Part shown: in pieces, positions 1 through 64,000 of the stretch
How the letters are laid out: every line of letters starts with the position of its first letter
Numbering within the stretch: position 1 is the stretch's first letter
From: Streptomyces sp. M41(2017)
GTDB taxonomy: Bacteria; Actinomycetota; Actinomycetes; Streptomycetales; Streptomycetaceae
NCBI RefSeq assembly: GCF_002078175.1
Contig: NZ_MWFK01000001.1
Location: 3,596,001 to 3,660,000, forward strand
Reading direction: 5' to 3'
DNA: 64,000 bases
Position numbers and translations under genes: made by a program
The notes under the pieces: generated by a model
Databases searched by the model: none
What the model was told of the DNA's origin: nothing
The model's input: only the letters and a program-made list of their open reading frames with translations

Positions 1-1395
1 GGTCTCTCCGTCGCGTTCGACATGCCGACGCTGATGGGCCGCGACTCCGACGACCGCCGCTCGCTCGGCGAGGTAGGGCACTGCGGTGTCGCCATCGACT
101 CGGCCGCCGACATGGAGGTCCTCTTCGGGGACATCCCGCTCGGTGACGTCACGACGTCGATGACGATCAGCGGGCCCGCCGTGCCGGTCTTCTGCATGTA
201 CCTCGTCGCCGCGGAGCGCCAGGGCATCGACCCGGCCGTGCTGAACGGCACGCTCCAGACCGACATCTTCAAGGAGTACATCGCGCAGAAGGAGTGGCTC
301 TTCCAGCCCGAGCCGCACCTGCGCCTCATCGGTGACCTGATGGAGCACTGCGCCGAGAAGATCCCCGCCTACAAGCCGCTCTCCGTGTCCGGGTACCACA
401 TCCGGGAGGCGGGCGCGACGGCCGCGCAGGAGCTCGCCTACACCCTGGCGGACGGCTTCGGCTATGTGGAGCTGGGGCTCTCCCGAGGGCTGGACGTGGA
501 CGTCTTCGCCCCCGGACTCTCCTTCTTCTTCGACGCCCACGTCGACTTCTTCGAGGAGATCGCCAAGTTCCGGGCGGCCCGCCGGATCTGGGCCCGCTGG
601 ATGCGCGACGTGTACGGCGCGAAGACCGAGAAGGCGCAGTGGCTGCGCTTCCACACGCAGACCGCCGGTGTCTCGCTGACGGCCCAGCAGCCGTACAACA
701 ACGTCGTGCGGACGGCCGTCGAGGCGCTCGCCGCGGTCCTCGGCGGCACGAACTCGCTGCACACCAACGCGCTGGACGAGACGCTCGCGCTGCCCTCCGA
801 GCAGGCCGCGGAGATCGCCCTGCGCACGCAGCAGGTGCTCATGGAGGAGACCGGCGTCGCCAATGTCGCCGACCCGCTGGGCGGTTCCTGGTACGTCGAG
901 CAGCTCACCGACCGCATCGAGGCCGACGCCGAGAAGATCTTCGAGCAGATCAGGGAGCGCGGGCTGCGCGCGCACCCCGACGGCCGGCACCCCATCGGCC
1001 CCATCACCTCGGGCATCCTGCGCGGCATCGAGGACGGCTGGTTCACCGGGGAGATCGCCGAGTCGGCGTTCCAGTACCAGCGGTCGGTGGAGAAGGGCGA
1101 CAAGCGCGTCGTCGGCGTGAACGTCCTCCACGGCTCCGTCACCGGCGACCTGGAGATCCTGCGGGTCAGCCACGAGGTGGAGCGCGAGCAGGTGCGGGAG
1201 CTGGCCGCGCGCAAGCAGAACCGTGACGAGGCCGCCGTGCGCGGCGCGCTGGCCGCCATGCTCGCCGCCGCCCGCGACGGCTCCAACATGATCGCCCCCA
1301 TGCTGGAGGCGGTCCGCGCCGAGGCGACCCTGGGCGAGATCTGCGGCGTCCTGCGCGACGAGTGGGGGGTGTACACGGAGCCGGCGGGCTTCTAG
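1..1395 (+). CDS. icmA: Acyl-CoA mutase large subunit, isobutyryl-CoA mutase-like (5' end missing)
   Basis: This is the C-terminal 464 residues of a coenzyme-B12-dependent acyl-CoA mutase; the reading frame is open from base 1, so the start lies outside the window. The visible part is the substrate-binding TIM barrel of the methylmalonyl-CoA mutase family. No C-terminal B12-binding domain (DxHxxG) is present, so cobalamin must be bound by a separate small subunit, as in IcmA/IcmB. In methylmalonyl-CoA mutase the sequence MVRN carries the arginine that holds the substrate carboxylate. Here the matching sequence is IAQK, with Gln at codon 286-288, as known for isobutyryl-CoA mutase. That favours interconversion of isobutyryl-CoA and butyryl-CoA, linking valine catabolism to fatty acid or polyketide precursors. 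The family is certain; substrate is inferred from one key residue. A hairpin follows the stop. Confidence 0.88.
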   Translation, partial: GLSVAFDMPTLMGRDSDDRRSLGEVGHCGVAIDSAADMEVLFGDIPLGDVTTSMTISGPAVPVFCMYLVAAERQGIDPAVLNGTLQTDIFKEYIAQKEWLFQPEPHLRLIGDLMEHCAEKIPAYKPLSVSGYHIREAGATAAQELAYTLADGFGYVELGLSRGLDVDVFAPGLSFFFDAHVDFFEEIAKFRAARRIWARWMRDVYGAKTEKAQWLRFHTQTAGVSLTAQQPYNNVVRTAVEALAAVLGGTNSLHTNALDETLALPSEQAAEIALRTQQVLMEETGVANVADPLGGSWYVEQLTDRIEADAEKIFEQIRERGLRAHPDGRHPIGPITSGILRGIEDGWFTGEIAESAFQYQRSVEKGDKRVVGVNVLHGSVTGDLEILRVSHEVEREQVRELAARKQNRDEAAVRGALAAMLAAARDGSNMIAPMLEAVRAEATLGEICGVLRDEWGVYTEPAGF

Positions 1396-1484
1396 CCCCC
1401 CACGACCGCCCGCACAACCGCCCGCGGCCCCGTCCGCCGTACGCGCCCGGTTCCCCGGCCCCCGCCGGGGTGCCGGGCGTCGCT

Positions 1485-1514
1485 CCGCGAGCGGGGCCCT
1501 CGCCCCGCTCGCGG
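1485..1514 (+). terminator. Hairpin downstream of the acyl-CoA mutase gene
   Basis: A perfect 12-bp inverted repeat (CCGCGAGCGGGG, 6-nt loop) starts 90 bp after the stop codon and lies between convergent genes. There is no T-tract, as is usual for Streptomyces terminators. The rest of 1396-1666 shows no coding signal. Confidence 0.6.
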
Positions 1515-1666
1515 GTGGAGTCCCCGCCGCCGTTCCCGAGCGCCCCGTCGTGAACGGCCCTCAGGCGCACGGCCACGTGCGTCCGCGCGCCCGCGCTGCG
1601 CCCGGCGTCCCCGCGTGCGTGCCGAGGGCTTCCCGCGCGGGCGGCCACCGGCGGCGCCCCGCGGGT

Positions 1667-2305
1667 TCAGTCCTCGGCGCTCGCGCCCGTCAGGCCGAGG
1701 AGCAGGACGCGGGTGAACGAGCGCACCCACTCCGCGTCCGCCGGTTCCGCGCTGACCAGGGTGCGGTGCACGACCGCCCCGGCGACCACGTCGAAGATCA
1801 GGTCGGCGGTGCGGGACGCGGTGCCCGGGTCCGTCTCCGGAGGCAGTTCGCCCCGGGCCTGGGCGCGAGCGCGGCCTTCCATGACCAGGCGCTTCTGCCG
1901 GTCCACGATGGACGTCCTGATGCGCTCGCGCAGCGGCTCGTCGCGGGTGGACTCCGCCACCACCGCCATCAGCGCCGTCTTGGCCTCCGGGCGGTCCAGG
2001 ATCGCCGCGAACTGCAGCACGACGCCCTCGATGTCGGCGGCCAGGCTGCCCCGGTCGGGCAGCTCCAGCTCGTCGAAGAGGACGGCCACGGCGTCGACGA
2101 CGAGTTCGTTCTTGCCCGCCCAGCGGCGGTAGAGGGTCGTCTTGGCGACACCTGCACGGGTCGCCACGTCCCCCAACGTCAGCTTGGACCAGCCCAGTTC
2201 GACCAGGGCAGCACGGGTCGCCTCCAGGATCGCGGCGTCCGCGGCGGCGCTGCGGGGGCGGCCCGTCCGGGCTGCCGGGGGGTGACCGTGCATGTCAGTG
2301 ACCAT
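1667..2305 (-). CDS. TetR/AcrR family transcriptional regulator
   Basis: A 212-residue TetR-type repressor. The N-terminal helix-turn-helix includes TLGDVATRAGVAKTTLYRRW (about residues 42-61), the TetR recognition-helix pattern, followed by a helical ligand-binding domain. I chose the ATG at 2305 (MVTDMHGH); an ATG at 2293 is also possible, and the longer frame to 2362 has no support. It is divergent from the thioredoxin gene at 2552. The gap holds a perfect 17-bp palindrome (2399-2415), a good candidate for its own operator. Ligand and targets cannot be told from sequence; it might control itself, the thioredoxin, or the mutase gene behind it. Confidence 0.85.
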   Translation of the reverse strand: MVTDMHGHPPAARTGRPRSAAADAAILEATRAALVELGWSKLTLGDVATRAGVAKTTLYRRWAGKNELVVDAVAVLFDELELPDRGSLAADIEGVVLQFAAILDRPEAKTALMAVVAESTRDEPLRERIRTSIVDRQKRLVMEGRARAQARGELPPETDPGTASRTADLIFDVVAGAVVHRTLVSAEPADAEWVRSFTRVLLLGLTGASAED

Positions 2306-2398
2306 ATCCGGCCGCCTCACCGGCGATATCCGGCGGTTGTGTGAAGCCGTGAGGGAGATCACCGGGGGACGGCGGACAGGCGTGCCCCCGGACAGTTA

Positions 2399-2415
2399 CG
2401 CTACGACTCGTAGCG
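2399..2415. promoter_or_regulatory. Perfect 17-bp palindrome, probable TetR operator
   Basis: CGCTACGA-C-TCGTAGCG has 8-bp arms around one central base. It lies between the divergent TetR gene (start 2305) and thioredoxin gene (start 2552). Size and symmetry fit TetR-family operators. Binding by the adjacent regulator is inferred. Confidence 0.6.
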
Positions 2416-2500
2416 AAAGCTCGAACGCGGCGACAACCGCACCGGGCGCCAGGTGGGGACCCGGCGCCGAACAGGCCGGACGGGGACCGGCTTTCAGCAT

Positions 2501-2524
2501 GCTTTTCACACGGCTTTTCACACG
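2501..2524 (+). repeat. Tandem 12-bp direct repeat upstream of the thioredoxin RBS
   Basis: GCTTTTCACACG occurs twice back to back (2501-2512, 2513-2524), ending seven bases before the purine-rich RBS of the thioredoxin gene. It could be a protein-binding site or sit in the 5' leader; its role is unknown. Confidence 0.55.
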
Positions 2525-2551
2525 TGCGCGAGGAAGGGGGAGGATGTACTC

Positions 2552-3529
2552 ATGCAGCCACGGAACATGTCCATGAGCGGAGTCGTCGACCTCGCCGCGG
2601 TGAAGGCGGCCCAGGAGGCCAAGGCGAAGGCGGAGCAGGCGCGCGCCGACGCGGCCCGGCAGGGCGGCGGAGGCGGGGCCGTCACTCCCGCGAGCCTCGT
2701 CATCGACGTCGACGAGGCGGGATTCGAGCGCGAGGTCCTGCAGCGTTCCACCGAGGTGCCGGTCGTCATCGACTTCTGGGCCGAGTGGTGCGAGCCCTGC
2801 AAGCAGCTCAGCCCGGTCCTGGAGCGGCTGGCCGTCGAGTACAACGGCCGGTTCCTGCTCGCCAGGATCGACGTCGACGCCAATCAGATGCTGATGCAGC
2901 AGTTCGGGGTCCAGGGGATCCCGGCCGTTTTCGCGGTGGTCGCCGGCCAGGCGCTGCCCCTCTTCCAGGGGGCCGCCGCCGAGGCGCAGATCCGCGGGAC
3001 GCTGGACCAGCTCGTCCAGGTCGCCGAGGAGCGGTTCGGTCTGACCGGCCTGACGGTCGACGGCGACGCGGAGCCCGGCAGTGCCCCCGAGGCCCCGGAG
3101 ATGCCCGCCGGGCCCTACGACGCCCTGCTGGAGGCCGCCGTACAGGCGCTGGACGCGGGCGACTTCGGCGGTGCCGTACAGACGTACCGGAACGTCCTGA
3201 GCGACGACCCGGCCAACAGCGAGGCCAAACTGGGACTCGCCCAGGCCGAGTTGCTCCAGCGGGTGCAGGGTCTCGACCCCCAGCAGGTGCGCAAGGACGC
3301 CGCCGAGAAGCCGGGTGACGTCGCCGCGCAGATCGCGGGCGCCGACCTGGACCTGGTGGGCGGCCACGTCGAGGACGCCTTCGGGCGGCTCATCGACACC
3401 GTGCGCGTGACGGCGGGCGACGACCGGGACGCCGTACGGGTGCGGTTGCTCGAACTCTTCGAGGTCGTCGGGGGCGACGACCCCCGCGTGATCGCGGCGC
3501 GCAGGGCCCTCGCGAGGGCCCTGTTCTGA
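2552..3529 (+). CDS. Thioredoxin-TPR fusion protein, CnoX/YbbN-like
   Basis: A 325-residue cytoplasmic protein. Residues 1-45 are a low-complexity Ala/Lys/Glu/Gly tail. Residues 48-155 are a thioredoxin fold with the redox motif WCEPC (Cys80, Cys83), and the remainder is an alpha-helical repeat region typical of the YbbN/CnoX family. E. coli CnoX lacks the redox pair, while this one keeps CxxC, so it may be both a chaperone-like holdase and a thiol oxidoreductase. The ATG at 2552 was chosen because AGGAAGGGGGAGG (2531-2543) sits eight bases upstream; the frame is open further upstream but without a good start. It is divergent from the TetR gene. Function as a redox co-chaperone is inferred from the family. 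Confidence 0.88.
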   Translation: MQPRNMSMSGVVDLAAVKAAQEAKAKAEQARADAARQGGGGGAVTPASLVIDVDEAGFEREVLQRSTEVPVVIDFWAEWCEPCKQLSPVLERLAVEYNGRFLLARIDVDANQMLMQQFGVQGIPAVFAVVAGQALPLFQGAAAEAQIRGTLDQLVQVAEERFGLTGLTVDGDAEPGSAPEAPEMPAGPYDALLEAAVQALDAGDFGGAVQTYRNVLSDDPANSEAKLGLAQAELLQRVQGLDPQQVRKDAAEKPGDVAAQIAGADLDLVGGHVEDAFGRLIDTVRVTAGDDRDAVRVRLLELFEVVGGDDPRVIAARRALARALF

Positions 3530-3592
3530 CCAGTTCCTAAACGTCAGGGCCTGTGATGCCCGCGTGAAACATTGGCCGACAGAGGGGCAAGT

Positions 3593-3626
3593 GGCCGCGC
3601 TTTACCAAAACTTGGTAAACGCGGCC
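3593..3626 (+). terminator. Long hairpin after the thioredoxin-TPR gene
   Basis: Left arm GGCCGCGCTTTACCAA and right arm TTGGTAAACGCGGCC pair over 15 bp with one bulged C and a 3-nt loop, starting 64 bp after the stop. It may terminate the thioredoxin transcript. Its AT-rich inner half (TTTACCAA/TTGGTAAA) also resembles a protein-binding palindrome. Confidence 0.5.
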
Positions 3627-3630
3627 GCTG

Positions 3631-3643
3631 TTACTCCGAGTAA
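3631..3643. promoter_or_regulatory. Inverted repeat TTACT-CCG-AGTAA
   Basis: The 5-bp arms match those of the repeat at 3758-3775; only spacer length differs (3 against 4 nt). The two sites are 127 bp apart upstream of the DUF6230 operon, suggesting one regulator binding twice. The binding protein is not identifiable by eye. Confidence 0.45.
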
Positions 3644-3757
3644 GTCGAGGGCGTTGAACTGTCTGGTTCCGTCCGCCAATCAACCACTCTGTGACCCCCT
3701 TCGAGGGCACCCTGAGTCGCTGACCGACACCGGCCGGTCGTCCTTCGGTTATCCCGC

Positions 3758-3775
3758 CGTTACTAGCGAGTAACG
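3758..3775. promoter_or_regulatory. Inverted repeat CGTTACT-AGCG-AGTAACG
   Basis: Perfect 7-bp arms around a 4-nt spacer, the second and better copy of the TTACT/AGTAA motif. GTTAC half-sites occur in MtrA- and GlnR-type sites, but those are mostly direct repeats, so that assignment is only a guess. Confidence 0.5.
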
Positions 3776-4147
3776 AACCCCCTTGTGCGGGCGGCGAGAA
3801 TGGACCACGATCGGCGACGCTCGGTCCATTCCCGTACCCCGCCCGCCAGTCGGGGCAGCGGATTCCCTGGGTCCCCACCGAGTAGAGCCGAAGGCAGTGC
3901 TGTCGGCTCTTGGGCAGGGGGGTCTCCGCCGTCCGGTGGAGCCTGTCCAGCAGGTTGTGCGTGATGTGTGTCAGGCGCGACCAGTGGTTGTCGCTCGGGG
4001 GTGATCGCCGGTGATTCGGGTGCAGTCGCACCTCCGGGTACAGGCGCTCTCCTTCCCGAGGACGTAGCACTTCTCCCATCCCTGCCCGGCTGAGCCGCCG
4101 AAAGGGGCAGTCAGGGCCAGGAGATGTACGTCCGAGAAGGAGGAAAT

Positions 4148-4780
4148 ATGGAGTCCCAGGTGCGTGGCGGGACCAGATGGAAGCGGTTCGCGGTCGTGAT
4201 GGTGCCTTCGGTGGCCGCCACGGCAGCGATAGGTGTCGCCCTCGCGCAGGGCGCCCTCGCCGCGTCGTTCAGCGTTTCCGGTCAGTCGTTCAAGGTGTCT
4301 GCTGACCGGCTCGACGGTACGGGCTTCTCGCAGTACGGAGCCATCGACTCGGGTTACACCCTCGACGGCAACAAGACGGCTCACCCCGTCGCGGTCTCGG
4401 CGTTCAAGAACGCCAAGATCACCAACATGTGCCAGTCCGTCGTCACCCCGGACATCCCGCTGCTCGGTTCCGTCAGCCTCGTGCTGAAGGCCGGCGGCGG
4501 TGACACGCCGGTCGAGGCGGACAACCTGTACATCGACGTCGAGGACCTCCAGGCCAACGCGACGTTCCGCGGCATCGACATCGGTGTTGCCGCCAAGGAC
4601 GCCAGCAAGGGCCCGGGGCTCAAGAGCGGCGAGACGGCCAACCCGTACGGGTTCGCCCAGCAGGCCGACTCGGCCACCCTGACGGACGTGAAGCAGACGG
4701 CGTGGGCCACCACGGCGGGCACGTTCAAGCTCAGCGGCCTGAAGATGTCGGTCGCCAAGGGCGTCAAGGAGTGCTACTAG
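4148..4780 (+). CDS. DUF6230 family exported protein, function unknown
   Basis: A 210-residue protein with a basic N-terminus (to about residue 14), one hydrophobic segment (about 15-31) ending ALA-A, and a soluble part rich in beta-type alternation. This fits export by signal peptide or anchoring by an uncleaved one. The soluble part has two cysteines, in NMCQS and at the extreme C-terminus (KECY), which could pair outside the cell. The ATG at 4148 was chosen for the strong AAGGAGG six bases upstream. The family has been labelled cholesterol esterase in some Streptomyces genomes, but I see no serine-hydrolase motif (GxSxG). It is the first gene of a conserved trio with DUF6114 and a secreted low-complexity protein, preceded by a long leader with putative operators. 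I do not know its function. Confidence 0.8.
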   Translation: MESQVRGGTRWKRFAVVMVPSVAATAAIGVALAQGALAASFSVSGQSFKVSADRLDGTGFSQYGAIDSGYTLDGNKTAHPVAVSAFKNAKITNMCQSVVTPDIPLLGSVSLVLKAGGGDTPVEADNLYIDVEDLQANATFRGIDIGVAAKDASKGPGLKSGETANPYGFAQQADSATLTDVKQTAWATTAGTFKLSGLKMSVAKGVKECY

Positions 4781-4788
4781 GCACGCCT

Positions 4789-4827
4789 GGGGCGGGCGAC
4801 AGGGGCCTCGGCCGCTTCGCCCGCCCC
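4789..4827 (+). terminator. Intercistronic hairpin between DUF6230 and DUF6114 genes
   Basis: GGGGCGGGCG pairs with CGCCCGCCCC (10 bp, 19-nt loop) nine bases after the DUF6230 stop. It may terminate part of the transcripts or protect an mRNA 3' end, giving unequal expression of the first gene against the next two. Confidence 0.5.
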
Positions 4828-4897
4828 GCTCCGCACGCATAGGCGGAGCGAACATGTGTACTTCTCACAGCAAAGCCGTTCCAGGGAGCTGTTTTCC

Positions 4898-5476
4898 ATG
4901 AGCGCCGAGACTCCTGCCGCGCCCGGCCAGAACGACGAGCACTACCTCCAGGTGTTCCGGCGGAACTTCCGTACATGGAGGGGCGACCGCCCGTTCTGGG
5001 CCGGCCTGTTCATCGTGCTCGGCGGTGTCCCCATCGCGTACTTCCCGTACGCGAAGCTTCAGCTCGGGCACCTGACGCTGGCGATGTCCACCACCGCGGG
5101 CGCCGGTTCCCTCATCATCGGCGTGCTCCTCGTGGTGCTCGGGATCAGTCTCTGGTTCCAGAAGCACGTCCGGACGTTCGCCGGAGTCGCGGCGATCCTC
5201 CTCGCCCTGGTGTCCATCCCGGTGTCCAACCTGGGCGGCTTCCTGGTCGGCTTCCTCTTCGCCCTGATCGGCGGCGCCATGGCCGTCTCCTGGGTTCCGG
5301 GTGAACCCGACGAGGCGTACGCCGCGCCGGCCTCCTACGCCGAGCGGGACGAGCCGCAGGGCGTGGCGGCCGAGCCGGCCGGACCCGCCGCGACCGCGAA
5401 CGCTGTGGACGACCCGAACGATCTGTCAGGAACGAGCCCGAGCAACGGGGCGAACGGGAGGCACAGTGCCGGCTGA
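4898..5476 (+). CDS. DUF6114 integral membrane protein
   Basis: A 192-residue membrane protein with four predicted transmembrane segments at about residues 33-50, 66-85, 92-108 and 112-130. A short N-terminal cytoplasmic part (RRNFRTWRGDRPFW just before helix 1) and a roughly 60-residue hydrophilic, Ala/Glu/Pro-rich tail flank them. The start at 4898 follows AGGGAG (4883-4888). The stop overlaps the start of the next gene by 11 bp, implying translational coupling. It could anchor or assemble the exported products of the flanking genes, but no biochemical role is established that I know of. Confidence 0.82.
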   Translation: MSAETPAAPGQNDEHYLQVFRRNFRTWRGDRPFWAGLFIVLGGVPIAYFPYAKLQLGHLTLAMSTTAGAGSLIIGVLLVVLGISLWFQKHVRTFAGVAAILLALVSIPVSNLGGFLVGFLFALIGGAMAVSWVPGEPDEAYAAPASYAERDEPQGVAAEPAGPAATANAVDDPNDLSGTSPSNGANGRHSAG

Positions 5477-6800
5477 CAAGGTGACCCACGGGACTGAGGT
5501 GGACGAGTCCCGTGTGAGAACCGGGCCGCGCCACGCGGCCCCCAGGAAGCCGCTGTTCACCAGGTTCCACGTGCCCGCCGGCAAGGCGATAGCCATAGCC
5601 GCGATGCCGACCGCGGTCCTCATGGGAATGGGCCTCACGCCGACACTCGCCCAGGCGGACGACCACTCCACGGCCAAGAGCCTGACGGCCGACGAGTACC
5701 AGGCGTGCGTCGAGGCCGTCACCGGCGCCGACGACAAGAAGGACGCGTCGGAATCGGCGTCGCCGACCCCCTCGGCCGGCGCGAGCGAGTCGTCCGGCAC
5801 GGCCACACCGACCCCCTCCGCGTCCTCCGACGCGCAGGACTCCACGGACTCGGGCAAGACCTCTTCGCCGGATTCAGGTTCCGACGACAAGGCCGAACCC
5901 ACCCCCTCCGCGTCGTCCTCCGCACCGAGCACGTCGGACAAGTCGGCGGACAGCGCCGCCACTCCGGCCCCCACGGCGTCCAAGACCAAGAACCCGCTCG
6001 ACCCCCTGGGGATCGGCGACGCCATCAAGGACATCCTGACGCCCGACGAGAAGGAGAGCGCCACCCCTGCTCCCTCCGCGTCGGCCTCCGCGGGCGACGA
6101 CAAGGGTGACGGGGCCGGCACGACCGCCTCGCCCGACGACAAGAGCTCCTCCGGCACCGTGAAGGACACGACCGACAAGGTCACCGACACGGTCAAGGAC
6201 ACCCTCAAGGACACCACCGACACGGCCTCCGAGGCGGCGAAGGACACCACCGACGCCGTCAAGAAGGCCGCCGAGGACGCCGGGGTGACGCCGAGTCCCT
6301 CCGCGAGCTCCACGACGGACCCCAAGGACTGTCCGGTCGCCACCGACGACGAGGGCGGCGTCGACAACCCGGTCACCCTGCCCGACGACCCGTGGTACCT
6401 CAACGCCAGCTCCCTGCTCCTCAAGGGCGCCGACTACCAGGGCGTCGTCAAGGTGAGGACCGCCGACGGCACCGTCAAGAAGGTCCTCAAGTACGTCATC
6501 TCCGACGGCACCGACATCGGGGACCTGCACCAGACGGTGGACGACAAGCAGGCCGGCAAGACCTACCACGTGCAGGCCGCCAAGGGTTCGACGTCCACCA
6601 TCCGCGACGGCAAGACGATCATGTACACGGAGAGCATCTCCGGGAACCTGCTCGGTCTGATCCCGATCACGTTCGACCCGGACAACCCTCCGCCGCTGAA
6701 CATCCCGCTGATCTACTTCACCAAGGTGAAGGTCGTCCAGGCGGGCCAGTTCGGCGGCACCCTGACCATCCCCGGACTGCACCAGTACACGACCGGCTGA
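5466..6800 (+). CDS. Secreted low-complexity protein of the DUF6230/DUF6114 locus
   Basis: A 444-residue protein starting at the GTG at 5466, preceded by GGGAGG and overlapping the DUF6114 gene by 11 bp. A long basic N-terminus leads into a hydrophobic signal segment (about residues 38-61) ending AQA-DD. Residues 65-290 are an Asp/Ser/Thr/Pro/Lys low-complexity stalk with repeated TPTPSAS-like and KDTTDTVKDT-like units, probably extended and surface exposed. Residues 300-444 form a compact, probably beta-rich domain ending GTLTIPGLHQYTTG. The layout suggests a wall-spanning stalk presenting a C-terminal domain. No catalytic motif is recognised. A bidirectional terminator follows. Confidence 0.8.
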   Translation: MPADKVTHGTEVDESRVRTGPRHAAPRKPLFTRFHVPAGKAIAIAAMPTAVLMGMGLTPTLAQADDHSTAKSLTADEYQACVEAVTGADDKKDASESASPTPSAGASESSGTATPTPSASSDAQDSTDSGKTSSPDSGSDDKAEPTPSASSSAPSTSDKSADSAATPAPTASKTKNPLDPLGIGDAIKDILTPDEKESATPAPSASASAGDDKGDGAGTTASPDDKSSSGTVKDTTDKVTDTVKDTLKDTTDTASEAAKDTTDAVKKAAEDAGVTPSPSASSTTDPKDCPVATDDEGGVDNPVTLPDDPWYLNASSLLLKGADYQGVVKVRTADGTVKKVLKYVISDGTDIGDLHQTVDDKQAGKTYHVQAAKGSTSTIRDGKTIMYTESISGNLLGLIPITFDPDNPPPLNIPLIYFTKVKVVQAGQFGGTLTIPGLHQYTTG

Positions 6801-6831
6801 GTCGTCCGGAACCCGTCCGGGAGCCGCACAA

Positions 6832-6876
6832 GACGCCGAGGGCGCCCCCTGTCCGACAGGGGGCGCCCTCGGCGTC
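6832..6876. terminator. Bidirectional terminator between the DUF6230 operon and pyk
   Basis: A near-perfect 22-bp stem (begins GACGCCGAGGGCGCC, minimal loop around 6854) between convergent genes. It is the longest hairpin I found and should stop transcription from both sides. Confidence 0.85.
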
Positions 6877-6890
6877 GTACGGAGGCGGGG

Positions 6891-8321
6891 TCAGGCGTGG
6901 TCGACCTCGCCCAGGTGGTGCACCCGGACCATGTTGGTGGTGCCGGGGACGCCGGGGGGCGAACCGGCGGTCATCACGACGACGTCGCCCTCGTTGAACC
7001 GCTTGAGCTTGCGCAGCTCGCGGTCGACCAGCTCGACCATCTCGTCGGTGCTGTTCACGAACGGCACGACGTGCGACTCGACGCCCCAGCTCAGCGACAG
7101 CTGGTTGCGGGTCCCCTCGTCGGTGGTGAACGCCAGGATCGGCTGCGCGGCGCGGTAGCGGGAGAGGCGGCGCGCGGTGTCGCCGGACTCCGTGAACGCC
7201 ACCAGGCCCTTGCCGCCGAGGAAGTCGGCGATCTCGCAGGCGGCACGGGCGACCGAACCACCCTGCGTACGCGGCTTCTTGCCCGGGACCAGCGGCTGCA
7301 GACCCTTGGAGAGCAGTTCCTCCTCGGCCGCGACGACGATCTTCGACATCGTCTTCACGGTCTCGATCGGGTACGCGCCCACGCTGGATTCGGCGGACAG
7401 CATGACCGCGTCCGCGCCGTCCAGGATCGCGTTCGCGACGTCGGACGCCTCGGCGCGCGTGGGACGGGAGTTGGTGATCATCGACTCCATCATCTGGGTC
7501 GCGACGATCACCGGCTTGGCGTTGCGGCGGCACAGCTCCACGAGGCGCTTCTGCACCATCGGGACCTTCTCCAGCGGGTACTCGACGGCCAGGTCGCCGC
7601 GGGCCACCATGACGGCGTCGAACGCCGTGACGACGCCCTCCATGTTCTCGACCGCCTGCGGCTTCTCCACCTTGGCGATGACGGGGACCCGGCGGCCCTC
7701 CTCGTCCATCACCTTGTGGACGTCGTTCACGTCGTCGGCGTCGCGCACGAAGGACAGGGCGACCATGTCGCAGCCCATCCGCAGGGCGAAGCGCAGGTCC
7801 TCGATGTCCTTCTCCGACAGCGCCGGCACGTTCACGGCCGCACCGGGCAGGTTGATGCCCTTGTGGTCGGAGATCACGCCGCCCTCGATGACGACCGTCT
7901 TGACCCGGGGGCCGTCGATCTCGACGACCCGCAGCTCGACGTTGCCGTCGTTGATGAGGATCTGGTCGCCGTGCGAGACGTCGCCGGGCAGGCCCTTGTA
8001 GGTCGTGCCGCAGATGTGGCGGTCGCCGGGGACGTCCTCGGTCGTGATGACGAACTCGTCACCGCGCTGCAGTTCGACGGGGCCTTCGGCGAAGGTCTCC
8101 AGGCGGATCTTCGGACCCTGGAGGTCGGCGAGCACGCCGATGGCGACGCCGGTCTCGGCCGCTGCGGCCCGGACCCGGTCGTACCGCCCCTGGTGCTCTG
8201 CCTGGGTGCCGTGGCTGAAGTTGAATCGGGCCACGTTCATGCCGGCCTGGATCAGCGCGACCAGCTTCTCGTGGGAGTCGACCGCGGGGCCGAGAGTACA
8301 GACGATTTTCGAACGGCGCAT
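6891..8321 (-). CDS. pyk: Pyruvate kinase
   Basis: A 476-residue pyruvate kinase making pyruvate and ATP from phosphoenolpyruvate. The N-terminus MRRSKIVCTLGPA, the NFSHG segment (about residues 34-38), the catalytic-lysine segment VIAKVEKPQA (about 216-225), the metal-binding MVARGDLAVE and ATQMMESM are all intact. The C-terminal regulatory domain (about 345-470) is complete. It probably corresponds to Pyk2, one of two pyruvate kinases in S. coelicolor. It lies downstream of ackA on the same strand with a 96-bp gap that contains a 12-bp palindrome, so it probably has its own promoter. Divergent pfkA sits just beyond pta, bringing the two regulated glycolytic kinases and the acetate pathway within 6.2 kb. 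Confidence 0.97.
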   Translation of the reverse strand: MRRSKIVCTLGPAVDSHEKLVALIQAGMNVARFNFSHGTQAEHQGRYDRVRAAAAETGVAIGVLADLQGPKIRLETFAEGPVELQRGDEFVITTEDVPGDRHICGTTYKGLPGDVSHGDQILINDGNVELRVVEIDGPRVKTVVIEGGVISDHKGINLPGAAVNVPALSEKDIEDLRFALRMGCDMVALSFVRDADDVNDVHKVMDEEGRRVPVIAKVEKPQAVENMEGVVTAFDAVMVARGDLAVEYPLEKVPMVQKRLVELCRRNAKPVIVATQMMESMITNSRPTRAEASDVANAILDGADAVMLSAESSVGAYPIETVKTMSKIVVAAEEELLSKGLQPLVPGKKPRTQGGSVARAACEIADFLGGKGLVAFTESGDTARRLSRYRAAQPILAFTTDEGTRNQLSLSWGVESHVVPFVNSTDEMVELVDRELRKLKRFNEGDVVVMTAGSPPGVPGTTNMVRVHHLGEVDHA

Positions 8322-8349
8322 GGGGCGATCCTATCGGTTTGTTTCGCTG

Positions 8350-8361
8350 CGGAATATTCCG
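8350..8361. promoter_or_regulatory. 12-bp palindrome in the pyk promoter region
   Basis: CGGAATATTCCG is a perfect palindrome, AT-rich for this genome, 29 bp upstream of the pyk start. On the minus strand TTGTAT is followed after 16 bp by TATTCC, a weak -35/-10 pair whose -10 overlaps the palindrome. A repressor site is plausible but unproven. Confidence 0.4.
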
Positions 8362-8417
8362 TCTGGCGGAAGATACAAATGGGCGGGCGGCCGCTCAGGC
8401 GTGGCCTTGCGGCCCGC

Positions 8418-9683
8418 TCAGGCAGCACCCTCTCCGACCAGCGCATACGTCTGTGTGGCGATCTCCAGTTCCTCGTCCGTCGGCACCACGGCGACCGCTA
8501 CTCGCGCGTAGGGCGGCGAAATAAGTCGCGCCTCGTCCCCGCGTACGGCGTTCAGGTCACCGTCGACCACGAGCCCCAGCTCCTCCAGGCCCGCGATCGC
8601 GGCCTCCCGGACCGGCGCCGCGTTCTCGCCGACACCGGCGGTGAAGGCGATGGCGTCCACCCGGCCGAGCACCGCGTAGTAGGCGCCGATGTACTTCTTC
8701 AGGCGGTGGATGTAGATGTCGAAGGCGAGCCGCGCCTGCTCGTCGCCCTCGTCGACACGGCGGCGGATCTCCCGCATGTCGTTGTCGCCGCACAGGCCGG
8801 TCAGACCGCTCTTCTTGTTGAGAAGAGTGTCGATCTCGTCCGTGGACATGTTCCCAACACGCTTCAAATGGAAGATGACGGCCGGATCCACGTCGCCCGA
8901 CCGGGTCCCCATCACCAGCCCCTCCAGCGGCGTGAGGCCCATCGAGGTGTCCACGCAGCGGCCGCCCCGGACCGCCGACGCCGAGGCGCCGTTGCCCAGG
9001 TGCAGCACGATGACGTTGACCTCCTCGGGCGCCCTGCCGAGCAGTTCGGCCGTCGCCCGCGACACGTACGCGTGCGAGGTGCCGTGGAAGCCGTAGCGGC
9101 GGATGCGGTGCTCGTCGGCGGTCCGTACGTCGATCGCGTAGCGCGCCGCGGACTCCGGCATCGTCGTGTGGAACGCGGTGTCGAAGACCGCGACCTGCGG
9201 CAGGTCGGGACGCAGCGCCATCGCGGTGCGGATGCCGGTGAGGTTCGCCGGATTGTGCAGCGGCGCCACCGGGATCAGCCGCTCGATCTCCGCGAGGACC
9301 GCGTCGTCGACGACCGTCGGCTCCGTGAACGTCCTGCCGCCGTGCACCACCCGGTGGCCGATCGCGGCGAGTTCGGGGGAGTCCAGGCCGAGCCCGTCCG
9401 TCGCCAGCTCCGCGGCCACCGCCTTCAACGCGGCCTCGTGGTCGGCGAACTCGGCCGCCGACTCACGGGTCTCGCCCGTGGTCAGCGCGGTGTGCCGGAG
9501 CCGCGAGGTGCCCTCGCCGATGCGCTCCACCAGGCCGACGGCGAGCCGGGAGCTGTCCCGCATGTCGAGGAGCTGGTATTTGACCGACGAGGAGCCGGAG
9601 TTGAGGACGAGGACACGCGTGGCGGCGGAGGCCGGGCGGGCCTCGCCGGACGGCGCGGGGGCGGGGGACGGTTCGGCAGTCAC
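8418..9683 (-). CDS. ackA: Acetate kinase
   Basis: A 421-residue acetate kinase converting acetyl phosphate and ADP to acetate and ATP, or the reverse. After a Pro/Ala-rich N-terminal extension of about 22 residues, the ASKHA fold begins with VLVLNSGSSSVKYQ. Other family segments are GHRVVHGG, FDTAFH, RYGFHGTSH, LHLGNGAS and FTAGVGEN. The GTG start at 9683 overlaps the pta stop in a GTGA junction, so the two enzymes are translationally coupled and form the Pta-AckA acetate route. The extension is not catalytic; a start nearer TRVLVLN cannot be excluded. Confidence 0.97.
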   Translation of the reverse strand: MTAEPSPAPAPSGEARPASAATRVLVLNSGSSSVKYQLLDMRDSSRLAVGLVERIGEGTSRLRHTALTTGETRESAAEFADHEAALKAVAAELATDGLGLDSPELAAIGHRVVHGGRTFTEPTVVDDAVLAEIERLIPVAPLHNPANLTGIRTAMALRPDLPQVAVFDTAFHTTMPESAARYAIDVRTADEHRIRRYGFHGTSHAYVSRATAELLGRAPEEVNVIVLHLGNGASASAVRGGRCVDTSMGLTPLEGLVMGTRSGDVDPAVIFHLKRVGNMSTDEIDTLLNKKSGLTGLCGDNDMREIRRRVDEGDEQARLAFDIYIHRLKKYIGAYYAVLGRVDAIAFTAGVGENAAPVREAAIAGLEELGLVVDGDLNAVRGDEARLISPPYARVAVAVVPTDEELEIATQTYALVGEGAA

Positions 9684-11770
9684 TGCGCGGGAGCCTTCTG
9701 GTCGGGGGTCTGGGCCTGGATCGCCGTGATGGCGACGGTGTTGACGATGTCCTGGACGAGCGCGCCGCGCGACAGGTCGTTGACGGGCTTGCGCAGTCCC
9801 TGGAGCACCGGGCCGACCGCGATCGCGCCGGCGGAGCGCTGCACGGCCTTGTACGTGTTGTTGCCGGTGTTGAGGTCCGGGAAGATCAGTACGGACGCCT
9901 GGCCCGCGACCTCGGACTCCGGCAGCTTGGTCGCCGCGACCGACGGCTCCACGGCGGCGTCGTACTGGATCGGCCCCTCGATCCGCAGGTCGCCGCGGCG
10001 CAGCCGCACCAGGTCCGTCGCCTCGCGCACCTTGTCGACGTCGGCGCCCGTGCCCGAGGTGCCCGTCGAGTACGACAGCATCGCGATCCGCGGCTCCACC
10101 CCGAACTGCTCGGCGGTGGCGGCCGACTGGATGGCGATGTCGCAGAGCTGTTCGGCGTCGGGGTCGGGGTTCACCGCGCAGTCGCCGTAGACCAGGACCT
10201 TGTCGGCGAGGCACATGAAGAACACGGACGAGACGATCTTCGAGTCGGGCCGGGTCTTGATGATCTCGAAGGCGGGCCGGATGGTCGCGGCCGTCGAGTG
10301 CACGGCCCCCGACACCATGCCGTCGGCGAGGCCCTGCTGCACCATCAGCGTGCCGAAGTAGTTGACGTCCGCGACCACGTCGTACGCCAGCTCCACGGTG
10401 ACGCCCTTGTGGGCGCGCAGCTCGGCGTACCTCTCGGCGAAGGAGTGCCGCAGGTCGGAGCTCTGCGGGTCGATGAGCTGGGCCGCGGTGAGGTCGATGC
10501 CGAGGTCGGCGGCCTTCTTGCGGATCTGCTCGGCCGGACCGAGCAGCGTCAGGTCGCAGACACCCCGGCGCAGCAGCACCTCGGCGGCGTGCAGGACACG
10601 CTCCTCGGTGCCCTCCGGCAGCACGACACGGCGCCGGTCGGAGCGGGCCTGCTCCAGCAGCTTGTGCTCGAACATCATCGGGGTGAGCCGGTCGCTGCTC
10701 GGCGCGGACACCCGCTTCAGCAGGTCCGAGGTGTCCACGTACCGCTCGAACAGGCCGAGCGCGGTCTCCGCCTTGCGAGGGGTGGCCGCGTTCAGCTTGC
10801 CCTCCAGGGAGAACAGCTCGGTCGCGGTCGGGAAGGAGGTGCCGGCCACCGAGACCACCGGGGTGCCGGGCGCGAGGCGCGTCGCCAGCGTGAGGATCTC
10901 GTCGCTGGGGCGCTCGTTGAGGGTGAGCAGGATGCCGGCGATCGGCGGGGTGCCGGCGCTGTGCGCGGCCAGCGTGCCGATCACCAGGTCGGCGCGGTCG
11001 CCGGGGGTGACGACGAGACATCCCGGGGTCAGGGCCCGCAGGAAGTTCGGCAGCATCGCGCCGCCGAACACGAAGTCGAGGGCGTCCCGCGACAGTCCGG
11101 CGTCGTCGCCGAGGAGCACCTCGCCGCCGAGTGCCTGGGTGATCTGCGCGACGGTCGGCGCGGACAGCGCGGGCTCGTCGGGCAGCACGTAGCAGGGCAC
11201 CGGCAGCCGGGTGCCGAGCCGCTCCAGCACCTCGGTCCGCACCTCCGGTTCCACCCGGTTCACGACCATCGCCAGGACGTCGCAGCCCAGCCCGTCGTAC
11301 GCGCGGTAGGCGTTGCGGGTCTCGGCGCGCACCGACTCGGCGGTCTGGCCCCGGCCGCCGACGACGGGGATCACGGAGGCGGCGAACTCGTTCGCCAGCC
11401 GGGCGTTCAGCGCCAGCTCGTCGGGGAGCTGGGTGGCGGCGAAGTCGGTGCCGAGGACGAGGACGACGTCGTAGTCGCGGGCGACCAGGTGGAAGCGGTC
11501 GACGAGCGTGGACACCAGCTCGTCGGTGCCCTGCTCGGCCTGGAGCGCGGACGCCTCGTGGTAGTCCATGCCGTAGACCGTCGCCGGGTCCTGTGCGAGG
11601 CGGTAGCGGGCCCGCAGCAGTTCGAAGAGGCGGTCCGGACCGTCGTGCACGAGCGGCCGGAAGACGCCCACCCGGTCGACCTGGCGCGTCAGGAGTTCCA
11701 TGACCCCCAGCTCGACGACCTGGCGGCCGTCGCCGCGGTCGATCCCGGTCACGTACACGCTGCGCGTCAC
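9680..11770 (-). CDS. pta: Phosphate acetyltransferase
   Basis: A 696-residue two-domain phosphate acetyltransferase exchanging CoA and phosphate between acetyl-CoA and acetyl phosphate. Residues 1 to about 370 are the P-loop-like plus DRTGG regulatory region of long Pta enzymes, beginning VTRSVYVTGIDRGDGRQVV. The C-terminal catalytic PTA domain starts near MMFEHKLLEQARSDRRRVVLPEG and contains SYSTGTSGTGADVDKV and the NTYKAVQRSAGA segment. The GTG at 11770 was chosen because GGAGAG lies just upstream and the family N-terminus starts there; the longer frame has no support. First gene of the pta-ackA operon, divergent from pfkA. Confidence 0.96.
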   Translation of the reverse strand: MTRSVYVTGIDRGDGRQVVELGVMELLTRQVDRVGVFRPLVHDGPDRLFELLRARYRLAQDPATVYGMDYHEASALQAEQGTDELVSTLVDRFHLVARDYDVVLVLGTDFAATQLPDELALNARLANEFAASVIPVVGGRGQTAESVRAETRNAYRAYDGLGCDVLAMVVNRVEPEVRTEVLERLGTRLPVPCYVLPDEPALSAPTVAQITQALGGEVLLGDDAGLSRDALDFVFGGAMLPNFLRALTPGCLVVTPGDRADLVIGTLAAHSAGTPPIAGILLTLNERPSDEILTLATRLAPGTPVVSVAGTSFPTATELFSLEGKLNAATPRKAETALGLFERYVDTSDLLKRVSAPSSDRLTPMMFEHKLLEQARSDRRRVVLPEGTEERVLHAAEVLLRRGVCDLTLLGPAEQIRKKAADLGIDLTAAQLIDPQSSDLRHSFAERYAELRAHKGVTVELAYDVVADVNYFGTLMVQQGLADGMVSGAVHSTAATIRPAFEIIKTRPDSKIVSSVFFMCLADKVLVYGDCAVNPDPDAEQLCDIAIQSAATAEQFGVEPRIAMLSYSTGTSGTGADVDKVREATDLVRLRRGDLRIEGPIQYDAAVEPSVAATKLPESEVAGQASVLIFPDLNTGNNTYKAVQRSAGAIAVGPVLQGLRKPVNDLSRGALVQDIVNTVAITAIQAQTPDQKAPAQ

Positions 11771-11847
11771 GCGTGCTCTCCATCCGTCTCGGCGCCAGGC
11801 GGTGCGCTGGGCTCGCAAAGGGGCCCACCAACGTGAGCAGAACCCTC

Positions 11848-11876
11848 TTGACAATACCTCTGGCGCTGGCTAAGGC
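11848..11876 (+). promoter_or_regulatory. Putative vegetative promoter for pfkA
   Basis: TTGACA (11848-11853), a 17-bp spacer, then TAAGGC (11871-11876). The -35 is a perfect sigma-70-type box; the -10 is partial. It would give a pfkA leader of about 135-140 nt. Confidence 0.4.
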
Positions 11877-12020
11877 GCCCGCCCGTACAAACGCCCTGGT
11901 CGAGCCGGACCGGGCGCCCGCACGGCCTCCGTGGGGCCGGGGGGATCGGCGGCGCCCCCCGGGGCGTGGAACAATCGGACTGGCTCACACGTACCAGCAG
12001 CGAGCAGGAGACACAGCACG

Positions 12021-13046
12021 ATGCGCATCGGAGTTCTCACCGCAGGCGGCGACTGCCCTGGCCTGAACGCAGTGATCCGGTCGGTCGTGCACCGAGCGGT
12101 CACCAACTTCGGCGACGAGGTCATCGGCTTCGAGGACGGCTACGCCGGCCTTCTCGACGGCCACTACCGCACGCTCGACCTCAACGCGGTCAGCGGCATC
12201 CTCGCCCGTGGCGGCACCATTCTCGGCTCCTCCCGGCTCCAGCGCGACCGGCTCCGCGAGGCCTGCGAGAACGCGCAGGACATGGCGCGCGAGTTCGGCA
12301 TCGACGTCCTCATCCCGATCGGCGGCGAGGGCACCCTCACCGCCGCACGGATGCTGTCGGACGCGGGTCTGCCCGTGGTCGGCGTCCCGAAGACGATCGA
12401 CAACGACATCTCCGCGACGGACCGCACCTTCGGCTTCGACACCGCCGTCGGCGTCGCCACCGAGGCCATGGACCGGCTGAAGACGACCGCCGAGTCGCAC
12501 CAGCGCGTGATGGTCGTCGAGGTCATGGGCCGGCACGCCGGCTGGATCGCCCTGGAGTCCGGCATGGCGGCCGGCGCCCACGGCATCTGCCTGCCCGAGC
12601 GCCCCTTCGACCCCTCCGACCTGGTCGCGATGGTCGAGGAGCGCTTCGCGCGCGGCAAGCGGTTCGCCGTCATCTGCGTCGCCGAGGGCGCCCACCCCGC
12701 CGAGGGCACCATGGACTACGGCCACGGCGCGATCGACAAGTTCGGCCACGAGCGCTTCCAGGGCATCGGCACGGCCCTCGCGTACGAACTGGAGCGCCGC
12801 CTCGGCAAGGAGGCCAAGCCGGTCATCCTCGGCCACATCCAGCGCGGCGGCACTCCGACCGCGTACGACCGCGTGCTCGCCACGCGCTTCGGCTGGCACG
12901 CCGTGGAGGCCGCGCACAGCGGAGCGTTCGGCCGGATGACCGCGCTGCGCGGCACGGACGTCGAGATGGTGCCGCTCGCGGACGCGACGACCGAGCTGAA
13001 GACGGTTCCCAAGGACCGCATGGACGAGGCCGAGTCGGTGTTCTAG
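12021..13046 (+). CDS. pfkA: 6-phosphofructokinase
   Basis: A 341-residue phosphofructokinase that phosphorylates fructose 6-phosphate. The family motifs are GGDCPGLN (9-16), IGGEGT (100-105), the catalytic PKTIDND (123-129) and MGRHAGW. It has Gly at position 104 and Lys at 124. Asp at 104 is typical of PPi-dependent enzymes, so the glycine favours ATP use, in line with the ATP-dependent enzyme of S. coelicolor; donor choice remains inferred. The ATG at 12021 follows GCAGGAG. Upstream frames would only add non-homologous residues. It is divergent from pta-ackA. Confidence 0.95.
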   Translation: MRIGVLTAGGDCPGLNAVIRSVVHRAVTNFGDEVIGFEDGYAGLLDGHYRTLDLNAVSGILARGGTILGSSRLQRDRLREACENAQDMAREFGIDVLIPIGGEGTLTAARMLSDAGLPVVGVPKTIDNDISATDRTFGFDTAVGVATEAMDRLKTTAESHQRVMVVEVMGRHAGWIALESGMAAGAHGICLPERPFDPSDLVAMVEERFARGKRFAVICVAEGAHPAEGTMDYGHGAIDKFGHERFQGIGTALAYELERRLGKEAKPVILGHIQRGGTPTAYDRVLATRFGWHAVEAAHSGAFGRMTALRGTDVEMVPLADATTELKTVPKDRMDEAESVF

Positions 13047-13084
13047 CCCCGCCGGGGGATCGGATCGGATCCCGCGGGGCGGGC
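13047..13084 (+). terminator. Imperfect hairpin after pfkA
   Basis: GCCCCGCCGGGGGATC and GATCCCGCGGGGCGGGC, directly after the stop, form an interrupted stem. The loop holds a tandem GATCG repeat. The rest of 13085-13214 shows only ACGTG-rich short repeats and no gene. Confidence 0.4.
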
Positions 13085-13214
13085 GGCGCGGGGCTTGTGG
13101 CCGTGCCGCGTGGCCCGTCGCGTGCTGCTCGTGGCGCACGGCGCGTCGTTCCGACGTGTCGGTACGCGTCAGCACGTGTCGTTGCGTGACGGTACGTGCC
13201 GACAGGTGCTCGCG

Positions 13215-13928
13215 TCAGTACGTGTTCGCGCGGATCGTCGACCAGAAGTGGTCGACGATCCGGTCGAGGTAGTCCCGCCCCGCCTCGCCGGAGTCGGCCG
13301 CGGCCGGCCCCGAGTTCCAGCTGAGCGTGGCGACCATCTGCCCTTGGTAGTCGGTGTGCAGCTCCTGCAGTGTGTCCTCCAGGAGCTGCCGGTCCAGGGG
13401 CACGGTCTTCGCGACCGGCCGTACGTACGCCTGCCAGCGCGTGGTGACCGCGCTGCGCAGCAGGTCGGCGAGTTTGCCGTCGCGGCCCGTCACGGTGACG
13501 AAGTCCGGCAGTGACAGTTCGAGCGCGTCGGCGAGCGCGGTCGACTGGCGCTCGGTGCCGCGCCAGGTGCCGGAGTCCTCCATCCGCTGGTAGGCGAGGA
13601 GTTCGAGTCCGACGGCCCGCGCGACGTCCTCCTGGGCGAGGTCGCGGGCGACGCGGTGTTCGCGCAAGGTGCGCGGGGCGCCGATGAGTTCACCCGGTGA
13701 ACACCACAACACCCCAGCGAGGGCGGTGAGTTCCGGGCTGCTCGGTGCCATGGTGCCGCGCTCCCACGCGGTGATGAGATCGGGTGTCGCGTACGGCAGC
13801 CCGTAGGAGGCTCGCAGTCCGTAGGCGACGTGTTCGGGCCCCATGCCGAGCGCCGCCCGCAGTCTGCGGGCGGCGAGGGCGTTGAAGGGCGGGGTGGGCT
13901 GTTGGGCCTGCGGTCGGTGCACGCGCAC
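13215..13928 (-). CDS. Helix-turn-helix (XRE-like) transcriptional regulator
   Basis: A 237-residue protein. Two helix-turn-helix-like segments can be seen: one around residues 28-75 (GLPYATPDLITAWERGTMAP, the XRE pattern) and one around 95-125 (RDLAQEDVARAVGLELLAYQ). The C-terminal half has no recognised fold and may be a ligand or dimerisation domain. The GTG at 13928 is the outermost start; a GTG two codons later is equally possible. It faces away from pfkA's promoter and towards its terminator, and precedes no cotranscribed gene. Target unknown; it lies close to the sugar importer, which has no dedicated regulator of its own. Confidence 0.75.
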   Translation of the reverse strand: MRVHRPQAQQPTPPFNALAARRLRAALGMGPEHVAYGLRASYGLPYATPDLITAWERGTMAPSSPELTALAGVLWCSPGELIGAPRTLREHRVARDLAQEDVARAVGLELLAYQRMEDSGTWRGTERQSTALADALELSLPDFVTVTGRDGKLADLLRSAVTTRWQAYVRPVAKTVPLDRQLLEDTLQELHTDYQGQMVATLSWNSGPAAADSGEAGRDYLDRIVDHFWSTIRANTY

Positions 13929-14037
13929 AAGCTATGGGCCCCGGCCCCCTCTGACTACGGTCTGTTCGGCCACAATCACGGATCGTAGGAACCTACGGTT
14001 CCGGTCGGTGTGCCTCGTACGGGCGGTCCGACGAGTG

Positions 14038-14892
14038 TCATCCCTTCACGGCGCCGCCGAGCGCGAACCCCCCGCCCAGCCGTCGGGCCACCAGGACGTA
14101 CAGCAGGATCACGGGCGTCGAGTAGATGACGGAGAACGCCGCGAGCTGCCCGTAGACCACTGTGCCCCGGTTGCCGAAGAACTCGTTGATGCCGACCGAC
14201 GCCGGCATCTGGTCCGGGGTGAGCAGCAGCATGAAGGGGACGAAGAAGTTCCCCCACATCATCACGAACGAGAAGACCGTCACCACCGCCACCCCCGGCC
14301 CCATCAGGGGCAGCACGATCCGGATCAGGGACTGCAGGGAGGACGCCCCGTCCGTCCAGGCCGCCTCCTCCAGCTCCTTCGGGACGCCGTCCATGAAGTT
14401 CTTCATCAGCCAGATGGCGAAAGGCAGTTGGGAGGCGGCGAAGAAGAAGATCGTGCCCTGCATGGTGTCGATGAGGTTCACCTGCACGAACAGGGCGTAC
14501 ACCGGCACCATGATCGCGGTGATCGGCAGACTCGTCGCGAACAGGACGGTCAGCAGGAAGGGCCGGTTCAGCCGCGACCGGAAGCGGGACAGCGGGTAGG
14601 CCGCGAGCGCCGCGCACACCACCGTCAGAAGGGTGCCGCCACCGCACAGGATCAGGCTGTTCAGCAGGGGCGTGAAGGTGATGTCCGACGTCATGACGGC
14701 GTCGAAGTTCGACAGGGTCACCCCGTCCGGCACCTTCACCCTGAGGTCGGCGTGCGCGTCCAGCGACGACAGCACCACCCACGCGAGCGGCAGCGCGAAC
14801 GCGGCCGCCACCACCAGGAGTCCGGCGTCCGCGGCCAGCCGCCGGGCCGACCGGCGGGACCGCGGTCGTACGCCGCGGGTCAGGACGGCCAT
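14038..14892 (-). CDS. Sugar ABC transporter permease, MalG type
   Basis: A 284-residue inner-membrane component of a carbohydrate importer with six predicted helices. The cytoplasmic EAA loop that docks the ATPase is seen as EELEEAAWTDGASSLQSLIR with the following VLPLMGP. It lies one base after the upstream permease, so the pair is coupled. No ATPase gene is in the operon. This is usual in Streptomyces, where the shared MsiK ATPase serves many sugar importers; that pairing is inferred. The sugar cannot be predicted. Confidence 0.93.
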   Translation of the reverse strand: MAVLTRGVRPRSRRSARRLAADAGLLVVAAAFALPLAWVVLSSLDAHADLRVKVPDGVTLSNFDAVMTSDITFTPLLNSLILCGGGTLLTVVCAALAAYPLSRFRSRLNRPFLLTVLFATSLPITAIMVPVYALFVQVNLIDTMQGTIFFFAASQLPFAIWLMKNFMDGVPKELEEAAWTDGASSLQSLIRIVLPLMGPGVAVVTVFSFVMMWGNFFVPFMLLLTPDQMPASVGINEFFGNRGTVVYGQLAAFSVIYSTPVILLYVLVARRLGGGFALGGAVKG

Positions 14893-14893
14893 G

Positions 14894-15829
14894 TCACACC
14901 TCCGTCCGCAGCAGCCGCATGTACACCAGCGAGAACAGCGAGCCCACCACCAGGAGCAGCAGGGCCACCGCCGTGCCGTACCCGATCATGCTGTTCTGGA
15001 AGGCCTGCTCATACATGAACAGGGGCAGGGTCTGGCTGCGGTCGCCCGGGCCGCCCCGCGTCATCACCCAGATCAGCCCGAACACCGACAGCGTCTGCAG
15101 GGTGTTGAGCATCAGGTTGGTGCCGATCGAGCGGCGGATCATCGGCAGCGTGATGTGCCACATCCGCCGCCAGCCGCCCGCGCCGTCCACCTCCGCGGCC
15201 TCCGTGATCTCCTTCGGGATCTCGTTCAGGGCCGCCGAGTAGACCAGCATCGAGAAGGCCGTGCCCCGCCACACGTTCGCGAACGACACCGCGAGGATCG
15301 GCAGCGTGAACATCCAGTTCTGGGACGGGAGATGGAGCCAGTCCAGGATGGCGTTCAGGGTGCCCTCGCGGCGGAAGAAGGCGTAGAGCAGGAAGCCCGC
15401 GACCACCTCGGGCAGCACCCAAGCGGTGATGACGACCGCTCCGACCAGCGTGCGGACCGGCTTCGACGCCCGCTGCATCAGCGCGGCGAGCGCGAGGCCC
15501 AGGGTGTTCTGCCCGACCAGCGACGACAGGACCGTGAACACCAGCGTCAGCCATACGGCGTTGAGGAACGCGTCGTCGCGGAACGCCTCCCTGAAGTTGT
15601 CGAACCCGACGAACGAGGAGTGCGCCTGACCCGTCAACTGCAGGTCCGTGAAGGCGATGTAGGCGCAGTAGACGATCGGGCCGGCGAGGAAGAGGAGCAG
15701 CAGGACGACCGCGGGGGTGAGCGGCAGGGCCCGGCCGGCGGAGCGGAGGAGGCCTCCCCGGTGAGGGGAGGCGACCTTCGTGGCCGGCCGGTGGAGCGGT
15801 GGGGGTGCCGCCTTCGTCGTGACACTCAC
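14894..15829 (-). CDS. Sugar ABC transporter permease, MalF type
   Basis: A 311-residue permease with a basic cytoplasmic N-terminus, a first helix at LTPAVVLLLLFLAGPIVYCA, then five more helices. The EAA loop reads EIPKEITEAAEVDGAGGWRR. The GTG at 15829 overlaps the stop of the binding-protein gene in a GTGA junction, which fixes this start over the much longer open frame. Forms the membrane channel with the adjacent MalG-type permease. Confidence 0.93.
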   Translation of the reverse strand: MSVTTKAAPPPLHRPATKVASPHRGGLLRSAGRALPLTPAVVLLLLFLAGPIVYCAYIAFTDLQLTGQAHSSFVGFDNFREAFRDDAFLNAVWLTLVFTVLSSLVGQNTLGLALAALMQRASKPVRTLVGAVVITAWVLPEVVAGFLLYAFFRREGTLNAILDWLHLPSQNWMFTLPILAVSFANVWRGTAFSMLVYSAALNEIPKEITEAAEVDGAGGWRRMWHITLPMIRRSIGTNLMLNTLQTLSVFGLIWVMTRGGPGDRSQTLPLFMYEQAFQNSMIGYGTAVALLLLVVGSLFSLVYMRLLRTEV

Positions 15830-17190
15830 TTGCGGGTCACCTGGTCGTCGGTGGCCGACTTCAGCTCCTCGTCGTAGGTGCTCGCCGCCTTGTCGACGGA
15901 ACTGTCCCCGGTCGTGACGCTCTCCATCGCCTCCTGGATCGCGGTCGACACCTTCGGGTACGCCGGGTAGGCGGGCCGGTAGTGCGTGCTGGCGACGAGG
16001 TCCGTGAAGAACTTGATGCCGGGCTGTGCCTGGGTGTACGCCGGGTCGGCGGCGACGTCCTTGCGGACCGCGATGCCGGAGTTGGCGATGTACCACTTCT
16101 GGGCGTTCGCCTTCGTCTGCATCGTCTTGATGAACTCGAAGGCCAGGCCGGGGTTGCCGGCCTTGGACGGGATCGACCAGGTCCAGCCGCCGGACATGCT
16201 GACCTTGCCGGGGGCTTGGCCGTGCTGGGTGGGCATGTGGGCGAGGCCGAGCTTGCGCGACCACGCGGGCCACTCGTGTCCGGAGCCCTTCAGCCAGTCC
16301 TGCGGGAGCCAGCTGCCGTCGAGGTCGATGCCGAGCTTGCCGCCCGGCAGCAGGTCGCCGCGGACGCTGGTGGCGAAGTTCGGGTCGAGGGCGTCGGTGA
16401 CGTCGGGGCCGAGCTTCTCCTTGTAGACCGTCTCCACGAACGTGAGCGCGTCCTTGAAGGCCTGGCTGCCGGCGACCCACTTCTTCGACGCGGTGTCGTA
16501 CAGCGGGTCCGACGTGCCGTCGCCCGTCCCGTAGAGCAGCATCTCGAAGCCCTGCATGGTGGCCGCCTCACCGGCGGGTTTGCCGGTGTAGACGTTCAGC
16601 GGGGTAACGCCGGGGACCTTCTTCTTGATGGCGCGGGCCGCGTCGAGGACGTCGTCCCAGGTCTTGGGCTGCCAGTCGGCGGGCAGCCCCGCCTTCGCGA
16701 AGACACCCTTGTCGAACCAGAGGCCGCGGGTGTCCGTGCCGTCCGGGACGCCGTACGTCTTCCCGTCCTGTGCCTTGGCCGCCGCCTTCGCGGTGTCGAT
16801 GAACTGGCCCCAGTCGGACCACTTGTCCAGATAGGGATCCAGCGGTTTCAAGTACCCGCTGGTGATGTCCGAGTTGATGAGGAAGGTGTCCTCGTAGACC
16901 AGGTCCGGGGCGGTCTTCGGCGACCTCAGCATCTGCTGGAGCTTCGTGTAGTACTCGGAGTCCGGGGCCTTGATCGGGACGAGTTCGACCTTCTTCCCGG
17001 GGTTCGCCTTCTCGAACTGTTTCTTCATCTCGCCGAGGTAGGTGTCCATCACCCGGACCGAGTTGTCCGTGGACTGTTTGAACGACACCTTCACGGTGTC
17101 CGGATCGCTTCCCGATCCCGACCCGCACGCGGTGAGGGTCGTCGCGGCGAGCAGCGTGGCGAGAAGTACGGGGGCGGCGGTGGGGCGCAC
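15826..17190 (-). CDS. Sugar ABC transporter substrate-binding lipoprotein
   Basis: A 454-residue extracytoplasmic binding protein (SBP family 1). A lipoprotein signal ends in the lipobox LTAC, with Cys22 the predicted lipidated residue if translation starts at the GTG at 17190. That start lies eight bases after a perfect AGGAGG (17199-17204 on the minus strand). A GTG at 17196 and an ATG at 17220 are in frame but badly spaced. The mature part has the two-lobed pattern of maltose-type binding proteins (DLVYEDTF, GVPDGTDTRGLWFDK, MSGGWTWSIP). First gene of the importer operon. Upstream is a LacI-like palindrome, but no LacI gene is adjacent. Confidence 0.93.
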   Translation of the reverse strand: MRPTAAPVLLATLLAATTLTACGSGSGSDPDTVKVSFKQSTDNSVRVMDTYLGEMKKQFEKANPGKKVELVPIKAPDSEYYTKLQQMLRSPKTAPDLVYEDTFLINSDITSGYLKPLDPYLDKWSDWGQFIDTAKAAAKAQDGKTYGVPDGTDTRGLWFDKGVFAKAGLPADWQPKTWDDVLDAARAIKKKVPGVTPLNVYTGKPAGEAATMQGFEMLLYGTGDGTSDPLYDTASKKWVAGSQAFKDALTFVETVYKEKLGPDVTDALDPNFATSVRGDLLPGGKLGIDLDGSWLPQDWLKGSGHEWPAWSRKLGLAHMPTQHGQAPGKVSMSGGWTWSIPSKAGNPGLAFEFIKTMQTKANAQKWYIANSGIAVRKDVAADPAYTQAQPGIKFFTDLVASTHYRPAYPAYPKVSTAIQEAMESVTTGDSSVDKAASTYDEELKSATDDQVTRK

Positions 17191-17304
17191 GGGCACGACC
17201 TCCTGCAGGGCCTGCGTCATTGAGGGCCGAGTTGTCTGCCGGTGAACGTAAGGGGGCGCCGGATCGGGGGTCAATGGCCGTGCAACAGCCCAAGTCACCA
17301 ACAT

Positions 17305-17319
17305 GACAACGTTGTTGTC
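17305..17319. promoter_or_regulatory. LacI-like operator upstream of the sugar importer
   Basis: GACAACGTTGTTGTC contains the perfect palindrome CAACGTTG (17307-17314), the central pattern of many LacI-family operators. It is 115 bp upstream of the binding-protein start, within the 307-bp gap 17191-17497, which otherwise holds the repeats at 17426-17476 and no gene. Confidence 0.55.
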
Positions 17320-17425
17320 CGCGGAGGCCGGCCCCGGTCCCGCTCCGGCCCCGCTCCCGCCCCGTCGGGGCGCCGGTAGCGCCGCGCCGGGTCCTGGAGC
17401 TCCCCGATCATCAGATCCGGCCCGG

Positions 17426-17476
17426 TGCCCCCATGAGATTCATGTCCCACCGAGACTCATGTCCCACTGAGACATT
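17426..17476. repeat. Three 17-bp tandem repeats, probable TetR operator array
   Basis: Three degenerate units start at 17426, 17443 and 17460 with an exact 17-bp period. The third contains TGTCCCACTGAGACA, a near-perfect 15-bp palindrome (one mismatched pair). The second is close to it (TGTCCCACCGAGACT) and the first is weaker. They end 21 bp before the TetR start codon, a position suited to autorepression of the TetR-SDR-ADH operon. Confidence 0.6.
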
Positions 17477-17497
17477 TTCGGGTGTACGGTCGAAGGC

Positions 17498-18214
17498 ATG
17501 GGAGACATCGAGGCAACGGAGCCGACGGCGACCCCGGGCACCGCGCCCGCCGGGGCGGACGTCGAGGACCGGCGACGGCGCAAGGCCCGCCGCACCCGCG
17601 ACACCCTCGCCACGGCCGCGATCGAGCTGATCCTCGACCAGGGTCTGGAGAGCGTGACCGTCTCCGCCGTGGCCGACCGCGCCGACGTCACCCGCCGCAC
17701 CTTCAGCCGCCACTTCGTCGGCAAGGAGGACGCGGCCCTCGACTTCGTCCGCGGCGACGGCGACCGCATCAACGCCTGCCTGCGCGCCCGGCCCGCCGCC
17801 GAACCACCGCTCGTCGCGTACCGCCGTGCCGTCGCCGACTGGCTCGCCGACCAGACGGACCCGGCCCGGCACCTGCGCCCCGACATGCGCCGGCTGCTCG
17901 CCCTGGTGGACACCGAACCCGCGCTCTTCGCCGCCTACGAGCGCATCCGGGTCGACGCCCAGGAGGAGTCGATCCGCATCATCGCCGCCCGGCTCGGCAC
18001 CGACGAGGTACGGGACCTGCGCCCGGCCGTCGTCGTCGACGCCGCCGCCGGTGTCCTCACCGCCGCGCTGCGCGCCTGGGCGCGCGACGCCACGGGCCCC
18101 ACCGACTCGGCCGCCGCCGACCTGGCCTCCCTGGTGGAGCAGGCCTACGACGCGCTGATGGGAGAGGCCGCACTGGCCGCCTCCCACGCCACCCACCCCG
18201 GATCAGGAAAGTGA
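17498..18214 (+). CDS. TetR family regulator of the SDR/ADH operon
   Basis: A 238-residue TetR-type regulator. A disordered N-terminus of about 25 residues is followed by the HTH (TVSAVADRADVTRRTFSRHF, about residues 53-72) and a helical effector domain. It is the first gene of an operon with a short-chain dehydrogenase nine bases downstream and an alcohol dehydrogenase after that. Tandem palindromic repeats lie directly upstream, so it probably represses its own operon until an alcohol, ketone or related effector binds. The effector is not known. Confidence 0.88.
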   Translation: MGDIEATEPTATPGTAPAGADVEDRRRRKARRTRDTLATAAIELILDQGLESVTVSAVADRADVTRRTFSRHFVGKEDAALDFVRGDGDRINACLRARPAAEPPLVAYRRAVADWLADQTDPARHLRPDMRRLLALVDTEPALFAAYERIRVDAQEESIRIIAARLGTDEVRDLRPAVVVDAAAGVLTAALRAWARDATGPTDSAAADLASLVEQAYDALMGEAALAASHATHPGSGK

Positions 18215-18222
18215 CCAGCACC

Positions 18223-19014
18223 ATGAGCACCACCCCCACCACCCCGGCCGGTCTCGCCGACGCCGCCACCGAGTTCTCCGGCCGCACCGCCCTCGTCACC
18301 GGCGCCGCGTCCGGCATCGGCCTCGCCACCGCCCGCCGGCTCGGCCTCGGCGGCGCCTCCGTCGTCATCGCCGACCACAACGAAGAGGGCGCCGAGCAGG
18401 CCGCCGCCGACCTGCGCGCCGAGGGCGTCAAGGCAGCCGCCGTCGCCGTCGACGTGACCCGCCCCGAGTCGGTCGAGGCCGCCGTCGCCTTCGCCGTCGA
18501 CACCTTCGGCGCGCTCCACCTCGCCGTGAACAACGCCGGAATCGGTGGCCCTGTCGCCCCGACCGGCGCGTACGACATCGACGCGTACAACCGCGTCGTC
18601 CGCACCAACCTCGACGGCGTCTTCTTCTCGCTGCGCCACGAGATCCCCGCCCTCCAGGCGGCCGGCGGCGGTGCCGTCGTGAACGTCTCCTCCATCCTCG
18701 GCTCGGTCGGCTCCGCCGGATCCTCCGCGTACGTCGCCGCCAAGCACGGCGTGATCGGGCTGACCCGGACGGCCGCCGCCGAGTACGCCTCCTCGGGCAT
18801 CCGGATCAACGCGGTCGGCCCCGGCTTCATCGAGACCCCCCTGCTCCAGGGCATGGACCGGGCCCAGTACGACGGACTCGTCGGACTCCACCCGGCGGGA
18901 CGGCTCGGCCGCCCCGAGGAGGTCGCCGAGCTGATCGTCTTCCTGCTGTCCGACCGCGCCTCCTTCGTCCACGGCGGCTACCACCTGGTCGACGGCGCCT
19001 ACACCGCCGTCTGA
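18223..19014 (+). CDS. Short-chain dehydrogenase/reductase (SDR)
   Basis: A 263-residue classical SDR. The nucleotide-binding motif TGAASGIG is at residues 26-33, the NNAG motif follows, and Tyr170 with Lys174 (SSAYVAAKHG) form the active site with the upstream serine. The acidic residue after the second strand (VVIADHNEEG) favours NAD(H). The ATG at 18223 is used; a GTG at 18211 overlapping the TetR stop is in frame but too close to the RBS. Likely oxidises or reduces an alcohol/carbonyl handled together with the downstream zinc alcohol dehydrogenase. Substrate unknown. Confidence 0.92.
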   Translation: MSTTPTTPAGLADAATEFSGRTALVTGAASGIGLATARRLGLGGASVVIADHNEEGAEQAAADLRAEGVKAAAVAVDVTRPESVEAAVAFAVDTFGALHLAVNNAGIGGPVAPTGAYDIDAYNRVVRTNLDGVFFSLRHEIPALQAAGGGAVVNVSSILGSVGSAGSSAYVAAKHGVIGLTRTAAAEYASSGIRINAVGPGFIETPLLQGMDRAQYDGLVGLHPAGRLGRPEEVAELIVFLLSDRASFVHGGYHLVDGAYTAV

Positions 19015-19049
19015 GCCGCACCCAGCCGTTCGAGAGGAGCAGAAACGAC

Positions 19050-20090
19050 ATGAAGGCACTCCAGTACCGCACCATCGGCGCCGCCCCCGAGGTGGTCACC
19101 GTCCCCGACCCCGAACCCGGCCCGGGGCAGGTCCTGTTGAAGGTCACCGCCGCCGGCGTCTGTCACTCGGACATCGCGGTCATGAGCTGGCCCGCCGAGA
19201 GCTTCCCGTACGCCCTGCCGCTGACCCTCGGGCACGAGGGCGCCGGCACGGTCGCCGCACTCGGCGACGGCGTGAGCGGGGTCGCGGTGGGTGACGAGGT
19301 CGCCGTCTACGGACCGTGGGGCTGCGGCGTCTGCGCCAAGTGCGCGGAGGGCAAGGAGAACTACTGCCTGCGCGCCGACGAGCTCGGCATCCGGCCGCCC
19401 GGACTCGGCGCCCCCGGCGCGATGGCCGAGTACCTCCTCGTCGACGACCCCCGGCACCTCGTGCCGACCGACGGCCTCGACCCGGTCGCGGCCGTCCCGC
19501 TCACCGACGCCGGCCTCACCCCGTACCACGCGATCAAGCGGTCCCTGCCGAAGCTGACGCCCGGCTCGACCGCGGTGGTCATCGGCACCGGTGGCCTCGG
19601 GCACGTCGCCATCCAGCTGCTGCGCGCGATGACGTCCGCCCGGGTGATCGCCCTCGACGTCAGCGAGGACAAGCTCGCGCTCGCCCGCACGGTGGGGGCC
19701 CACGAGGCCGTGCTCTCCGACGCCGGAGCGGCCGCGAAGGTGCGCGAACTCACCGGCGGTATCGGCGCCCAGGCCGTCTTCGACTTCGTCGGCGCCGAGC
19801 CGACCGTCCGCACCGCCGGTGCCGTCGCCGCCGTCGAGGGCGACATCGGCATCGTCGGCATCGGCGGCGGCGCCCTGCCCGTCGGGTTCGGCTCGCTGCC
19901 CTTCGAGGTGTCCGTCACCGCGCCCTACTGGGGCTCCCGCGGTGAACTCATCGAGGTCCTCGACCTCGCCCGGGCCGGCGCCGTCTCCGTCCACACCGAG
20001 ACGTACTCGCTCGACGAGGCGCCCCTCGCGTACGAGCGGCTGCACGCCGGGAAGATCAACGGGCGCGCCGTGATCCTGCCGAACGGCTGA
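19050..20090 (+). CDS. Zinc-dependent alcohol dehydrogenase, NAD(P)-linked
   Basis: A 346-residue medium-chain dehydrogenase. Cys38 (GVCHSD) and His62-Glu63 (GHEGAG) are catalytic-zinc positions. Cys92, Cys95, Cys98 and Cys106 form the structural-zinc lobe. The Rossmann motif GTGGLGHVA is followed by VIALDVSEDKL, whose aspartate points to NAD+. The RBS is GAGAGGAGC at 19030-19038. It closes the TetR-SDR-ADH operon and is followed by a bidirectional hairpin. Family assignment is secure; the substrate (probably a secondary or aryl alcohol) is inferred. Confidence 0.94.
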   Translation: MKALQYRTIGAAPEVVTVPDPEPGPGQVLLKVTAAGVCHSDIAVMSWPAESFPYALPLTLGHEGAGTVAALGDGVSGVAVGDEVAVYGPWGCGVCAKCAEGKENYCLRADELGIRPPGLGAPGAMAEYLLVDDPRHLVPTDGLDPVAAVPLTDAGLTPYHAIKRSLPKLTPGSTAVVIGTGGLGHVAIQLLRAMTSARVIALDVSEDKLALARTVGAHEAVLSDAGAAAKVRELTGGIGAQAVFDFVGAEPTVRTAGAVAAVEGDIGIVGIGGGALPVGFGSLPFEVSVTAPYWGSRGELIEVLDLARAGAVSVHTETYSLDEAPLAYERLHAGKINGRAVILPNG

Positions 20091-20099
20091 GGCAGTCAC

Positions 20100-20142
20100 G
20101 GGCTGACGGGCCTGTGGAGACGAGGTTCCGGCTCGTCAGCCC
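20100..20142. terminator. Bidirectional hairpin between the ADH gene and the response regulator
   Basis: GGGCTGACGGGCC pairs with GGCTCGTCAGCCC (one G-T wobble, 17-nt loop). Its right arm overlaps the last codons of the response regulator gene on the opposite strand. Confidence 0.6.
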
Positions 20143-20816
20143 TTCGTCACCCACCGGTACTGCAACTCCGGCCGCCCCACCGTCCCGTACTGCGGGGCGC
20201 GGGCGGCCCGGCCCGCCTCCACCAGGTGTTCCAGGTAGCGGCGGGCCGTGATCCGGGAGATGCCGACGGCCTCGGCGACCCTGGCCGCCGTCAGGCCGTC
20301 GGCGCAGTCCCGCAGGGTGACGGTCACGCGCTCCAGGGTCGGCGCGCTCAGCCCCTTGGGCAGCGCCGCGGGCCCGGGCGCGCGCAGGGCCGCAAGCGCC
20401 CGGTCCACCTCGTCCTGGCCGCTCGCCTCACCGGCCGCGGCGCGGAACTCGGCGTACCGGACGAGCCGGTCGCGCAGGGTCGCGAAGGTGAACGGCTTCA
20501 GCACGTACTGCACGACCCCGAGCGACACACCCTCCCGTACGACCGCCAGGTCCCGCGCGGACGTCACCGCTATCACGTCGGCGTGGTACCCGGCCGCCCG
20601 CAGCGAACGGGCGAGCTGGAGGCCGTGCCCGTCCGGCAGGTGCAGGTCGAGCAGCAGCAGGTCCACCGGCGTACGGTCCAGCGCGCGACGTGCCTCGGCC
20701 CCCGTGTGCGCCTTCCCGACAGCCGTGAAGCCGGGCACCCGCCCCACGTACATGAGGTGCGCGTCGGCGGCCACGGGATCGTCCTCGACCACGAGCACCC
20801 GGATCGGATCGGTCAT
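20136..20816 (-). CDS. Response regulator, CitB/DcuR type
   Basis: A 226-residue two-component regulator. The receiver domain has acidic residues at 11-12, phosphoacceptor Asp57 (LLLLDLHLP) and VLKPF for the conserved lysine. A linker leads to a C-terminal winged-helix/HTH (TAARVAEAVGISRITARRYL), the arrangement of CitB/DpiA/DcuR regulators. The ATG at 20816 overlaps the kinase stop (ATGA), so expression is coupled. Given the divergent DctA-type transporter, it probably activates uptake of C4-dicarboxylates or a similar acid. The 22-bp direct repeats upstream of dctA are the natural candidate binding site. Confidence 0.93.
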   Translation of the reverse strand: MTDPIRVLVVEDDPVAADAHLMYVGRVPGFTAVGKAHTGAEARRALDRTPVDLLLLDLHLPDGHGLQLARSLRAAGYHADVIAVTSARDLAVVREGVSLGVVQYVLKPFTFATLRDRLVRYAEFRAAAGEASGQDEVDRALAALRAPGPAALPKGLSAPTLERVTVTLRDCADGLTAARVAEAVGISRITARRYLEHLVEAGRAARAPQYGTVGRPELQYRWVTKG

Positions 20817-22735
20817 ACATCGCCTCCGTGCAGGGCGGACCGCGTCGGACGGCCGGGGTGGATGGACTGACGCGGCACGGAGCCGGGTTCCGGGGCGGGC
20901 GGTCCTGACTCCGGGACCGGGTGGAGATCCGGTTCCGGGTCCGTGACCAGGGCCCGGTCCTGGCCGGGGACGGAATCCCTCTCCGTGTCGGCGGGCGGGT
21001 CCGGGACGGCGCCCGTGCCTGTGTGGGCGAGCGGGTCCGGGACAGTGCCCGTGCCGGCGTGGGGCGGCGCAGCCGGGACGGTACCCGTGCCCATCTCGGC
21101 GTGCGGGGGCGCGACGGCGCCCGTGCCCGGGTCGGTGGGTGCGGTCGGCAGGGGGAGGTGGGCCTCGAACTCCGCTCCGCCGCCCGGTGCCTCCCGGACC
21201 GTGAGCGTGCCCGCGTGGCGCAGGACCGTCTGGCGGACCAGGGCCAGGCCGAGGCCGCGGCCCGCGGGGCCCGCCGGTTTCGTGGACCAGCCGCGCTGGA
21301 AGACCTGCTCGGCGTGGGCGGGGTCCACCCCCGGACCGGTGTCGGCGACCCGCAGGACGAGCACCGCGTCGTCCGTGAACGCCGTCACCGTGACCCGTGC
21401 GCGGGTCGTGCCCTGCGCGGCGTCCATCGCGTTGTCGATCAGATTGCCGAGGACCGTGACCAGGTCGCGGGCGGAGAGCGAGGCCGGGAGCAGCCCGTCG
21501 TCGATGCCGCTGTCCTCGGACACCACCAGCTCCACCCCGCGCTCGTTCGCCTGAGCCGCCTTGCCCAGCAGCAGCGCCGCGAGGACGGGTTCGCTGACCG
21601 CGGAGACCACCTCGTCGGTGAGGGCCTGCGCCAGCTCCAGCTCCGCGGTCGCGAAGTCGACGGCCTCCTCGGCGCGGCCCAGCTCGATCAGCGAGACCAT
21701 CGTGTGCAGCCGGTTCGCCGCCTCGTGCGCCTGCGAGCGCAGAGCCTGGGTGAAGCCCCGCTCCGAGTCCAGCTCGCCCGTCAGCGACTGGAGTTCGGTC
21801 ACATCGCGCAACGTCACCACGGTGCCCCGGCGCTCCCCGCCGGACACCGGCGAGGTGTTCACCACGAGGACCCGCGTGTCCGTCAGATGCACCTCGTCCA
21901 CGCGGGACTCCGCCGACAGCAGCGCGCCGGTGAGCGGCGCGGGCAGCCCGAGGTCGGCCACCGAGTGGCCGACCACCCCGTCCGTGACACCGAGCAGTTC
22001 CCGGCCGCCGTCGTTCATCAGCGCCACCCGGAACTGCCCGTCCAGCATCAGCAGACCCTCGCGCACCGCGTGCAGCGCGGCCTGGTGGTAGTCGTGCATA
22101 CGGCTCAGCTCGCCCGCGTTCATCCCGTGGGTGGAGCGCCGGAGCCGGGCGTTGATGACGTACGTTCCGATGCCGCCGAGCAGCAGCGCGCCCGCCGCGA
22201 CCCCGATGAGTGCCGTGACCTGGTCCTGGACGCGCTTGGTGATCGCCTCGACCTTGATGCCGGCGCTGACCAGGCCGATGGTCCCGCCGTCGACCCGGAT
22301 CGGGGTGACGGCGCGCACGGAGGGGCCGAGGCTGCCCGTGTACGTCTCCGTGAAGGAGCGGCCGGCGAGGGCCGGGCCGATGTGCCCGAGGAAGTGCTGC
22401 CCTATGAGGGTCTCGTCGGGATGCGTCCAGCGGATGCCGCGCGGGTCCATGATCGTGACGAAGTCGACCTCGGTGTCCCGCTGCACCTGGAGGGCGTACG
22501 GCTGGAGCCGCTCGGTCGGGTGGGCGGTGCCGATGGCCTCGTGGACCGACGGGGCGTCCGCGACGGAGCGGGCGACCGCCATCGCCTGCCGGCCCGCGGC
22601 CTCCTCGGCCTGGCTGCGGTCGCTGACGTACGTGAACAGCGCGTATCCGGCGACGAGGACCGCGATCAGCACGGCCTGCATGCCGAAGAGCTGGCCGGCG
22701 AGGCTGCGGGGTCGCGGGACGCGGGGAAGGCGCAT
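20813..22735 (-). CDS. Sensor histidine kinase, CitA/DcuS type, with repetitive C-terminal tail
   Basis: A 640-residue membrane sensor. Transmembrane segments lie near residues 14-38 and 170-192 and flank an extracytoplasmic PDC-like sensor domain (about 40-168), as in citrate and C4-dicarboxylate sensors. A cytoplasmic PAS region (about 215-320), an H-box around residue 337 (QAHEAANRLHTM) and an ATPase domain (N-box DNAMDAAQ, DTGPGVDP, GRGLGLALV) follow. The last 100 or so residues are unusual: an imperfect repeat of GTGxVPDPxAHT-type units and Pro/Glu-rich sequence. I chose ATG 22735 over the longer frame because the basic segment and helix 1 follow it directly. Confidence 0.92.
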   Translation of the reverse strand: MRLPRVPRPRSLAGQLFGMQAVLIAVLVAGYALFTYVSDRSQAEEAAGRQAMAVARSVADAPSVHEAIGTAHPTERLQPYALQVQRDTEVDFVTIMDPRGIRWTHPDETLIGQHFLGHIGPALAGRSFTETYTGSLGPSVRAVTPIRVDGGTIGLVSAGIKVEAITKRVQDQVTALIGVAAGALLLGGIGTYVINARLRRSTHGMNAGELSRMHDYHQAALHAVREGLLMLDGQFRVALMNDGGRELLGVTDGVVGHSVADLGLPAPLTGALLSAESRVDEVHLTDTRVLVVNTSPVSGGERRGTVVTLRDVTELQSLTGELDSERGFTQALRSQAHEAANRLHTMVSLIELGRAEEAVDFATAELELAQALTDEVVSAVSEPVLAALLLGKAAQANERGVELVVSEDSGIDDGLLPASLSARDLVTVLGNLIDNAMDAAQGTTRARVTVTAFTDDAVLVLRVADTGPGVDPAHAEQVFQRGWSTKPAGPAGRGLGLALVRQTVLRHAGTLTVREAPGGGAEFEAHLPLPTAPTDPGTGAVAPPHAEMGTGTVPAAPPHAGTGTVPDPLAHTGTGAVPDPPADTERDSVPGQDRALVTDPEPDLHPVPESGPPAPEPGSVPRQSIHPGRPTRSALHGGDV

Positions 22736-22908
22736 GCCGTTCAGTGTGCCTCGCCCGCGCGAGTGCTCCACCGGGCAGGACCCGCGCGGTCCGCGCGGCG
22801 TGAAATCGCCCGGCGGCGCGGCGTGAACTCAATGAACGGAAGGGTGACCGCCCTCACACGCCGGGAGATAGTCCCCTCATCCCCCCGGGAGCCCACGCCC
22901 CCGGACCC

Positions 22909-22958
22909 CCGGACGTGAGCCGCACGCCGGGTACCGCCGGACGTGAGCCGCACGCCGG
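22909..22958 (+). repeat. Two perfect 22-bp direct repeats upstream of dctA
   Basis: The 22-bp unit at 22909-22930 (core GGACGTGAGCCGCACGCCGG) recurs at 22937-22958, period 28 bp. The second copy ends 33 bp before the dctA start. Placement between a two-component system and the transporter suggests response-regulator binding sites. Sigma-like boxes are not obvious. Confidence 0.7.
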
Positions 22959-22991
22959 ATGATGCCGATGACGTCGTCAAGGAGGGCAGCC

Positions 22992-24386
22992 GTGGCCAGC
23001 ACATCGCAGACGGCACCTGCCGCACCCGCCGCCAAACGGGACCGCACGCACTACCTGTACCTCGCCGTGATCGGCGCCGTGATCCTCGGTATCGCCGTGG
23101 GCCTGATCGCCCCCGACTTCGCGGTCGAGCTCAAGCCCATCGGCACCGGCTTCGTGAACCTGATCAAGATGATGATCTCGCCGATCATCTTCTGCACCAT
23201 CGTGCTGGGCATCGGTTCGGTACGGAAGGCCGCGAAGGTCGGCGCCGTCGGCGGGATCGCGCTCGGCTACTTCCTGGTGATGTCCCTGGTCGCGCTCGCC
23301 ATCGGCCTGGTCGTCGGCAACATCCTGGACCCGGGCAGCAGCCTCGCGATGACCGACGCGGTCAAGGAGGCGGGCCAGGGCCAGGTGTCGGCGGAGGCGC
23401 TGCCGCCGGTGGACTTCGTGCTCTCGATCATCCCGACCACCATGGTCTCGGCGTTCACCGAGGGCCAGGTCCTGCAGACCCTGCTCGTCGCGCTCCTCAC
23501 CGGCTTCGCCCTGCAGGCGATGGGGTCGGCCGGACAGCCCGTGCTGCGCGGCATCGAGCACATCCAGCGGCTCGTCTTCCGCATCCTCGCGATGGTCATG
23601 TGGGCCGCCCCGCTCGGCGCCTTCGGCGCCATCGCCGCCGTCACCGGCTCCGCTGGCGTCGACGCCCTGAAGAGCCTCGCCGTGCTGATGCTCGGCTTCT
23701 ACGTCACCTGCTTCCTCTTCGTGTTCCTCGTGCTCGGCACGGTGCTGCGGGTGGTGACGGGCCTGAACATCTTCACGTTCCTCAAGTACCTGGGCCGCGA
23801 GTTCCTGCTGATCCTGTCCACGTCGTCCTCCGAGTCCGCCCTGCCGCGCCTCATCGCGAAGCTGGAGCACCTGGGCGTCGGCAAGTCGGTCGTCGGCATC
23901 ACCGTGCCGACCGGTTACTCCTTCAACCTCGACGGCACGATGATCTACATGACCATGGCGTCGCTGTACATCGCCGACGCGATGGGCACGCCGATGTCGA
24001 TCGGGGAGCAGATCCCGCTGCTGCTCTTCCTCCTCGTCGCCTCCAAGGGCGCCGCGGGCGTCAGCGGCGCGGGTCTCGCCACGCTGGCCGGAGGCCTCCA
24101 GTCGCACAAGCCCGCCCTGGTGGACGGGGTCGGTCTGATCGTCGGCATCGACCGCTTCATGAGCGAGGCGCGCGCGCTGACCAACTTCGCGGGCAACGCC
24201 GTCGCGACGGTCCTGATCGGCACCTGGACGAACGAGATCGACAAGGAGCGGGTCGCCGAGGTCCTCGCCGGGCGGCTGCCCTTCGACGAGAAGACCCTGC
24301 TCGACGAGTCGGGCACGGCCGGTGACGCCGCCGACGCGCCGGACGTACCGGAACAGGGCGGCGAGAAGGAACTGGCCAAGGCGTAG
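22992..24386 (+). CDS. dctA: Dicarboxylate/amino acid:cation symporter, DctA-like
   Basis: A 464-residue DAACS/GltP family secondary transporter with about eight transmembrane helices and two re-entrant hairpins. The serine-rich loop STSSSESALPRL, the VPTGYSFNLDGTMIYM segment, KGAAGVSGAG and GIDRFMSEARALTNFAGNAV are characteristic. The GTG at 22992 follows AAGGAGGG at ideal spacing; longer frames are not needed. A hydrophilic acidic tail ends the protein. Placed divergently from a CitA/DcuS-type system, it most likely imports succinate, fumarate or malate with protons or sodium, but glutamate or aspartate cannot be excluded. Confidence 0.93.
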   Translation: MASTSQTAPAAPAAKRDRTHYLYLAVIGAVILGIAVGLIAPDFAVELKPIGTGFVNLIKMMISPIIFCTIVLGIGSVRKAAKVGAVGGIALGYFLVMSLVALAIGLVVGNILDPGSSLAMTDAVKEAGQGQVSAEALPPVDFVLSIIPTTMVSAFTEGQVLQTLLVALLTGFALQAMGSAGQPVLRGIEHIQRLVFRILAMVMWAAPLGAFGAIAAVTGSAGVDALKSLAVLMLGFYVTCFLFVFLVLGTVLRVVTGLNIFTFLKYLGREFLLILSTSSSESALPRLIAKLEHLGVGKSVVGITVPTGYSFNLDGTMIYMTMASLYIADAMGTPMSIGEQIPLLLFLLVASKGAAGVSGAGLATLAGGLQSHKPALVDGVGLIVGIDRFMSEARALTNFAGNAVATVLIGTWTNEIDKERVAEVLAGRLPFDEKTLLDESGTAGDAADAPDVPEQGGEKELAKA

Positions 24387-24469
24387 AGCGCCCCGCCCGG
24401 GACCGGCCCGCGTCGGATCTCCGGCGCGGACGCCCCCCACCGGACCGGCACACGCCGGTCCGCCAGACG

Positions 24470-24511
24470 CCGGCCGGCCGGGCCGCACCCCCCGCGGGCC
24501 CGGCCGGCCGG
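24470..24511 (+). terminator. Hairpin after dctA
   Basis: CCGGCCGGCCGGGCC pairs perfectly with GGCCCGGCCGGCCGG (15 bp, 12-nt loop). A smaller hairpin, CGGACCGGC/GCCGGTCCG, precedes it at 24441-24462. Together they separate convergent dctA and the TetR gene. Confidence 0.65.
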
Positions 24512-24558
24512 TTCCGGGCCGGGCGACGGACGGGACGGGACCCCTGACCCCGGCCCGT

Positions 24559-25218
24559 TCAGTCGCTCAGCTCCGCCACCAACGCGGTGGCGCGTGAGGC
24601 GGGTACGCCCGCCGCGGCCAGCATGGTGACCGCGGCGGAGCGGCCCGCCTCCTGTGCTGCCAGCAGCCCGTCGTTCACCGCCTCCATGAGCGCGAACAGG
24701 GTCTGCTCGTGCACGTACGCCAGCGCGTGCGGCGGCAGCGGCGACACGAACACGCCCTGCTCCAGGCCGCGCCGGAGGATCTCCGCGCAGGCTTCCCGGA
24801 CCGGCGTGAGCCGCTCGCGGATGCCCTGCATGGTGACGCTCCGCTGGGCGAGCGCGACCAGCAGCCGGTAGCGGTCGGCGATCTCCCAGACGGCGAGCGT
24901 CGAGCGGGCGAGGGACTCCGCCGGGTCCGCGACCCCCTCACGGCCCGCCGCGTGCGCCGCGGCCACGGCGGCCACCGCCTCGTCGGTCAGCGTGCCGACC
25001 AGCGCCTCCCGGCTGGGGAAGTGTCCGTACACCGTGCGCCGTACGACGCCCGCCGCCTTGGCGATCTGGTCCATGGACGCGTCGGGGTCGCGCAGCAGCT
25101 CGGCCAGCGCGACATCGAGGATGCGGCGGCGGTTCACATCGGCGCGGCTCGGGTTACCCGTGGTCATGGCTGCCATTCTGCCCGGCTCCCGGGCGCCCTC
25201 ACGTCCTGCGGTCGTCAT
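24559..25218 (-). CDS. TetR family repressor, divergent from the MFS transporter
   Basis: A 219-residue TetR-type regulator with HTH SMDQIAKAAGVVRRTVYGHF (about residues 46-65) and a helical ligand domain. The ATG at 25218 is set by AGGAGGTGGAGCC immediately upstream. An in-frame extension to 25365 would run through the operator sequences and is not credible. It is divergent from an MFS pump, and three TTGCAC-type operators fill the intergenic space. This is the standard layout of a drug-sensing repressor controlling itself and its pump. Confidence 0.92.
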   Translation of the reverse strand: MTTAGREGAREPGRMAAMTTGNPSRADVNRRRILDVALAELLRDPDASMDQIAKAAGVVRRTVYGHFPSREALVGTLTDEAVAAVAAAHAAGREGVADPAESLARSTLAVWEIADRYRLLVALAQRSVTMQGIRERLTPVREACAEILRRGLEQGVFVSPLPPHALAYVHEQTLFALMEAVNDGLLAAQEAGRSAAVTMLAAAGVPASRATALVAELSD

Positions 25219-25234
25219 GGCTCCACCTCCTGAT

Positions 25235-25297
25235 TTGCACAGCGCTGTGCAACCTCGTACATTGCACATGGTTGTGTAATTGCACGCCACTGTGCAA
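25235..25297. promoter_or_regulatory. Three 18-bp operators between the TetR and MFS genes
   Basis: Sites are TTGCACAGCGCTGTGCAA (25235-25252, perfect palindrome), TTGCACATGGTTGTGTAA (25262-25279) and TTGCACGCCACTGTGCAA (25280-25297). Consensus TTGCACAnnnnTGTGCAA. The second and third are contiguous. Their placement against both start codons indicates repression of both genes by the adjacent TetR protein. Confidence 0.85.
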
Positions 25298-25345
25298 GTC
25301 CCGGCGCGGGCCGATCCCCGTTCCGGACGATGGAGGAGGGCGACC

Positions 25346-27208
25346 GTGGCCATGCGTCTCGTCATGAACGAACCGGTCGAGAGGATGGACCGGCCCTATG
25401 CCCGGCGCTGGTGGGCACTGCTCGTGCTCTGCCTGAGCCTGCTGATCATCGTGATGGCGAACACCGCCCTCACCGTCGCGGCCCCGGACATGACCCAGGA
25501 CCTCGGCCTGTCCAGCGCCGACCTGCAATGGGTCATCGACGGCTACACGGTGCCCTACGCCGCGCTGATGCTGCTGCTCGGCGCGATCGGCGACAAATAC
25601 AGCCGTCGCGGCGCGCTCGTCCTCGGACTCGTCGTCTTCGGCGGCGGCGCGGTCGCCGGATCGCTCGTCGACAGCTCCACGGGCGTCATCGCCGCCCGCG
25701 CCGTGATGGGCGTCGGCGCCGCGCTGATCATGCCCGCGACGCTCTCCCTGCTCGCCGCGACCTTCCCGCGCGCCGAGCGGGCCAAGGCGATCGTCCTGTG
25801 GACGGCCACCGCCGGGCTCGCCATCGCCGCCGGACCGCTGGTCGCCGGCGCCCTGCTGGAGCACCACGGCTGGTCGTCGACGTTCCTCATCAACGTGCCG
25901 ATCGCCGTCCTCGCCATCGTCGGCGCCCTCGTCCTCGTCCCGCCGTCCAGCGCCGCGCACCGCCACCGCATCGACTACGTCGGCGGTCTGCTCTCCGTGG
26001 TCTGGATCGGCTCGCTCGTCTACATGATCATCGAGGGGCCCCACTTCGGCTGGGGAGTGAAGGCCGTCTCCGCCGCCGTGGTCGCCGGCGCGGGCCTGCT
26101 CCTGTTCGTCCTGTGGGAGCTGCGCCACCCGCGCCCGGTCGTCGACGTACGCCGCTTCGCGCAACGCCGCTTCGCGGGCTCGAACCTCGCCGTCGCCCTC
26201 TTCTTCCTCGCCGTCTTCGGCGCCTTCTACTACCTCACCCAGCACCTCCAGTTCGTCCTCGGCTACGACGCCCTGGACACCGGCGTACGGATGCTGCCGC
26301 TGGCCGGAGCCGTCTTCGTGGGCTCGGCACTCACCGGCTACCTCACCCCGCGCGTCGGCATGCGGATCACGGTCACCGCCGGCATGGTCGGCGGGACGGC
26401 GGCCCTCGCTCTCCTCACCCGGGTCGACGCCGCCTCGTCGTACGGCGACTTCGTCGTGCCGCTCGTCATCCTCGGCCTCGCCATCGGGCTCGCCCTGTCG
26501 CCCTGCACGGACGCCATCATGGGCGCGTTCCCCGAGGCGGAACTGGGCGTCGGCGGCGCGGTCAACGACACCTCGCTGGAACTCGGCGGCTCGCTCGGCA
26601 TCGCGATCCTCGGCTCGGTGCTGGCGGGCTCGTACTCCTCGCACCTCACGGACGCGACGGCGGGCAGCAAGCTGCCGGCGGACGCGCTGTCCACCGCCCA
26701 GGACTCGGTGGGCGCCGGATACGCCGTCGCCCAGGGCATCGGCGACAAGGCCCGTCAGCTCGGCGAGCAGGCGGCACACACGACGGACGCGGGGCAGGCC
26801 GCCCAGCTGAAGGCGCAGGCCGGTCAACTCGCCGACGGCGCCCGGCAGATGACCGACGCGGTCGGCTCGTCCTTCTCGGACGCGGTGGCGCACACGAGCC
26901 TCGTCGGCGCACTGATCCTCGGCGTCGGCACGGTCCTGGTCGCCGTGCTGCTGCCCCGCAAGGGACACCCGAAGACCGGCTCCGAGACCGACGCCGAGAC
27001 CGGCTCCGAGCCGGGCACCGGGTCGGGCGAGCACGCCGAGGCGGGGATGGCCGCGGAGAACGGCGCGGACTCCGCAGCACCTGCCGAAGCCGAGGCCGAG
27101 GACGGAGCCAGTGCCGGGGCTGCCGGAGCCGGTGTCGAGGACGGCGCCGGAGTCGACGTCGCCGAGTCGCCGGACGCGAGCGCCTCGGCGGCGCGCGCGG
27201 GCCGCTGA
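25346..27208 (+). CDS. MFS drug efflux transporter, DHA2 (14-TM) family
   Basis: A 620-residue EmrB/QacA-type proton-drug antiporter. Helix 1 is at WWALLVLCLSLLIIVMANTAL, motif A is near GAIGDKYSRRGAL, and the antiporter motif C region is near GLAIAAGPLVAG. Between the last two helices lies an extracytoplasmic loop of about 80 residues rich in Ala/Gln (QAGQLADGARQMTDAVG-like), probably helical. The C-terminus is a long acidic low-complexity tail of about 90 residues (Gly/Glu/Ala/Ser). The GTG at 25346 follows GGAGGAGGG; an ATG two codons later is possible. Controlled by the divergent TetR; the drug is unknown. Confidence 0.92.
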   Translation: MAMRLVMNEPVERMDRPYARRWWALLVLCLSLLIIVMANTALTVAAPDMTQDLGLSSADLQWVIDGYTVPYAALMLLLGAIGDKYSRRGALVLGLVVFGGGAVAGSLVDSSTGVIAARAVMGVGAALIMPATLSLLAATFPRAERAKAIVLWTATAGLAIAAGPLVAGALLEHHGWSSTFLINVPIAVLAIVGALVLVPPSSAAHRHRIDYVGGLLSVVWIGSLVYMIIEGPHFGWGVKAVSAAVVAGAGLLLFVLWELRHPRPVVDVRRFAQRRFAGSNLAVALFFLAVFGAFYYLTQHLQFVLGYDALDTGVRMLPLAGAVFVGSALTGYLTPRVGMRITVTAGMVGGTAALALLTRVDAASSYGDFVVPLVILGLAIGLALSPCTDAIMGAFPEAELGVGGAVNDTSLELGGSLGIAILGSVLAGSYSSHLTDATAGSKLPADALSTAQDSVGAGYAVAQGIGDKARQLGEQAAHTTDAGQAAQLKAQAGQLADGARQMTDAVGSSFSDAVAHTSLVGALILGVGTVLVAVLLPRKGHPKTGSETDAETGSEPGTGSGEHAEAGMAAENGADSAAPAEAEAEDGASAGAAGAGVEDGAGVDVAESPDASASAARAGR

Positions 27209-27264
27209 CCCCGGCGCTCCGGAACCGCGGCCCCCGGGCTGTCGTCTCGTACACCGTGCACTAG

Positions 27265-27295
27265 CGTGCCGTGCCGGACAGACCGGCACGGCACG
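27265..27295 (+). terminator. Hairpin after the MFS gene
   Basis: CGTGCCGTGCCGG/CCGGCACGGCACG, a perfect 13-bp stem with 5-nt loop, lies 56 bp after the stop. It separates the MFS gene from the DUF2127 gene. Confidence 0.7.
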
Positions 27296-27320
27296 GCACG
27301 TTCTGTGGAGGACGGCGAGC

Positions 27321-28085
27321 ATGAAGATCGACTGGGACCGGCGTACCTGTGCGCGGCGCGGGCATGTGACGTACGCGCCCGTCGAGGGGGCGCTGCGGGA
27401 GCGGCTGCGGGCCGAGACGGGGCTGGGCGAGGCCTGGCGCTGTCTGCGCTGCGGCGACTTCGCGCTCGGCGACCCGCACGGCTCGGGCCCCGCCGCCGAG
27501 GCGCCGCTCGTGCCGCGCGGCAAGGTGCTGCGCGACCTCTTCATCCTGCGCTTCCTGGCGATCGAGCGGGCGGTGCGCGGCGTGTTCATCGTGCTGGTCG
27601 CCGTGGCCGTGTGGAGGTTCAGCAACAGCCAGGACGCGGTGCGCCGGCTCTTCGACGAGTATCTGGACGTCCTGCGGCCCGTGTTCCGGCACTTCCACTA
27701 CGACCTCGACCACTCGCCGGTGGTCGGCACGATCCAGAAGACGTTCGGCTACAAGCACTCCACGCTGCTGCTGGTCGCGGTCCTGCTGCTCGTGTACGCC
27801 CTCATCGAGATCGTCGAGGCGGTCGGCCTCTGGTACGCCAAACGCTGGGCGGAGTACCTCACGGTCGTCGCCACCGCCGCCTTCCTCCCGCTGGAGGTCT
27901 ACGAACTCACCGAGCACATCAGCTGGCTGAAGATCGCCACCCTGGTCCTGAACATCCTCGCCGTCCTCTACATCGCCCTGGCCAAGCGCCTGTTCGGCCT
28001 GCGCGGGGGACACCGGGCCTTCGAGGCGGAACGGCAGAGCGCCTCGCTCCTGGAGATCGAGGAGTCGGCCGGCGTCATGGTGTGA
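27321..28085 (+). CDS. DUF2127 family membrane protein
   Basis: A 254-residue protein. Residues 1-75 are cytoplasmic and basic with cysteines in a possible zinc pattern (Cys10; CLRCG near residue 41). Four transmembrane segments follow at about 85-101, 149-170, 178-195 and 205-222, with a conserved-looking RFLAIERAVRGV before helix 1 and LYEHI-like VYELTEHISW between helices. The family is uncharacterised. It stands alone between two terminator-like or promoter regions, so context gives no function. Confidence 0.82.
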   Translation: MKIDWDRRTCARRGHVTYAPVEGALRERLRAETGLGEAWRCLRCGDFALGDPHGSGPAAEAPLVPRGKVLRDLFILRFLAIERAVRGVFIVLVAVAVWRFSNSQDAVRRLFDEYLDVLRPVFRHFHYDLDHSPVVGTIQKTFGYKHSTLLLVAVLLLVYALIEIVEAVGLWYAKRWAEYLTVVATAAFLPLEVYELTEHISWLKIATLVLNILAVLYIALAKRLFGLRGGHRAFEAERQSASLLEIEESAGVMV

Positions 28086-28186
28086 CCCCTCGGCGCCGGG
28101 GCGCCCGCGTCGACCGGACGACGGCCGAGGAGCCCGGGGCGGGTCGGTCACCCTTGCCGGGGGTCTCCGCGACGGCCCGCGAGGGC

Positions 28187-28217
28187 TTGCCTTGACGTCG
28201 GCGTCAAGGATTACCGT
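28187..28217 (+). promoter_or_regulatory. MerR-type promoter with palindromic operator, leaderless
   Basis: TTGCCT (28187-28192) and TACCGT (28212-28217) are separated by 19 bp, the overlong spacer of MerR-controlled promoters. The palindrome CCTTGACGTCGGCGTCAAGG (28190-28209) fills that spacer. The -10 ends six bases before the MerR start codon, so the mRNA is predicted to begin at or within a base or two of the ATG. Confidence 0.75.
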
Positions 28218-28223
28218 CGGGTC

Positions 28224-28652
28224 ATGCGAATCGGCGAGCTGGCGACGCGGGCCGGGACGACCACACGGACCCTGCGCTACTACGAGTCGCGGGGGCTGCT
28301 GCCCGCGCGGCGCGGCGAGAACGGGTACCGGACGTACGGCGAGGACGACCTGAAACTGCTCCGGCAGATCAGGACGCTCCAGGACTTCGGGTTCGACCTG
28401 GAGGAGACGCGGCCCTTCGTGGAGTGTCTGCGGGCCGGGCACCCCGAGGGCGACGCGTGTCCCGCCTCCCTGGAGGTCTACCGCCGCAAGCTCGGCGAGC
28501 TCGACGCACTGATCGGCGAGCTGCGGTCGGTGCGGGCACAGGTCGGCGAACAGCTGACGCGGGCGGAGCGGGCCCGTGACGAGCTGGCGGCCGACGCGCT
28601 GGTTCCGGGAGGTCCGGAACCCGTATGCGAGCTGGGAGGGCGGACGCGATGA
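28224..28652 (+). CDS. MerR family transcriptional regulator
   Basis: A 142-residue MerR-type regulator. The N-terminal winged helix MRIGELATRAGTTTRTLRYY, the wing, and a coiled-coil dimerisation helix (about 80-118) are complete. Cys68 and Cys79 flank the start of the coiled coil (ECLRAGHPEGDAC), with a third cysteine near residue 136. This could bind metal or sense redox, but the pattern is not that of SoxR. The stop overlaps the next start (ATGA), tying it to a thioredoxin. Promoter geometry indicates autoregulation, and the thioredoxin partner suggests a thiol or oxidant stimulus. The inducer is inferred, not shown. Confidence 0.92.
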   Translation: MRIGELATRAGTTTRTLRYYESRGLLPARRGENGYRTYGEDDLKLLRQIRTLQDFGFDLEETRPFVECLRAGHPEGDACPASLEVYRRKLGELDALIGELRSVRAQVGEQLTRAERARDELAADALVPGGPEPVCELGGRTR

Positions 28653-28981
28653 TCAGAGCGGCAGGCGTGACCGAGGTGACGGACGAGGACTTCGCGGCGG
28701 AGGTGATCGGGGCGGATCTGCCCGTCCTGGTGGAGTTCACCGCCGACTGGTGCCCGCCCTGCCGGCAGATGGGCCCGGTGCTGAGCGAGCTGGCTTTCGA
28801 GGAGGGCGACCGGTTCCGCGTCGTCCAGCTGGACGTGGACACCAATCCGGAGACGACGCTCGCCTATGGAGTGCTCTCGATGCCGACGTTCATGGTTTTC
28901 CGTGACGGGGAACCGGTGAAGTCGATGGTGGGCGCCCGCGCGAAGCGGCGACTGCTCCAAGAGGTGTCCGACGTGCTCTGA
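28649..28981 (+). CDS. Thioredoxin with CPPC active site
   Basis: A 110-residue single-domain thioredoxin. The active site is WCPPC (Cys35, Cys38) in place of the usual WCGPC; the cis-proline segment SMPTFMVF and the C-terminal helix are intact. The ATG at 28649 overlaps the MerR stop and follows GGGAGGG by eight bases. CPPC changes the expected redox potential and partner choice relative to housekeeping thioredoxin. Coexpression with a MerR regulator suggests an inducible thioredoxin. A T-tailed terminator closes the operon. Confidence 0.92.
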   Translation: MIRAAGVTEVTDEDFAAEVIGADLPVLVEFTADWCPPCRQMGPVLSELAFEEGDRFRVVQLDVDTNPETTLAYGVLSMPTFMVFRDGEPVKSMVGARAKRRLLQEVSDVL

Positions 28982-29013
28982 GCCCGTCGCCACAGGCCAC
29001 CCCGGAACACAGA

Positions 29014-29049
29014 AAATCCCCTGGGCAATTGCGCCCGGGGGATTCTTTT
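29014..29049 (+). terminator. Rho-independent terminator of the MerR-thioredoxin operon
   Basis: AATCCCCTGGGC pairs with GCCCGGGGGATT (one mismatch) and is followed by CTTTT. It is one of the few hairpins here with a T-tract. Confidence 0.8.
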
Positions 29050-29063
29050 GCGTATATTCAATG

Positions 29064-29094
29064 CTTTGCGACTTTGGAACCTCAAGTCACAAAG
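29064..29094. promoter_or_regulatory. Inverted repeat upstream of the helicase gene
   Basis: CTTTGCGACTT and AAGTCACAAAG form 11-bp arms with one mismatch around a 9-nt spacer, in an AT-rich promoter region 39 bp before the start. An operator or leader hairpin is possible. It does not match the rifamycin-associated element I know for helR. Confidence 0.5.
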
Positions 29095-29132
29095 AAGTTC
29101 ACGATGCAGAGTATATCCGGGCGGGAGCGGAA

Positions 29133-31430
29133 TTGTCAAACAAGGGCTCACACACAGAATTCCCCGACGATGAACTGCGGCACGAGCAGGAATTCATCGA
29201 CGGGCTGTACGCGCGCGTGGACGCCCTGCGCGGTGTCACCGAGGCCTCCGTCGAGGACGCCCTCGCCCAGGGCAACACGCCCATGCAGGCCCGCCTCGAA
29301 CGGGACGTCCTGGTCGCCGAGCGCTCGGGCCTCCTCGCCGCGCTGAACGCCGTGGACGGCTCGCTCTGCTTCGGCCGGATCGACCTGTCCCCGGAACAGG
29401 GCGCGTCCACCCCCGCGGTCAGTCACCACATCGGCCGCATCGGCGTCCGCGCCGACGACACCGAGCGCACCCCGATCCTCATCGACTGGCGGGCCCCCGT
29501 CGCCCGCCCCTTCTACCTGGCCACCGGCCACACCCCCATGGGCCTGCGCCGCCGGCGGCACATCACCACCGACGGGCGGCACGTCACCGACCTGCACGAC
29601 GAGATCCTCGACCTCGGCGACCGCGAGCGCACCGGACACGAGGACCCGACCGGTGACGCCGTACTGCTCGCCGCGCTCAACTCGGCCCGCACCGGCCGGA
29701 TGAGCGACATCGTGCAGACCATCCAGGCCGAACAGGACAGGATCATCCGCGCCCCGCACCGGGGCGTCATGGTCGTCGAGGGCGGCCCCGGCACCGGCAA
29801 GACGGCCGTCGCCCTGCACCGTGCCGCCTACCTGCTCTACGAACACCGCGAACTGCTCGCGAAGCGGGCCGTCCTCATCGTCGGCCCCAACCCCGCCTTC
29901 CTCGGCTACATCGGCGAGGTGCTGCCCTCGCTCGGCGAGACCGGCGTCCTGCTCTCGACCGTCGGCGAACTCTTCCCCGGTGTCCACGCGACCGCCCCCG
30001 ACACCCCCGAGGCCGCCGCGGTGAAGGGCCGCGCCGCGATGGCGGAGGTCCTCGCCGGCGCGGTCCGGGACCGCCAGGCGCTCCCCGACCCGGTGATCGC
30101 CATCGAGCACGACCGGGACATCCTGATGCTCGACGCGGGTCTCGTCCAGGTCGCCCGGGACCGCACCCGCGCCGCGGACCTGCCGCACAACGTGGCCCGC
30201 GAACACTTCGAGGGGCACATCCTCAACACCCTCACCGACATGCTCGCCGAACGCATCGGCACCGACCCCTTCGACGGCTCCAACCTGCTCGACCCGAGCG
30301 ACATCACCCAGATCCGGGACGAACTCGCCGAGAACCCCGACGTGTGGTCGGCCATCGACCAGTTGTGGCCGAGGCTGACCCCGCAGCGGCTCGTCGCCGA
30401 CCTGCTGGCCGATCCGCGCGGCCACGTCACGGACGAGGACGCCGCGGCGATCCGCCGCCCGGTCACCGGACCCGACGACTGGACCGCCGCAGACGTCCCC
30501 CTCCTCGACGAGGCGGCCGAACTGCTGGGAGAGGACGACCGGATCACCCGGGCCCTCGCCGACCAGGAGCGCCGCACCCAGATCGCGTACGCGCAGGGCG
30601 TGCTGGACGTCTCCTACGCCTCACGGACGTACGAGTTCGAGGACAAGGAGGAGGAGGACTCCGAGGTCCTGTCCGCGCACAACATCATCGACGCCGAGCG
30701 GATGGCCGAACGGCACGAGGAGGACGACCACCGCAGCGCCGCGGAACGGGCCGCCGCCGACCGGACCTGGGCCTTCGGGCACATCATCGTCGACGAGGCG
30801 CAGGAGTTGTCGCCGATGGCGTGGCGGCTGCTGATGCGGCGCACCCCGACCCGTTCGATGACCCTCGTGGGCGACCCCGCGCAGACCGCGGAGGCGGCGG
30901 GCGTCGGCTCCTGGGAGGAGATCCTCTCGCCGTACGTCGGGGACCGCTGGGAGCACACCCGGCTGGGCGTCAACTACCGCACGCCGTCCGAGATCATGGA
31001 CGTCGCCGCCGGGGTGCTGCGCTCCGAGCGCCCCGGATTCGAACCGCCCCGCTCCGTCCGCTCCACCGGGGTGCGGCCCTGGGCCCGCGACGCCGGCGAC
31101 GACCTGCCCGGTGCCGTGGCCAAGGCGGTCGGCGAACTGACCCCGGCCGAGGGGCGGCTCGCGGTGATCGCGCCGCGCGCCCTGCACACCGCGCTCGCCG
31201 GACGGCTGGACGGGATCACGGCGGGCGAGGAGCCGGACCTGACCCGCACGGTGGTCCTCCTCGACCCCCGGCAGGCCAAGGGGCTGGAGTTCGACTCCGT
31301 GCTGGTGGTCGACCCCGCGTCGTACGGCACGAGCGACCTGTACGTGGCGCTGACCCGGGCCACCCAGTCCCTGGGCATCCTGCACACGGGCGAGCTGCCC
31401 ACCTCGCTCCGGGACGCCGGGCTGGAGTGA
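29133..31430 (+). CDS. HelD/HelR-like superfamily 1 helicase associated with RNA polymerase
   Basis: A 765-residue UvrD/Rep-like ATPase of the HelD family. An N-terminal helical segment (HEQEFIDGLYARVDALRGVT) fits the arm that inserts into RNA polymerase. Walker A GGPGTGKT is near residue 220 and Walker B IIVDEAQELSP near 555. GDPAQT, NYRTPSEIM and a C-terminal VALTRATQSLGILHTG are superfamily 1 motifs. HelD proteins remove stalled RNA polymerase from DNA; the Streptomyces HelR member protects against rifampicin. I chose the TTG at 29133 because GGGAG precedes it by five bases; frames from 29061 run through the upstream inverted repeat. Which HelD class it belongs to cannot be settled by eye. 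Confidence 0.9.
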   Translation: MSNKGSHTEFPDDELRHEQEFIDGLYARVDALRGVTEASVEDALAQGNTPMQARLERDVLVAERSGLLAALNAVDGSLCFGRIDLSPEQGASTPAVSHHIGRIGVRADDTERTPILIDWRAPVARPFYLATGHTPMGLRRRRHITTDGRHVTDLHDEILDLGDRERTGHEDPTGDAVLLAALNSARTGRMSDIVQTIQAEQDRIIRAPHRGVMVVEGGPGTGKTAVALHRAAYLLYEHRELLAKRAVLIVGPNPAFLGYIGEVLPSLGETGVLLSTVGELFPGVHATAPDTPEAAAVKGRAAMAEVLAGAVRDRQALPDPVIAIEHDRDILMLDAGLVQVARDRTRAADLPHNVAREHFEGHILNTLTDMLAERIGTDPFDGSNLLDPSDITQIRDELAENPDVWSAIDQLWPRLTPQRLVADLLADPRGHVTDEDAAAIRRPVTGPDDWTAADVPLLDEAAELLGEDDRITRALADQERRTQIAYAQGVLDVSYASRTYEFEDKEEEDSEVLSAHNIIDAERMAERHEEDDHRSAAERAAADRTWAFGHIIVDEAQELSPMAWRLLMRRTPTRSMTLVGDPAQTAEAAGVGSWEEILSPYVGDRWEHTRLGVNYRTPSEIMDVAAGVLRSERPGFEPPRSVRSTGVRPWARDAGDDLPGAVAKAVGELTPAEGRLAVIAPRALHTALAGRLDGITAGEEPDLTRTVVLLDPRQAKGLEFDSVLVVDPASYGTSDLYVALTRATQSLGILHTGELPTSLRDAGLE

Positions 31431-31473
31431 GCGCCCGACCGGACCGGGCACCGGGCGCATCCGGGGCACCGCA

Positions 31474-31514
31474 CGGCGCGGCCCCCGGCGGTCACACCGC
31501 CGGGGGCCGCGCCG
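31474..31514. terminator. Bidirectional terminator between the helicase gene and glgB
   Basis: A perfect 19-bp stem (CGGCGCGGCCCCCGGCGGT and its complement) with a 3-nt loop lies between convergent genes. Confidence 0.85.
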
Positions 31515-31521
31515 CGTCCGG

Positions 31522-34023
<2,502 letters not shown>

Positions 34024-34069
34024 GGGAGGGGCCTCCTCGGCAGGGGAACGGAGTCGAGCACAGGGGTGT

Positions 34070-35506
34070 TCAGGACGACGCGGCGAGCCGCCGCACCGCC
34101 GCCAGCGGAACCGGCAGCCAGTCCGGGCGGTGCCGGGCCTCGTACACGACCTCGTACACCGCCTTGTCCGTCTCGAAGGCGCGCAGCAGGACGGGGTCCG
34201 TGCGCGGGTCGAGTCCGGAGACCTCGGCGTAGCCGGCGCAGTACGCGGCCCGGCAGGCGTCGGCCCAGCCGGAGGCCGGCGGCTCGGAGGTGCCCTCCGT
34301 CCGCGACGAGCCGGCGGCCGGGGGGAGCGAGTGGGCCGCGTAGTCGAAGGAGCGCAGCATGCCCGCGATGTCGCGGGCGGGGGGCTGCGGCATCCGGCGT
34401 TCGGCGAGGGGCTTGGACGGTTCGCCCTCGAAGTCGATGAGGGACCACTCCCCGTCGGGCGAGCGAAGGCACTGGCCGAGGTGGAGATCGCCGTGGATGC
34501 GCTGCGCGGTCCAGGTGTGGCCCTCCGCGGACAGGTCCGCCAGCGCCTCGAACGCGGTGCGCAGGCCGGGCGCGTAGGGCCGCAGGGCCGGGACCGCCTG
34601 TGCGGCGGCCTCCAGGCGCTCGGTCATCGTGTCGACGAGCGGCGCCATCTGGTGGTGGCCCAGAGTCACGGTGGGCAGTGCGCGGGCGAGCGAGGTGTGG
34701 ACCTCGGCGGTGGCCCGGCCGAGCGCCCGTGCCTCGGCGGTGAAGTCCTCGCCCTTGGCCAGCTCGCGCAGCGCCAGCTCCCAGCCGTCCGTCGCACCCT
34801 GCACGAAGGGCTGCAGGACACCGAGCACGTACGTCTCGGCGTCCAGGTCCGCGAGCATCCAGGCCGCGGGTGCCGGAACCCGTGCGCAGTCCTCGCGGGC
34901 CAGCGCCAGCGGGAGTTCCAGGTCGGGGTTGACCCCCGGAACGATCCGGCGCAGCACCTTGAGGATGAACGTATCTCCGTACACGATCGAGGAGTTGGAC
35001 TGTTCCGCCGTGACCAGGCGCGGAACGAGGTCCTCGCGTATCTCCTGGCGGAGGTCGCGCTCGAAGCGCAGGTCGCCGACGCGGGCACCGGTGCGCAGGG
35101 CCTCCAGGAGGACACCGGCGGGGCGCGGGTCGTACAGCGCCTCGTACACCGTGCGGCCGGCCAGCGGCCCGTCCTCCAGGTGGCCGATCAACGCGGGCGC
35201 CAGATGCGGTGGCAGTACGTCGCGGACACCGATGAGCAGTTGGTAGCAGTCCCCGGGCTGCGAGGACGCGCCGTGCGCGGCGGTGAGCGGCTGATGCGCG
35301 CGCACCAGCAGATGAATCAGACCCAACGGGGACGTGGGCGGCAGGAGTTCGACCGCGGCCACCAGGGAGAATCCGGTCACCGGACGCCCCTTGCCCGCGA
35401 ACCAGCGCTGCCGCGGCAGCCATTCCCGCAGCAGTGGATCGAGTGACGCGAGCAACTCGGGGCGTGCGAGCGGGGCCGGGACGGAGTGGGTTACGGCTTC
35501 CGACAT
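34070..35506 (-). CDS. mak: Maltokinase (Mak/Pep2)
   Basis: A 478-residue kinase that makes maltose 1-phosphate from maltose and ATP, the donor for GlgE. The N-terminal cap domain begins [20 protein letters not shown], the family hallmark. The aminoglycoside-phosphotransferase-like core contains [13 protein letters not shown] (catalytic Asp) and [11 protein letters not shown] (metal-binding Asp). It is free-standing here, while some actinobacteria fuse it to TreS. The ATG at 35506 lies 111 bp downstream of the treS stop, with a strong hairpin in that gap, so expression may be partly uncoupled from treS. Confidence 0.95.
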
Positions 35507-35580
35507 GGGCGTCGCGTCCTTTCCCCAGTGCCCGGGTTCCCGGATACCGGGCGAGTCGGGGGTGTTCCTGATGGGTGCCC

Positions 35581-35610
35581 CGGGCGGGGCGGTGGAAACC
35601 GCCCCGCCCG
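35581..35610 (-). terminator. Hairpin between treS and mak
   Basis: CGGGCGGGGCGGT/ACCGCCCCGCCCG, a perfect 13-bp stem with GGAA loop, begins seven bases after the treS stop and precedes mak on the same strand. It could attenuate mak-glgB transcription or stabilise the glgE-treS mRNA. Confidence 0.7.
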
Positions 35611-35616
35611 CAGCTT

Positions 35617-37335
35617 CTAGACCGCGTCCGTCCGCAGCCGGAACCAGTAGAAGCCGTGTCCGGCGAGGGTCAGGAGGTAGGGGAGTTCGCCGATGGCGGG
35701 GAAGCGGACGCCGCCGATGAGTTCGACGGGGTGGCGGCCGGTGAACTCGCGGAGGTCGAGTTCGGTGGGCTGGGCGAAGCGGGAGAAGTTGTGGACGCAC
35801 AGGACGAGGTCGTCCGTTCCGTCCTCGTTGGAGGGGGCCTCGCGCAGGAAGGCGAACACCGCGGGGTTCGACGACTGGAGTTCGGTGTAGGAGCCGAGTC
35901 CGAAGGCGGGGTTCTGTTTGCGGATCTCGATCATGCGGCGGGTCCAGTGCAGCAGCGAGGAGGGTGAGGACATCGACGCTTCGACGTTGGTGACCTGGTA
36001 GCCGTAGACGGGGTCCATGATCGTGGGGAGGAAGAGGCGGCCGGGGTCGCTGGAGGAGAATCCGGCGTTGCGGTCGGGGGTCCACTGCATGGGGGTGCGG
36101 ACGGCGTCGCGGTCGCCGAGCCAGATGTTGTCGCCCATGCCGATCTCGTCCCCGTAGTAGAGGATCGGGCTGCCGGGCAGGGAGAGCAGCAGGGCGGTGA
36201 AGAGTTCGATCTGGTTGCGGTCGTTGTCGAGCAGGGGGGCCAGGCGGCGGCGGATGCCGATGTTGGCCCGCATGCGCGGGTCCTTGGCGTATTCGGCGTA
36301 CATGTAGTCGCGTTCTTCGTCCGTGACCATTTCGAGGGTGAGCTCGTCGTGGTTGCGCAGGAAGATGCCCCACTGGCAGTTGCTGGGGATCGCGGGTGTC
36401 TTGGCGAGGATCTCCGAGACGGGGTAGCGGGACTCGCGGCGGACGGCCATGAAGATGCGGGGCATGACGGGGAAGTGGAACGCCATGTGGCACTCGTCGC
36501 CGCCGGAGGGGAAGTCGCCGAGGTAGTCGACGACGTCCTCGGGCCACTGGTTCGCCTCCGCCAGCAGCACCGTGTCCGGATAGTGCGTGTCGATCTCCTT
36601 GCGGACCCGCTTGAGGAACTGATGGGTCGCAGGAAGGTTTTCGCAGTTGGTTCCCTCGACCTGGTACAGGTACGGGACCGCGTCCAGCCGGAACCCGTCG
36701 ATCCCCAGGTCCAGCCAGAACCGCAGCGCGGAGATGATCTCCTCCTGCACGGCCGGGTTCTCGTAGTTGAGGTCGGGCTGGTGGGAGAAGAAGCGGTGCC
36801 AGAAGTACTGCTTGCGGACGGGGTCGAAGGTCCAGTTGGAGGCTTCGGTGTCGACGAAGATGATCCGGGCGTCCTGGTACTGCTTGTCGTCGTCGGCCCA
36901 GACGTAATAGTCCCCGTAGGGGCCGTCGGGGTTGGCGCGGGACTCCTGGAACCACGGGTGCTGGTCGCTGGTGTGGTTCATGACGAAGTCGATGATGACG
37001 CGCATGCCGCGTTGGTGGGCGGCGTCGACGAACTCCACGAAGTCGGCGAGGTCGCCGAACTCGGGCAGGACGGCGGTGTAGTCGGAGACGTCGTAGCCGC
37101 CGTCGCGCAGGGGGGATTTGAAGAAGGGGGGCAGCCACAGGCAGTCGACGCCCAGCCATTGCAGGTAGTCGAGTTTGGCGGTGAGGCCTTTGAGGTCTCC
37201 GACGCCGTCGCCGTTGCTGTCCTGGAACGAGCGCACCAGGACCTCGTAGAAGACGGCGCGCTTGAACCACTCGGGATCGCGGTCCTTGGCCGGGGTGTCC
37301 TCGAACGTATCCGGGACGGGCTCATTGACGATCAT
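35617..37335 (-). CDS. treS: Trehalose synthase (maltose-trehalose interconversion)
   Basis: A 572-residue GH13 enzyme interconverting trehalose and maltose. [20 protein letters not shown] opens the barrel. The nucleophile Asp is near residue 218 ([11 protein letters not shown]), the acid/base Glu near 260 (LLAEANQW) and the third Asp near 330 ([11 protein letters not shown]). The C-terminal beta domain ends [13 protein letters not shown]. It lacks the maltokinase fusion found in some relatives. Its ATG overlaps the glgE stop by four bases (ATGA), so GlgE and TreS are coupled. It supplies maltose to Mak and thereby links trehalose to the glucan pool. Confidence 0.97.
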
Positions 37336-39731
37336 GTGGTGGGTGACCCTCCGATCAGCGGTGAGGACGGTCGCAGGACGGTGAAGACGTGCGCGGGCCG
37401 GTGCCCGGGCTCCAGGCGCACATAGTTGGTCCTGCCCCAGTTGTAGGTCTCGCCGGTGAGCTCGTCGCGCACCGGGACGGACTCGTGCCAGTCCAGGCCG
37501 AGCGTCGGCATGTCCAACGAGACCGTGGCCTCCTGGGTGTGGCGGGGATCGAGGTTCGCCACCACCACAACCGTGTTCGAACCACGTGCGTCACTGACGG
37601 ACTTCGAGTAGGCGATCACCGCGTCCTGGTCGGCGTGGTGGAAGTGCAGATCACGCAGTTGGCGGAGGGCGGGGCTGCGCCTGCGGACCGCGTTGAGCAG
37701 CGTCACCAGCGGTGCGATGCTCCGGCCCTCGCGCTCCGCCGACTCCCAGTCGCGCGGGCGCAGTTGGTACTTCTCCGAGTGGAGGTACTCCTCGCTCCCG
37801 GCCCGCAGCGCGACGTTCTCGCAGAGCTCGAAGCCGCTGTAGATGCCCCAGGTGGGGGAGAGGGTCGCGGCGAGCACGGCCCGCAGCTCGAAGGCCGGCC
37901 GGCCGCCGTGCTGGAGGAACTCGTGCAGGATGTCGGGGGTGTTGACGAAGAAGTTGGGCCGCATGTGCGCGGCCGCCTCGCCGGACAGCTCCGTCAGGTA
38001 GTCCGTCAGCTCCTGCTTGGTGTTGCGCCAGGTGAAGTAGGTGTACGACTGCTGGAAACCGGCAGCCCCCAGGGTGCGCATCATCGCGGGCCGGGTGAAC
38101 GCCTCGGCCAGGAAGATCACGTCGGGGTCGGTCGCGTTGATCTCCGCGATGACCCGCTCCCAGAAGACGACGGGCTTGGTGTGCGGGTTGTCGACGCGGA
38201 AGATGCGCACGCCGTGGTCCATCCAGTGCCGCAGTACCCGCACCGTCTCGGTGACCAGGCCCGGCATGTCCTTGTCGAACGCGATCGGGTAGATGTCCTG
38301 GTACTTCTTCGGCGGGTTCTCCGCGTAGGCGATCGTGCCGTCGGAGCGGTGGTGGAACCACTCCGGGTGCTTCTCCACCCACGGGTGGTCCGGCGAGCAC
38401 TGGAGCGCGAAGTCGAGCGCGATCTCCAGGTTCAGCGAGGCGGCCCGGGCCACGAAGGCGTCGAAGTCCTCCAGGGTGCCCAGGTCGGGGTGGATCGCGT
38501 CGTGGCCGCCCTCGGGGGAGCCGATCGCCCAGGGCACGCCCACGTCCTGGGGGGCGGCGGACAGGGTGTTGTCGGGGCCCTTGCGGAAGGTGGTGCCGAT
38601 GGGGTGGATCGGCGGGAGGTAGACGACGTCGAAGCCCATCTCCGCGATGGCGGGCAGCCGTTCGGCCGCCGTGCGGAACGTGCCGTGCACCGGCGGGTCC
38701 AGCTGCCCGGACTCCGAGCGCGGGAAGAACTCGTACCACGAGCCGTACAGCGCCCGCTCCCGCTCCACCAGCAACGGCAACGGCTCGGACGACGTCAGCA
38801 GGTCGCGCAGCGGATGACGGGCCAGTACCTCGTCCACCTCGGGGGTGAGCGCGGCGGCCAGCCGGGTGGCGACGGGACGGCCGGGGTCGCGCAGCGCGTC
38901 GACGGCCGCGAGGACGGTGTCCCGGGCGCGCTTGCCCTTCGTCCCCTTCGGGATGCCGGCGGCGGCCCGCTCGTACAGCCGTGCGCCCTCCTCCAGCACC
39001 AGCTCCGTGTCCTGACCGGCCGGGATCTTGATCCCCGCGTGGTGCCGCCAGGTGGTGACGGGGTCGCCCCACGCCTCCACCGTGTACGTCCAGCGGCCCT
39101 CCCGGTCGGCGCTCACACGGGCGCCCCAGCGGTCCGTGCCGGGAGCCAGCTCGCGCATCGGCGACCAGGGACCGGGGCGGCCCTCGGGGTCGTACAGGAC
39201 GACGTTCGCGGCGACCGCGTCGTGGCCCTCGCGGAACACCGTGGCCGAGACCTCGAACTCCTCGCCGGTCACCGCCTTCGCGGGCCGGCGGCCGCCCAGC
39301 ACCATCGGCCGGACGTCGAGGACGGGAATGCGCCCGACGGCCGTCACCGGGGCGGGCGGGGCGGTCACGGGAGAGTCGCCCACCCGGGTCGCCGGGACGG
39401 CGGACCTGCTCTTCTTCTTGGCCGGTGTGCCCGACTTCCTGGCCGGTGCGCCCGACGCGGAGGCGGCGGCCTTGCGCGGCGCGGACGCCCGAGGGGGGGA
39501 GGTGCGGGCGGCGGACGCCGCCGGCACCGGGGCGACGGTGTCCTGGACCGTGGTGTCCGGGACCGTGGTGTCCGGGACGACGGGCGTGGCCGCGTCCTCG
39601 GTGGCGGGGCCGGCGGCCTCGGAGGCGGCGACGGGTTTCTCCTCGGTGCGGGGACGGGGTTCGGTCTTGCGCTTTCTGGGCTTCTCGGAGGTGGTCGTCG
39701 GGGATGGCGACGAGTGGTGCGTGGCGGGCAT
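37332..39731 (-). CDS. glgE: GlgE maltosyltransferase (alpha-1,4-glucan:maltose-1-phosphate)
   Basis: A 799-residue GH13_3 enzyme that extends alpha-1,4-glucan with maltosyl units from maltose 1-phosphate. The first 125 or so residues are a Pro/Ala/Thr/Lys-rich extension ([28 protein letters not shown]), making it clearly longer than the roughly 675-residue S. coelicolor enzyme. Catalytic residues are Asp near 514 ([12 protein letters not shown]), Glu near 541 ([10 protein letters not shown]) and Asp near 599 ([10 protein letters not shown]). The ATG at 39731 follows AGGAG by five bases. First gene of the leftward pathway operon with treS, mak and glgB. Confidence 0.96.
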
Positions 39732-39877
39732 GACCGCTCCTGTCCGCGTCAACGTGGGTGGGCGGATGGGGGTGTGGGGAGGTGGACCTGCGAGGTGTAC
39801 CGGAGGAGCCTTCCCACCCTATGCGGGTGAGCATTCCGGCACTTTGTTAACTACTCACGCGTATGTCTACACACAAG

Positions 39878-39908
39878 ACCGGCCTCGTCCCGGGCAGGCG
39901 AGGCCGGT
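39878..39908 (-). terminator. Terminator after the subtilisin-like protease gene
   Basis: ACCGGCCTCG/CGAGGCCGGT, a 10-bp stem with 11-nt loop, lies 46 bp beyond the protease stop on the minus strand. The rest of 39732-39877 is the glgE upstream region, AT-richer around 39845-39870, without a clear promoter call. Confidence 0.65.
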
Positions 39909-39953
39909 GCGGTGTGGCCGAATCACCCTGGTTGTACCAGCATCCCGCCGCCG

Positions 39954-41150
39954 TCACCCGACGTTCAGCAGTTTGTTCGGTGAACCGGGGCCGACACCTG
40001 ACAACTTCCCCGGAACGGCCTGTTTCATCAGCGCCTTCGCGACCTGTGCCGGAGCGGCCCGCGGATGGCCGGACAGATACAGGGCGGCGGCGCCCGCGAC
40101 ATGAGGGCTCGCCATCGAGGTGCCGGAATAGGCCACTTTCCCCGTGTCGCTCGTGTACGAAGCTGACGTGATTGCCACCCCCGGCGCGAACAGGTCCACC
40201 GCCGGACCGGTGTTGGAGAACCGCGCCCGCGCGTCGGTCCGGTCGCTCGCGCCGACCGTGAGCGCCTGGGTGACCCGCGCGGGGGAGTAGCGAGCGGCGG
40301 GCCGGCCGTCGTTGCCCGCCGCGACGGTGTAGGTCACGCCGGAGGCGATGGAGTTGCGGACGGCCGCGTCCAGCTGGGCGTTGCCGTACCCGTCGAGACT
40401 GAGGTTGGCCACGGCCGGCTTCCGGGCGTGCCGGGTGACCCAGTCGATCCCGGCGATGACCTGAGCCGTGGTGCCCGCGCCCCGGTCGTCCAGGACACGG
40501 ACGGCGACGACCCTCGCCTTCTTGGCGACGCCGTACCGGCGGCCGACGACGGTGGCGGCCACATGGGTGCCGTGGCCGTTGCCGTCACGTGCCGTCCGGT
40601 CGCCGTCCACGAAGTCCCATCCGTAGCTCGCCCGGCCGCCGAAGTCCCGGTGGGTGATCCGGATGCCGGTGTCGATGACGTACGCCGTCACGCCCGCGCC
40701 CGCCGGCCCCGAGGGCGTGTACCGCCCGTCGAGCGGCCGGTTCCGCTGGTCGATCCGGTCCAGGCCCCACGAGGGCGGGTACGTCCGGGTGCCTTCGAGG
40801 GCCACCCGGGTGTCCTGGACGACGGAGGCCACCCGGGGATCGGCGGCGAGCCGTCGGGCCCGTCTCTCGTCGACGCGTACGGCGAAGCCGTTGAGAGCCG
40901 TGCCATAGGTGTGGCTGATTCTCGCTCCGTACGTCTCGGCGATGTCCGCGCCCGCCGCCGACGGAGCGCGCGTACCGCTCGTCAGCGTCACGATGTAGCT
41001 CCCGCTGACGGAGCCGGGATCCCCCGCTCCGAGGACCCGCCCCTCGGCGAACGCCCGGTCCGGTGGGGCGATGGCCGAAAGCACCGCGGCCGTCGCGACC
41101 GCGGTGAGACCCGCCCCCCAGCGCAGCCGCCGCTTCCTCGTCCGTGCCAT
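39954..41150 (-). CDS. Secreted subtilisin-like serine protease (S8, proteinase K-like)
   Basis: A 398-residue preproprotease. The signal peptide spans about 1-36 (RKRRLRWGAGLTAVATAAV...AFA). An I9 propeptide (SYIVTLTSG to about 118) precedes the catalytic domain with Asp160 (AYVIDTG), His193 (NGHGTHVAA), the oxyanion Asn in AAGND and Ser near 345 (SGTSMASPHVAG). The extended proteinase K/aqualysin-type arrangement suggests an extracellular endopeptidase. The ATG at 41150 sits after the GGAGGGG run that an upstream GTG start would otherwise encode. Divergent from glgP; no functional link to glucan metabolism is evident. Confidence 0.95.
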   Translation of the reverse strand: MARTRKRRLRWGAGLTAVATAAVLSAIAPPDRAFAEGRVLGAGDPGSVSGSYIVTLTSGTRAPSAAGADIAETYGARISHTYGTALNGFAVRVDERRARRLAADPRVASVVQDTRVALEGTRTYPPSWGLDRIDQRNRPLDGRYTPSGPAGAGVTAYVIDTGIRITHRDFGGRASYGWDFVDGDRTARDGNGHGTHVAATVVGRRYGVAKKARVVAVRVLDDRGAGTTAQVIAGIDWVTRHARKPAVANLSLDGYGNAQLDAAVRNSIASGVTYTVAAGNDGRPAARYSPARVTQALTVGASDRTDARARFSNTGPAVDLFAPGVAITSASYTSDTGKVAYSGTSMASPHVAGAAALYLSGHPRAAPAQVAKALMKQAVPGKLSGVGPGSPNKLLNVG

Positions 41151-41478
41151 GACTGCTGTTCCCCTCCTCACGTCGACGTACGGGGTCCGGGGCCGCCCTC
41201 GCGGACAGGACCCGGCCGTACGTCACCCGGCGAGCCTCTCCCGGCGGGGCGAAGCACCACAAGGCCGCCCAGGAGGGCGGAATCGGCCATACCGAACAGG
41301 GAGGCCCCGTGAAGGTTGCGGCGAGTTTCCGCCGATGTCACACAGTCGGACGGATCCGGGGGCGTGCCGCGATGCGCCGTGTCGCGAAGGCACCCCCGCC
41401 GCTACCGTCGTGGGTGACGAAGGCCGCACAACGCCGTGCGGTCCTCTGCCGCGTACGTCCTCCGTGAAGGTGGAATCC
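41151..41478. other. 328-bp divergent intergenic region between the S8 protease gene and glgP
   Basis: No gene is supported here. The region should carry promoters for both divergent genes, but I found no clear -35/-10 pair or strong palindrome. An AAGGTGG just before 41479 is the glgP RBS. Confidence 0.5.
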
Positions 41479-44097
41479 GTGAAGGCGATCCGCAGATTCA
41501 CCGTCCGACCAGTGCTCCCCGAACCCCTTCACCCCCTCAGTGACCTGGCACGCAACCTCCGCTGGTCCTGGCATGCCGAGACCCGTGACCTCTTCCAGTC
41601 CGTCGATCCGGAGCGCTGGGCAGCCTCCGACGGCGACCCCGTACGACTGCTGGGCAGCGTGTCGGCCGCCCGGCTCACGGAGCTCACCGAGGACAGCCGC
41701 TTCCTGCGCCGCCTCGCCGAGGTCTCCGACGACCTGCGGGACTACATGACCGGCGACCGCTGGTACCAGACGCAGACCTCCGACCTGCCCGCCGCCGTCG
41801 GCTACTTCTCGCCCGAGTTCGGCATCACCGCGGCCCTCCCGCAGTACTCGGGCGGCCTCGGCATCCTCGCGGGCGACCATCTCAAGGCGGCCAGCGACCT
41901 GGGCGTCCCGCTCATCGGGGTGGGCCTGCTCTACCGGCACGGCTACTTCCGCCAGTCCCTGTCCCGCGAGGGCTGGCAGCAGGAGCAGTATCCGGTCCTC
42001 GACCCCAACGAACTGCCCGTCGTCCCCCTGCGCGAGGAGGACGGCACCGCCGCCCAGGTCTCCCTCGCCCTGCCCGGCGGCCGCGCGCTGCACGCCCGGA
42101 TCTGGCTCGCCCAGGTCGGCCGCGTACCGCTGCTCATGCTCGACTCCGACGTCGAGGAGAACGACCTCGGCGAACGCGGTGTCACCGACCGGCTGTACGG
42201 CGGCGGCAGCGAGCACCGGCTCCTCCAGGAGATGCTCCTCGGCATAGGAGGGGTGCGTGCGGTCCGGACGTACTGCCGGCTGACCGGGCACGCGCCGCCC
42301 GAGGTGTTCCACACGAACGAGGGCCACGCCGGATTCCTCGGGCTGGAACGGATCGCCGAACTCGGCGACGCCGGGCTGGACTTCGACTCCGCCCTGGAGG
42401 CGGTCCGGGCGGGCACGGTCTTCACCACCCACACCCCGGTCCCCGCGGGCATCGACCGCTTCGACCGCGAGCTGGTCGCCCGCCACTTCGGCGCCGACGC
42501 GGAACTCCCGCGCATCGACGTGGAGCGGATCCTCGCCCTCGGCATGGAGACCTACCCCGGCGGTGAACCGAACCTGTTCAACATGGCCGTGATGGGCCTG
42601 CGCCTCGGCCAGCGCGCCAACGGGGTCTCCCTGCTGCACGGCCAGGTCAGCCGGGAGATGTTCTCCGGACTCTGGCCCGGGTTCGACGCCGAGGAGGTGC
42701 CGATCACCTCCGTCACCAACGGCGTGCACGCGCCGACCTGGGTGGCCCCCGAGGTCTTCCGGCTCGGCGCCCGGCAGATCGGCGCGCAGCGCACCGAGGA
42801 CGCGCTGACCGTCGGCGGCTCGGACCGGTGGGACGCGGTCGCCGAGATCGCCGACCAGGAGATCTGGGACCTGCGCCGGGTGCTGCGGGAGCAGCTCGTG
42901 CTGGAGGTGCGCGAGCGACTCCAGGCGTCCTGGCGCCAGCGCGGCGCCGGTACCGCGGAACTCGGCTGGATCGACGGGGTGCTGGACCCGGACGTCCTCA
43001 CCATCGGCTTCGCGCGCCGTGTCCCCTCGTACAAACGTCTGACGCTCATGCTGCGCGACCGGGACCGGCTCATGGACCTGCTGCTGCACCCCGAGCGGCC
43101 CGTCCAGATCGTCGTCGCCGGCAAGGCGCACCCCGCCGACGACGGCGGGAAGCGGCTGATCCAGGAGCTGGTCCGGTTCGCCGACGACCCCCGGGTGCGG
43201 CACCGGATCGTGTTCCTGCCGGACTACGGCATGGCGATGGCGCAGAAGCTCTACCCGGGCTGCGACATCTGGCTCAACAACCCGCTGCGCCCGCTGGAGG
43301 CGTGCGGCACGAGCGGGATGAAGGCGGCGCTCAACGGCTGTCTCAACCTCTCGGTCCTGGACGGCTGGTGGGACGAGTGGTTCCGGCCCGACTTCGGCTG
43401 GGCGATCCCCACCGCGGACGGCACCGCGACCGACGACGACCGCCGTGACGAGCTGGAGGCCAACGCGCTGTACGAGCTGCTCGAACAGCGGGTCGCCCCC
43501 CGGTTCTACGACCGCGGTCGGCACGGCCTGCCCGACCGGTGGATCGAGATGGTCCGCCAGACGCTGACCCATCTCGGACCGAAGGTGCTGGCCGGCCGGA
43601 TGGTCCGCGAGTACGTGGAGCGGCTGTACGCCCCCGCGGCGCACGCCCACCGCTCCCTCACCGCCGACGCGGCACGCGAGCTCGCCGGCTGGAAGGCGCG
43701 GGTCCGCGCCGCCTGGCCGCAGGTGACCGTCGACCACCTGGAGGCGACCTCGGCCACCACGACCGCGGAACTGGGAGCCAGCCTCTCGCTGCGCGTCCGC
43801 GTGGGTCTCGGCGATCTCTCCCCGGACGACGTGGAGGTCCAGGCCGTCGCGGGCCGCGTCGGCACCGACGACCGGATCGCGGACGCCGTGTGCGTCCCGC
43901 TGAAGCCGGCCGGCGGCTCCGACCTGGAGGGCCGTTGGGTGTACGAGGGCCCGCTGTCCCTCGACCGCACCGGTCCGTTCGGCTACACGGTCCGCATCCT
44001 GCCGGCGCACCGGCTGCTGGCCTCCGGCGCGGAACTGGGCCTGGTGGCCGTGCCGTCGGAGGAGCCGGGCGAGGGCGCGGGGCTGCTGATGCGCTGA
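41479..44097 (+). CDS. glgP: Alpha-glucan phosphorylase
   Basis: An 872-residue GT35 phosphorylase releasing glucose 1-phosphate from alpha-1,4-glucan. It is of the type with an N-terminal DUF3417 domain (PLHPLSDLARNLRWSWHAET). The PLP-binding lysine is near residue 615 (CGTSGMKAALNG), and FHTNEGHAGFLG, TTHTPVPAGIDRF and FARRVPSYKRLTL are family segments. The GTG at 41479 is five bases after AAGGTGG; a GTG at 41464 is the alternative. It lies next to the GlgE-pathway operon in the opposite direction, so synthesis and breakdown genes are adjacent but separately transcribed. Confidence 0.96.
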   Translation: MKAIRRFTVRPVLPEPLHPLSDLARNLRWSWHAETRDLFQSVDPERWAASDGDPVRLLGSVSAARLTELTEDSRFLRRLAEVSDDLRDYMTGDRWYQTQTSDLPAAVGYFSPEFGITAALPQYSGGLGILAGDHLKAASDLGVPLIGVGLLYRHGYFRQSLSREGWQQEQYPVLDPNELPVVPLREEDGTAAQVSLALPGGRALHARIWLAQVGRVPLLMLDSDVEENDLGERGVTDRLYGGGSEHRLLQEMLLGIGGVRAVRTYCRLTGHAPPEVFHTNEGHAGFLGLERIAELGDAGLDFDSALEAVRAGTVFTTHTPVPAGIDRFDRELVARHFGADAELPRIDVERILALGMETYPGGEPNLFNMAVMGLRLGQRANGVSLLHGQVSREMFSGLWPGFDAEEVPITSVTNGVHAPTWVAPEVFRLGARQIGAQRTEDALTVGGSDRWDAVAEIADQEIWDLRRVLREQLVLEVRERLQASWRQRGAGTAELGWIDGVLDPDVLTIGFARRVPSYKRLTLMLRDRDRLMDLLLHPERPVQIVVAGKAHPADDGGKRLIQELVRFADDPRVRHRIVFLPDYGMAMAQKLYPGCDIWLNNPLRPLEACGTSGMKAALNGCLNLSVLDGWWDEWFRPDFGWAIPTADGTATDDDRRDELEANALYELLEQRVAPRFYDRGRHGLPDRWIEMVRQTLTHLGPKVLAGRMVREYVERLYAPAAHAHRSLTADAARELAGWKARVRAAWPQVTVDHLEATSATTTAELGASLSLRVRVGLGDLSPDDVEVQAVAGRVGTDDRIADAVCVPLKPAGGSDLEGRWVYEGPLSLDRTGPFGYTVRILPAHRLLASGAELGLVAVPSEEPGEGAGLLMR

Positions 44098-44131
44098 GCC
44101 GGAGGCGTCACGGGTCCGTCGGAGCCACGGC

Positions 44132-44170
44132 CGCCGGGGCCGGACCGCACAGCGCGGTCCGGCCCCGGCG
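44132..44170. terminator. Bidirectional terminator between glgP and the DUF1990 gene
   Basis: CGCCGGGGCCGGACCGC and its exact complement form a 17-bp stem with 5-nt loop between convergent genes. Confidence 0.85.
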
Positions 44171-44211
44171 GACCGCGTCCGGTCGCGTGGTCCGGGCGAC
44201 CGGGGCGGGGT

Positions 44212-44712
44212 TCAGCTGTCGAGCCCCTCGCACAGCCGGCGCAGCACCTTTCCGCAGCGCTGCGCGTAGGCGTGCTGCAGGCCCCGGGTCGCGGCTCCGC
44301 CGGCCCGGGCGTACCACTTGACCGCGCGGCTGAAGGCCGTGACCGTCAGCCAGACGGTGCCGTCGCCGGTGCGGGAGACCACGAAGGCCTCCTCGCCGCA
44401 TTCGGGATGGCCGGTGAGCGTGCCGTAGGCCCAGGCGGTGCGCCGGGGTTCCTCGGCCGTCCAGACCACGCGGCAGGGAGCCTTGATCGGGCCGATGGCG
44501 ACCGTGACGTCCACGCCGGGTGCCGCCCTGTCGGCGTCGGAGACCATGCCGACGCCCATGGTGCGGTGCATCTCCCAGGTCATCAGGGCCTCGGAGGCGC
44601 GCCGGAAGACGGCCTCGCCCTCGCCGATCCGGGAGCGCACGTGCATGCGGTGGAAGCCCGGGGGGCAGCGGTCCTCGCGGGTCGCGCCCACGTCCTCGTA
44701 CGTGTAGGGCAT
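44212..44712 (-). CDS. DUF1990 family protein
   Basis: A 166-residue cytoplasmic protein beginning MPYTYEDVGATR. The central AWAYGTLTGHPECGEEAF and the C-terminal FSRAVKWYARAGGAATRGLQ segments are typical of the DUF1990 family, which has a START-like lipid-binding fold in some predictions. No signal peptide or catalytic motif is visible. It stands alone between two terminators. Function unknown. Confidence 0.82.
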   Translation of the reverse strand: MPYTYEDVGATREDRCPPGFHRMHVRSRIGEGEAVFRRASEALMTWEMHRTMGVGMVSDADRAAPGVDVTVAIGPIKAPCRVVWTAEEPRRTAWAYGTLTGHPECGEEAFVVSRTGDGTVWLTVTAFSRAVKWYARAGGAATRGLQHAYAQRCGKVLRRLCEGLDS

Positions 44713-44726
44713 GGGGGCAAGAGTAA

Positions 44727-44763
44727 GGCGGCACCCGGGGGAGTCCTCGCCCCGGGTGCCGCC
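44727..44763 (-). terminator. Terminator after the first M4 protease gene
   Basis: GGCGGCACCCGGGG/CCCCGGGTGCCGCC, a perfect 14-bp stem with 9-nt loop, lies 21 bp beyond the protease stop and just upstream of the DUF1990 start on the same strand. Confidence 0.75.
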
Positions 44764-44783
44764 TCGTTCGATCTGCCGGTGCG

Positions 44784-46445
44784 CTAGTTGACGTTCACGG
44801 CGGACCAGGCGGCCGCGACCGTCTTGTACTCCGTGCTGGTGGAGCCGTACAGGGCCGACGCCGCGGAGAGCGTGGCCGTGCGGGCGCCCGCGTACTTGGT
44901 CGTCGACGTCATGTACGTCGTCAGCGCCTTGTACCAGATCTGCAGCGCCTTGGCCCGGCCGATGCCGGTGACCGTGGTGCCGTTGGACGTCGGGGAGTTG
45001 TAGCTGACCCCGTTGATCGTCTTGGCGCCGCTGCCCTCCGAGAGGAGGTAGAAGAAGTGGTTCGCGACACCCGACGAGTAGTGCACGTCGAGGTTGCCGA
45101 CGGTGGAGGACCAGGAGTCCTTCGAGCCGCCGTCCTTGCTGGGCTTGTCCATGTAGCGCAGCGGCGTGCCGTCGCCGTTGATGTTGATCTTCTCGCCGAT
45201 GAGGTAGTCGCCCACGTCGGAGGAGTTCGCCGCGTAGAACTCGACGCCGGTTCCGAAGATGTCGGAGGTCGCCTCGTTCAGGCCGCCGGACTCACCCGAG
45301 TAGTTGAGGCCCGCGGTGTTGGAGGTGACACCGTGGCTCATCTCGTGACCCGCCACGTCCAGCGAGGTCAGCGGGTGCGTGTTGCCCGAGCCGTCGCCGT
45401 ACGTCATGCAGAAGCAGCTGTCGTCCCAGAACGCGTTCACGTACGAGTTGCCGTAGTGCACGCGGGAGTAGGCGCCGACGCCGTTGTTCTTGATGCCGCT
45501 GCGGCCGAACGTGTTCTTGTAGAAGTCCCACGTCTCCTGGGCGCCGTAGGCGGCGTCCGCGGCGGCGGTCTGGTCCGTGCTGGAGCTGGACGCGGCGCCG
45601 GTGCCCCACACGTCGTCGGCGTCGGTGAACAGCGTGCCGGTGCCGGACGTCTTGTGCGCCAGGTTGTACGTCTTGTGGCCGCCGCGCGTGCCGTCCGTCA
45701 GGTTGTACGTCGAACCCGACTTGGTGGTGCTGAGCGTGACCGTGCCCGAGTAGAGGCTCTTGCCGGTACCGGTCTCGATGCCCTGGTACTCGTAGAGCTT
45801 CTTGCCGGTGGCCGCGTCGGTGATGACGTGCAGCTCGTTCGGGGTGCCGTCGTCCTGGAGGCCGCCGACGACGGTCTCGTAGGCGAGGGTCGGCTTGCCG
45901 GTGGCGGCCCAGATCACCTTGCGGGGAGCCTGGTCGGCCGCGGTCTTGTCCGAGCCGGCGTTCTTGGCGGCGGTGAGCGCCTGCTTCTCGGCCTTGGCGG
46001 TGGTGACCGCCGCCTTGAGCGAGGAGACCTTGATGGCCGCCTTCGTCGCCTTGGTGACGCCTTCGGTCTTCCCCGCCTTGGTCTCGTGCACGACGAGGTC
46101 GCCGCCGAGAACCGGAAGTCCGTTGTACGTGCGCTCGTACCGCGTGTGGACCGTGCCGTCGGCGTCCTTGACGACGTCTCTGACGACCAGCTTCTCCTTG
46201 GCGCCGAGACCTATCTCCTGGGCGGTCTCCGCCGTGGCGGCGTCGGCCTTCTGGATGAGGGCGGTGCGTGCGGAGGAGGAGAGCTGGACGGGCGAGCCGG
46301 CGAGGGGGGTGGTCTTGCCGGTGGGAAGCGCCGCGGTCTGGGCGGCGGCACCGGTGGTCATACCGGTGGCGAGCAGGGCTCCGGCGGCGACAGCGGTGGC
46401 GATGGCCAGAGTGGTGCGCTTGTGACGCGCGTAGAGGGGGGTCAC
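44784..46445 (-). CDS. Secreted neutral zinc metalloprotease (M4, thermolysin family)
   Basis: A 553-residue preproenzyme. The signal peptide covers about 1-36 (RTTLAIATAVAAGALLATG). A long FTP/PepSY-type propeptide extends to about residue 215, then the catalytic domain: HEMSH near residue 365 supplies two zinc histidines and the catalytic Glu, and GLNEATSD near 389 gives the third zinc ligand. A CFCMTYG cysteine pair precedes the active site. No C-terminal accessory domain follows. The GTG at 46445 follows AAGGAG. It is a tandem paralogue of the next gene upstream, with long stretches of near-identical DNA. Confidence 0.96.
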   Translation of the reverse strand: MTPLYARHKRTTLAIATAVAAGALLATGMTTGAAAQTAALPTGKTTPLAGSPVQLSSSARTALIQKADAATAETAQEIGLGAKEKLVVRDVVKDADGTVHTRYERTYNGLPVLGGDLVVHETKAGKTEGVTKATKAAIKVSSLKAAVTTAKAEKQALTAAKNAGSDKTAADQAPRKVIWAATGKPTLAYETVVGGLQDDGTPNELHVITDAATGKKLYEYQGIETGTGKSLYSGTVTLSTTKSGSTYNLTDGTRGGHKTYNLAHKTSGTGTLFTDADDVWGTGAASSSSTDQTAAADAAYGAQETWDFYKNTFGRSGIKNNGVGAYSRVHYGNSYVNAFWDDSCFCMTYGDGSGNTHPLTSLDVAGHEMSHGVTSNTAGLNYSGESGGLNEATSDIFGTGVEFYAANSSDVGDYLIGEKININGDGTPLRYMDKPSKDGGSKDSWSSTVGNLDVHYSSGVANHFFYLLSEGSGAKTINGVSYNSPTSNGTTVTGIGRAKALQIWYKALTTYMTSTTKYAGARTATLSAASALYGSTSTEYKTVAAAWSAVNVN

Positions 46446-46559
46446 GCAAGCTCCTTCTCGTGGGGGCGTCCGAACGGCTTGGGGATGCCGGACGGACGAT
46501 TGTGAAGTTGCGGTGCGGGTGAGCCGTGCGGTGGAAGCGTGCCACTCGGGGCGCGTACA

Positions 46560-46591
46560 TGTCAGGAGGGCCTAAAGACCTTGGCCGAAAA
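46560..46591 (-). promoter_or_regulatory. 32-bp block shared by both M4 protease upstream regions (copy 1)
   Basis: This block lies 115 bp upstream of the start at 46445 and matches 24 of 32 positions, without gaps, with 49001-49032 upstream of the second M4 gene. It contains TGGCCGAAAA, near the AdpA consensus TGGCSNGWWY. The rest of 46446-46765 holds the terminator at 46685-46718 and no gene. Confidence 0.5.
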
Positions 46592-46684
46592 TCGTCGATC
46601 AGGTGAACACTGAGGGGGTACGGGTGACGCTCAACTCCCTCTCAAGACACGGTCAAAGCAAACTCCCGCATGGGTAAAAGAGGG

Positions 46685-46718
46685 CGCCGCCCCGGGGAGT
46701 CGAACCTCCGGGGCGGCG
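46685..46718 (-). terminator. T-tailed terminator of the second M4 protease gene with tRNA T-arm-like loop
   Basis: On the minus strand CGCCGCCCCGG and CCGGGGCGGCG form an 11-bp stem, followed by CCTCTTTT. The loop reads AGGTTCGACTCC, containing the tRNA B-box-like GGTTCGACTCC. No complete tRNA cloverleaf is present. Confidence 0.75.
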
Positions 46719-46765
46719 TCCTGTCTCGTGGGGTTCCGCGCGGCCCGGCGCGGCCCGTCGGCGGT

Positions 46766-48814
46766 CTACGGGAAGGTCAGCTTCCAGCTGTTGATGTAGC
46801 CGGTGTCCTGGGCCGCCTGGTCCTGGACCTTCAACTTCCATGTCCCGTTGGCGACTTCGGAGGACGCGTTGACCGTGTAGGTCGTGTTCACGTTGTCCGC
46901 GGAGTCGGACGAGCTGAAGTTCTTCAGGCGGTACGTGGAGCCGTCCGGGGCGACCAGATCGATCACCAGGTCACCGCGCCAGGTGTGCACGATGTCGACC
47001 GCGACCGCGAGGTTCGACGGGGCGTTGCCGGTCCGGCCGCTGACCGTGACCGACGACGTGACCGCCGCGCCGTTGTCCGGAATCGATACGTCGGCCGTGT
47101 TCTCGAACGACGTACCGCCACCGCCGCCACCGCCGGGACGCGTCCCGACGTTCACGGCCGCCCAGGCGTTCGCCACCGCCGTGTACTCGGCGCTGGTCGT
47201 GCCGTACAGCTCACCCGCCGCCGCGAGCGTGCCGGTGCGGGCCGCCGCGTAGTTGGTGGTCGAGGTGAACTTGGTGGTGAGCGCGCGGTACCAGATCTGC
47301 AGCGCCTTGTCCCGGCCGATGCCGGTGACCGGGAGCCCGTCGGACGTGGGCGAGTTGTAGCTGACGCCGTTGATGACCTTGGCGCCGCTGCCCTCGCTCA
47401 GCAGGTAGAAGAAGTGGTTGGCGACACCCGACGAGTAGTGCACGTCGACGTTGCCGACCCCCGAGTACCAGGAGTCCTTGGAGCCGCCGTCCTTGCTGGG
47501 CTTGTCCATGTAGCGCAGCGGCGTGCCGTCGCCGTTGATGTCGATCTTCTCGCCGATGAGGTAGTCGCCCACATCGGTCGAGTTGTTGGCGTAGAACTCG
47601 ACGCCGGTTCCGAAGATGTCGGAGGTCGCCTCGTTCAGGCCGCCGGACTCGCCGGAGTAGTTGAGGCCCGCGGTGTTGGAGGTGACACCGTGGCTCATCT
47701 CGTGGCCCGCGACGTCCAGCGCGGTGAGCGGGTCGGCGTTGCCGGAGCCGTCGCCGTAGGTCATGCAGAAGCAGCTGTCGTCCCAGAACGCGTTCACGTA
47801 CGAGTTGCCGTAGTGGGTCCGGGAGTAGGCGCCGACGCCGTTGTTCTTGATGCCGCTGCGGCCGAACGTGTTCTTGTAGAAGTCCCACGTCTCGGCGGCG
47901 CCGTAGTGCGCGTCGGCGCCGGCCGTCGCGGCGTTCGAGGTGGTGCCGTTGCCCCAGGTGTCGCTCGTCTGGGAGAACAGCGTGCCGGTGCCCGACGTCC
48001 CGTGGTTCAGGTTGTACGTCTTGTGGCCGCCGCGCGCGCCGTCGGTCAGCGTGTAGTTGGAGCCCGACTGCGTGGTCGTCAGGCTCACCTGACCGCTGTA
48101 CTGCGTGTTGCCGATACCGGTCTTGATGCCCTGCCACTCGTAGAGCTTCTTGCCGGTGGCCGCGTCGGTGATGACGTGCAGCTCGTTCGGGGTGCCGTCG
48201 TCCTGGAGGCCGCCGACGACGGTCTCGTAGGCGAGCGTCGGCTTGCCGCTCGCCGCCCAGATCACCTTGCGGGGCGCGCGGTCGGCGTCCGTGCTCTTCG
48301 AGCCGGCGGCCCGGGCGGCGGACAGCGCCTGCTTCTCGGCCGTCGCGGCGGCGATCGCGGGCTTGAGTGTGGAGACCTTCAGGGAGGCCTTCGTCGCCCG
48401 GTAGACGTGCCCGGTCTTCCCGGACTTGGCCGTGTCGACGACCAGGTCGCCGCCGAGGACCGGCAGCCCTTCGTACGTCCGCTCGTAGCGGGTGTGGACG
48501 GTGCCGTCGTGGTCCTTGATGACGTCGCGGGCGACGAGGCTCTCGTCGGCGCCGAGTCCCAGGTCCTTGGCGGTGGCCGCCTTGGCGGTGTTGGCGTCGC
48601 GTATCAGCTCGGCGCGCTGCGAGGCGGTGAGCTTCATGGCGACGGCACCAGGATTGATCTTGCCGGCCCGAGGTGCCTGCTCGGGGGCGGCGCTCGCGGC
48701 GCCCGACTGGACGGCCGCGGCCAGCAGGGCGGTGACGCCGACGAGGGCGACACCGGCGACGCGGCGCTTGGTGGTGTGGGAGGTGCGTCTGTGGGAGGAG
48801 CTGCTACTCAACAC
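46766..48814 (-). CDS. Secreted M4 metalloprotease with C-terminal P/Homo B domain
   Basis: A 682-residue paralogue of the neighbouring M4 protease. The signal peptide (RRVAGVALVGVTALLAAAV, about 18-36), propeptide, HEMSH zinc motif and GLNEATSD are conserved. After a Gly-rich hinge (RPGGGGGGGTSF) it has an extra C-terminal domain of about 125 residues (VSIPDNGAAVTSSVTV ... NSWKLTFP), the proprotein-convertase P domain often found on secreted proteases. That domain and the hinge are absent from the tandem copy. The start is a GTG at 48814 or the adjacent TTG at 48811; AAGGAG spacing slightly favours TTG. Confidence 0.95.
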   Translation of the reverse strand: MLSSSSSHRRTSHTTKRRVAGVALVGVTALLAAAVQSGAASAAPEQAPRAGKINPGAVAMKLTASQRAELIRDANTAKAATAKDLGLGADESLVARDVIKDHDGTVHTRYERTYEGLPVLGGDLVVDTAKSGKTGHVYRATKASLKVSTLKPAIAAATAEKQALSAARAAGSKSTDADRAPRKVIWAASGKPTLAYETVVGGLQDDGTPNELHVITDAATGKKLYEWQGIKTGIGNTQYSGQVSLTTTQSGSNYTLTDGARGGHKTYNLNHGTSGTGTLFSQTSDTWGNGTTSNAATAGADAHYGAAETWDFYKNTFGRSGIKNNGVGAYSRTHYGNSYVNAFWDDSCFCMTYGDGSGNADPLTALDVAGHEMSHGVTSNTAGLNYSGESGGLNEATSDIFGTGVEFYANNSTDVGDYLIGEKIDINGDGTPLRYMDKPSKDGGSKDSWYSGVGNVDVHYSSGVANHFFYLLSEGSGAKVINGVSYNSPTSDGLPVTGIGRDKALQIWYRALTTKFTSTTNYAAARTGTLAAAGELYGTTSAEYTAVANAWAAVNVGTRPGGGGGGGTSFENTADVSIPDNGAAVTSSVTVSGRTGNAPSNLAVAVDIVHTWRGDLVIDLVAPDGSTYRLKNFSSSDSADNVNTTYTVNASSEVANGTWKLKVQDQAAQDTGYINSWKLTFP

Positions 48815-49000
48815 TGACTCCTTCTGCGTGGCCGCGGGTCGCGCGGCCAGGGGAGACCGGACGAAGGAAGACCCGTCCGGGCAGAACTGGGCTTTACGCG
48901 GAACCAGGTGCAAGGGGGTCGTGCCGGCGCGTCACAGCTGATGGAGCTGTGGGGTTGCTGTGAAGCAGCCGTGGGAAGAGTGGCAGGGGATGACGCTTTC

Positions 49001-49032
49001 TGTCAGGACCGCGTCAGCACTTTGGCCGGAAA
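49001..49032 (-). promoter_or_regulatory. 32-bp block shared by both M4 protease upstream regions (copy 2)
   Basis: This block lies 187 bp upstream of the second M4 start and contains TGGCCGGAAA, nine of ten matches to the AdpA consensus TGGCSNGWWY. AdpA is known to control extracellular proteases in Streptomyces; direct control here is inferred. No gene is seen in the 334-bp gap 48815-49148. Confidence 0.5.
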
Positions 49033-49148
49033 CCGTTCGTTGTCCGGTTCGTCATGTTCGGTATACGGACTGTCCGTCGGGCCGTGGGACGGACTTCCGC
49101 CCCGCGTGACACGGAGTTCACGCGCCCGTACGCCGCAGGCGCGCCCGG

Positions 49149-50908
49149 TCAGCGACCGGCGGCGCCCTGCCCGTCCCCGTGCCACGAGTGCCACAGCGCC
49201 GCGTACGCCCCCTCGGCCGCGACCAGTTCGTCGTGCGTGCCCAGCTCGGTCAGCCGCCCGTCCTCCATCACCGCCACCCGGTCGGCGTCGTGCGCGGTGT
49301 GCAGCCGGTGCGCGATGGCGATCACGGTCCTGCCCTCCAGCACGGCGGCCAGCGCCCGCTCCGTGTGCCGCGCGGTCGCCGGGTCGAGCAGCGCCGTCGC
49401 CTCGTCGAGGATCAGGGTGTGCGGATCGGCGAGGACCACGCGGGCCAGCGCCAGTTGCTGCGCGCGCGAACCGTCCACCGGGACCGCCTCGGGGCCCAGC
49501 TCCGTGTCCAGCCCGTCCGGCAGCTCCCCGGCCCAGTCCTCGGCGCCGACCGCGGTGAGCGCCGCCCACAACGCGGCCTCCCCGGCCGCCGGTTCGGCGA
49601 TCAGCAGGTTGTCCCGGACCGTGCCCAGGAACACGTGGTGCTCCTGGGTGACCAGGACGACCTGCCGGCGCAACTGCTCCGGGTCGAGGGCGACGACCGG
49701 CACCCCGCCGACCGTCACCGTCCCGCTGCCCGGCGCGTCCACACCCGCCAGCAGCCGGCTCAGCGTGGACTTCCCCGCACCCGAGGGACCCACCACCGCC
49801 AGCCGCTCCCCGGGCCGCACCGTCAGGTCCACCCCGCGCAGCACCTCGCCCCCGCGGTCGTACGCGTACCGCACACCGGCGACGTCGATCCGGTCGTCCG
49901 CCGGAGCCGGCGCACCCGACCGCACCGCCCGCGGAGCACCGGCGAGCCCCTCCACCCGGGCGAACGAGGCGCTGCTGCTCTGCAGTTGCTCGACCTGGTT
50001 GAGCATCGTGTCCAGCGGCTCGACGAGTTGGCGCAGATACAGCGTCGCCGCGACCACCGTCCCGAGGCTCAGGAGGCCCCGCGCGTGCAGCGCGCCGCCC
50101 ACCAGCAGCACGGCGACCACCGGCAGGACGTACGAGATCTCCACCGCCGGGAAGAACACGCTGCGCAGGAACAGCGTCCGCATCCGGCTGCGGCGCGACT
50201 CCTCCAGCGCGTCCCGCCCCGCCCGGATCCGGCGCTCCCCGAGCCCGAACGCCTCCACCGTGCGCGCGCCCGACGCCGTGGCTGCGAGGATCTCCGCGAT
50301 CTGCGAGGTGGCTGCGCCCTCGGCGAGGTAGGCGGCGCGCGCCCGGCGCAGATACCAGCGCAGCGCCGCCCAGATGCCGGCGAGCCCCAGCACCGCGCAG
50401 CCGCCGAGCAGCGGGTCGATGGCGAACACGGCGACCAGGATGAACAGCGCCTGCGCGCCGGAGATCAGAAGCTGGGGGATCGCGTCGCGCAGCGTGTTGC
50501 CGACCAGGGTCACGTCCGCGGTGCCGCGCGCCGTCAGATCGCCGGTGCCGGCCCGCTCGACGACCGAGGCGGGCAGGGTCAGCGTCCGCTCCACGAACTC
50601 CTCCCGCACCCGCGCGAGCGTCCGCTCCCCGAAGCGGTACCCGGCCAGGCGGCCCAGCGCGCCAGCAGCACCTGGGCGAGCGAGGCCACGAGGATCACGA
50701 GCGCCGGACCGTCCACCACCTCCACCCCGCCGCCGCGCCGCACGTCGTCGATGATCCGGCCGAGCAGCCAGGGCCCCACCAGGCCGGTCACGGCGGCCAG
50801 GGCGTTCAGCGCGAGGACCGCCGCGAAGACCCTGCCGTCCTCGCGGATCAGCCGGACCGTGGCCCGCCGCACGTCGGCCCGTCCCGCGACGGGCAGATGG
50901 GTGCTCAT
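49149..50908 (-). pseudogene. ABC exporter half-transporter, canonical ATPase half of a heterodimer, apparent frameshift
   Basis: The N-terminus (MSTHLPVAGRADVRRATVRL..., ATG 50908) and the remainder (RLAGYRFGERTLARVREEF... to 49149) are in different frames. The switch lies near 50645-50660 and is explained by one missing base in a GC run. Restored, it is a protein of about 586 residues with a six-helix membrane domain and an ATPase domain: Walker A GPSGAGKST, Walker B LILDEAT and H-loop AHRLHT are intact. The signature, however, is VDGSRAQQ in place of LSGGQ. Its ATG overlaps the stop of the partner gene (ATGA). Either the gene is recently broken, or the base was lost in sequencing. All other features look functional. 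Confidence 0.82.
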
Positions 50909-52752
50909 CGAACGACACCCTCGGCCTCGCCGGCGCCCCCGCATGCGGTGCCGGCGGGCATCGCGCCCGGCTCCCTCACGCCCGGGAACCGTCCCGAGGC
51001 CCCGTCCGTCTCCACGGCGTCGGCCCGGTCCCCGGTCGCCTGCGATCCGTCGTCCGCCGCCAGGTCCCGGGCCACCAGTGCCCGGTATCCCGGCTCCGCG
51101 CCGAGGAGTTCGCGATGGGTCCCGGTGGCCGCCACCTTGCCGTCCACCAGGAAACAGACGGTGTCCGCGCGGTCCAGCACGAGCGGCGAGGTACTGGTCA
51201 CCACCGTCGTGCGGTCGGACCGTTCGGTCCGCAGGCGTCGCGCGACGGCCGCCTCCGTGTGCGCGTCGAGTGCCGAGGTCGGTTCCGCGGCGAGCAGCAC
51301 CTCCGGATCGGCGAGCAGGGCCCGCACCAGCCTGACCCGCTGGCGCTGGCCGCCGGACAGGCTGCGGCCCCCGGCGTCGACGGCCGAGCCGAGACCGTCC
51401 GGCAGCCCGAGGACGATGTCGTCGGCGGAGGCCGCGCGCACCGCTCGCGCGATCACGTCCTCGGCGCGGTCCCGGCGCCCGCCGACCAGTTCGCGCAGCG
51501 TGCCCGCGAACAGGTCGGCCTCGTTGTCCGCCACCAGGATCCGCTCCCGCACCTGGTCCAGCGCGACCTCGTCCAGCCGGACACCGCCCCAGGTCACGTC
51601 CGACGGCGCGTACCGGCCGAGCCGGTCCAGCACGGCCTGCGACTCCGCGGACCGCGCCCCCGCCAGGACCGTCAGCCGTCCCGGCACGACGCGCACCCCG
51701 GACGCGGGATCGTGCAGCACGGCCGGGGACACCGGGGCATCCAGCGCGTCCACGGGAGCGCGGTCGGGCTCCAGGGACAGGAACCGTACGACCCGCCGCG
51801 CGGCGACCACGCCCCGGGAGAGCTGGTAGCCGGCCTCGATGAAGAAGTACACCGGCAGGACCAGCACCGCGACATAGCCGTACACCGACACCAGCTCACC
51901 GATGCTGATGGCGCCCTGCGCGGCGAGCCGGGCCGCGAGCCAGGTCACCACGGCCAGGAACAGGGACGGCAGCCCGAGACCGAGAGCCTGGATCCAGCTC
52001 GTCACCGCGCCGACGCGGTAGCCCTGGTCGCGCAGGTGCCGCGAGTCGCGCCGGAACGCGTCCGCGAACAGCGCCTTCCCGCCGAGCCCGTTGAGGACGC
52101 GCAGACCGCCCGCCAGATCGCCGATCCGCGCCGTCAGCACGGCCTGCCGCTCCCGGTAGTCCGTCTCGGTGCCCTGGAGGCGGCCCATCAGCGGCCCGAC
52201 GAGCAGCGCGATCAGCGGCACCCCGAGCAGGATCGCCACCGACAGCGTCACCGACACGGACAGCAGCAGCGCGGCCACCACCCCGTAGGTCACGACCGAG
52301 GCGACCCCAGGCCCGACGACGGTCAGCGACATGCTGATCGCCTGCACGTCACCCACGCCGATCGTCACGACCTCACCCGCCCCGACCTGCCGCGGCAGCG
52401 CCGCCCCCAGCCGGACCGCTTGCTCCACCACCACCTTGACCGTCCGGAAGTTGCCGTCCATCCGGACCTTCGTCATCGTGCGGTGCCGGACGACACCCAG
52501 CCACGCGTTGAACACCCCGGCACCCAGCACCGCCGCCGTCCAGCCGGCCAGCGCCGTCCCGTCACCCGGCTCCAGACCGTCGTCGATCGCCCGCGACAGC
52601 AGATACGGCGTCAGGGCAAGGAGCCCCATCCACACCGTCGCGATCACCGCCCCGGTGGCCGAGCGGCCCGCCTGGCGGACGACCAGCCACCACAGGTACC
52701 GCCAGCCGCCCCGCCGTTCCGGTGTCCCCGGATCCGCGTACGCGTCGATCAT
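50905..52752 (-). CDS. ABC exporter half-transporter with degenerate ATPase site
   Basis: A 615-residue fused membrane/ATPase protein with six helices in residues 20-300. Walker A is replaced by AGARSAESQ (no GKS/T, near 361-369). Walker B is LLAAEPTSALD (near 489), and the H-loop histidine is missing (TSTSPL, near 518). The signature LSGGQRQRVRL is perfect. This matches the non-hydrolysing side of a heterodimeric exporter, whose missing parts are supplied by the downstream partner. The C-terminal tail of about 40 residues is low complexity. Probably exports a drug, peptide or lipid; substrate unknown. Confidence 0.92.
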   Translation of the reverse strand: MIDAYADPGTPERRGGWRYLWWLVVRQAGRSATGAVIATVWMGLLALTPYLLSRAIDDGLEPGDGTALAGWTAAVLGAGVFNAWLGVVRHRTMTKVRMDGNFRTVKVVVEQAVRLGAALPRQVGAGEVVTIGVGDVQAISMSLTVVGPGVASVVTYGVVAALLLSVSVTLSVAILLGVPLIALLVGPLMGRLQGTETDYRERQAVLTARIGDLAGGLRVLNGLGGKALFADAFRRDSRHLRDQGYRVGAVTSWIQALGLGLPSLFLAVVTWLAARLAAQGAISIGELVSVYGYVAVLVLPVYFFIEAGYQLSRGVVAARRVVRFLSLEPDRAPVDALDAPVSPAVLHDPASGVRVVPGRLTVLAGARSAESQAVLDRLGRYAPSDVTWGGVRLDEVALDQVRERILVADNEADLFAGTLRELVGGRRDRAEDVIARAVRAASADDIVLGLPDGLGSAVDAGGRSLSGGQRQRVRLVRALLADPEVLLAAEPTSALDAHTEAAVARRLRTERSDRTTVVTSTSPLVLDRADTVCFLVDGKVAATGTHRELLGAEPGYRALVARDLAADDGSQATGDRADAVETDGASGRFPGVREPGAMPAGTACGGAGEAEGVVR

Positions 52753-52780
52753 CCGTCCCCCTCGGCCCGCAGGTCCGCCC

Positions 52781-54685
52781 TCATACGAGACTGTCGCGCC
52801 ACGCCCGGTGCAGATCGGCGAACCGGCCGGTGCCCGCGACGAGTTCGGCGGGCGCGCCGTCCTCGACGATCCGTCCGTGCTCCATCACCAGCACCCGGTC
52901 GGCGATCTCCACCGTCGACAACCGGTGCGCGACGACCACGGCCGTACGGCCCCGCAGCACCGTCGACATGGCGCGCTGCACCGCCCGTTCACCCGGCACG
53001 TCCAGCGAACTGGTCGCCTCGTCGAGGATCAGCACCGCCGGGTCGGCGAGCAACGCCCGTGCGAAGGCGACCAGTTGACGCTGCCCGGCCGAGATCCGGC
53101 CGCCCCGCTTGCGGACGTCCGTGTCGTAGCCGTCGGGCAGCTCGCTGATGAACTCGTGCGCCCCGATGGCCTTCGCGGCCTGCTCGATCTCCTCGCGGGA
53201 CGCCTCGGGGCGCCCGATCGCGATGTTCTCGGCGACCGTGCCGGAGAAGAGGAAGGCCTCCTGCGTCACCATCACCACCCCGCGCCGCAGCTCGGGCACC
53301 GACAGCTCGCGCAGGTCGACACCGTCGAGCAGGACCCGTCCCTCGGTCGGGTCGTAGAACCGGGCCAGCAGCTTCGCCAGCGTCGACTTGCCCGCGCCGG
53401 TCGAACCGACCACGGCCACGGTCTGCCCCGCCGGGAGTGCCAGCGAGAACGTCGGCAGGACCTCGCCACCCGTGCGGTACGCGAAGCGGACCTCGTCGAA
53501 GACGACCTCGCGGCCCGGGTGTTCGGAGGCGAGCGCGGGCAGCGGGCGCGGCACGGACGGCTCCGGCACCGACGGCGTCTGGGCCAGCAGACCGGCGATC
53601 TTCTCCAGCGAGGCGGCCGCCGACTGGTAGGAGTTCAGGAACATGCCCAGGCGGTCGATGGGGTCGTACAGCCGGCGCAGATAGAGGACCGCCGCGGCGA
53701 GCACGCCGAGCTCCAGCGAACCCGACGCCACCCGGTACGCGCCCCACAGCACGATGCCCGCGACCGCCGTGTTGGCGACGAGACGGGAGCCGACGACATA
53801 GCGGGCCATCTCCAGCAGGGCGTCGCCGTTCGTCTTCTCGTGCCGTTCGTTGAGCACCCGGAAGGCGGCGTCGTTGGCCGCCTCGCGGCGGAACGCGCGG
53901 ACCGGCCGGATGCCGTTCATCGTCTCCGCGAACTTCACGATCACCGAGGCGATCGCCGTCGACCGGACGGCGAAGATCCTGCCCGCCCGCCGCTGGTAAC
54001 GGCGGATGAGCAGGTACAGCGGGACGAAGGACGCCACCGCGACCGCCCCGAGGCCCGCGTCCAGCCAGAGCAGCATCGCCGAGATGTAGACGAACGACAG
54101 GATGACCGTGACGAGTTCCTGGAGCCCCTCGCTCAGCAGTTCGCGCAGCGACTCGACGTCCGTCGTGGAGCGCGAGATCAGCCGGCCCGAGGTGTAGCGC
54201 TCGTGGAAGTCGACGCTGAGCGCCTGGGCGTGCCGGAAGATCCGGCCGCGCAGATCCAGCAGCACGTCCTGGTTGACCCGGGCCGAGGCGATGATGAACG
54301 CCCACTGGAGTCCGCCGGAGAGCGCCGAACACAGCAGATAGGCGACGCCGACGGCGATCAGCGGCCCGTGGTCGTCGTGCCGGAACGCAGGGACGGCGCG
54401 GTCGATGGCGTACGCGACGAGCAGCGGCCCGGCCTGCACCGCCGCCTGCTGGAGCAGCAGCAGGACGGTCGTCACGACCACCCGGGCCCGCAGCGGCACG
54501 AGCAGCGACCGCAGCAGTGCCGCCGTCGCACCCGGGGGAGTGGGCAGCGTGTCGCGGTCGAACGGGTCTTGGTGCGGCTCGGTCCGCCGGCCCGCCCGTA
54601 CCGCGAGCGGTCCGTCGTCCGGGGCTTCGTCCGGCGCTCCGTCCGGTTCCCGGTCCGGGGCGGTGGTCGTGGGCGCCGCGGTCAT
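52781..54685 (-). CDS. ABC exporter half-transporter, ATP-binding and membrane domains
   Basis: A 634-residue half-transporter. A disordered acidic N-terminus (about 1-50) precedes six helices. The ATPase domain has Walker A GSTGAGKST, signature ISAGQRQLVAFAR, Walker B LILDEATSSLD and H-loop AHRLST, all functional. The ATG overlaps the preceding gene by four bases (ATGA), so the two should form a heterodimer. The partner has LDDP in place of LDEA, so this subunit likely carries the main hydrolysis site. It lies 28 bp before the second exporter pair, so all four may be one transcript. Confidence 0.93.
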   Translation of the reverse strand: MTAAPTTTAPDREPDGAPDEAPDDGPLAVRAGRRTEPHQDPFDRDTLPTPPGATAALLRSLLVPLRARVVVTTVLLLLQQAAVQAGPLLVAYAIDRAVPAFRHDDHGPLIAVGVAYLLCSALSGGLQWAFIIASARVNQDVLLDLRGRIFRHAQALSVDFHERYTSGRLISRSTTDVESLRELLSEGLQELVTVILSFVYISAMLLWLDAGLGAVAVASFVPLYLLIRRYQRRAGRIFAVRSTAIASVIVKFAETMNGIRPVRAFRREAANDAAFRVLNERHEKTNGDALLEMARYVVGSRLVANTAVAGIVLWGAYRVASGSLELGVLAAAVLYLRRLYDPIDRLGMFLNSYQSAAASLEKIAGLLAQTPSVPEPSVPRPLPALASEHPGREVVFDEVRFAYRTGGEVLPTFSLALPAGQTVAVVGSTGAGKSTLAKLLARFYDPTEGRVLLDGVDLRELSVPELRRGVVMVTQEAFLFSGTVAENIAIGRPEASREEIEQAAKAIGAHEFISELPDGYDTDVRKRGGRISAGQRQLVAFARALLADPAVLILDEATSSLDVPGERAVQRAMSTVLRGRTAVVVAHRLSTVEIADRVLVMEHGRIVEDGAPAELVAGTGRFADLHRAWRDSLV

Positions 54686-56838
54686 CGGTCGTCCTCCTCT
54701 GCGCCCGACATCAGGTGGGCGTACTCGGCGTTCGTGCGCAGCAGTTCGTGATGGGTGCCGACCGCGGTGATCCGGCCGCCGGAGAGCAGCGCGACGCGGT
54801 CGGCCAGCAGGACCGTGGACGGACGGTGCGCCACGATGAGCGCGGTCGTCTCCGCGAGCACCCGGCGCAGGGCGGCCTCGACAGCCGCCTCCGTGTGCAC
54901 GTCCAGGGCCGACAGCGGGTCGTCGAGGACCAGGAAGCGGGGTCTTCCGACCACCGCCCGCGCCAGTGCGAGGCGCTGGCGCTGGCCGCCGGAGAGGCTG
55001 AGCCCCTGCTCGCCGACCTGCGTCGCGGTGCCCTCGGGCAGCGCGTGCGCGAAGTCGGCCTGCGCGACGGCGAGGGCGCGGTCCAGCTCGTCCTGGCCGG
55101 CGGTGTCCGCGGCTCCCATGAGCACGTTCTCGCCGACGGTGGCCGAGAAGAGGGTGGGCTCCTCGAAGGCGACGGCGACGAGTTCGCGCAGCTCCTCGCG
55201 GGGCATGCCGGTGACGTCCCGGCCGTCCAGGGTGATCCGTCCCGAGGTCACTTCGTGCAACCGGGGGACGAGGGCGGTGAGCGTGGTCTTGCCCGACCCG
55301 GTCGTTCCCACCAGAGCCATGCTCTCGCCGGAACGGATGTGCAGGTCGACCCGGGCGAGGACGGGCGGGGCGTCCGCGGCGGCGTCCGGATACCGGAACG
55401 CGACCCCGTCGAACCGGAGCCCGCCCTCTGTCAGCGTGGTCCCGGATCCGTGCGCCTGCTCCGGACCGCCGCCCGCCACCGGCACGGCGACCGGTGCGTG
55501 CGCGGGTCCGGGGACACCGGTGCGCCCGACGCGGACGTCCGCCGGTGCCGGGCCGGGTGCCGAACCCGATTCCGGCGCGGGCGGGACGACCGGCGTGCCG
55601 ACCGGAACGGGGGCGTCCTGTGTCGCGACGGCGGGTGCGGATGTGGTCGCCGACGTCGTGGCGGGGGCCGAGGTGTCCCGTCCGCCGACGGCGGGAGCCG
55701 GCTCCGGCGTGTGTGCCGGCCCGTGGGCAGGCTCGGCGGCGACGGAGGGCCTTCCCGCCCGTTCCGTGGAGGGGGAGGGGCCTCCCGCGGTCCCGACGGC
55801 GGCTGTTCGCGCGTTCGGCGTGCGCGTGAGCGACGACTCGGGTTCCGCGTCCATCACCTCGAAGTAGCGCTCGGTCGCCGTCGCCGCCTCCTGGCTCATC
55901 GCGAGGAGGAAACCGATGGAGTCGACGGGCCAGCGCAGCGCGAGCGCGGTGGACAGGAAGGCGACCAGCGTTCCGGCGGACAGGTCGCCGTCGGCGACCT
56001 GGACCGTGCCGAGCACCAGGGCGGCGCCGATGGCCAGCTCCGGCAGGGTGACGATCACGGCCCAGATCGACGCGAGCAGCCGGGCCTTGGCCAGCTCCGT
56101 GCCCCGCAGGGTCCCGGACAGGTCGCGGAACGCGCGGGCCTGGCTCCGGTGCCGCCCGAACCCCTTGATGATCCGGATGCCGAGCACGCTCTCCTCGACC
56201 ACCGTCGTGAGGTCACCGACCTGGTCCTGCGCCGTCCGCGCCACCTCCGAGTAGCGCCGCTCGAAGAGCCAGCAGACGATCATCACCGGGATCGCCGGGG
56301 CCAGCAGCACGAGCCCCAGGGTCCATTGCTGGACCAGCATGATCGAGACACCCGCGAGGATCGTCACCGAGTTCACCAGCAGGAACGTCAGCGGGAACGC
56401 CAGGAACATGCGGACCAGCATCAGGTCCGTGGTCCCCCGGGACAGCAACTGGCCCGACGCCCAGCGGTCGTGGAAGGCGACCGGGAGCCGCTGCAGGTGC
56501 CGGTACAGATCGGCCCGCATCGACGCCTCCACGCCCGCCAGCGGCCGGGCCACCAGCCACCGCCGCAACCCGAACAGGACGGCCTCGGCGATGCCGAGGA
56601 GCAGCAGCCACAACGCCCCGAGCCAGACGCCGGCGGGGTCACGGCCGGAGATCGGGCCGTCCACCATCCACTTCAGGACGAGCGGGAACAGGAGCGCGAG
56701 ACAGGACGCCACCACCGCGACGAACGCCGCGACGAACAGCCGGGTCCGCACCGGCCGTACATACGGCCACAGGCGCAGCAGGCTGCGCACGGTCGATCGG
56801 TCGGGCAGGTCCGTGGTGACTGCATCTGTGGTTCCCAT
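54682..56838 (-). CDS. ABC exporter half-transporter with long linker
   Basis: A 718-residue half-transporter. The six-helix membrane domain (about 30-310) is followed by a linker of about 150 residues of Ala/Pro/Thr/Gly-rich low complexity, then the ATPase domain: Walker A GTTGSGKTT, signature LSLSGGQRQRLALAR, Walker B FLVLDDPLSALD and H-loop VAHRPST. The catalytic Glu is replaced by Asp (LDDP), typical of the weakly hydrolysing side of asymmetric exporters. I chose ATG 56838 (MGTTDAVTTDLPDRSTVRSL); the frame is open to 57021 without homology. First gene of the four-gene exporter operon. Confidence 0.92.
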   Translation of the reverse strand: MGTTDAVTTDLPDRSTVRSLLRLWPYVRPVRTRLFVAAFVAVVASCLALLFPLVLKWMVDGPISGRDPAGVWLGALWLLLLGIAEAVLFGLRRWLVARPLAGVEASMRADLYRHLQRLPVAFHDRWASGQLLSRGTTDLMLVRMFLAFPLTFLLVNSVTILAGVSIMLVQQWTLGLVLLAPAIPVMIVCWLFERRYSEVARTAQDQVGDLTTVVEESVLGIRIIKGFGRHRSQARAFRDLSGTLRGTELAKARLLASIWAVIVTLPELAIGAALVLGTVQVADGDLSAGTLVAFLSTALALRWPVDSIGFLLAMSQEAATATERYFEVMDAEPESSLTRTPNARTAAVGTAGGPSPSTERAGRPSVAAEPAHGPAHTPEPAPAVGGRDTSAPATTSATTSAPAVATQDAPVPVGTPVVPPAPESGSAPGPAPADVRVGRTGVPGPAHAPVAVPVAGGGPEQAHGSGTTLTEGGLRFDGVAFRYPDAAADAPPVLARVDLHIRSGESMALVGTTGSGKTTLTALVPRLHEVTSGRITLDGRDVTGMPREELRELVAVAFEEPTLFSATVGENVLMGAADTAGQDELDRALAVAQADFAHALPEGTATQVGEQGLSLSGGQRQRLALARAVVGRPRFLVLDDPLSALDVHTEAAVEAALRRVLAETTALIVAHRPSTVLLADRVALLSGGRITAVGTHHELLRTNAEYAHLMSGAEEDDR

Positions 56839-57092
56839 CACGGGCGAGCCTACGGAGTGGCACTGACAGTGCCCACCGAGTTTTGGCCGCACCGGAACGA
56901 TCCGGACCCTCGGCGTCCGTGCCCTCCGGCCCCCCGGGCGTCCCCCCCCCGCCGGACACGCCATGTCCGCCCGCGCCGTCCGCCCACGCCCCGGACGGCC
57001 CGGGTCGTAGTGCCGCATCAACCGATCGGCTGATGCCGCTTCGAGCGCGATGGCCGATGTGCCGGCCGGGGTCCGGGCGGGAGGCTCGGAGC

Positions 57093-57995
57093 ATGTCAGT
57101 CATCGAAGTGAGCGGACTGCGCAAGTCCTACGGCGGCCGGGCCGTCGTCGACGGTGTCTCCTTCACCGTCGAGGAGGGCGAGATCTTCGGGATCCTCGGC
57201 CCGAACGGCGCCGGCAAGACCACCACCGTCGAGTGCGTCGAGGGCCTGCGGGTCCCGGACGCCGGCCGGGTCCGGGTCACCGGGCTCGACCCCTTCGCCG
57301 ACCGCGAGGCCACCAGCCGCGTCCTCGGCGCCCAGCTCCAGCAGAGCGAACTCCAGGCGAAGCTCACCGTGCGCGAGGCACTGGAGCTGTACGCCGCCTT
57401 CTATCCGCACCCCGCCGACTGGCGCCCGCTCGCCGAACGCCTCGGCCTCACCGACCGGCTCACCACCGGGTTCGGCAAACTCTCCGGTGGCCAGAAACAG
57501 CGCCTGTTCATCGCGCTCGCGCTCATCGGCAACCCACGCGTCGTCGTCCTCGACGAGCTGACCACCGGGCTGGACCCGCGGGCCCGCCGCGACACCTGGG
57601 AACTCATCGAGGACATCCGCGCGCAGGGCGTCACCGTCCTCCTCGTCACCCACTTCATGGAGGAGGCGCAGCGGCTCTGCGACCGGATCGCGGTCATCGA
57701 CAAGGGCCGGGTCGCCGCGCTGGACACACCGGCGGGGCTGATCCGCCGCTCGAACGGCTCGACCGTCATCAGCTTCACGCCGTCGGCGCCGCTGGACGAG
57801 CGGGACCTCGCCGCGCTCCCCGCGCTCGCCTCCGTGGAGGACAAGGACGGCCGGATCACCCTGTCCGGCACCGACGAGACGGTGAACGCCGTGATCACCC
57901 TCCTCGCCCGCCACCGCATCACCGCCCACCAACTCCGCGTCACCGACGCCACCCTGGACGACGCGTTCCTGGACCTGACGGAGGCAGCAGCATGA
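57093..57995 (+). CDS. ABC-2 type exporter ATPase subunit
   Basis: A 300-residue ATPase with Walker A GPNGAGKTT (about 36-44), signature LSGGQKQRLF, Walker B VVVLDELTTGLD and H-loop TH. The C-terminal extension after about 215 is of the DrrA/CcmA-like drug and polysaccharide exporter class. The ATG at 57093 follows GGGAGG. The stop overlaps the permease start (ATGA). With the permease, sensor kinase and response regulator it forms a four-gene unit of the kind often induced by membrane-active compounds. Confidence 0.94.
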   Translation: MSVIEVSGLRKSYGGRAVVDGVSFTVEEGEIFGILGPNGAGKTTTVECVEGLRVPDAGRVRVTGLDPFADREATSRVLGAQLQQSELQAKLTVREALELYAAFYPHPADWRPLAERLGLTDRLTTGFGKLSGGQKQRLFIALALIGNPRVVVLDELTTGLDPRARRDTWELIEDIRAQGVTVLLVTHFMEEAQRLCDRIAVIDKGRVAALDTPAGLIRRSNGSTVISFTPSAPLDERDLAALPALASVEDKDGRITLSGTDETVNAVITLLARHRITAHQLRVTDATLDDAFLDLTEAAA

Positions 57996-58789
57996 GCACC
58001 GCACTCGCCCGCCCCGGCACCCGCGCGGACCTGCGATCCGGTATCCGCGGCGGACTGAACACCGCCGTCGTCCGGACCGAGATCCGGCTCTTCCGACGCG
58101 AGCCCGGCGCCATCTTCTGGATCCTGCTCTTCCCCACCCTTCTGCTGGCGATCCTCGGCTCGATCCCCTCCTTCCGGCAGCCCGACCCCTCCTTCGGCGG
58201 CCTGCGCCCCATCGACGCCTACGTCCCCGTCGCCGTCCTGCTCGGCCTGATCGTGGGCTGTCTCCAGTCGATGCCGCAGTCCCTGACCGGCTACCGCGAA
58301 CGCGGCATCCTGCGCCGGATGTCGACCACACCCGTACGGCCCGCCGCACTGCTGTCCGCGCAGATGCTGGTGTTCGGCGGCGCGGCACTCGTCTCCGCCC
58401 TGCTCGCGCTCACCGTCGGCCGCCTCGTCTTCGACGTGACCCTGCCCCGGCAGGCCGGCGGCTACCTCCTCGCGCTGGTCCTCGCCGTCCTGGCCGCCCT
58501 CGCGCTCGGCGCGGTGGTCTCCGCCGTGTCCCGCACGACGAAGATCGCGGGCGCGATCGGGTCCGCGGTGTTCTTCCCGATGATGTTCTGCGCCGGAGTG
58601 TGGCTGCCCGTGCAGGCCATGCCGGACACCCTCGCCCGGATCGTCGGGTACACGCCCTTCGGCGCCGCGGCCCAGGCCCTGAACCAGGCAGCCGCCGGAC
58701 ACTGGCCGGGCTGGTCCCACCTGGGCGTCCTTGTCGCCTGGACGGTGCTGCTGTCGGCCGGGGCCGCGCGCTGGTTCCGCTGGGAGTGA
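57992..58789 (+). CDS. ABC-2 type exporter permease
   Basis: A 265-residue membrane protein with six predicted helices (FWILLFPTLLLAILGSI, then YVPVAVLLGLIVGCL, and so on), the ABC-2 pattern. A basic loop (GYRERGILRRMSTTP) sits between helices 2 and 3. GGAGG lies seven bases upstream of the ATG, which overlaps the ATPase stop. Forms the export channel with the preceding ATPase; the cargo is unknown. Confidence 0.92.
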   Translation: MSTALARPGTRADLRSGIRGGLNTAVVRTEIRLFRREPGAIFWILLFPTLLLAILGSIPSFRQPDPSFGGLRPIDAYVPVAVLLGLIVGCLQSMPQSLTGYRERGILRRMSTTPVRPAALLSAQMLVFGGAALVSALLALTVGRLVFDVTLPRQAGGYLLALVLAVLAALALGAVVSAVSRTTKIAGAIGSAVFFPMMFCAGVWLPVQAMPDTLARIVGYTPFGAAAQALNQAAAGHWPGWSHLGVLVAWTVLLSAGAARWFRWE

Positions 58790-58791
58790 CC

Positions 58792-60108
58792 GTGACGGAC
58801 CTCCACGCCGTGCAGACTGAACGCATGACGAGCGCACCGCGACAGGACAGCGCGGCCGCCGCGGCACGGACCGTGGAGGAACGCTGGGCCAGCTTCCACC
58901 GCTACGGCCCCCTCGGCCTGCTGGGCGTCGCCGTCGTCCTCTCCGTGGCGACGGCCGGCGTCGTCGGCATGAACAGCACGGACTGGTACGTGGGCGTGCC
59001 GCTGGTGCTCGCCGCGCTGGCCCTCCAGCTCTGGTGGGTCCGGGCGATGCGCAGCAGACCCGGCCCGACCCCCGCCAGCATCGGCTACTTCTGGATCCGC
59101 TGGGCCATCGCCTTCGTCCTCGCCCTGACCAACCCGTTCTACGCCTTCTACGCCGCCGCCTCCTACTTCGACGTCGAGCGGCTGCTGCCCCGCCGCACGG
59201 TGCGGTTGGGGGTGATCGCCGCGGTCGTCGTGGTGGCCGGATCGCAGTCCGGCGGGCTGCCGCCGCACGGCGCGGTCGGCTGGGCCGTGTTCGGCGGGCT
59301 GCTCGCCGTCAACGTCACGCTCGCCGCGATCATGGGCCACCTCAACGCCAAGGAGAACGAGCGGGCCCTCGTCCAGGCCGCCACCATCGCCGAACTGGAG
59401 CGCACGAACACCGCGTTGCAGCAGGCACTCGACGAGAACGCCGCCCTGCACGCCCAACTCCTCGTCCAGGCGCGGGAGGCCGGAGTCGCGGACGAGCGCC
59501 GCCGGCTCGCCGCCGAGATCCACGACACCATCGCCCAGGGCCTGACCGGCATCATCGCCCAGCTCCAGGTCGTCTCCAGCACCCCGGACCCGGCCGCCGC
59601 CCGCGACCACGTGACCCGCGCCGCCGACCTGGCCCGGCACAGCCTCGGCGAGGCCCGCCGCTCCGTGCAGAACCTCGCCCCCGTGGCCCTGGCCGACGAC
59701 GGCCTGCCCGAGGCACTGAAGAAGACCGTCACCGAATGGGGCGAACGCAACGACGTCCGGGCCGAGTTCACCGTCACCGGTGGCGCCGAGCAGCTCCACG
59801 ACGAGGTCTCGGCCACCCTCCTGCGCATCGCCCAGGAAGCCCTCTCGAACGCCTCCCGGCACGCCGGCGCCGGCCGGGTCGGGGTGACCCTCAGTTTCAT
59901 GGTCGACGAGGTCACCCTCGACGTCCGCGACGACGGACACGGCTTCGACCCGCTCGCCGTCCCCGCCCGCACCGGCACCGGAGGGTTCGGCCTCGACGGC
60001 ATGCGCGCCCGCGCCGAACGCATCGCCGGCTCCCTCACCGTCGAGTCCGAGCCGGGACACGGCACGGCGGTCTCCGCTCGCGTACCGTTGGTGCGCCATG
60101 ACCGATGA
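58792..60108 (+). CDS. Sensor histidine kinase, NarL/DesK type
   Basis: A 438-residue membrane kinase. Five or six helices occupy about residues 35-190 without a large external domain, followed by a coiled coil (TIAELERTNTALQQALDENA). The HisKA_3 domain has His244 in ERRRLAAEIHDTIAQG. The HATPase domain has N-box ALSNASRHA and DDGHGFDP. This intramembrane-sensing design is common for membrane stress or lipid signals. The GTG at 58792 follows GGGAG; an ATG at 58825 would shorten it by 11 residues. Overlaps the response regulator gene by 11 bp. Confidence 0.93.
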   Translation: MTDLHAVQTERMTSAPRQDSAAAAARTVEERWASFHRYGPLGLLGVAVVLSVATAGVVGMNSTDWYVGVPLVLAALALQLWWVRAMRSRPGPTPASIGYFWIRWAIAFVLALTNPFYAFYAAASYFDVERLLPRRTVRLGVIAAVVVVAGSQSGGLPPHGAVGWAVFGGLLAVNVTLAAIMGHLNAKENERALVQAATIAELERTNTALQQALDENAALHAQLLVQAREAGVADERRRLAAEIHDTIAQGLTGIIAQLQVVSSTPDPAAARDHVTRAADLARHSLGEARRSVQNLAPVALADDGLPEALKKTVTEWGERNDVRAEFTVTGGAEQLHDEVSATLLRIAQEALSNASRHAGAGRVGVTLSFMVDEVTLDVRDDGHGFDPLAVPARTGTGGFGLDGMRARAERIAGSLTVESEPGHGTAVSARVPLVRHDR

Positions 60109-60757
60109 CCCCGCGGACCGCCGCTCCGACGCCGTGATCACCCTCCTCCTCGTCGACGACCATCCCGTCGTACGCGACGGACTGCGCGGCATGTTCGAGT
60201 CCGCCCCCGGCTTCACGGTGCTCGGCGAGGCCTCGGACGGCGTGGAGGCGGTGGCGCTCGCCGCGTCCCTCGACCCGGACGTCGTCCTGATGGACCTGCG
60301 GATGCCCGGCGGCAACGGCGTCGAGGCCATCGCCGAACTCACCCGCCGTGCCGCCCGCGCCAAGGTCCTCGTCCTGACGACGTACGACACCGACTCCGAC
60401 ACCCTGCCCGCCATCGAGGCGGGGGCGACCGGCTACCTCCTCAAGGACGCGCCCCGCGACGAGCTGTTCACCGCCGTCCGCGCGGCGGCGGAGGGCCGCA
60501 CCGTGCTGTCCCCGGCGGTCGCCTCCCGTCTGGTGTCCGCGGTGCGCGCCCCCGCGCCCGCCGAGTCCCTCTCCGCCCGCGAACGCGAGGTGCTGGCGCT
60601 GGTCGCCCGGGGCACCTCCAACCGTGAGATCGCCCGGGTGCTGTTCATCAGCGAGGCCACCGTCAAGACGCACCTCACCCACCTGTACAACAAGCTCGGC
60701 GTCAAGGACCGCGCGGCAGCCGTCGCCCGGGCCTACGACCGCGGCATCCTCGGCTGA
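60098..60757 (+). CDS. Response regulator, NarL/FixJ family
   Basis: A 219-residue regulator. The receiver domain has Asp20-Asp21, phosphoacceptor Asp66 (VLMDLRMPGG), and the switch and Lys residues in VLTTYDT and LLKDA. The C-terminal LuxR-type HTH is LSAREREVLALVARGTSNRE with SEATVKTHL. Partner of the overlapping kinase; probably controls the upstream ABC-2 exporter, though the promoter at about 57050 shows no clear repeat. Confidence 0.95.
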   Translation: MTDDPADRRSDAVITLLLVDDHPVVRDGLRGMFESAPGFTVLGEASDGVEAVALAASLDPDVVLMDLRMPGGNGVEAIAELTRRAARAKVLVLTTYDTDSDTLPAIEAGATGYLLKDAPRDELFTAVRAAAEGRTVLSPAVASRLVSAVRAPAPAESLSAREREVLALVARGTSNREIARVLFISEATVKTHLTHLYNKLGVKDRAAAVARAYDRGILG

Positions 60758-60801
60758 CGGGACCCGGCCCGCGCCGGCCCCGCCGCCCCGGCACGTGCTC
60801 C

Positions 60802-63111
60802 TCAGCACACCTTCAGCAGCAGCACCGACCGCCCCGGCACCGTGATCGCCGTCCCCGCCCGGTGCACGACACCGGGCGCCTCGCCCTGCTCCTCCCGCGA
60901 GGTGTCCACGACCACCTCGTAGCGAGCGGCCCACGGCAGCCCCGGCAGCTCGAAGGAGGCCGGCCGGTCCCCGGCGTGCAGCACGGCGAGGAAACTGTCG
61001 TCGGTCACCGGGACGCCCAGCGCGTCCCGGCCCGGGATGTCCCGCCCGGACAGGTACATCCCGACCGTCGCGGCGGGCGCGTACCAGTCGCGTTCCGTCA
61101 TCTCGGTGCCCCGCGCGGTGAACCAGGCCAGGTCCCGCAGCCCGTCGGCCGAATGGGCCCGCCCGGAGAAGAACGCCCGCCGGCGCAGCACCGGATGCTC
61201 GTGCCGCAGCGCGATCAGCCGGGACGTCAGCTCGAACAGCGCCCGCCAGCCGGGGTCCTCCAGCTGCGTCCAGTCGACCCAGCTGATCTCGTTGTCCTGG
61301 CAGTACGCGTTGTTGTTGCCCCGCTGGGTCCGCCCGAACTCGTCGCCTGCGACCAGCATCGGCACACCGGTCGACAGCAGCAGGGTGGTCAGCAGGTTCC
61401 TCAACTGCCGCCGCCGCAGCGCCTGGAGACCCTCGTCCGCGCTCTCGCCCTCCACCCCGCCGTTCCAGGCGCGGTTGTCGTCCGTGCCGTCCCGGTTGCC
61501 CTCGCCGTTCGCCTCGTTGTGCTTGCGCTCGTAGGACACCATGTCCCGCAGGGTGAAACCGTCGTGCGCGGTCACGAAGTTCACCGACGCGTACGGGCGG
61601 CGGCCGCCCCAGGCGTACAGGTCGCTCGACCCGGACAGCCGGTACCCCAGGTCCCGCACGTCGGGCAGGGCACCGCGCCAGAAGTCCCGTACGGCGTTGC
61701 GGTAGCGGTCGTTCCACTCCGTCCACAGGGGCGGGAAGGCGCCCACCTGGTAGCCGCCCGAGCCCACGTCCCACGGCTCGGCGATCAGCTTGACCCGGCG
61801 CAGCACCGGGTCCTGCGCGATGACGGCGAGGAACGGCGACAGCATGTCCACGTCGTGCATGGACCGGGCGAGCGCGGCCGCGAGGTCGAAGCGGAAGCCG
61901 TCGACTCCCATCTCCGTCACCCAGTACCGCAGCGAGTCCGTGATCAGCCGCAGCACCTGGGGCTGCACGACGTGCAGGGTGTTGCCGCAGCCCGTGTAGT
62001 CGGCGTAACGGCGGGCGTCGGACTGGAGCCGGTAGTAGCCGCGGTTGTCGATGCCGCGCAGCGACAGCATCGGGCCCAGCTCGCCCGCCTCCGCGGTGTG
62101 GTTGTAGACCACGTCGAGGATGACCTCGATGCCGGCCGCGTGCAGCGCGCGCACCATCCGCTTGAACTCGCCGACCTGCTGGCCCGTCGTCCCGGAGGCC
62201 GCGTAGCCCGCGTGCGGGGCGAAGTAGCCGATCGAGTTGTAGCCCCAGTAGTTCTTCAGGCCCCGGCGCAGCAGATGGTCCTCGTGGGCGAACTGGTGCA
62301 CCGGCAGCAGCTCCACCGCCGTCACCCCGAGCCTCACCAGGTGCTCGATCGCGGCCGGATGCGCGAGTCCCGCGTAGGTGCCGCGCAGTTCCTCGGGGAT
62401 CCCGGGGTGCAGACGGGTGAATCCGCGGACGTGCAGCTCGTAGATCACCGAGTCGGCCCAGGGGGTCTTCGGGCGGTGGTCGTCGGCCCAGTCGTCGTCG
62501 TCCTGCACGACGACGCCCTTGGGGACGAACGGCGCCGAGTCCCGGTCGTCGCGCACGGTGTCGGCGACGTGCTGCTGCGGCCAGTCCCGGACGTGCCCGT
62601 ACACCTCGGGAGGCAGTGTGAAGTCGCCGTCCACCGCGCGCGCGTACGGGTCGAGGAGCAGCTTCGCCGGGTTCCAGCGGGCGCCGGTCCACGGGTCCCA
62701 GCGGCCGTGCACCCGGAAGCCGTAGCGGCGGCCGGGGAACACGCCGGGGACGAAGCCGTGCCAGATCTCGTGGGTGAGTTCGGTGAGCGGGACGCGCGTC
62801 TCGGCGCCCGCCTCGTCGAAGAGACACAGGTCGACGGCCTCCGCCCCGCCCGCCCACAGCGCGAAGTTGGTGCCGGTGGTGCCGTCCGGGCCGACCCGGA
62901 AGCGTGCGCCGAGCGGAGTCGGGGCACCCGGCCACACGGAGACGGCGGGCGTCTTCGGGCGCCGGGCGCCGTTCGGCGCGGGAGCGGCCGGTACCGGCTC
63001 CGTGGTCGCGGGCACGGCTGTGGACCGCCCCGCCGGTTCCGTGGCGGTCTGCGTGGGCAGTTCAGCGGCATGTCCCTGGTGGACTGCCTCCTGCTCGGGT
63101 GCGCTCGACAC
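60802..63111 (-). CDS. glgX: Glycogen debranching enzyme GlgX
   Basis: A 769-residue GH13_11 enzyme cleaving alpha-1,6 branches left by glycogen phosphorylase. Residues 1-55 are a Pro/Ala/Thr-rich extension. A CBM48 domain (about 60-180) and the barrel follow, with nucleophile Asp near 406 (GFRFDLAAALA), Glu near 444 (LIAEPWDVG) and Asp near 516 (VTAHDGFTLRD). NGNNNAYCQDN-like RGNNNAYCQDNE is characteristic of GlgX. The GTG at 63111 follows GGGAGG by nine bases. It lies 17-31 kb from glgP, mak, treS, glgE and glgB and completes the set of glucan enzymes. Confidence 0.95.
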   Translation of the reverse strand: MSSAPEQEAVHQGHAAELPTQTATEPAGRSTAVPATTEPVPAAPAPNGARRPKTPAVSVWPGAPTPLGARFRVGPDGTTGTNFALWAGGAEAVDLCLFDEAGAETRVPLTELTHEIWHGFVPGVFPGRRYGFRVHGRWDPWTGARWNPAKLLLDPYARAVDGDFTLPPEVYGHVRDWPQQHVADTVRDDRDSAPFVPKGVVVQDDDDWADDHRPKTPWADSVIYELHVRGFTRLHPGIPEELRGTYAGLAHPAAIEHLVRLGVTAVELLPVHQFAHEDHLLRRGLKNYWGYNSIGYFAPHAGYAASGTTGQQVGEFKRMVRALHAAGIEVILDVVYNHTAEAGELGPMLSLRGIDNRGYYRLQSDARRYADYTGCGNTLHVVQPQVLRLITDSLRYWVTEMGVDGFRFDLAAALARSMHDVDMLSPFLAVIAQDPVLRRVKLIAEPWDVGSGGYQVGAFPPLWTEWNDRYRNAVRDFWRGALPDVRDLGYRLSGSSDLYAWGGRRPYASVNFVTAHDGFTLRDMVSYERKHNEANGEGNRDGTDDNRAWNGGVEGESADEGLQALRRRQLRNLLTTLLLSTGVPMLVAGDEFGRTQRGNNNAYCQDNEISWVDWTQLEDPGWRALFELTSRLIALRHEHPVLRRRAFFSGRAHSADGLRDLAWFTARGTEMTERDWYAPAATVGMYLSGRDIPGRDALGVPVTDDSFLAVLHAGDRPASFELPGLPWAARYEVVVDTSREEQGEAPGVVHRAGTAITVPGRSVLLLKVC

Positions 63112-63262
63112 CGATCAGCCTCCCGCGGCTCGTGGAACGCAACGAAAAGGGGCGTACGGCGTCCCGGCCGCAGCTCCTTGTCGCGTCGTCCTCCCCACTG
63201 TTCTGCCCACCGCGTGGCTCGCACTCACGTTTCCCCGGCGGGGCGCCGTCGTTGGGTCCCTT

Positions 63263-64000
63263 GTGAACCACGTACCGACGCGCGCGCGGCGCGCAGGGGC
63301 CGCGCTGGCCGCCGTACTGACCTGGGCCGGTCTGCTGGCCGGAGCCGCCGGCTGCTCCTCCGACGGGATCTCGAAAGGGATCGGTGAGGCGTTCGGCAAA
63401 CCCCGCTCGCCCGAGGACGTCATCCACGTCACGCCCGACGACACCGCCAAGGGGGTCCGCCCGCGGCAGCCCCTCACGGTACGGGTGCCCGGCGGGCGCC
63501 TGGAGTCCGTGAGGGTCGTCAAGTCCCAGGACGCCCAGGAGTCCCCGGTGCCCGGGCGGATCTCCGACGACGGCCTGTCCTGGAAACCGGACGACCCGCG
63601 GCTCGCCCTCGCCGCCAAGTACACCGTCGACGCGGTGGCCCTGGACGGGCACGGACGCCGCTCGGCCCGGCACACCACCTTCACCACGGAGGTCCCCGAC
63701 GAGCGCTTCATCGGCTACGTCACCCCGGAGAACCGGTCCACCGTCGGCACCGGAATGATCGTCTCCCTGGAGTTCAACCGGGAGATCGAGAACCGGGCCG
63801 CCGTCGAGCGGGCCATCCGGGTGGAGGCGAGCCCGGCCGTCGAGATCCGCCCGCACTGGTTCGGCAAGGACCGCGTCGACTTCCGCCCCGAGACGTACTG
63901 GAAGCCCGGCACGAAGGTCACCGTCGACCTGCGCCTGCGCGACGTCGAGGCCGCACCCGGCGTCTACGGACTCCAGTCGAAGACCTTCACCTTCACCGTC
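63263..64000 (+). CDS. Lipoprotein with Ig-like domains, probable L,D-transpeptidase (3' end missing)
   Basis: An open frame from a GTG at 63263 runs to the window edge (246 codons, no stop). The N-terminus has basic residues, a hydrophobic stretch (ALAAVLTWAGLLAGAAGC) and a lipobox with Cys31, so it is a membrane-anchored lipoprotein. Residues about 50-245 form two Ig-like modules (HVTPDDTAKGVRPRQPLTVR; GYVTPENRSTVGTGMIVSLE) as in LdtMt2-type L,D-transpeptidases. The catalytic YkuD domain would lie beyond base 64000 and is not seen. These enzymes make 3-3 crosslinks in peptidoglycan. It is divergent from glgX with 151 bp between. The RBS is weak, so a different start is possible. Confidence 0.82.
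   Translation, partial: MNHVPTRARRAGAALAAVLTWAGLLAGAAGCSSDGISKGIGEAFGKPRSPEDVIHVTPDDTAKGVRPRQPLTVRVPGGRLESVRVVKSQDAQESPVPGRISDDGLSWKPDDPRLALAAKYTVDAVALDGHGRRSARHTTFTTEVPDERFIGYVTPENRSTVGTGMIVSLEFNREIENRAAVERAIRVEASPAVEIRPHWFGKDRVDFRPETYWKPGTKVTVDLRLRDVEAAPGVYGLQSKTFTFTV

What the first reader, a model, noticed from the sequence alone, without database searches (positions are those of the whole stretch)
3530..6800. Uncharacterised DUF6230 / DUF6114 / secreted low-complexity protein system with a long regulated leader
Three adjacent genes encode an exported DUF6230 protein with two cysteines, a four-helix DUF6114 membrane protein and a secreted protein with a 225-residue disordered stalk and a compact C-terminal domain. 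The last two overlap by 11 bp. They follow a 618-bp leader with paired TTACT/AGTAA operators and several hairpins. This looks like a dedicated surface or lipid-handling module (membrane anchor plus two exported partners) whose function is not described as far as I know. Of everything here, it is my best candidate for a new system.
Basis: partly seen in the sequence, partly recalled or inferred. Interest (0 to 1): 0.65.

Follow-up and report, generated by a model that had tools for sequence, protein, structure and literature searches.

The report
Lipid-linked export module with RNA switch
Three always-linked Streptomyces genes, for two exported proteins and a membrane protein, sit behind two repressor-type DNA sites of a fatty-acid-breakdown kind and a conserved RNA leader that appears able to hide or expose the ribosome-binding site; the locus is known by name, but its function and this control layout have not been worked out.

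Summary
DUF6230 (4148-4780), DUF6114 (4898-5476) and a secreted stalk protein (5466-6800) follow a 618-bp leader. The trio is syntenic in 80/80 Streptomyces loci. Across Actinomycetota, 24 of 25 DUF6230 genes are followed by DUF6114, so the pair is a real module.

The locus is not undescribed. It corresponds to SCO5420-5422; SCO5420 is called "cholesterol esterase" and rose about 37-fold on Tween. The leader holds Rfam's che1 RNA (92 bits).

New here:
(1) The TTACT-AGTAA palindromes are conserved operators, exactly 129 bp apart, with invariant arms and variable spacers. The same class recurs at fabG/thiolase and acyl-CoA-dehydrogenase/TetR promoters, pointing to fatty-acid control.
(2) che1 is only part of a larger RNA (about 3868-4147). 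In 74 of 77 leaders the best fold pairs the Shine-Dalgarno with a conserved anti-Shine-Dalgarno; a competing fold uses the same strand and frees it. This predicts a translational switch with unknown input.

DUF6230 lacks GxSxG here and has no family-wide conserved histidine, so a classical esterase is doubtful. Best reading: a fatty-acid-inducible exported lipid-handling module. The protein function is inferred.

The parts
3631..3643 (.). Operator 1, TTACT-CCG-AGTAA (3-nt spacer)
   Evidence: Arms conserved, spacer variable in orthologs
3760..3773 (.). Operator 2, TTACT-AGCG-AGTAA (4-nt spacer), 129 bp from operator 1
   Evidence: Same spacing in every ortholog in which both sites are found
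3868..4147 (+). Conserved structured leader RNA, longer than Rfam che1
   Evidence: Conservation to the start codon; z -4.0 against shuffles; covariation
3911..4010 (+). Rfam che1 RNA (RF02935)
   Evidence: 92.3 bits against gathering 54.1
3870..3883 (+). P1 5' strand; pairs with the che1 core strand 3993-4006 in the closed fold
   Evidence: Predicted pairs; invariant, so covariation is neutral
3988..4009 (+). che1 core strand, shared by the two competing folds
   Evidence: Pairs with P1 5' strand or with 4043-4066
4048..4055 (+). Anti-Shine-Dalgarno UCUCCUUC
   Evidence: Pairs with 4136-4143 in the minimum-energy fold of 74 of 77 leaders
4136..4143 (+). Shine-Dalgarno GAAGGAGG of the DUF6230 gene
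   Evidence: Sequence; predicted almost fully paired
4148..4780 (+). DUF6230 gene, exported beta-rich protein, 210 aa, SCO5420 equivalent
   Evidence: PF19741 E 1.1e-60; synteny
4898..5476 (+). DUF6114 gene, multi-helix membrane protein, 192 aa
   Evidence: PF19609 E 2.5e-35; hydropathy
5466..6800 (+). Secreted stalk protein, 444 aa; conserved C-terminal domain coded at 6330-6797
   Evidence: Overlap kept in 79/80 loci; all-beta end domain, pLDDT 88

Best explanation
This is a fatty-acid-inducible, exported lipid-handling module with two stacked control layers. Shown by sequence: the DUF6230-DUF6114 pair is an old conserved unit; in Streptomyces it is extended by an overlapping gene for a stalk protein; two conserved palindromic operators, of a class also found at fatty-acid metabolism promoters, precede it; and the leader is a conserved structured RNA. 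Predicted: the leader adopts two mutually exclusive folds that hide or expose the Shine-Dalgarno. Inferred: a TetR-type regulator keeps the promoter off until fatty acid or acyl-CoA rises; an unknown signal then favours the open fold; the exported beta-rich DUF6230 protein and the stalk protein's end domain work at the outer face of the membrane with DUF6114, binding, extracting or presenting acyl esters or fatty acids.
For: Trio syntenic in 80/80 loci; overlap kept in 79/80; DUF6230-DUF6114 pairing in 24/25 phylum hits; a natural DUF6114-stalk-domain fusion. Operators conserved with fixed 129-bp spacing, almost unique in the genome, same class at fabG/thiolase and at acyl-CoA dehydrogenase/TetR in 14 genomes. 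SCO5420 up almost 37-fold on Tween (PMC7494193). RNA: che1 match, covariation 11 pairs against shuffle maximum 8, SD/anti-SD fold in 74 of 77 leaders.
Against: No lipid binding or transport was tested; no fold relative was found. The Tween report quotes SCO5420 only and assumes an esterase. The regulator is not identified; one genome, fragmented, keeps the operators without a close ortholog of the acyl-CoA-dehydrogenase-linked TetR. P1 and the SD/anti-SD helix are invariant, so they lack covariation support, and the open fold costs about 8 kcal/mol.
Confidence: 0.5

Rival explanations
1. DUF6230 is a true secreted ester hydrolase, the 'novel family of cholesterol esterases' reported for actinomycetes, and the other two genes help export or anchor it. 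It releases fatty acids that feed beta-oxidation.
For: Literature name and almost 37-fold induction on Tween (PMC7494193); Streptomyces cholesterol esterases reported in 2006 and 2007, with aggregation and detergent activation (references cited in PMC3514274; PMC4098958).
Against: No GxSxG in the window protein, none in most relatives, no family-wide conserved His, and one streptomycete paralog has none in the stretch examined; no hydrolase match by Pfam, NCBIfam or PDB sequence. The original papers are not held, so identity of the purified enzyme with DUF6230 is unverified.
Confidence: 0.25
2. A cell-envelope protection or surface module: it shields the membrane against free fatty acids and detergents, or forms part of the hyphal surface, rather than handling nutrients.
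For: Exported stalked protein plus membrane partner; Tween is a detergent as well as a carbon source; near-universal in Streptomycetaceae.
Against: Operator class is shared with fatty-acid metabolism promoters; no cell-wall sorting or peptidoglycan-binding family was found.
Confidence: 0.15
3. The leader RNA is mainly a trans-acting small RNA (as Rfam types che1) rather than a cis switch on DUF6230 translation.
For: Rfam type 'Gene; sRNA'.
Against: Conservation runs past the Rfam boundary to the start codon, the anti-SD pairs with this gene's own SD, and che1 was listed as a cis element of the downstream gene in S. lividans with RNA-seq support (PMC8079986).
Confidence: 0.1

Closest known systems
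S. coelicolor SCO5420-SCO5422 ('cholesterol esterase' locus three genes before pyk2, SCO5423)
   Same: Same gene order before pyruvate kinase; induced on Tween
   Different: Function of the trio, the operator pair and the extended leader are not described in the papers found
Rfam che1 RNA (RF02935)
   Same: The core 3911-4010 is a clear member
   Different: Conserved RNA here is larger (about 3868-4147), with P1, an anti-SD and the SD itself; predicted cis translational switch rather than sRNA
Pfam DUF6230 (PF19741) and DUF6114 (PF19609)
   Same: Both genes are strong members
   Different: Pfam gives no function; here they are shown to be a linked pair across Actinomycetota
Fatty-acid TetR regulons of actinobacteria (FasR-like, TetR_C_32)
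   Same: TTAC...GTAA operators at acyl-CoA dehydrogenase/TetR and fabG/thiolase promoters
   Different: The regulator of this operon is unproven; the linked TetR scores 84.8 bits against FasR's cut-off of 330

Membership tests
DUF6230 (PF19741) | Score over the curated cut-off | tested here: met
   204.5 bits against 27.5
DUF6114 (PF19609) | Score over the curated cut-off | tested here: met
   121.7 bits against 27.9
che1 RNA (RF02935) | Covariance model score over gathering threshold | tested here: met
   92.3 against 54.1 bits, full model length
Actinomycete cholesterol esterase family (2007 report) | Sequence identity with the purified enzyme | not testable with these tools
   Original paper not held
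Classical serine esterase/lipase | GxSxG nucleophile motif and conserved His | tested here: not met
   No GxSxG in the window protein and no His conserved across subfamilies
Riboswitch-like translational control element | Conserved structured 5' leader with covariation | tested here: met
   11 double-change pairs against shuffle maximum 8; z -4.0
Riboswitch-like translational control element | Mutually exclusive folds controlling the SD | tested here: inconclusive
   Closed fold in 74/77; alternative pairing in 48/77 when the SD is held open; energy model only
Riboswitch-like translational control element | Ligand binding by the RNA | not testable with these tools
   Needs in-line probing or reporter assays
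TetR fatty-acid regulon | Operator motif shared with the regulator's own promoter and fatty-acid genes | tested here: met
   Relaxed motif conserved upstream of the TetR_C_32 regulator in 14 genomes, and strict motif at fabG/thiolase
TetR fatty-acid regulon | Regulator binds these sites and is released by acyl-CoA or fatty acid | not testable with these tools
   Needs EMSA or ChIP

The most novel reading that the evidence does not exclude
The full che1 leader (about 280 nt) is an orphan translational riboswitch, possibly sensing a lipid-linked metabolite, that gates a previously unrecognised actinobacterial machine (DUF6230-DUF6114 plus a stalk protein) for moving lipids or acyl esters at the cell surface.
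Probability: 0.2. Interest if true: 0.8.

Novelty: new variant of a known kind. Interest (0 to 1): 0.5.

Why it matters
DUF6230 genes are near-universal in Streptomycetaceae, and at least some are read as cholesterol esterases although the family shows no classical catalytic motif, so proteome and transcriptome papers may misinterpret them. The che1 RNA has been listed with unknown function. A defined anti-SD, P1 competition and operator pair make both questions directly testable in S. coelicolor or S. lividans. A lipid-responsive riboswitch, or a lipid-handling surface module in a single-membrane bacterium, would be of wide interest.

Tried and rejected
Chance adjacency of the genes: rejected by 80/80 synteny and 24/25 pairing. 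Homology of DUF6230 with the stalk protein's end domain: no support in a profile comparison. Fold relatives: Foldseek and VIA-align showed nothing convincing for either model, and the DUF6230 model (pLDDT 62) is too poor to interpret. PDB sequence search: nothing for DUF6230, chance-level hits only for the end domain. Viral copies: none found. Plasmid copies: 5 distant ones, no annotation to use. A second apparent DUF6114 fusion (L092) was not supported against the profile. The neighbouring TetR gene at 1667-2362 as regulator: possible, not tested; its C-terminal family (TetR_C_11) differs from that of the acyl-CoA-dehydrogenase-linked TetR. Promoter position: the consensus scan found none. 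The 180-aa ORF antisense to the leader (3537-4079) was not treated as a gene, because conservation there follows operators and RNA structure. One search was a pattern search that only served to place the window.

Full report
WHAT IS THERE. The window lies in a Streptomyces-type chromosome (one search places it in a 9.02 Mb genome; its closest named relatives are Streptomyces). From 3530 to 6800 there are a 618-bp leader, a DUF6230 gene (ATG 4148, Shine-Dalgarno GAAGGAGG), a DUF6114 gene (4898-5476) and a third gene (5466-6800). The third protein has an N-terminal hydrophobic export segment, Cys81, a 223-residue Ser/Ala/Asp/Thr-rich stalk, Cys289 and a conserved 156-residue end domain, modelled by AlphaFold2 as all-beta with mean pLDDT 88. 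DUF6230 is also modelled as beta-rich, but poorly (pLDDT 62). Neither model matched a solved fold convincingly.

IS IT A MODULE. Yes. In 80 of 80 named loci, matches to the upstream TetR and thioredoxin genes and to DUF6114 and the third gene accompany DUF6230; pyruvate kinase is found in 77, and two of the other three loci are short. The DUF6230 count of 76 in that script is an artefact of a frame error in my query; the loci were themselves fetched by DUF6230. The third gene starts 8 nt before the DUF6114 stop codon in 79 of 80, which suggests translational coupling. DUF6230 is in 247 of 249 Streptomycetaceae genomes, often in two or more copies, but in only 16 of 246 genomes sampled across the phylum, all of which also have DUF6114. 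Of 25 DUF6230 hits in that sample, 24 have DUF6114 directly downstream, and two genomes with only a DUF6114 hit carry a diverged DUF6230-like gene just upstream of it. The pair is therefore the wider unit. In one relative (L069) DUF6114 runs on into a hydrophobic segment, a stalk and a domain resembling the third protein's end domain (hhalign E 4.6e-5, probability 69%). This supports a physical link, moderately. A second apparent fusion (L092) was not supported.

WHAT IS ALREADY KNOWN. By position relative to pyk2 (SCO5423 in PMC7494193), the trio corresponds to SCO5420-5422. That paper calls SCO5420 a cholesterol esterase and reports an increase of almost 37-fold on Tween. Two reports on Streptomyces cholesterol esterases (2006, 2007) are cited in PMC3514274 and the second in PMC4098958. 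The originals are not held, so it is unverified that the purified enzyme is DUF6230. The leader contains Rfam che1 (RF02935; 92.3 bits). In S. lividans che1 was listed as a cis-regulatory element of the downstream gene, 'cholesterol metabolism', with RNA-seq support (PMC8079986); in S. clavuligerus it is called a common Streptomyces RNA structure of unknown function (PMC11678152).

DNA-LEVEL CONTROL. Perfect TTACT-N3/4-AGTAA occurs three times in the genome: twice in this leader and once between a fabG-type reductase and a thiolase gene. Across orthologs the arms are nearly invariant while the spacer varies; the first site has a 3-nt spacer and the second a 4-nt spacer, and the start-to-start distance is 129 bp wherever both are found. 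This is the signature of two operators. The relaxed motif TTACY-N3/4-RGTAA has 14 sites in the genome against 2 for the reversed control, so a few of the 14 are probably chance. They include a divergent acyl-CoA dehydrogenase/TetR promoter, a 4Fe-4S membrane protein that resembles the beta-oxidation electron acceptor of mycobacteria (my reading; only Fer4 domains were tested), a CocE/NonD hydrolase, a sphingomyelinase and an F420-dependent oxidoreductase. The fabG and oxidoreductase sites recur in other species. All 14 Streptomyces genomes with a close ortholog of the acyl-CoA-dehydrogenase-linked TetR have a motif within about 205 bp upstream of it. A fatty-acid-responsive TetR regulator is the natural reading. 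Which TetR binds is open: more distant relatives show a similar TTACC...AAGTA element upstream, and one fragmented genome (G494) keeps the operators without a close ortholog.

RNA-LEVEL CONTROL. Conservation continues from 3868 to the start codon, well beyond the Rfam boundaries. The window leader folds 4.0 standard deviations better than shuffles. In an alignment of 103 distinct sequences of the 5' domain, 11 pairs show compensatory double changes (shuffles mean 5.4, maximum 8), mainly in the hairpin at 3912-3948. Relatedness of the sequences inflates such counts, so this is support rather than proof. In the minimum-energy fold P1 (3870-3883 with 3993-4006) encloses three hairpins including che1's two, and an anti-Shine-Dalgarno (4048-4055) pairs with the Shine-Dalgarno (4136-4143); this holds in 74 of 77 leaders. 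In the window leader and most others tested the Shine-Dalgarno core is almost fully paired, against a mean unpaired probability of 0.43 in shuffled leaders. If it is forced open, the che1 core strand (3988-4009) leaves P1 and pairs with the anti-SD strand (4043-4066); this happens in 48 of 77, and three leaders prefer that pairing outright. The mean cost is about 8 kcal/mol, so a ligand, a protein or cotranscriptional folding would be needed. P1 and the SD/anti-SD helix hardly vary, so covariation cannot confirm them. The switch is a prediction.

FUNCTION. DUF6230 lacks GxSxG in the window protein and in most relatives, and no histidine is conserved across subfamilies; what is shared is short strand-like motifs and, in most members, two cysteines, possibly a disulfide. 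A classical serine esterase is therefore unlikely as the family-wide activity, though an unusual hydrolase is not excluded. Together with the Tween response and the operator class, the best-supported reading is an exported lipid-handling module (binding, extraction or presentation of acyl esters or fatty acids) that works with DUF6114. The protein activity is inference; the linkage, the operators and the conserved leader are shown by sequence.

VERDICT. A real, well-conserved module, not undescribed, but with function and control unexplained. The strongest new points are the fatty-acid-type operator pair and the finding that che1 is part of a larger leader with a predicted switch over the ribosome-binding site.

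Noticed in passing
window 3590-3629: Long near-perfect inverted repeat AGTGGCCGCGCTTTACCAA-AAC-TTGGTAAACGCGGCCGCT just after the thioredoxin gene, strongly conserved in orthologs; either the trx terminator hairpin or a further operator.
   Followed up: no
window 3787-3842: Very highly conserved hairpin (GAATGGACC...GGTCCATTC) between operator 2 and the che1 leader, of unknown role.
   Followed up: no
L015, L197-L210: Divergent acyl-CoA dehydrogenase/TetR_C_32 promoter often with two closely spaced TTAC...GTA elements, conserved across 14 Streptomyces genomes; a candidate autoregulated fatty-acid regulator.
   Followed up: partly
L034: A second DUF6230 subfamily in Streptomycetaceae has a MerR-type regulator upstream and neither the operator pair nor che1.
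   Followed up: partly
L052, L054, L055: In distant actinobacteria the DUF6230-DUF6114 pair lies next to other TetR-type regulators.
   Followed up: partly
L053, L076: One genome (G309) has a tandem array of three DUF6230 and two DUF6114 genes.
   Followed up: no
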